From positions 1 to 21,503 of IMG/VR virus record IMGVR_UViG_3300030104_002165: DNA of 21,503 nt; one strand, given 5' to 3'. Of the stretch, positions 1-21,503 are shown piece after piece. The first letter of the stretch is position 1. Every line of letters begins with the position of its first letter. The DNA comes from a virus. A program made the position numbers and the translations under genes. The notes beneath the pieces are model-generated. The model had not been told where the DNA came from, ran no database searches, and was given only the letters and a program-made list of their open reading frames with translations.

Positions 1-498
1 CACTTTAGTTTCCGGTAGAGTAAGAGCCGTAGCAATACCCAAGAACTGGTCTGTCTTGACTGATTCACCTGCTGTCGTGTGTGTCATCTCTACATCCATT
101 GGCGGAGTTTTGTAGGGTAAAATATGCAATGTGTCATTATTTCCTAAATTACCATCGCCACTTACCATACCCGGTGCAATTTTAATAGTTGTACCGTCGT
201 TTTCTACGATAGTAAAAACACGACCACCGTTTCCGGTATCGGGTAAATCACCGTCAGCAATGGCGGCGGTTGCTTTTTCCCATACAACTTGCGAACCTAC
301 AAGCATATTTTTCGGGTATCTCAACTTAGCACTACTGTCAAAAAGAGTAGAATTGTTTTGACTTGAAAAGGTAATCGTGGTAATACCACCCGCTGTAGCA
401 ATGTGGATGTTCGCATCAGTGTTATCACGAATTACCATTCCCGTTTCCGGTGCAAATGATACTTCTGCTAAATCTCCCTTATACACTGTGCTTGGCAT
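1..498 (-). CDS. Putative tail tube / structural protein, partial (C-terminus beyond left edge)
   Basis: An open frame of 166 codons starts at an ATG at 498 and runs to base 1 without a stop, so the gene is cut by the window edge. It begins MPSTVYKGDLAEVSF and continues as a Thr/Gly/Asp-rich, strand-rich sequence with no transmembrane segment and no cysteines. It starts 10 bases after the stop of the preceding 149-residue gene. A beta-rich protein placed directly after the connector and tail-completion candidates is where tailed viruses usually encode the tail tube or another major tail protein. That role is inferred from position and composition; no catalytic motif is visible and I do not recognise a named family with certainty. 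The open frame itself is certain from the sequence. Confidence 0.8.
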   Translation of the reverse strand, partial: MPSTVYKGDLAEVSFAPETGMVIRDNTDANIHIATAGGITTITFSSQNNSTLFDSSAKLRYPKNMLVGSQVVWEKATAAIADGDLPDTGNGGRVFTIVENDGTTIKIAPGMVSGDGNLGNNDTLHILPYKTPPMDVEMTHTTAGESVKTDQFLGIATALTLPETKV

Positions 499-508
499 GT
501 TAATCAAC

Positions 509-958
509 TCATGGTATTGCTTCTGCGAGAATTACTACTTCTATTTGGAATGTCATGCGGAATAATTGCTTGCTACGGTCGGAAAGGTCGGTGCGGGTCT
601 TGAAAACTAAACGGTCAAAACTTACTCCATCCCCCTTTCGCTTACTATGAACTACCCTACGCACTTCGTTCTCAAGTGCTTGCAGATGCTTCCTACCCTT
701 AATTGTTCGCATGTCAACGGTGATATTGATACGAGAAGTGACGAAATCGTAGAATAATTCGGGTGCTTCTTCGTTATGTGCTGTCTCGTAGCACAGGACA
801 TAATCATGCCGTTGAAGGTCAAGCCGCTTTCCTCTTTCCGGCGAAGTGTCTGCAATGTCAAGAACAATCGGGCGTATATTGCTGGTGTTCGCCCTATTCC
901 ATTCAGTTTGAAATAAACCTATGACAACATCGAGTGATTCAGTCCATGTCGCTACCAT
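509..958 (-). CDS. Putative tail-completion / head-closure protein
   Basis: A 149-residue protein starting MVATWTESLDVVIGLF and ending in a strand-rich stretch (FRMTFQIEVVILAEAIP). Its start shares one base with the stop of the upstream gene (TAATG), and a GAGGGTGG ribosome site lies just before it. The layout of an N-terminal helix, a central beta part and a helical stretch with many charged residues near 85-105 resembles small neck or tail-terminator proteins. It lies between the 520-residue connector candidate and a probable tail tube gene, which fits a protein that caps the tail or closes the head. There is no enzyme motif. The function is inferred from order and size only. Confidence 0.75.
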   Translation of the reverse strand: MVATWTESLDVVIGLFQTEWNRANTSNIRPIVLDIADTSPERGKRLDLQRHDYVLCYETAHNEEAPELFYDFVTSRINITVDMRTIKGRKHLQALENEVRRVVHSKRKGDGVSFDRLVFKTRTDLSDRSKQLFRMTFQIEVVILAEAIP

Positions 959-1329
959 TAGATACCACCCTCTATTTTGTCGCTAAGTTCTTTGAAGTTT
1001 AAAGGAATTATAAAACCATCCTTAAATTGAAGGTTTTTTTCCGCCATCTTAGGATTTTGCCGTAGCATGGCATCATCGGTGGCATTCAAGAGTTTCTCCA
1101 TCTCTTCATCGGTGGCTTGTTTTTTATTTGAAGTGTTAAAATAACCACGCTCGGTTTTGCGTAATCCGTGAGCAGTAGCCTCTATATCCATCATTCGTTC
1201 ACGAAAGTCTTCGGGTTCTTGAGTAAACTCTTCTCGCATTCGCTTTTGCAACTGCTTGTCTTTGACATACATTTCAGTAAGTTGAGTGTGAAAGTTGTCT
1301 CCGGCTTTGGTGAACTCTCTCACGCTCAT
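958..1329 (-). CDS. Hypothetical helical protein in the neck module
   Basis: A 123-residue, highly charged protein, mostly predicted helix by eye (for example MREEFTQEPEDFRERMMDIE around residues 31-50), with no cysteine, no signal peptide and no membrane segment. The start ATG overlaps the stop of the 520-residue gene in an ATGA arrangement, and the next gene overlaps its stop, so translation is probably coupled through all three. In head-neck modules such small helical proteins may be adaptors, chaperones or virion components. I do not recognise the family, and the sequence gives no direct clue to function. Confidence 0.75.
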   Translation of the reverse strand: MSVREFTKAGDNFHTQLTEMYVKDKQLQKRMREEFTQEPEDFRERMMDIEATAHGLRKTERGYFNTSNKKQATDEEMEKLLNATDDAMLRQNPKMAEKNLQFKDGFIIPLNFKELSDKIEGGI

Positions 1330-2888
1330 TCAAAGACCACCATTTCAACATACTTTGGTAGAGTTCGGTCAATCTCGGCTTGGTAAAGTTGCACCTTGCT
1401 GGCAAGGTCAATGTTTTGAGTTCCTTCGGGAATAAGCACTGAACGGTCATCGGACATGAGTAATTCAATTGCTACCATCTTGGTGCAAATATCTTCAATA
1501 GCCTTTTCTAAATATCTTTCACCGTAAATGTAAGACACTTTAATTGCATTCCATTCAAAAAACGGATATGAGTTGTTGAAGTAAATAATACCTACTTCAT
1601 GGTCCATCCACCAATCACGGAGTCGTGCGCTGTCTCCACTGCTTGAGCCGCCTTGTAGGTCAACCAAAAGAGATTGTTGAGTGATAGTCCCTGTAATTGC
1701 ACCCAAACTACCTGTGACCGCTACGCATCCAGTAAAGGATGTAGCGGTTTTACCAGTGTATCGGAATACATCACCGCTGGCATCAATAGCCACACCAGCG
1801 TTTACGAATCCTGTGGTAGATGCTACATTGACTGTAGTAGAGTCAAGACTTGTAAAAGTAGTGCTGTTGGTCTGTGTTTGGTCTATCTCAATGTTTGATG
1901 ATGTAGTTACCATACTGCATACTTCACCGCTTTTTACACCACGCATACTTGTAACTTTGACAACACCTGTTCCGTAGTCAGCATTCGCAGTGGCGTAAAA
2001 CTCGTTATGTAAGGCAACATTTGATGTTGAACCTTCAAGTGTAAAAGCGGGTGAAAACTCCACAGCCGCTTTACTTACCCTATCTTCTTTGTTTACAAGG
2101 TCAGCAAAGTTTTGGGCCACTGTAGAAGCATCAAAGTCATCTCGCCACTGCCCTGTACCTGTTCCTTGAGCAAGAGTAGCCACACTACCATTACCGGGTG
2201 ACATGTAAACAGCCGCCGAAGCAAGGTCGGAAACATCATCAAACTTGATACGGGCTTCTGCCGCACCGATTTCACGGTAATCATCACCTTGCCATAATTC
2301 AAGGCGAAGGATTTGCTGGATATTCCTAAAAAGCAGGGGTGCAGTGCCGACATAATCGGTATAATATCGTCGTCGGTATGGCTTGTAGGTATCGAAGTTG
2401 ATATACTCGGCTGAAACCAAATAAGGTCGCCAAGCGTTGCGAGTGAGATTGTCTATACGGTCTTGCATCTTGAGGATAACATGGTCCACTTTGGCCTTTG
2501 TCATTCCACGAGTGCGCCCATCGGTAAACGATGCTTGATTTTGCACATATGTATTGTCAGCGGCTTGATAATCAGCCGCCGTAATACTGCCACTGAAAGC
2601 CAGTTTTACACCGCTGGCTGAACTGGTGATAGCAGTAATAACTTTTTCAAAACCCATAGGGTCAGCATCGGAGTATATCAGTATGGTATCACCAACACTG
2701 AATCCTATACTTCGATAGTCGCCGCCAGTGACAAACACACCATCAGTCGCACTGTCCGAACTGACAAGAACAGCCTCGGTAGGGCCAATGTCGAGTAGGT
2801 CAGCGACTTTTTGGGCGGTGGTGTACACAGTCTCGGAGGGGTTGAGAGGCCGAGTTTCCGGCTCACCGGGACTGAATACTATTGGCAT
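1326..2888 (-). CDS. Putative head-tail connector / neck protein with beta-rich insertions
   Basis: A 520-residue protein. The middle (about 120-205) has Arg/Tyr-rich and helical segments (KVDHVILKMQDRIDNLTRNA). The C-terminus (about 455-520) is helical (YLEKAIEDICTKMVAIELL) and resembles the helical cores of phage connector proteins. Between them, near 345-400, is a strand-rich module containing GVAIDASGDVFRYTGKTATS, a FxYTGKTATSFTGC-type pattern often seen in phage structural proteins. Its length exceeds that of usual single-domain connectors, consistent with inserted beta domains. The ribosome site is TGAGGGAGG, which includes the stop of the upstream gene. The order capsid, small proteins, this protein, tail-completion candidate supports a neck role. 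That role is inferred, not proven. Confidence 0.75.
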   Translation of the reverse strand: MPIVFSPGEPETRPLNPSETVYTTAQKVADLLDIGPTEAVLVSSDSATDGVFVTGGDYRSIGFSVGDTILIYSDADPMGFEKVITAITSSASGVKLAFSGSITAADYQAADNTYVQNQASFTDGRTRGMTKAKVDHVILKMQDRIDNLTRNAWRPYLVSAEYINFDTYKPYRRRYYTDYVGTAPLLFRNIQQILRLELWQGDDYREIGAAEARIKFDDVSDLASAAVYMSPGNGSVATLAQGTGTGQWRDDFDASTVAQNFADLVNKEDRVSKAAVEFSPAFTLEGSTSNVALHNEFYATANADYGTGVVKVTSMRGVKSGEVCSMVTTSSNIEIDQTQTNSTTFTSLDSTTVNVASTTGFVNAGVAIDASGDVFRYTGKTATSFTGCVAVTGSLGAITGTITQQSLLVDLQGGSSSGDSARLRDWWMDHEVGIIYFNNSYPFFEWNAIKVSYIYGERYLEKAIEDICTKMVAIELLMSDDRSVLIPEGTQNIDLASKVQLYQAEIDRTLPKYVEMVVFE

Positions 2889-2895
2889 ACATTAC

Positions 2896-2904
2896 CCTCC
2901 CTCA
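2896..2904 (-). promoter_or_regulatory. Ribosome site containing upstream stop (connector gene)
   Basis: TGAGGGAGG: the TGA stop of the acidic 298-residue gene forms the first bases of the ribosome site for ATG 2888. Spacing to the ATG is about seven bases. Confidence 0.6.
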
Positions 2905-3798
2905 TGGATTATATTGATTCATTCCTTCTCGCAATGTAGGTGCTGGTATGCTTGCCGCAGGTGGCATTCGCATGTCATTTTCAGCAATGAGTTGAGCGAA
3001 TGCTAATTCATCGGGGGTAAGAAGTTGGTTGTCTTCGGGTTCTTCTTGCATGAGTTGGTAATCCTCCATTACATTAGCCCCTAATTGACTGTAAGGATGT
3101 GGTCTTTCTGCCCGCATTGGGTTCTCACCGTGTGCTTTTGGTACATAAGGGTCTTCACCATATCGGAAAAACTTGTCATTAGGGCCATGTTTTTCACCCG
3201 GCATTCGTTGGAACTCCGGTCTTTTACCAGCATCAGCAGGGAATTGTAGATTCTTCAATATACTCCAAGCATCACGCATAGGAACTTGGCGAGAGGTCAT
3301 GATACGGCGCATGTGTTCAGCCTCTTTATCGGGGTCAAAGGTAGCGGCCATAGCCTCTTCTTTTGAAGCAAAAGACGGTTCCCCTGTTTCTTGCCTCATT
3401 TTTTCTTCTTCCTCTTCGGTAGGTATCGTTTGACGAAGTTTACCACTTTCGTCAAAAAGTTCACTTTGTCTGCGTTTTAATTCATCGGACATCTCCTCGG
3501 ATGAAGGGTATTCTTCACCTTCGACATCGGGTTCACTAAGCGATTCTTGGAGGTTTTGCCCCTCAAAGGGCATCCTTTCGCCCATAAACTTGAGTCCATG
3601 TTTATCCGGGTTCTCTACAGCATCTCTCATGAGCATATCACGAGACTGTGAGAATTGTTCACCTTGAGCATCGCCGCCAGCATCACGAAGAGAAGAAGCG
3701 GCTTGCTTGTTCGCCCATTGTTGAAGGCGCATTTCTTGGCCGTCTTGAGTAAGAACCTTCTGTCGGTGAGGCATTACGGCTTTAATTAAAATCTTCAT
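2902..3798 (-). CDS. Hypothetical acidic virion-module protein with DAWxxLK motif
   Basis: With the ATG at 3798 the product is 298 residues, starting MKILIKAVMPHRQKV; this leaves four bases after the upstream stop. A GTG at 3825 would add nine residues and overlap the upstream gene, and I think it less likely. The protein is rich in Glu, Asp, Met and Pro, with an acidic run of five Glu (PTEEEEEK) and little sign of a compact fold. A motif MRDAWSILKNLQ in the middle recalls the DAWRFLK and DAWNTL peptides near the ends of two proteins in the terminase region. It could be a scaffold-like, adaptor or ejected protein. I do not recognise a family. Confidence 0.75.
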   Translation of the reverse strand: MKILIKAVMPHRQKVLTQDGQEMRLQQWANKQAASSLRDAGGDAQGEQFSQSRDMLMRDAVENPDKHGLKFMGERMPFEGQNLQESLSEPDVEGEEYPSSEEMSDELKRRQSELFDESGKLRQTIPTEEEEEKMRQETGEPSFASKEEAMAATFDPDKEAEHMRRIMTSRQVPMRDAWSILKNLQFPADAGKRPEFQRMPGEKHGPNDKFFRYGEDPYVPKAHGENPMRAERPHPYSQLGANVMEDYQLMQEEPEDNQLLTPDELAFAQLIAENDMRMPPAASIPAPTLREGMNQYNP

Positions 3799-3802
3799 AG
3801 TA

Positions 3803-4102
3803 TCACATTCTGTTCTTTTCGTCACGGTCGCCTAAGTTGTATTCCATTGGTTTATCGCAAGTAGCACATGTGGCTCTCCATAAGAAATGAAGAAAGCCGC
3901 AGTGTGTACAGCGTGTACCTGAACCTATGTTCAACACATCACCGATATTACGATTGCGGTTACGCTGTTGAGATGTAATACCTTTGAGTGGATTTTGAGC
4001 ATCAATTACAGCCGAAGAACCGTAGTCAGTATCAACTTTAACGCCTTGCTTCTCCGAGCGAACCATGTCGCTAAGGTCAAGAGAACGAACATCGAATCCC
4101 AT
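3803..4102 (-). CDS. Small zinc-ribbon protein
   Basis: A 99-residue protein with two CxxC pairs near the C-terminus (C65, C68, C79, C82; RCTHCGF ... TCATCDKP), the arrangement of a zinc ribbon or rubredoxin-like knuckle. The N-terminal 60 residues are polar, with a short basic stretch (RNRNRN, 48-53). It lies in a run of small genes between the capsid genes and the connector candidate. It is preceded by a strong GAGGTGAG ribosome site that uses the upstream stop. Zinc binding is inferred from the cysteine spacing. A structural or nucleic-acid-binding role are both possible and neither is shown. Confidence 0.75.
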   Translation of the reverse strand: MGFDVRSLDLSDMVRSEKQGVKVDTDYGSSAVIDAQNPLKGITSQQRNRNRNIGDVLNIGSGTRCTHCGFLHFLWRATCATCDKPMEYNLGDRDEKNRM

Positions 4103-4109
4103 ACCTACT

Positions 4110-4116
4110 CACCTCA
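4110..4116 (-). promoter_or_regulatory. Ribosome site containing upstream stop (99-residue gene)
   Basis: TGAGGTG, continuing AGTAGGT to ATG 4102. The TGA is the stop of the 67-residue gene. Two GG-rich cores lie in the stretch, so ribosome binding should be strong. Confidence 0.6.
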
Positions 4117-4317
4117 AGCGAGTTGGTATGTCACCATGACAAAAACATTACCCAACACAGGGAATACTTCGGTATCAATCACAGAACTTGTACTGCTTGA
4201 ATCGGCTACTGCTTGGATAAGACCTTGAACAGTTGCCGCCCATGTAGCCGCATCGTTTACCTCTTTAGGTGAAAAAGGGCCGAAGCACTTTACACCAATT
4301 TTGGTTAATGATGCCAT
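4114..4317 (-). CDS. Hypothetical small protein
   Basis: A 67-residue protein (MASLTKIGVKCFGPFS...), with an Ala/Ser-rich middle and a C-terminus that is hydrophobic and strand-like (VFVMVTYQLA). Its GAGGTGG ribosome site, ten bases of spacing after the upstream stop, and fit into a tight row of genes of the same strand support it as real. No motif or family is recognised. It may be a minor structural protein. Confidence 0.65.
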   Translation of the reverse strand: MASLTKIGVKCFGPFSPKEVNDAATWAATVQGLIQAVADSSSTSSVIDTEVFPVLGNVFVMVTYQLA

Positions 4318-4323
4318 TTAAGC

Positions 4324-4330
4324 CACCTCA
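4324..4330 (-). promoter_or_regulatory. Ribosome site containing upstream stop (67-residue gene)
   Basis: TGAGGTG followed by GCTTAA and ATG 4317. The TGA is the stop of the 110-residue gene. Confidence 0.6.
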
Positions 4331-4660
4331 AGAACGGCGACCAATTGCAATGAATGTTCCTGCTTGTTCCGGGGCTTTTAAGGTAGCATTGCCACCGGCG
4401 GCCACTTCACCAGCACTGATACGGATTGTAGTACCGTCGATACGAACATCGGGTGCAAACACAACTGTTGATGTTGCTGGTGTTGCACCTGTATCGGTTG
4501 TATCACGAGTAGCGATAGCACCACTGCTGTTTGCACCAGCAAAGTCAATACTTGCAAGTATAGAACTCAAGTCAATGTTAATGTCGGTGGCACCATAGGA
4601 ACCTGTGACAATCATTCGGTCACCAAATACGGTTGGTCGGGGGTCAATTGTAATAGCCAT
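4328..4660 (-). CDS. Hypothetical beta-rich structural protein
   Basis: A 110-residue protein rich in Ala, Thr, Gly and Ile with alternating hydrophobic residues (for example RMIVTGSYGATDINIDLSS), suggesting a beta-sandwich. Its start overlaps the stop of the upstream gene (TAATG). It has no Cys, no membrane segment and no signal peptide. The composition resembles that of the 154-residue protein after the capsid gene, so both may decorate the capsid or form part of the neck. This is inference from composition and place only. Confidence 0.7.
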   Translation of the reverse strand: MAITIDPRPTVFGDRMIVTGSYGATDINIDLSSILASIDFAGANSSGAIATRDTTDTGATPATSTVVFAPDVRIDGTTIRISAGEVAAGGNATLKAPEQAGTFIAIGRRS

Positions 4661-5040
4661 TATTCTTCATCTCCTAATGTTTCTGTGGTATCTTCAACTT
4701 GACTTAAAGGTTCCTCAACTACTGTAGGATTCAAGTATTCTTCTACAAGTTTAAGTCCGGCTGTCTTTGTAAGATAACCAGCACCCGTAGAAATGTCTTT
4801 TTCTTTTAACCAAGCGAGAATATTTTTGCGACTCCACCCTATATCGGGCAAGCCGTCATTATCTGTGTCTGTGCTAACACCTTCGTCACCTTCAATTAAA
4901 AAGCGTGATTCGGGTAGTGTATGTCGCCATTCATTAAGCCATAGTTGACTTACTTCGACTTTTTCACCACGAGTCCACATACCCATTGTATGTCGCATTG
5001 GGCGTTCAAAAAACGGTCCCAAAAAGGTAACAGTAGGCAT
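4660..5040 (-). CDS. Hypothetical protein with Asp-rich possible calcium-binding loop and helical domain
   Basis: A 126-residue protein. Residues 1-50 contain a basic/aromatic segment (GPFFERPMRHTMGMWTRGEK). Around residues 57-67 there is DTDNDGLPD, the Dx[DN]xDGxxD pattern of calcium-binding loops such as thrombospondin type 3 repeats. Next follows a short helical segment (GWSRKNILAWLKEKD) resembling SAP/LEM-like helical modules seen in some phage head proteins, then an acidic tail. The gene follows the 154-residue gene with a TGAGGTG ribosome site. Calcium binding is only suggested by the single motif. A head-completion or adaptor role is possible. Confidence 0.7.
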   Translation of the reverse strand: MPTVTFLGPFFERPMRHTMGMWTRGEKVEVSQLWLNEWRHTLPESRFLIEGDEGVSTDTDNDGLPDIGWSRKNILAWLKEKDISTGAGYLTKTAGLKLVEEYLNPTVVEEPLSQVEDTTETLGDEE

Positions 5041-5046
5041 TTAGCC

Positions 5047-5053
5047 CACCTCA
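5047..5053 (-). promoter_or_regulatory. Ribosome site containing upstream stop (126-residue gene)
   Basis: TGAGGTG followed by GGCTAA and ATG 5040. The TGA is the stop of the 154-residue gene. The layout is nearly the same as at 4324. Confidence 0.6.
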
Positions 5054-5515
5054 ATTAAGCACTATTGCTGTAACTGTTCCTGCGCCAGCCGCTTCGCCGT
5101 GAAGAGTAAGGCCCGGAAGTGCGCCACCAGTCTTAGCAAAAGCCGCTGTTCCTACATTAGTGAAAGTTGCAGAAAGTGTTTTGTCTGCCACTGCACAGGT
5201 AGTTCCGAGGATTCCAATAACTTTTGAAACACCTGCGGTGAAAACCATTGTTTGTTCAGCCGCATCAGCAAGTGTAAATGCCACTGTTATCAGTCGCATA
5301 CTACCGACAGCATTACCGTCAGTGTTACTTGCTTTGAAACCTCCAAGAGTTCCGGGGTAAGAACCACCGGAGTTACCATCCAACCAACCTGTTTCTTCAA
5401 TTGGTGTTCCTGTTCGTAGGTCAAGGTCCAAGAGGACATCAACTGTGCCATCAGTAAAGTCACCAGTTTCGTAACTGATTGTCATGCCTTTGTGTACTTC
5501 TGTTTGCGTTGCCAT
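5051..5515 (-). CDS. Putative capsid decoration or minor capsid protein
   Basis: A 154-residue, beta-rich protein (many Gly, Thr, Ala; few charged residues) encoded directly after the major capsid gene, the usual position of a decoration or cement protein. The start ATG at 5515 has a GGAGATGA ribosome site. The leader shares an identical 17-base string, AAAAAAAATAATGGAGA, with the leader of the capsid gene, which fits similarly high expression. The middle part (SKVIGILGTTCAVADKTLSA) and C-terminus (AGAGTVTAIVLN) have strand-like alternation. No family is recognised with certainty; the decoration role rests on position, composition and the shared leader. Confidence 0.75.
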   Translation of the reverse strand: MATQTEVHKGMTISYETGDFTDGTVDVLLDLDLRTGTPIEETGWLDGNSGGSYPGTLGGFKASNTDGNAVGSMRLITVAFTLADAAEQTMVFTAGVSKVIGILGTTCAVADKTLSATFTNVGTAAFAKTGGALPGLTLHGEAAGAGTVTAIVLN

Positions 5516-5524
5516 AATTTTTCA

Positions 5525-5541
5525 TCTCCATTATTTTTTTT
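5525..5541 (-). promoter_or_regulatory. A-rich leader with ribosome site before decoration candidate
   Basis: The second copy of AAAAAAAATAATGGAGA, nine bases before ATG 5515. The bases around the two copies differ, so the identity is limited to the leader itself. It ends in the GGAGA part of the ribosome site. Confidence 0.6.
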
Positions 5542-5552
5542 CTCAATCACCA

Positions 5553-6653
5553 TCACTTTAGGTCACGAATTGAAGCGTGTCCTCCGAAGAAAGTGGTCCA
5601 TAGTTCTCCCATAGTTCGATACATTCCTTCTTGTCCAAGACGGTTGATTGCGAATGGGTCGCCGGTTTCGATACCGGATTCAAAGTATTGCGTTGGGATA
5701 GCAGTAGAGAAGTAGAGATAATCCGTGTCGAGGAAATACATACGACTCAATGTGTCTGCTTGAACATCCTTAGATGGGATGATAGGAACACCGTTGTAAG
5801 TTGCAACGATGAAACCTGCTTCAATACCCGGAACACCCTTAACTCCGTTGTAGGTAGGAGTGATACGCTTTTCCTCCATGAATCGCTGTTGCGATTGGAG
5901 AAGTTGTTGAAGTCGCATCAAAGTGTCATATCCAGTGAGGATAACCTTTGGATTACCACCACGAGTCCAGCACTTTTGGAAGATAGTGTCCAAGTGGTCG
6001 AGGGACAAAGTTCGGTCAGTGCCGGAGTTTTCATCATGTTCAGCCAAAGACCAAGAGTTTGCACTTCGGTCAATACTGTAAATGTCTTCGTTTGAAGAAG
6101 CAGATGCACCGGTAGTAACACGGTCAAGAGACTCAAAATCGTTTCCAGCGGCAGTAGCCTTGTCAACAAGAAGCATCTTGTTAATATGCTCGGCGTGGTG
6201 CTTACCCATTTCTTCTTTGAGGATTGAACGAATGTCGCCCAGTCCGTCATCCTTGTCAGCAAGGAACATTGCAGTTTCGCTCATGTCGAATGTGTGAACA
6301 ATCGTCTTTGGCTTTGCGGCGATGTGTTGGAAAACAGGTTTAGTAGTGTCCGGTAGTGTTGCGTTTTCTGCAACACCGCCACCAACAGTGAACGAAGGTC
6401 GTTCAGTGATGACTCGCCATCCACTGCGTTCCCACGGTCGCTTTGGTAGAATTGAAAATGCGTTGAACTCTTGGTTCAATTGCGACCATACTTTGCGACC
6501 ATAAATCGCTTGGTATGTTCCTGCTGTGCTTGATAGCATGGGGCTGTCAGCCTTGAGTAATTCACTACCGGAGTAGGAATAACCCATTGCATTGCCAGCA
6601 CCATAAAAGTACCGTTCCATGTCAGTTACGCTTCGTATGTAGTCTCGTGCCAT
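5553..6653 (-). CDS. Major capsid protein (HK97-like)
   Basis: A 366-residue protein starting MARDYIRSVTDMERYF, directly downstream of the prohead protease-scaffold gene, the standard place for an HK97-fold capsid protein. An upstream in-frame GTG at 6662 would add three residues, but a GGAGAG site lies at the right distance from the ATG at 6653. The N-terminal region resembles the arm of HK97-like capsids. Middle segments such as KVILTGYDTLMRLQQLL and the C-terminal NRLGQEGMYRTMGELWTTFFGGHASI, with Gly/Thr-rich loops, fit the family by eye. It has no long N-terminal delta domain, consistent with the scaffold being carried by the upstream protease gene. Role: the shell subunit, made in many copies and rearranged during maturation. 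Confidence 0.85.
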   Translation of the reverse strand: MARDYIRSVTDMERYFYGAGNAMGYSYSGSELLKADSPMLSSTAGTYQAIYGRKVWSQLNQEFNAFSILPKRPWERSGWRVITERPSFTVGGGVAENATLPDTTKPVFQHIAAKPKTIVHTFDMSETAMFLADKDDGLGDIRSILKEEMGKHHAEHINKMLLVDKATAAGNDFESLDRVTTGASASSNEDIYSIDRSANSWSLAEHDENSGTDRTLSLDHLDTIFQKCWTRGGNPKVILTGYDTLMRLQQLLQSQQRFMEEKRITPTYNGVKGVPGIEAGFIVATYNGVPIIPSKDVQADTLSRMYFLDTDYLYFSTAIPTQYFESGIETGDPFAINRLGQEGMYRTMGELWTTFFGGHASIRDLK

Positions 6654-6662
6654 ATATTTCAC

Positions 6663-6679
6663 TCTCCATTATTTTTTTT
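6663..6679 (-). promoter_or_regulatory. A-rich leader with ribosome site before capsid gene
   Basis: Reads AAAAAAAATAATGGAGA on the coding strand, ending in the GGAGA ribosome site for the major capsid start at 6653. The same 17 bases precede the 154-residue gene. An A-rich stretch just before the ribosome site is known to raise translation in bacteria and can mark unstructured leaders; this effect here is inferred. A transcription start in this stretch is also possible but not shown. Confidence 0.6.
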
Positions 6680-6683
6680 ATTT

Positions 6684-8135
6684 TCAAGCCCCTCGGATTA
6701 CCGAACCGGCGAGATTGTGTACTTCATCCCAAGACATGTTACCCAAGTCTTGCGTGGATGGGACTTCAACATTAGATGAAGAAGCCGACTTTTGAATTGT
6801 AGTGCCTTCGACAGTCATGTTATCAATGCGCTCACTTAGTGCGTTAATTGACTTCATAACTTCATTGAGAGGCGCACGAGCATCGAACTCGGCTTTTTCG
6901 GCTTCTTGCTTTGCAATGTTTTGTTCTTCTGCAAAGCGAGATGCGAATTGAGATTCAAGGTCGCCACGGAATCCTTGTTCCAGTGCGGCGGCTTTGTAAA
7001 CTTCGTAAGCGGCTTCAACATCGGATGCTGAAACATTGCTTGGGTTAATGTAACTCTTAGACAAGGATGCCGGTCCCATTGCACCAGCAGGAGTCTTGCC
7101 ACCGGAAGCAGTAATAGCATTGATTGCACCAGTAGAAGGAGAGCCGTTTTCTTGTCCACGGCCACGAACTTGTCCACCAAAGTAATCAGCACCGTCAACA
7201 GCATCGGGGTTGTCGAAGCCACCAAGTTGCGCCTTCTCCAAGTTGTCGAAGTGTGTTCGTGCTTGCATGGTATCAACACCAGCGGATTTGAGGGTGTCCT
7301 CCATCCAGTTTAGGTATTCTGCGGTTATAACATCACTGTATTCACTCTTTGCGTAGTTCATTTTGTCATCATCCTCTTTTTCTTCGTCTTTATCTTTAGC
7401 GGCGAATGGGTTTTCCTTCTTTTCATCGTCGGAATCGTCTTTCTTATCGTTCATATGTTCCTTCAAGCCCGGTGGCATTTCGCCTTTTTCCATTGCGTCA
7501 AGTCGTGCTTCAAGTCTGCTCATTACATTATTCAAATCATTTTCTGTTGTCATGTTGGTGTCCTCCTTTAATATACGAAACTGTGCTTCGGGGTTAATTC
7601 CTTTTTCACATATCGTAATTTCGTGCAGTTCCATTTTACTAATTTCTTGGTAGTCTCCATGTTCTCCATCCGATTTACGCACTCTCTTGAATGCTTGTCC
7701 ACCAATGGAGAATCCTTGCAGGTTTCCTTTACGGATTTCTGCGGCCACTTCACGAGCCTTTTCAATATCGTTGCGAAGTGAAACAACGACAAACATACCA
7801 GCATCATCAACTTCGGACTTCCACATCCGACCATTTGAATCTACATAGGAGTCAATAACTTCTCCCACTTGAATATTTGAGTGAGCAAGTTGAACATTAC
7901 GGAACTTATCACTCTTCATGAACCCGCCAAACGCATCCTTTAGTGCTGAACGGGTAATAAGGTCGCCCTGCTTATCCACCAGTTCTACTGATGCATAGCC
8001 AGCGATAACCATATCGGAACTGCCCTTGATGAGAGCAATGCCGGAAGTAGGTCGCTTAAGGGACAACATTACCCTTCGATTCATTGTCATGGTATATAGA
8101 AGGTTTCTTTCACACTGAAAGAGTTGGAGTGCCAT
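6684..8135 (-). CDS. Prohead protease fused to scaffold-like region
   Basis: A 483-residue protein. Residues about 40-190 match the HK97-type (S78) prohead protease: VIAGYASVELVDKQGDLI near 43-60, His85 in LAHSNIQVGEV, Ser143 in GFSIGG, and Glu172 in LHEITICEKGINPEA. These are the likely catalytic His, Ser and Glu. The remainder is acidic and Lys/Glu-rich (230-260), then helical, as in scaffolding proteins. It ends in MSWDEVHNLAGS, a peptide also seen at the end of the 111-residue protein near 14.7 kb. The first 15 residues may be an overlap with the end of the giant gene; starts at residues 16, 18 or 23 are alternatives. It should cleave the scaffold and possibly other head proteins during maturation. 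Confidence 0.85.
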   Translation of the reverse strand: MALQLFQCERNLLYTMTMNRRVMLSLKRPTSGIALIKGSSDMVIAGYASVELVDKQGDLITRSALKDAFGGFMKSDKFRNVQLAHSNIQVGEVIDSYVDSNGRMWKSEVDDAGMFVVVSLRNDIEKAREVAAEIRKGNLQGFSIGGQAFKRVRKSDGEHGDYQEISKMELHEITICEKGINPEAQFRILKEDTNMTTENDLNNVMSRLEARLDAMEKGEMPPGLKEHMNDKKDDSDDEKKENPFAAKDKDEEKEDDDKMNYAKSEYSDVITAEYLNWMEDTLKSAGVDTMQARTHFDNLEKAQLGGFDNPDAVDGADYFGGQVRGRGQENGSPSTGAINAITASGGKTPAGAMGPASLSKSYINPSNVSASDVEAAYEVYKAAALEQGFRGDLESQFASRFAEEQNIAKQEAEKAEFDARAPLNEVMKSINALSERIDNMTVEGTTIQKSASSSNVEVPSTQDLGNMSWDEVHNLAGSVIRGA

Positions 8136-11100
8136 CTTTGTTATCTAAAACGATAGACTCGTCTGCATCTGTCTTCATTTCAATGTGTGTAACTGGTTTT
8201 TTCTTGTCATCACCCGAATCAGTATCTTTTTCATGTTCATCGGGTCTTTTTTTGCCATCATAGTCGGGTAAATTGCTTTCTTCTGTCAATTTTGTAGGAC
8301 CGCTTGGAGATTCAATAGGAGTCGCCATATCTATACCAAGTCCTTTTGGACCAGTCCATGTCATTTTTTCTTTACTGATTAAATCTAATGCTCTACTTAT
8401 TACTTCAAGTGCTTTTTTTGTTGAAGGTTTGAGTAAACGATTTTCGTCTTCTTCATCAAGTACGCCCGCTGACTGTCTATCTTGTCTTTCACGACTTGGA
8501 GGTTTTTCCTCCATCATTTCTAATTTAACAAGATGTCCGTCAAGCATAAGCGGGGCTAAGGTATGCCAATAAGGATGAAGACTTTCCGCCAATGTCAAAG
8601 AATAATTTGATTTTGTTAAATCACCTAATGCCGCAGACGGATTATGTAAATACCATTGTTCTTCGATTCTTGATACTTGATACGAAACAGTATCAATGTC
8701 TTTGAGTATCACTTGTATTACACCATCATTGTATTCTAAGTCATGCGGGATTAGTATAGGTGCGAAAGATTTTGTCATCAAATCAAGGGATTCAGCACTG
8801 GCCGCACCTTCACCCTCTCCTTCACTTTCAATTTCACGAACTTGAACATTGAATACATCACGGTTTTTTCTACGCTTCTTTGTAACACCAGTCACAGTCG
8901 CTCTTACGATATCACCAACTTTGAAAGTTCGTTGTTGATTATGTGCTGTGCCTACATCCATGTAGAATTGATTTTTGTATTCAATCGCTCGATTACCAAG
9001 CGCATCGCCATCAAGAATCGGCCCTGCACCTAATCGGTAAGTGAATGGCCCTTTCCCTCGACGGTCAAGAACAATGAAGTTAAAGTCACGGCTTTCACGC
9101 AATAATAACCACTTTGGATGACGACGCTCACCTTTCATGTATGTGGACTTGTTATCTCGTAACAATACTATACCATGTTCTTCTTGTAAGATTTTAACAG
9201 CATCTTCAAGACCTTCATCATCAGTCATTTTAGTGTCATGTGGACCCGGAATGATAACATTTTCATGACTATCAAACTGTCCTCTTAGAACTTTCATGCG
9301 CTCGTGCATCAACATTTCAGCAACATTGGTATCATCATAGTTGATAATATCAATAATGTTCAAATCTTCTTCACCTACTATACCATCAATGACAAAGTTA
9401 TTGTCGTTTAATTCAGCAAGACTTTCTTTGAAGGCTTTCTTCAATCCAACCTTACGCCCGTTTTCATCATAGGTAGTAATCTCATTATCGTTTTGTACGA
9501 TAATAACTCGCTTGCCATCATACCATTTACTTACAACCCAAGAACCACTAAACCCTCGTAGATGTTCAAGGTCACTTAAATCGAATATACGATGCATTGG
9601 TCTTACCGGAGGAACCCATTCAGCATCCTCGGCTTTTGTCAATAAGACATCGGGGTTCAAAAGTGAAGTAATGTATTCACTCATTTCACTCAAGTTAAGA
9701 GCAGTAGGGTTGTTTTCTCCGGGTATATCAAAAGTTTCTTTGTCGTAATCCATAAAAGGTGGAGTAGGATTAGGATGTGGAGGCATTGATTCAAGTAACT
9801 GTTTTGTCATATCTGTACCGTGAAGTTCTTCTAATGCACCTTGCCAAGTAGGGTGAAACAATTGAGGTTCAGTGTAAGTACCAACTGTTGGTTGTCCTTG
9901 AGCATTAAACTCAATACCAAACGATGAATGTTGAGGAACGGCAGAAGAGTGTACTACATCAGCACCAGTGTGTGTAGGCATGATACCTTGAGTAGAAGGG
10001 TTGACTCCGCCAATGGGAACTGGTTCTGTGTCCATACCTACTTTTCTTACTATCTCCATAGATGGGGTCATATTATCTTCATTCACTCTATCAATATCTA
10101 AACTTACAATACTATCAAGGTGATTTTTTGTTTTTCGTGTGTATGGTTTTTTACCACCCTTACCAGCATTTAATCTATTATGTACATCAAAATTACTCGC
10201 TGGATAATAATTTAAACCGTTATTTATCATATTAGAACCAAATTGCTTTGTATCAAAATACCTTGCGGCGTTACCCGAAATACCATGAATTGGATGCGCT
10301 TTCCAATTACTATGCCTACCTTGAGCATTGTCAATAGCGTGATGTAAACCGTTTTCTTCAAAGTCTTGAGCAAACTGTTCGTCGGCATGTGTTCTGTGAA
10401 GCATAAAATTATCAAAATTACCACTTGAAAGTAATTGACCTACTGTAGAAACCCGAAGAGGAACTTCTCTTACATTTGATTCATCAATTAACTGTTTTAC
10501 ATGTTCCCTTAGTCGTGATTTTTGTTCACTTGTTTTACCTTCTAAGCCCATACCTTCTAAGACTTCATCGGGTGTCATATTACCGTTTAACTCAAAACCG
10601 TTATCAAGCATATGATTCATAACATCTCTATGAAAACCGGATTGTTTTGATTTAACTTCTTTCATTTCATCTTGCATACGGTAAACTGATGATTTGATAC
10701 CGTGTACACTGTGGTCTGCATTTGCAAGCCATCGTTCAGCGTCATACATTAAGCGATTATGATTCGCCATAAACTTTTCCGGGTCGTTAATATCAAAATG
10801 ATTTGGGTCATGTTCCATAACTACTGGTAATAATTGCTTTGCGGCTTCAAGGACAGCATTACGACTGTTCTTGGCAATTTTATCCATAATACCAGCATCT
10901 TGTTTCCACCAACTACCTGCTTTACCAAGAGCCGCTTGAGTTGAACGGTTTTGTAATTTATTTAGTTCTGCTTGCCCTTCATACAGTTCTTGACGCATTG
11001 CTTCAATTTCTTCGGGTGATTCAGCGTAATTCATTTGTTCTGCAATTTGATTAAGCCTTTCATTCAATTGACTTTCTTTTTCCATTGCGGGTAACATACC

Positions 11101-13944
11101 GCCGAACTTTAATGCTGAATCAATCGTACTTGTAGTAAATGTGGTATCTTTTGTAGGTTTTATACGGGTTCGATTTTCTTGGTTGGCTCTTTTGGCTTCT
11201 TCACCTTTTTTCTGTCGAAGGTGAAACTCAAAACCATTTAACCAAGTTTTAAATCCTTCTAAGTCTCCTTCGTTAAGTGAGGAACCTTCTTGCTCTAAGC
11301 GATTTTTAATGTCTGCATACATCGGTTCTTCTTCATTTAAATTACGAATTGATTGTTCGATACGCTTGGGTGAATTACTACCACCTTCTTTTGCTATTGC
11401 AGTTAAAATACGCATGTTTTTTGCACTTTCAGCACTCGTAATGTAATCTTTAACATTAGCAAAGTTTTGAGATTTTGAACCCCAACCCATGAAATCCATA
11501 TAGTCTTCATGGTCCACACCGAAACTCACAGGTATGTTTCCGCTTTGTAAGTCTTTCAATGATTGAACCGAGTTTTTCTGTGGTTTGTATGGGTCATTTG
11601 TATGCCCCAACATTGTTTTTCGCCAGTGTTGTTTTCTCGCTTTTTCAAGTAATGAAGTGTCCGATATATTTGCACCATAAGTACTTTTTGGGTGTGATGT
11701 AGTCAACGGATGATGTGATATCAAATTACTCATGTATGGTAATCCTTTGTATTCTTTCTTTTCAGCAGGGGTCATGTTACGAAGTGTGTATTTTAAATCG
11801 GGATTGTAAGTTGATTTATGGAGTGTCCAATTATGTTTACTACCATTGCTTAATTTTGTAAATGTATTTGCCGGTGAAAGTATGTTTTGAATAAGTTCTG
11901 CATTATTATGTCGTACAAACTTATCAAATGACTTCTTTTTTGTTTTATCAAAGCCTTTTTCGTAAGTGCCTATCGCTCTTGCTTTTTCGGGGCCAAAGTG
12001 CATACCCAAAGCCATGTTCATATTATTGGGTTGTAAAATACCATTATTATCTAATTCAAACAAAGGTGAAGTTTTTGGAAAAGACATGTCTTTTGGTTTT
12101 TGTATTATTGGTGTTGCTACTGGTTGTTCTCCACTCGTTATATCTACAGGTTCTTTTCTTGCGATATTTGCATACGCTTGCTCGATTTTTTCTTCTTCTG
12201 TTAATTCATCTTCATTATGTGCGGTGCTGTGAATAATTTCATTGTATGTAGCCAACGATAAACCAGCACCACCGACTTGAGCAAAAGGTTTACTCCAAAA
12301 CTTTGCTGGCCCTACAGTGTGATTACCACCCTTACCTAATTGCCAATGTTGAGGTTTTTCTTCATCGGGATGAGGGCCGTGTGGCGATTGTAAATATGCA
12401 AGGTCAGTTCTAATTTCTTTCGCTCTTTGCTCTAAAGAGCCATGAGATTTAGCCTCCGACTCCATTTGCTCTAAGTCGTGAAGTGGAATAATTGGTCCAT
12501 CCATCTCTCCGTATATTGGATGATTAAGAAGCGGCTTTCGTGTTTTAGGGTCAAAACCAGCGAGAAATAAAATATCCTCCATTGGCATACGGGTATGTTT
12601 CGGGTCCATTCCTCTTGTCTTTTTATAATGTCTAAAAGTTCCACTTCGTAAGTCTTGCAAAGAATAACTATCTTGAATTGGGTTTGAATGAGTATTTAGC
12701 CTCGGTAAGACATCAAATGGTTTACCAACACCTTCATTTTCTTCATCACCTAATTCTATACCATGAAGGTCATGTATTGCGTCTGTGATGTAATGTGAAA
12801 GTGGTTGCCCTCCTATTTCATATGTATGCGCCGCTTCACCAAACGCCGCTTGCATGAAACGATTTTCACCTTGATTAAAGTCGGCTTCATTACTTTCTTG
12901 ACGCAAATGACTGTTTGGACCGTGATGCCCTGCTTCTCTTAACGCCCAATTCATTTCGGGTGTACGGCGCATTAAATTATTCCAAGTAAACCTCGCTGTA
13001 GGAATATGTTCACCATTTGGTAGTTTAATATCATCATGTTCATCAACTCCCTTTTCGCTTTTATGGCGCATAACAGCAGTGCGTTCTTCGGGATTAAGCC
13101 ACTCAAGACCGAGGTGATACCCCTCTTGTCCTAATCCAACAGCGTGTTCATCACCATTTTCATCGGTAACATAACCGTCACTTTGCCATTGTTTTGCTCG
13201 TTGATTAAAGTGGTCCACTCGCAAACGATTTTCAGTTTCTTCTGCTGAACGACCATCAGCAAGATAGTTGTCTTTCAATTCACTGTTAAGTTTATTCCAG
13301 CGTTGAAAATCACGCTCATACAAATCTTGTTGGTGAGTATAATTTGATTTATGTGTTCTTAACGAACCTAAAATCTTCTTTTTATTATGTCCAAATACTA
13401 TTGGACTCTTCTTTTCTTGTAAGTATTTTTGATATTGTTTTTCCATCTCCGCTTCTTCTTTAGCGTGTCCACCAAATATGTGACTTCGTAATACTTCAAC
13501 ATAAGCGGCATTACCTTTTTCGGAGTCCATTCGCAAAAGCGGGTGATTAGTATGGTGAAAGGGAAAATTATGTTCTCGGTATGGGTGTGATGCAGTAGGA
13601 GTATATCGAGGCCAAACGGCGTGAGATTCTTTTAACCCGTCTGCACCTGCTAAACGGTCTTTCCAAATGTGATTTGTTGGCTCACCGTGTGTATGGTGAT
13701 GTGCAAGGAGAAAACCCGGACCCGGTTTGTAAGTTTTGTCTTCTTCTACATATGTTTCATCATCTTTGGCTTTTTGAATTGTTTCAGCCGTGTATTTTAA
13801 CGACCTTGAAAGTATGTCTGTAGGGGCTTTGTTAAGAGACTCCCACGCAATAATATATTCAGCGGCACTAAAGGCTAAGTCGTTACCGTCTGCTAAAGAA
13901 AGTAAGAGTTCATCTTTTGCGATGTTGAATTGTTCTGCTACCAT
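8110..13944 (-). CDS. Giant 1944-residue protein with C-terminal DNA-ligase-like module
   Basis: A single open frame of 1944 residues, started by ATG 13944 with a TGAGGCGGTGA ribosome site. Residues about 80-135 are His-rich (HHH at 82-84), about 945-1000 is a probable coiled coil, and most of residues 140-1400 has no motif I recognise. Near 1473-1480 is SKWYDGKRV, like motif I (KxDG) of ATP-dependent DNA ligases; near 1517-1524 FVIDGIVG like motif III; IIDIINYDD and R1549 like motif IIIa; E1589-R1596 like motif IV; W1612-R1616 like motif V. About 1630-1700 resembles the OB-fold (VGDIVRATVTGV). Key lysines and glutamates are altered, so activity is doubtful. It lies between the portal and the protease, so it may be a virion or ejected protein. 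The ligase similarity is judged by eye. Confidence 0.8.
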   Translation of the reverse strand: MVAEQFNIAKDELLLSLADGNDLAFSAAEYIIAWESLNKAPTDILSRSLKYTAETIQKAKDDETYVEEDKTYKPGPGFLLAHHHTHGEPTNHIWKDRLAGADGLKESHAVWPRYTPTASHPYREHNFPFHHTNHPLLRMDSEKGNAAYVEVLRSHIFGGHAKEEAEMEKQYQKYLQEKKSPIVFGHNKKKILGSLRTHKSNYTHQQDLYERDFQRWNKLNSELKDNYLADGRSAEETENRLRVDHFNQRAKQWQSDGYVTDENGDEHAVGLGQEGYHLGLEWLNPEERTAVMRHKSEKGVDEHDDIKLPNGEHIPTARFTWNNLMRRTPEMNWALREAGHHGPNSHLRQESNEADFNQGENRFMQAAFGEAAHTYEIGGQPLSHYITDAIHDLHGIELGDEENEGVGKPFDVLPRLNTHSNPIQDSYSLQDLRSGTFRHYKKTRGMDPKHTRMPMEDILFLAGFDPKTRKPLLNHPIYGEMDGPIIPLHDLEQMESEAKSHGSLEQRAKEIRTDLAYLQSPHGPHPDEEKPQHWQLGKGGNHTVGPAKFWSKPFAQVGGAGLSLATYNEIIHSTAHNEDELTEEEKIEQAYANIARKEPVDITSGEQPVATPIIQKPKDMSFPKTSPLFELDNNGILQPNNMNMALGMHFGPEKARAIGTYEKGFDKTKKKSFDKFVRHNNAELIQNILSPANTFTKLSNGSKHNWTLHKSTYNPDLKYTLRNMTPAEKKEYKGLPYMSNLISHHPLTTSHPKSTYGANISDTSLLEKARKQHWRKTMLGHTNDPYKPQKNSVQSLKDLQSGNIPVSFGVDHEDYMDFMGWGSKSQNFANVKDYITSAESAKNMRILTAIAKEGGSNSPKRIEQSIRNLNEEEPMYADIKNRLEQEGSSLNEGDLEGFKTWLNGFEFHLRQKKGEEAKRANQENRTRIKPTKDTTFTTSTIDSALKFGGMLPAMEKESQLNERLNQIAEQMNYAESPEEIEAMRQELYEGQAELNKLQNRSTQAALGKAGSWWKQDAGIMDKIAKNSRNAVLEAAKQLLPVVMEHDPNHFDINDPEKFMANHNRLMYDAERWLANADHSVHGIKSSVYRMQDEMKEVKSKQSGFHRDVMNHMLDNGFELNGNMTPDEVLEGMGLEGKTSEQKSRLREHVKQLIDESNVREVPLRVSTVGQLLSSGNFDNFMLHRTHADEQFAQDFEENGLHHAIDNAQGRHSNWKAHPIHGISGNAARYFDTKQFGSNMINNGLNYYPASNFDVHNRLNAGKGGKKPYTRKTKNHLDSIVSLDIDRVNEDNMTPSMEIVRKVGMDTEPVPIGGVNPSTQGIMPTHTGADVVHSSAVPQHSSFGIEFNAQGQPTVGTYTEPQLFHPTWQGALEELHGTDMTKQLLESMPPHPNPTPPFMDYDKETFDIPGENNPTALNLSEMSEYITSLLNPDVLLTKAEDAEWVPPVRPMHRIFDLSDLEHLRGFSGSWVVSKWYDGKRVIIVQNDNEITTYDENGRKVGLKKAFKESLAELNDNNFVIDGIVGEEDLNIIDIINYDDTNVAEMLMHERMKVLRGQFDSHENVIIPGPHDTKMTDDEGLEDAVKILQEEHGIVLLRDNKSTYMKGERRHPKWLLLRESRDFNFIVLDRRGKGPFTYRLGAGPILDGDALGNRAIEYKNQFYMDVGTAHNQQRTFKVGDIVRATVTGVTKKRRKNRDVFNVQVREIESEGEGEGAASAESLDLMTKSFAPILIPHDLEYNDGVIQVILKDIDTVSYQVSRIEEQWYLHNPSAALGDLTKSNYSLTLAESLHPYWHTLAPLMLDGHLVKLEMMEEKPPSRERQDRQSAGVLDEEDENRLLKPSTKKALEVISRALDLISKEKMTWTGPKGLGIDMATPIESPSGPTKLTEESNLPDYDGKKRPDEHEKDTDSGDDKKKPVTHIEMKTDADESIVLDNKDGTPTLSV

Positions 13945-13948
13945 GTTT

Positions 13949-13959
13949 TCACCGCCTCA
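13949..13959 (-). promoter_or_regulatory. Ribosome site containing upstream stop (giant gene)
   Basis: TGAGGCGGTGA followed by AAAC and ATG 13944. It supports that ATG as the start of the 1944-residue protein. Confidence 0.55.
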
Positions 13960-14127
13960 TGAAAGCGGTTGAAACTTCGGACAAGCAAAAACATCAATTC
14001 CATCATGCAGATTGCAACCACTACGAATATTACCACCACATGTTCGACATGCGATAGGTAAGCCACCTTCACTTGCCTCACGCATTGAAGCGGTAGGATT
14101 TGCTTTTTTGATGGCTATTCTTGACAT
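13957..14127 (-). CDS. 56-residue zinc-ribbon protein
   Basis: A short frame (MSRIAIKKANPTASMREA...) with C27, C30, C38 and C49 (ACRTCGG ... SGC ... FAC). The CxxC pair plus two further cysteines suggests a zinc-binding knuckle. It fits between the 184-residue gene and the giant gene with 9 and 12 bases on either side. Its TGA stop forms the start of the giant gene's ribosome site. No family is recognised and no function can be given beyond likely metal binding. Confidence 0.65.
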   Translation of the reverse strand: MSRIAIKKANPTASMREASEGGLPIACRTCGGNIRSGCNLHDGIDVFACPKFQPLS

Positions 14128-14136
14128 GTTACCACA

Positions 14137-14691
14137 TCAATATTTTCGTTCAGTTCCGCCTTCTGCATCTTCTCTTTCAGCACCAGTTCCAGCGTGAGGG
14201 TTCATACGACCGCCGAGTTTACTTAAGTCAACTTTCTTGTCATGCTTGTCTCGCTTTGGTTTACCATCTTCATATTCGATAGCGTTACCATTTGTAGTAT
14301 AGTAAGAAGTCTTAGTCTGTCCACCGGATTCAGTAACCAAGTGTGGGTTTATATCAGTGATTTTTTCTTTTGGAAGTGGTTTCGGGTCAGCCAAAGGGTC
14401 AGCCTTTTCCATTTTACCACCGCAACCCATCTTCATGCAACCGCCTTTTTCCATTTTAGAACCACATTTAGGACAATCTTCTGCTTTAGCCATTTTACCA
14501 CCACAGCCCATCTTCATGCAACCGCCTTTTTCCATTTTAGAACCGCACTTAGGACAGTCTTTACATTCACATGGTTCTTTACCACAGTCACATTTGGCTT
14601 TAGCCAATGCGTCTAATCGTAAGTTCAATTCTTCTGCTTTTTGAAGCATCTGTTTTACTTCGTAACTGACTGGTTCAAATCTTGGTTTCAT
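14137..14691 (-). CDS. Cys-rich protein with tandem zinc-ribbon repeat
   Basis: A 184-residue protein. A helical N-terminus (1-33) leads into a Cys-rich region from C34 to about residue 95. Here a 27-residue unit, CPKCGSKMEKGGCMKMGCGG (with KM(A/E)KA following), occurs twice in tandem at 46-72 and 73-98, preceded by C34, C36, C41 and C43. Each unit has a CxxC pair and two further cysteines, as in a zinc ribbon. The tail (100-184) is polar, charged and Gly-rich and probably disordered. Start follows the stop of the 111-residue gene by two bases. Metal or nucleic-acid binding is plausible; the exact role is unknown. Confidence 0.8.
   Translation of the reverse strand: MKPRFEPVSYEVKQMLQKAEELNLRLDALAKAKCDCGKEPCECKDCPKCGSKMEKGGCMKMGCGGKMAKAEDCPKCGSKMEKGGCMKMGCGGKMEKADPLADPKPLPKEKITDINPHLVTESGGQTKTSYYTTNGNAIEYEDGKPKRDKHDKKVDLSKLGGRMNPHAGTGAEREDAEGGTERKY
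14398..14556 (-). repeat. 81-bp tandem repeat encoding zinc-ribbon units
   Basis: Two nearly identical copies with an 81-bp period inside the 184-residue gene. For example CCCATCTTCATGCAACCGCC (plus strand) starts at 14426 and again at 14507. The copies are in frame and differ at a few bases, mostly silent, suggesting an older duplication kept for the encoded Cys unit. Confidence 0.85.
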
Positions 14692-14693
14692 TT

Positions 14694-15029
14694 TTAAGCC
14701 TCATTTTGTTTTGCTGATAATGCCATTTCATGAATATCTTCCCATGACATGCTGTGAAACTCTTCATTTGTTTGAGGAACTGTGGAGTTTACACCTTTCA
14801 TAATAGAATCGTCACTCATATCATTTCGGAAAGCATCATTCATGACATTTTCTGTAAGCGGAGTGGTTGATTTAACCAAACCCATTTTCTTTAACATTTG
14901 AGTTGGATTGGAAAGCATTTTTTGAAGACGCATATTTTCTCTCTTAAGTGAATCGAGTTCATTATCCATACTTTCCATTTTAGTAATTAAAACGCCCATC
15001 AATCGTTCCGCATCCGATTGTTCAGTCAT
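14694..15029 (-). CDS. Coiled-coil protein with scaffold-like C-terminal peptide
   Basis: A 111-residue protein. The N-terminal third is a strong heptad-like coiled coil (LITKMESMDNELDSLKRENM, about 14-33, and on to about 45). The C-terminus reads SMSWEDIHEMALSAK, closely like the NMSWDEVHNLAGSV end of the protease-scaffold protein. The ribosome site is TGAGGTGAT, which includes the upstream stop. It lies just after the portal and the 118-residue gene. A coiled coil with a tail shared with the scaffold hints at a second scaffold or adaptor that binds a common partner. This is inference; no family is recognised. Confidence 0.75.
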   Translation of the reverse strand: MTEQSDAERLMGVLITKMESMDNELDSLKRENMRLQKMLSNPTQMLKKMGLVKSTTPLTENVMNDAFRNDMSDDSIMKGVNSTVPQTNEEFHSMSWEDIHEMALSAKQNEA

Positions 15030-15032
15030 TTA

Positions 15033-15041
15033 ATCACCTCA
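15033..15041 (-). promoter_or_regulatory. Ribosome site containing upstream stop (coiled-coil gene)
   Basis: TGAGGTGAT followed by TAA and ATG 15029. GAGGTGAT is an extended match to the common anti-Shine-Dalgarno sequence at the 3' end of 16S rRNA. Confidence 0.65.
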
Positions 15042-15395
15042 TTGAGTGTATCGGCCAAAAGTGCCACTTACACGAGAATAGTTTGAAGGTTTAACGCCTG
15101 TGCGAGTTGAACCTTGAAGGCGTTGTCCTTGAAGAGATTGAGCAGAAGCAGGTCTATTATTGAACTTCATTACAGGTGCGCCACCAGCATAAATGTCATT
15201 TGGTCCTACCGTAAGCCCGCTTTCCGATTTAGCGATAGCGGCAGATAAGTCTTCGGAAAGATAGTCTGCTACTTTACGCACTTCATTCAAATGTTGCTTT
15301 GCCAAATTAGCATCACCGCTTGTCAATGCAGTGATAAACGCTTTTTGGTGTTCTTCCATTTTTCTCGCCATTGGGTCCATTTTAATTAAATCCAT
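15039..15395 (-). CDS. Hypothetical protein
   Basis: A 118-residue protein starting MDLIKMDPMARKMEEHQKAF. The N-terminal half is helical and charged; the C-terminal half is polar, Gln/Gly/Ser-rich and ends RVSGTFGRYTQ. It lies after the portal, separated by about 43 bases with a weak ribosome site GGCAGGG. It has no Cys and no membrane segment. It could be a minor head protein. The coding status is supported by the fitting frame and spacing within the row of genes; function is unknown. Confidence 0.7.
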   Translation of the reverse strand: MDLIKMDPMARKMEEHQKAFITALTSGDANLAKQHLNEVRKVADYLSEDLSAAIAKSESGLTVGPNDIYAGGAPVMKFNNRPASAQSLQGQRLQGSTRTGVKPSNYSRVSGTFGRYTQ

Positions 15396-15438
15396 ATTCA
15401 GCCCTGCCTTATCCCATGTAGTTCTCTTTTAAGAGTCT

Positions 15439-17205
15439 TTATGCACCTTTGAAGTTTCTTGCATTCAAAAGAGCATTACTATTTTGCTGTCCAATACTGG
15501 GTTGCGGCCCTCTTTGTTGCACACTTGTTACAGGAGAACCACTACCAGCCGATGTACGGCGTTGCGGTGCGGCTGGCCCTCTATCACGCATACCCATACC
15601 CTGTCCACCCGGTTGCACTGGTGGCATTGGCATACCGCCCATTGGCATACCCGGAGGCATACCTCTCATTGGCATACCACCCATTGGCATACCCGGAGGT
15701 GGCATTCCGCCTCCCGGTGGCATCATAGGAGGTGGTGCGCCTCCACCCATAGGTGGTGCGCCACCCGATGGTGCGGCGGGTTGAGGTGGAGGTTTACGAT
15801 AGACGAATCGAATATCACTGCTGGACTCACCATCAATTAAATCAGCGGTGAATCCAAGTTGCGCCATACGCTGTGCTACATTCAACTCTTGTTCATCACG
15901 GCGTAGTCGAGTAATTTCATCCTCTTCTTCGTTTGGATAAAGCGTGAGTTTCCAATCATGCACACCCATTTGTTTGAGTAGTTTAGGGAATAAAACATCA
16001 GTGTAAGTTTTTTGTCCAAACTCAACAGCACGATTTGTTACAAGTATTTGCATACCTTCATTACTCAAACCGCCGGATTTACCACTGTCAACCATAAAGA
16101 CGCTTGAAACACCAAAATAAGCGGCGATACGATTGCGTATTTCGTCACGAACAGCAATGTATTGCATTTCTTCTAAAGTGTCCATAAACTTAATCCAATT
16201 AACACCACCACGGCCTGTTTGACTTTCAATACCAACTTTAGGAATGTAATGTGGGTCACGCTCCATTTTTTCATCTACGGATTTCCAAAACGATTTCATT
16301 GATTCAAGATTATCAGTAGTCACTGATATGATACCTTTTGGCATTCTTCGCTTTTGATAAGAAGTGTACATGTAATTGTCCATCGCTGTGAGTGTCATTG
16401 CTTGTCGCCACATGGTATTGACAGGTGAACGACCATAGAGTTTAGACGGATTATATTTGCTTAAGTGAAGCACTTCACCTTCAATGAAATACTGTGTTTT
16501 ACCGCTACCGGCCATGTTGACATAATGAACATCATGTAAATCACTACCACATATTTCACAGGTATCGCTTTCAGCATGTGTTTTTACTTGGTCCCTATGG
16601 ATTCGACAAACTTTGTATCGCCCACCACGGACACCACGCTTGTCAGCAACAATACGCATGAAAATAGGGTCGCCACGAATTAGTTCTTTAACACGGAAAA
16701 ACGCTACTTCTTTTGATTCGGGGTCAATGTAGTATTCCTTGACTAAAATTAAGAAAGCATCATCAACAATGTTAAGGTCATTTTCAATTTCATTAAGAAT
16801 ATGGATAAATGCTTGTTCCATACTATTTTCTTGATTAAGTAACCATTTCACATAGGTTAATTCTTCATGGTCGGGGTCACGCACTTGACCTCCACACGCA
16901 TCGCAAGACTCAACATCATGTTGGTATTCTTCACCACAGTCAACGCATTTTTTATGAAAACGCTTTTCAAAGTAATGTCCTCTTCGGAACATTTCTTGAC
17001 GGATTTTTGAAAGCACAGTTCTTAAAATCAAACATTCTGTGCTTACAGCATACAGCGCAGGTATAGTAATACCCTGCGCCATAACTGGTTCTTGAATACC
17101 ACTGGTCCAAAGCGGCATAGTAGGAGTTGGAGATTCCTTACGCTTGAATGGTTTTCCAAGTGCGCTCAAAAATCTACTTATTCTACTGTCATCATCTGCC
17201 ATCAT
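15439..17205 (-). CDS. Portal protein with two Cys-pair insertions and repetitive tail
   Basis: A 588-residue protein with portal-like segments: EGEVLHLSKYNPSKLYGRSP (242-261) and RMPKGIISVTTD (287-298), a wing-like MQYIAVRDEIRNRIAAYFGV (347-366), and SGGLSNEGMQILVTNRA (377-393). It forms the ring at one head vertex through which TerL pumps DNA. Unusual features are CVDC/CDAC (C87, C90, C101, C104) and a second set with C200, C216 and C219, likely zinc knuckles. The tail from about 472 to 570 is Pro/Gly/Met-rich with GMPMGG repeats. The start ATG has a GGAGGG site and overlaps the stop of the upstream gene (ATGATG). Confidence 0.85.
   Translation of the reverse strand: MMADDDSRISRFLSALGKPFKRKESPTPTMPLWTSGIQEPVMAQGITIPALYAVSTECLILRTVLSKIRQEMFRRGHYFEKRFHKKCVDCGEEYQHDVESCDACGGQVRDPDHEELTYVKWLLNQENSMEQAFIHILNEIENDLNIVDDAFLILVKEYYIDPESKEVAFFRVKELIRGDPIFMRIVADKRGVRGGRYKVCRIHRDQVKTHAESDTCEICGSDLHDVHYVNMAGSGKTQYFIEGEVLHLSKYNPSKLYGRSPVNTMWRQAMTLTAMDNYMYTSYQKRRMPKGIISVTTDNLESMKSFWKSVDEKMERDPHYIPKVGIESQTGRGGVNWIKFMDTLEEMQYIAVRDEIRNRIAAYFGVSSVFMVDSGKSGGLSNEGMQILVTNRAVEFGQKTYTDVLFPKLLKQMGVHDWKLTLYPNEEEDEITRLRRDEQELNVAQRMAQLGFTADLIDGESSSDIRFVYRKPPPQPAAPSGGAPPMGGGAPPPMMPPGGGMPPPGMPMGGMPMRGMPPGMPMGGMPMPPVQPGGQGMGMRDRGPAAPQRRTSAGSGSPVTSVQQRGPQPSIGQQNSNALLNARNFKGA
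15625..15692 (-). repeat. Repeats in portal tail (GMPMGG units)
   Basis: Four copies of the 11-mer CATTGGCATAC (plus strand) start at 15625, 15640, 15667 and 15682, with spacings 15, 27 and 15. They form a 42-bp higher-order repeat that encodes PPGMPMGGMPM-type units in the tail of the portal. Confidence 0.8.
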
Positions 17206-18500
17206 AATCCCTCCGCAAATCCACCTATGGTATCAGCATCCAAGCCCCACTTAGACAAGAGGTTGTCGGCTTTCTTTTTATCATCTTTCCAATTATTGAA
17301 AGTAACAAGTTTTTGTAATTCGTCTTTTCTTAATTTATCTTTTGAGTCAATGAAAGATAAAACAGCCTTTGCTTGTAACGATTTCATTTTTAGATGAGGT
17401 AAAATACCTTTGAGTAATTGGCGTAAATCGTCTTTTGATTGAAAAACAAGACGGTGGAGGCTTCGATTACTGTTTTTATGCACTTTTTGGTTAAGAACTA
17501 AACGACCACAGCCTAATGCTTTATGCAAGTTTTCGCAGTGGTCTTTACCTCTATCACCTGTTGCAACAAAAGTTGCTCTTGGCTCACCTCTTTCGCTGAT
17601 GAATATACTACCATCAGCATCAAGGAAACCAGCCGCATAAGCCCAAATGTCTTTGATAATCAAACCATTTGTTCCCATTTTAACAAATAGACCACGACTG
17701 TGCGCTCGGTAAATATCTAATTCTTCTCCGTACATTTTAATCAACATACCGACTTTACTCGGTGTAGTAGATTTATGCAATACACCAACACCACGACGAA
17801 CAATTTCACGGCTACTCAATTCTCCGTTTTCTTCTAATTGTTTTGAAATAAACTCCAATGTCGCTTTATCGTCTTTTGAAATAGAATCAATTTGGTGTAA
17901 TGTTCCACGCCACATTTTTTGAGCATCTTTACGCATTTGCATAGCGTCAACCCAATTTTCTTGTTCTTCTACTCCCCAATTATCTAATTCGTTTAACATT
18001 GAAAGAACCGATGATGCTTTCAAAAACATTTGACATGCCTGTTGTAGCCCTGTGCTTCTTGTCTCGCCAAACTTTCGTAGTGATTTTAATGAACGGTCAT
18101 TTAACCCCATATATCGAATAGTGTCTTGTAAACCATCACTCCAAGATAGATTGTTGATAGTTGCTTCTACCTCCATTGCTTTAATAGTTCTTACATCATC
18201 AATAATAGCATCAATCATATCACGATTACTTTTGTCATTGCGCCGCATCTTTCGACACATACGAATTATTGAATTGGCATCTTTACCATAAGTTGCTTCA
18301 AGCCAACCATCTCCGTTTTTAGGAAAGCCGTATGATTTAATTTCTTCATTAGAAAAAAGTGTCGAGTCTTTTTTTATTGGTATATTTTGATGAACATAAT
18401 GAGGATGTTGGGCAAGAGTGTTATACACGCTTTTTGTAAAGTCGTCACCAACAATAGCAGGTGCATCATACACATCACCAACGATAGCACTACCCCACAT
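17202..18500 (-). CDS. LAGLIDADG-domain protein (putative homing endonuclease or DNA-binding protein)
   Basis: A 432-residue protein. Residues 289-297 read AAGFLDADG, a clear LAGLIDADG motif with the acidic residue D296 in the position used for metal binding, followed by about 90 residues typical of one half-domain (to about 385). Only one motif is visible, so it would act as a homodimer if active. Residues about 210-275 look like a winged-helix or helix-turn-helix region (FISKQLEENGELSSREIVRR). The N-terminal part is not recognised, and has AIVGD twice (5-9, 15-19). It is a free-standing gene in the packaging module, with a GAGGTAG ribosome site; its stop overlaps the portal start. It may be a selfish endonuclease or a co-opted regulator. 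Confidence 0.8.
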   Translation of the reverse strand: MWGSAIVGDVYDAPAIVGDDFTKSVYNTLAQHPHYVHQNIPIKKDSTLFSNEEIKSYGFPKNGDGWLEATYGKDANSIIRMCRKMRRNDKSNRDMIDAIIDDVRTIKAMEVEATINNLSWSDGLQDTIRYMGLNDRSLKSLRKFGETRSTGLQQACQMFLKASSVLSMLNELDNWGVEEQENWVDAMQMRKDAQKMWRGTLHQIDSISKDDKATLEFISKQLEENGELSSREIVRRGVGVLHKSTTPSKVGMLIKMYGEELDIYRAHSRGLFVKMGTNGLIIKDIWAYAAGFLDADGSIFISERGEPRATFVATGDRGKDHCENLHKALGCGRLVLNQKVHKNSNRSLHRLVFQSKDDLRQLLKGILPHLKMKSLQAKAVLSFIDSKDKLRKDELQKLVTFNNWKDDKKKADNLLSKWGLDADTIGGFAEGL

Positions 18501-18518
18501 ATTGACTACCTCATTGTC

Positions 18519-19139
18519 CTATCTATATAATGTGTTCCAAGCATCATCAAACGCTTTATTCATTTTTTTTGTTTTCTTTTTCTGTTGCTCTATGAATCTA
18601 CGGTAAATACCTGCTTCTTGTTTCTTACCCATTTCTTTTGCTCTTTGCTCCATAGCAATAGCCGCTTGAGTTTTATGAGCATGAGTTCTACTACTATTTT
18701 TGATTTTACTAATTGATTGTTTTGCTTTTTGTGGATTCTTAAATCCTAAATTATGTATAGTTCCCTTTGGGTTTTCATCAGTGTACAAATCGGAATGTTT
18801 TTTTGAACCCGCAGGTTGACCTTTTTTGCGAGGTATTCGTGGTGCTTTTACAATTGTAGGCTTACCACCCACACCTTGTTTCTTTGAACGCTTTCTTTTG
18901 GTAGCGGCTTGTTTTTGTCCTGTTGTCATTGAGCCGCTGGTCTTTGGCGTTTTACTGCTTACTTTGACGCTTGGCCTACATTTTGGATAACCTTTGCTTG
19001 ATTTGTTTGCTTTACTTCTACCACATGGTGGGTGCTTGCCGTCTTTGTTCTTGCGTGATACATCTACCCACTTTTCTTTGAACCATCGGTTTAAGTTCTT
19101 TACAATAAGAACATCATGACAGCAAGAACAGCGTGTCAT
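18519..19139 (-). CDS. Lys-rich protein with RWFKEKWVDV domain
   Basis: A 206-residue protein. It opens with C4, C6 and C7, then NRWFKEKWVDVSR (17-29), PCGRS and YPKCRPS (to about residue 57), a pattern that from memory matches a small domain found in phages and giant viruses (I think DUF5872, not verified). The centre is Lys-rich and basic, suiting DNA or RNA binding. Residues 127-170 contain TIHNLGFKN and a following helical, basic segment, another pattern that I recall from viral proteins. It ends AFDDAWNTLYR, close to the DDAWRFL end of the 48-residue protein near 19.5 kb. The start overlaps the upstream stop in ATGA. Confidence 0.75.
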   Translation of the reverse strand: MTRCSCCHDVLIVKNLNRWFKEKWVDVSRKNKDGKHPPCGRSKANKSSKGYPKCRPSVKVSSKTPKTSGSMTTGQKQAATKRKRSKKQGVGGKPTIVKAPRIPRKKGQPAGSKKHSDLYTDENPKGTIHNLGFKNPQKAKQSISKIKNSSRTHAHKTQAAIAMEQRAKEMGKKQEAGIYRRFIEQQKKKTKKMNKAFDDAWNTLYR

Positions 19140-19304
19140 TCAAAGAACACCGACCATTTTCTTAATGTTTTTTTGCTTATCAATAAGAGCGTAACATGGA
19201 CACTTCGGAGCAGATGCAGAACACTGCATAACTCCTTTAATCATACAAACACACGGTGTTTTTTCTGTTCCGCCGCAACAACAAGATTTTCTTTTAAGTT
19301 TCAT
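19140..19304 (-). CDS. 54-residue Cys-rich protein
   Basis: A short frame MKLKRKSCCCGGTEKTPCVC... with nine cysteines (C8, C9, C10, C18, C20, C28, C35, C37 and others by count near those positions), suggesting one or two metal-binding knuckles. Its start ATG overlaps the stop of the upstream gene (ATGA), and its own stop overlaps the start of the 206-residue gene, again ATGA. The overlap at both ends in one strand supports a real coding gene. Function is unknown. Confidence 0.65.
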   Translation of the reverse strand: MKLKRKSCCCGGTEKTPCVCMIKGVMQCSASAPKCPCYALIDKQKNIKKMVGVL

Positions 19305-19495
19305 TTTTTCTTACCCCCTTTCTTTTTTCCTTTAAACTTACCACGGCAGTATTGAACAGCCCATCCATTAGCATATGCTGATGGGTAAACTTTGAACTTT
19401 CTTTTTGCCGCCGCTTTACCAGCAGGACATAGTTTCTTTTCTAAAAAATCAAAGGCACTATCCATGCCTACACAGTGACCGCAATCGCAACTCAT
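19301..19495 (-). CDS. 64-residue Cys/Lys-rich protein
   Basis: The best start is ATG 19495 (MSCDCGHCVGMDSAF), with GGTGA just before it; a GTG at 19504 would add three residues and overlap the upstream gene more. C3, C5 and C8 form a Cys cluster at the N-terminus. The segment CPAGKAAAKRKFKVYPSAYA (22-41 by count) and the basic end KGKKKGGKKK match a short pattern that I recall from many marine phages and algal viruses, but I cannot name the family with certainty. The stop overlaps the next start. It may bind nucleic acid. Confidence 0.7.
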   Translation of the reverse strand: MSCDCGHCVGMDSAFDFLEKKLCPAGKAAAKRKFKVYPSAYANGWAVQYCRGKFKGKKKGGKKK

Positions 19496-19496
19496 A

Positions 19497-19643
19497 TCAT
19501 TCACCTTTTAAGAATCGCCAAGCATCATCCATTTTCTTTTTATCATCGGGGTCTGCTGTTTTTTCCGGCGACTTAGGCGGCTTACCACCAAGTGCAATTA
19601 CAACAACCATGCCTTTCTTCTTCTTTTTATCATCTTCTTTCAT
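19497..19643 (-). CDS. 48-residue Lys-rich protein
   Basis: A short frame of 48 residues, too short for most gene finders. It begins MKEDDKKKKKGMVVVIALGG and ends KKMDDAWRFLKGE, a C-terminal peptide like that of the 206-residue protein. A GGGGAT site lies before the ATG at 19643; an in-frame ATG 18 bases upstream (19661) would add six residues and cannot be excluded. It fits between TerL and the next gene with close spacing on both sides, supporting it as real. Function is unknown. Confidence 0.6.
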   Translation of the reverse strand: MKEDDKKKKKGMVVVIALGGKPPKSPEKTADPDDKKKMDDAWRFLKGE

Positions 19644-19673
19644 TTTAAAATCCCCATTCATTAAACGGATAAA

Positions 19674-21164
19674 TCATGGTACTAACCATCCATCGTTATT
19701 TCCTTTATTTCTATGTGGAGTTCCACCAATATACTCATCCAATCCGGGTAGTATATCATCGAGTAGTTGCACTGAACCTTTGAACTCTTTCGTTCCCCAG
19801 TTCGCTAAAGCAAGTGCCATTGCTAAGTCATCGTGTGTTCCCACCGATTCAAGTCGTCCATTTTTTTGCATACCGAATCGGTTAAGTTCTTCTTCTATTT
19901 TATGCGTGAATGTACGGCTTCGCTCATCACCATATGGTAATTGGATTTGTCCTTGTTCAAACGCCATAAGTAAAGACATGAACATACTTTCTTTCCGCTG
20001 GCGAGTTGTCATAAAGGTGCGAATAGGAATATCCCCTCTCATGTCTTGAAGTTCAGCGGCAAACATTCGCTGAAAGTTGTTACCTTCAAGTTCAATCAAA
20101 TCCGGCTGGAAACGACTATTAAGAGTAAGAATGTGTTTTTTCTGTGCCAATCCACCAAGTCCCTTCTCGTGAACTATACCAACAATTTGCTTTACATTCT
20201 CACCGGGCGGTGTACGCAAAACAAGCATGGCTGTGTAGTCAGCATTCTTATCCGATGCAATCGCTGTGTCCCATCCGATAAAGTGTTGACCGAACACGCC
20301 AGCGGGATTACCCTCTTCGTCATACTCGGTATCGGCCCTATCGAGTAATACCAAGTCTGTATTACGAGCCTCATTAAGAATAGTAGCAGGGAACATACTC
20401 GCAACATCGTGAATAGGTTCACACAGGTATTCACGGCTGAATTGTATAGCGGGCATTGACATACGCCGTTGTTCAAGTGCCTCAAGGTTCCACCGTTCCG
20501 GCCAAAGTGCATTACCTTCACCGTCAATCGCAGGGTATGTTTCGACACGGAATGTTTCTTTTTCTTCTAATTCAGCATACAAATCGTTGTAACTAAACGG
20601 TGTTCCTACCATCATCAAACGAGATGAGTGGTGCAGAACAGGGAGTAGAACACCGTAGAACCAGTCAGCGGCTCGCTGTAGTTCTCCACCAGTTGTTCCC
20701 CAAAGAATATCGTCGCATACTACCACATCGGGGTGGAAACCACGAGTTGCACCACCAACCGACTTAGCCATTAGACGGCTACCATTGGTGAACTCAAAAT
20801 AAGACTTAGCCCACGGTCGGCCACCTTCGGGCTTTAGGTGTCGTAGAATATCAGCACTTTCGATGTTGTTACGAATAAATCGCATGTGTTCAAGTGTCTG
20901 TTCAAGAGAGTGAGAGAAAATCATGATGTGTGTGCCGGGTTTGAATGCGGCTATCCAAAGAGCATAGGCCATAAACAAAGTGGACTTACCGTGGTCCCGA
21001 CTCGCTTTAACACAGTAGTAACGGTGTTCATTCAATCCTGTTTCCCATGATTCATGGTGATGACTGTAATGAAAGCCCAGTATTTCTGTAAAGAAAAACT
21101 TGAATGACTTTGCCGCCATCTTGCTATCCATCTCTTGGATAAACGCATTCATATCCTCTCCCAT
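19674..21164 (-). CDS. Large terminase subunit (TerL)
   Basis: A 496-residue DNA-packaging motor protein. The ATPase domain has a Walker-A-like ASRDHGKST at 54-62, Walker B VVVCDD at 147-152 (the two Asp at 151 and 152 fit the Mg and catalytic positions), and the coupling motif MVGTPFS at 185-191. The C-terminal nuclease has the acidic triad region: D299 in IGWDTA, E358/E360 in IELEGN, and D445/D446 in THDDLAMAL. It would cut concatemeric genomes and translocate DNA into the capsid through the portal. The start ATG lies four bases after the stop of the upstream gene. Length and motif order are as expected for the family. Confidence 0.93.
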   Translation of the reverse strand: MGEDMNAFIQEMDSKMAAKSFKFFFTEILGFHYSHHHESWETGLNEHRYYCVKASRDHGKSTLFMAYALWIAAFKPGTHIMIFSHSLEQTLEHMRFIRNNIESADILRHLKPEGGRPWAKSYFEFTNGSRLMAKSVGGATRGFHPDVVVCDDILWGTTGGELQRAADWFYGVLLPVLHHSSRLMMVGTPFSYNDLYAELEEKETFRVETYPAIDGEGNALWPERWNLEALEQRRMSMPAIQFSREYLCEPIHDVASMFPATILNEARNTDLVLLDRADTEYDEEGNPAGVFGQHFIGWDTAIASDKNADYTAMLVLRTPPGENVKQIVGIVHEKGLGGLAQKKHILTLNSRFQPDLIELEGNNFQRMFAAELQDMRGDIPIRTFMTTRQRKESMFMSLLMAFEQGQIQLPYGDERSRTFTHKIEEELNRFGMQKNGRLESVGTHDDLAMALALANWGTKEFKGSVQLLDDILPGLDEYIGGTPHRNKGNNDGWLVP

Positions 21165-21168
21165 ATTA

Positions 21169-21503
21169 TCAACTCAATTTTAGATACATGTATGCGGAAA
21201 GTGTGCCAAGTTGATGCGGTGTCATTTTGTACACCATGTCCGGTCCGAGTTTGTCAAATACTGTATCAGTAAATGCTCTCATTAAGTTCTGTGCATCGGT
21301 TAATTGTTCGGCTTGCGTTTTATAATTTGGGTCTTGCCCTGCCTGTAATGCTAAAAAAGAGTTTATTTGGTCTTGTTGGGCTTGAATATGGGGATTTACT
21401 ACATCGCTATAGTCTTGCTCTTCATAATTCGGGTGGCCGGGTTGAAGCACACCTGCGGGAGAAGCACCTCCTTGCTGTGGCTGTGGCTGTGGCTGTGGTT
21501 GCT
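21169..21503 (-). CDS. Partial C-terminal part of a gene with a Gln-Pro repeat
   Basis: The frame stays open through the right edge, so the N-terminus is missing; a GTG at 21450 could be mistaken for its start. In the window it reads QPQPQPQPQQGGASPAG followed by about 93 residues that are mainly helical (AEQLTDAQNLMRAFTDTVFD) and end in AYMYLKLS. It lies four bases before TerL. In tailed viruses a gene placed just upstream of TerL is often the small terminase subunit, but the visible part has no DNA-binding helix-turn-helix that I can identify. That identity is therefore a guess, and the gene is best called unknown. Confidence 0.7.
   Translation of the reverse strand, partial: QPQPQPQPQQGGASPAGVLQPGHPNYEEQDYSDVVNPHIQAQQDQINSFLALQAGQDPNYKTQAEQLTDAQNLMRAFTDTVFDKLGPDMVYKMTPHQLGTLSAYMYLKLS
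21475..21498 (-). repeat. Hexanucleotide repeat (CTGTGG)4
   Basis: Four copies of CTGTGG on the plus strand at the right edge, encoding a Pro-Gln repeat in the partial gene. Such repeats can vary in copy number by slippage. Confidence 0.85.

What the first reader, a model, noticed from the sequence alone, without database searches (positions are those of the whole stretch)
8110..9640. Giant protein ends in a DNA-ligase-like module inside the head gene cluster
Seen: the C-terminal third of the 1944-residue protein has segments in the right order for ATP-dependent ligase motifs (SKWYDGKRV at 1472-1480, FVIDGIVG at 1517-1524, then IIDIINYDD, EHGIVLLR at 1589-1596, WLLLR at 1612-1616) followed by an OB-fold-like stretch. 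Known: phage ligases are normally stand-alone replication proteins and are not built into very large proteins of the head region. Inference: this may be a virion-carried or ejected protein that binds or repairs DNA ends, or a re-used fold that binds nucleotide or nicked DNA.
Basis: partly seen in the sequence, partly recalled or inferred. Interest (0 to 1): 0.8.

Follow-up and report, generated by a model that had tools for sequence, protein, structure and literature searches.

The report
Dead DNA-ligase fold in giant head-cluster protein
A very abundant group of ocean archaeal viruses carries, at the end of a giant protein made with its head genes, a DNA-ligase-shaped module that has lost its catalytic residues but is strongly preserved; papers list it as a working replication ligase, which it probably is not.

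Summary
Residues ~1443-1720 of the 1944-aa protein (window 8785-9618, minus strand) are homologous to ATP-dependent DNA ligases, as nucleotidyltransferase plus OB fold: PDB profile search E=1.2e-6 to an archaeal ligase, confident AlphaFold model (pLDDT 86.6), Foldseek E=5.3e-14 with DNA ligases filling the top ranks. But the catalytic residues are gone. In a joint alignment with 75 archaeal ligases, the motif I lysine is K in 75/75 ligases and W/M/Y/F in 50/50 viral proteins (110/110 in a larger viral set). The fold residues remain, and the module has the lowest dN/dS of the giant (~0.03). It is a pseudo-ligase. The window fits the magroviruses of marine archaea. Every related contig long enough has this gene, and 28 contigs (up to 107.6 kb) show no other ATP-ligase. 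A published magrovirus 'ATP-dependent DNA ligase' lies next to the prohead protease, i.e. it is most likely this gene. A virion DNA-end-binding or structural role is the likeliest function but is inferred.

The parts
8110..13944 (-). Giant gene, 1944 aa, between the portal-side genes and the prohead protease
   Evidence: full-length homologues of 1724-2013 aa in magrovirus-like loci
9655..13944 (-). Residues 1-1430: long, weakly conserved region with no detectable homology; Glu/Lys-rich, coiled-coil-like stretch around 850-1010
   Evidence: No convincing Pfam, PHROG or PDB match to profiles of 31 diverse members
9070..9618 (-). Residues 1443-1625: catalytically degenerate nucleotidyltransferase (adenylation) domain of ATP-dependent DNA-ligase type
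9505..9531 (-). Degenerate motif I, SKWYDGKRV (1472-1480): nucleophile Lys position is W1474; G1477 and R1479 retained
   Evidence: 110 sequences; joint alignment with ligases
9373..9396 (-). Degenerate motif III, FVIDGIVG (1517-1524): Glu position is I1522
   Evidence: register at this site set by eye because MAFFT places a gap here
9334..9360 (-). Motif IIIa-like, NIIDIINYD (1529-1537), Asp retained
9154..9180 (-). Degenerate motif IV (1589-1597): Glu position variable (G in window), Lys replaced by R1596
9097..9147 (-). STYMKGERRHPKWLLLR (1600-1616): ligase S-Y-G-W scaffold retained; motif V KxK replaced by LxR
8815..9069 (-). Residues 1626-1710: OB-fold-like beta-barrel
   Evidence: AlphaFold strands and helix in model m89812f17b477; Foldseek alignments to ligases have 355-358 columns against the 375-aa query; weak S1/OB-type profile hits
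8515..8784 (-). Residues 1721-1810: small mixed beta/helix domain after the OB fold
   Evidence: conserved columns
8257..8427 (-). Residues 1840-1896: highly conserved tail (LGIDMATP..SPSGPT..LPDYDG), unknown role
6684..8135 (-). Prohead protease (Peptidase_S78); its predicted start overlaps the end of the giant gene by 26 bases
5553..6662 (-). Major capsid protein (SU10/HVTV-1 type)
15439..17205 (-). Portal protein
19674..21164 (-). Terminase large subunit

Best explanation
The C-terminal ~280 residues are a pseudo-ligase: an ATP-dependent DNA-ligase core (nucleotidyltransferase plus OB fold) fused to a giant late protein, stripped of adenylation chemistry and kept under strong purifying selection. 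SHOWN: homology, predicted fold, loss of catalytic residues in the whole family, conservation, position in the head cluster, no other ligase found. INFERRED: the protein is a component of the capsid or portal vertex, made with the head genes, and the ligase fold is used as a binding module, most likely for duplex DNA (an end or nick of the packaged genome) or else for a partner head protein, without sealing. The virus would then rely on the host ligase to join Okazaki fragments and to close its genome.
For: Homology and fold. Catalytic loss: motif I Lys 75/75 archaeal ligases versus 0/50 viral; motif III Glu replaced; motif V first Lys 76/76 ligases (T7 included) versus 0/50; motif IV Lys to Arg in 49/50; 110/110 viral sequences lack the motif I Lys, down to 34% identity. 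Selection: dN/dS 0.00-0.04 in the module versus 0.07-0.30 elsewhere in the protein; most conserved region. Context: 120 of 135 capsid-selected loci have the giant; the other 15 are truncated before or within it. No PF01068 match outside the giant in 28 contigs, no TIGR00574 match outside it in 18, no NAD-ligase or RNA-ligase family in 14, although PolB is present in 11 of 12.
Against: No experiment shows that the protein is in virions or binds DNA. The nucleotidyltransferase part is net acidic (-10), which does not favour strong DNA binding. The motif III register is set by eye. A ligase too divergent for these models cannot be excluded, and contig completeness is unknown.
Confidence: 0.6

Rival explanations
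1. It is an active replicative DNA ligase of the virus, as the literature lists it, that happens to be fused to a head-cluster gene.
For: Magroviruses are published as having an ATP-dependent DNA ligase, counted in the replisome (PMC10768690, PMC12999244, PMC10160649). Clear homology. K1473, one residue from the motif I position, is invariant in the first 80 sequences.
Against: The catalytic residues of motifs I, III, IV and V are replaced; K1473 is A/V/H/D/T/I in divergent members. The gene lies with the head genes.
Confidence: 0.05
2. The module is purely structural: the ligase fold was recruited as a protein-protein platform at the portal or inside the capsid and no longer touches nucleic acid.
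For: Catalytic and nucleotide contacts are lost; net acidic nucleotidyltransferase part; new invariant residues unlike ligases (PMHRIF, GxW, GExRHPKW).
Against: Motif I Gly and Arg, and the OB fold, are retained; conserved basic residues in the OB part (K1689, K1690, R1692).
Confidence: 0.25
3. The giant is an injected early-acting protein: it leaves the head with the genome and its pseudo-ligase occupies DNA ends or nicks in the host, shielding them from host nucleases or end-joining.
For: Giant size and position. In the related halovirus HVTV-1 the same portal-to-protease slot holds large proteins, one annotated as zeta toxin, i.e. an enzyme-derived head-region protein.
Against: No homology between the giant and the HVTV-1 proteins; no ejection data.
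Confidence: 0.1

Closest known systems
Archaeal/eukaryotic ATP-dependent DNA ligases (PF01068; structures 4eq5, 2cfm, 3gde; human LigIII 3l2p)
   Same: Nucleotidyltransferase plus OB architecture; motif I G and R, motif IIIa Asp, S-Y-G-W scaffold before motif V
   Different: Main catalytic residues replaced; no N-terminal ligase DNA-binding domain detected; fused to a ~1430-aa unrelated N-terminal part; head gene cluster
Published magrovirus 'ATP-dependent DNA ligase'
   Different: Treated in the literature as a replication enzyme; the sequence shows a catalytically degenerate module in a giant head-cluster protein
Snurportin-1 m3G-cap-binding domain (PF21974)
   Same: From own knowledge: a non-catalytic relative of the capping-enzyme nucleotidyltransferase fold kept for binding; weakly hit by the module's profile (E 0.028; 7 members in Pfam)
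   Different: Binds a methylated RNA cap; eukaryotic; weak score, not a family assignment
HVTV-1 gp113-gp116 (Druskaviridae)
   Same: Same slot between portal and prohead protease, large proteins, related capsid protein (36.5% identity)
   Different: No detectable sequence homology with the giant; an annotated zeta toxin instead of a ligase fold

Membership tests
ATP-dependent DNA ligase (functional) | Nucleotidyltransferase-domain homology | tested here: met
ATP-dependent DNA ligase (functional) | OB-fold domain after the nucleotidyltransferase domain | tested here: met
   Confident predicted model and Foldseek alignments covering both domains; prediction only
ATP-dependent DNA ligase (functional) | Motif I nucleophile lysine (KxDGxR) | tested here: not met
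   W in window; 0/50 and 0/110 viral sequences have Lys
ATP-dependent DNA ligase (functional) | Motif III glutamate | tested here: not met
   I1522 in window; I/V/M in 110/110; register by eye, MAFFT shows a gap
ATP-dependent DNA ligase (functional) | Motif IV glutamate and lysine | tested here: not met
   Glu only in 13/50, G in window; Lys replaced by Arg in 49/50
ATP-dependent DNA ligase (functional) | Motif V lysines | tested here: not met
   First Lys 0/50 (L/M/V/I); second mostly Arg
ATP-dependent DNA ligase (functional) | Self-adenylation and nick sealing | not testable with these tools
   Needs biochemistry
Virion (head or ejection) protein | Encoded in the late head-gene cluster | tested here: met
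Virion (head or ejection) protein | Detected in purified particles | not testable with these tools
   Uncultured viruses; no proteomics found
Virion (head or ejection) protein | Homology to a known head or ejection protein | tested here: not met
Magrovirales | HVTV-1-related capsid protein, PolB, marine origin, 90-110 kb genomes | tested here: inconclusive
   and contig sizes fit, but no named magrovirus record was available for direct comparison

The most novel reading that the evidence does not exclude
A giant capsid protein of tailed archaeal viruses uses an inactivated DNA ligase as a clamp on the end (or a nick) of the packaged genome, holding it at the portal or escorting it into the host: a repair enzyme turned into a packaging or ejection part.
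Probability: 0.2. Interest if true: 0.8.

Novelty: new variant of a known kind. Interest (0 to 1): 0.55.

Why it matters
Magroviruses are described as carrying nearly a whole replisome including a ligase, and hence as needing little from the host. If their only recognisable ligase is a dead module in a head-cluster protein, that inference fails: they should depend on the host ligase. It is also a clear case of a ligase fold kept under very strong selection without its chemistry, in a virus group that the literature ranks among the most abundant in the ocean (PMC10160649), and it gives a testable handle on a 1.9-kaa protein of otherwise unknown function.

Tried and rejected
First AlphaFold run on a shallow alignment gave a poor model (pLDDT 50) and was replaced by the 50-sequence run. 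Direct sequence search of PDB with the single protein: no hit. Search for relatives of the module in named phage records: nothing or chance-level hits; in cellular genomes: none. Homology of the giant to HVTV-1 gp112-gp119 or vir519 gene 22: none (a marginal vir519 match is coiled-coil composition). Homology of residues 1-1430: none convincing. A split giant in L038 (three ORFs) differs from near-identical L031 by two stop codons among 7 base differences and was treated as probable sequence error or isolated damage. Idea that K1473 is a displaced nucleophile: rejected because it is not conserved in divergent members and the other catalytic residues are gone too.

Full report
WHAT IS THERE. The window is a late gene cluster read on the minus strand: terminase large subunit (19674-21164), portal (15439-17205), three small genes, a 1944-aa giant gene (8110-13944), prohead protease (6684-8135) and major capsid protein (5553-6662). 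The capsid protein is 36.5% identical to halovirus HVTV-1 and 75-98% or more identical to capsid proteins of the IMG/VR contigs retrieved. Related large contigs (77-108 kb) carry a family B DNA polymerase (11 of 12 tested). This fits magroviruses, viruses assigned to Poseidoniales archaea; no named magrovirus record was available for direct comparison, so the assignment is inference.

IS THE OBSERVATION RIGHT. Yes. The window protein alone hits the Pfam ligase domain only weakly (E 0.0064, below the curated cut-off). As a family the signal is clear: 42/42 members hit PF01068 (best 1.9e-7) and 41/42 hit TIGR00574. A profile of 50 diverse members finds archaeal ligase 4eq5 in PDB at E 1.2e-6 and human DNA ligase III at 4.5e-4. 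HHalign against 56 archaeal ligases gives E 2.1e-7 and probability 93.6% over 180 columns. The AlphaFold model from the deep alignment is confident (pLDDT 86.6, pTM 0.75), and Foldseek ranks DNA ligases first in PDB (E 5.3e-14, TM 0.53 on the query) and finds mostly ligases and capping enzymes among viral models. The best Foldseek alignments have 355-358 columns against a 375-aa query, so the OB fold is included.

CATALYSIS IS LOST. I aligned 75 archaeal ligase ORFs (chosen without any motif filter) and T7 ligase with 50 viral modules. Motif I lysine: K in 75 of 76 ligases with one gap; viral W 34, M 9, Y 4, F 3. Motif III glutamate: 76/76; viral I/V/M by manual register (the aligner leaves a gap there). 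Motif IV glutamate: 76/76; viral mixed (13 E; G in the window). Motif IV lysine: 76/76; viral R 49, K 1. Motif V first lysine: 76/76; viral L/M/V/I. Motif V second lysine: 76/76; viral mostly R. Residues that shape the fold are kept: motif I Gly and Arg 50/50, motif IIIa Asp 48/50, and the Ser, Tyr, Gly and Trp before motif V 50/50. In a larger set of 110 viral modules down to 34% identity, none has the motif I lysine; the nearby K1473 that made motif I look intact is K in only 83. In divergent members the stretch reads SDYPEGDR or SAFPEGER. This is a pseudo-ligase by sequence; enzymatic inactivity itself was not measured.

IT IS NOT DECAY. The module is the most conserved part of the giant. 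Against five close relatives its dN/dS is 0.00-0.04 versus 0.07-0.30 in the other segments. New invariant residues have appeared that ligases lack (PMHRIF, GxW, GExRHPKW).

HOW GENERAL. Of 135 loci found by capsid protein, 120 have the giant, and the remaining 15 are truncated before or within it. In 28 related contigs up to 107.6 kb there is no PF01068 match outside the giant; the same holds for TIGR00574 in 18, and no NAD-ligase or RNA-ligase family is found in 14. Contig completeness is not known.

RELATION TO THE LITERATURE. Magroviruses are said to encode an ATP-dependent DNA ligase as part of an almost complete replisome (PMC10768690, PMC12999244, PMC10160649). [quoted passage not shown] That neighbourhood is the end of the giant gene found here. 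So the ligase similarity was already noted; what appears new is that it belongs to a giant head-cluster protein and is catalytically degenerate. The original annotation paper (Philosof 2017) was not held, so I cannot say what its authors noted.

FUNCTION. Position and direction of transcription suggest a head or portal-vertex component; this is inference. The retained motif I Arg, the OB fold and conserved basic residues suggest contact with DNA ends or nicks; the net acidic nucleotidyltransferase part speaks against simple DNA binding. A purely structural use is the main rival. In HVTV-1 the same slot holds unrelated large proteins, one annotated as zeta toxin, which hints that this slot tolerates large enzyme-derived proteins. 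Residues 1-1430 have no detectable relatives.

VERDICT. A real and well-supported pseudo-ligase module; an existing literature label is probably functionally wrong; the mechanism is open.

Noticed in passing
window 15439-17205: The portal protein carries zinc-ribbon-like Cys groups (CVDC...CDAC and a second C...CEIC group); the HVTV-1 portal has four CxxC pairs.
   Followed up: partly
window 14137-14691: 184-aa protein with a duplicated Cys-rich unit CPKCGSKMEKGGCMKMGCGGKM, just upstream of the giant gene.
   Followed up: no
window 17202-18500: 432-aa gene between terminase and portal with a C-terminal HNH-endonuclease PHROG match (E 3.4e-9); HVTV-1 also has HNH genes next to its terminase.
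   Followed up: no
window 8257-8427: Giant protein tail with near-invariant LGIDMATP..SPSGPT..LPDYDG, conserved about as strongly as the ligase-like module; could be a docking or processing site.
   Followed up: partly
L038:534-6353: The giant is split by two in-frame TAA codons relative to near-identical L031 (7 base differences in 5820); probably sequence error or isolated damage.
   Followed up: partly
L082:8539-12480 (HVTV-1 gp115): Zeta-toxin-annotated protein in the slot equivalent to the giant; its C-terminal end looks by eye like an ADP-ribosyltransferase.
   Followed up: no
BFVD entry A0A516LT18: An 827-aa viral protein without a name at hand is by far the best viral structure match (E 8.1e-25, 23% identity); possibly a deposited relative of this module.
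   Followed up: partly
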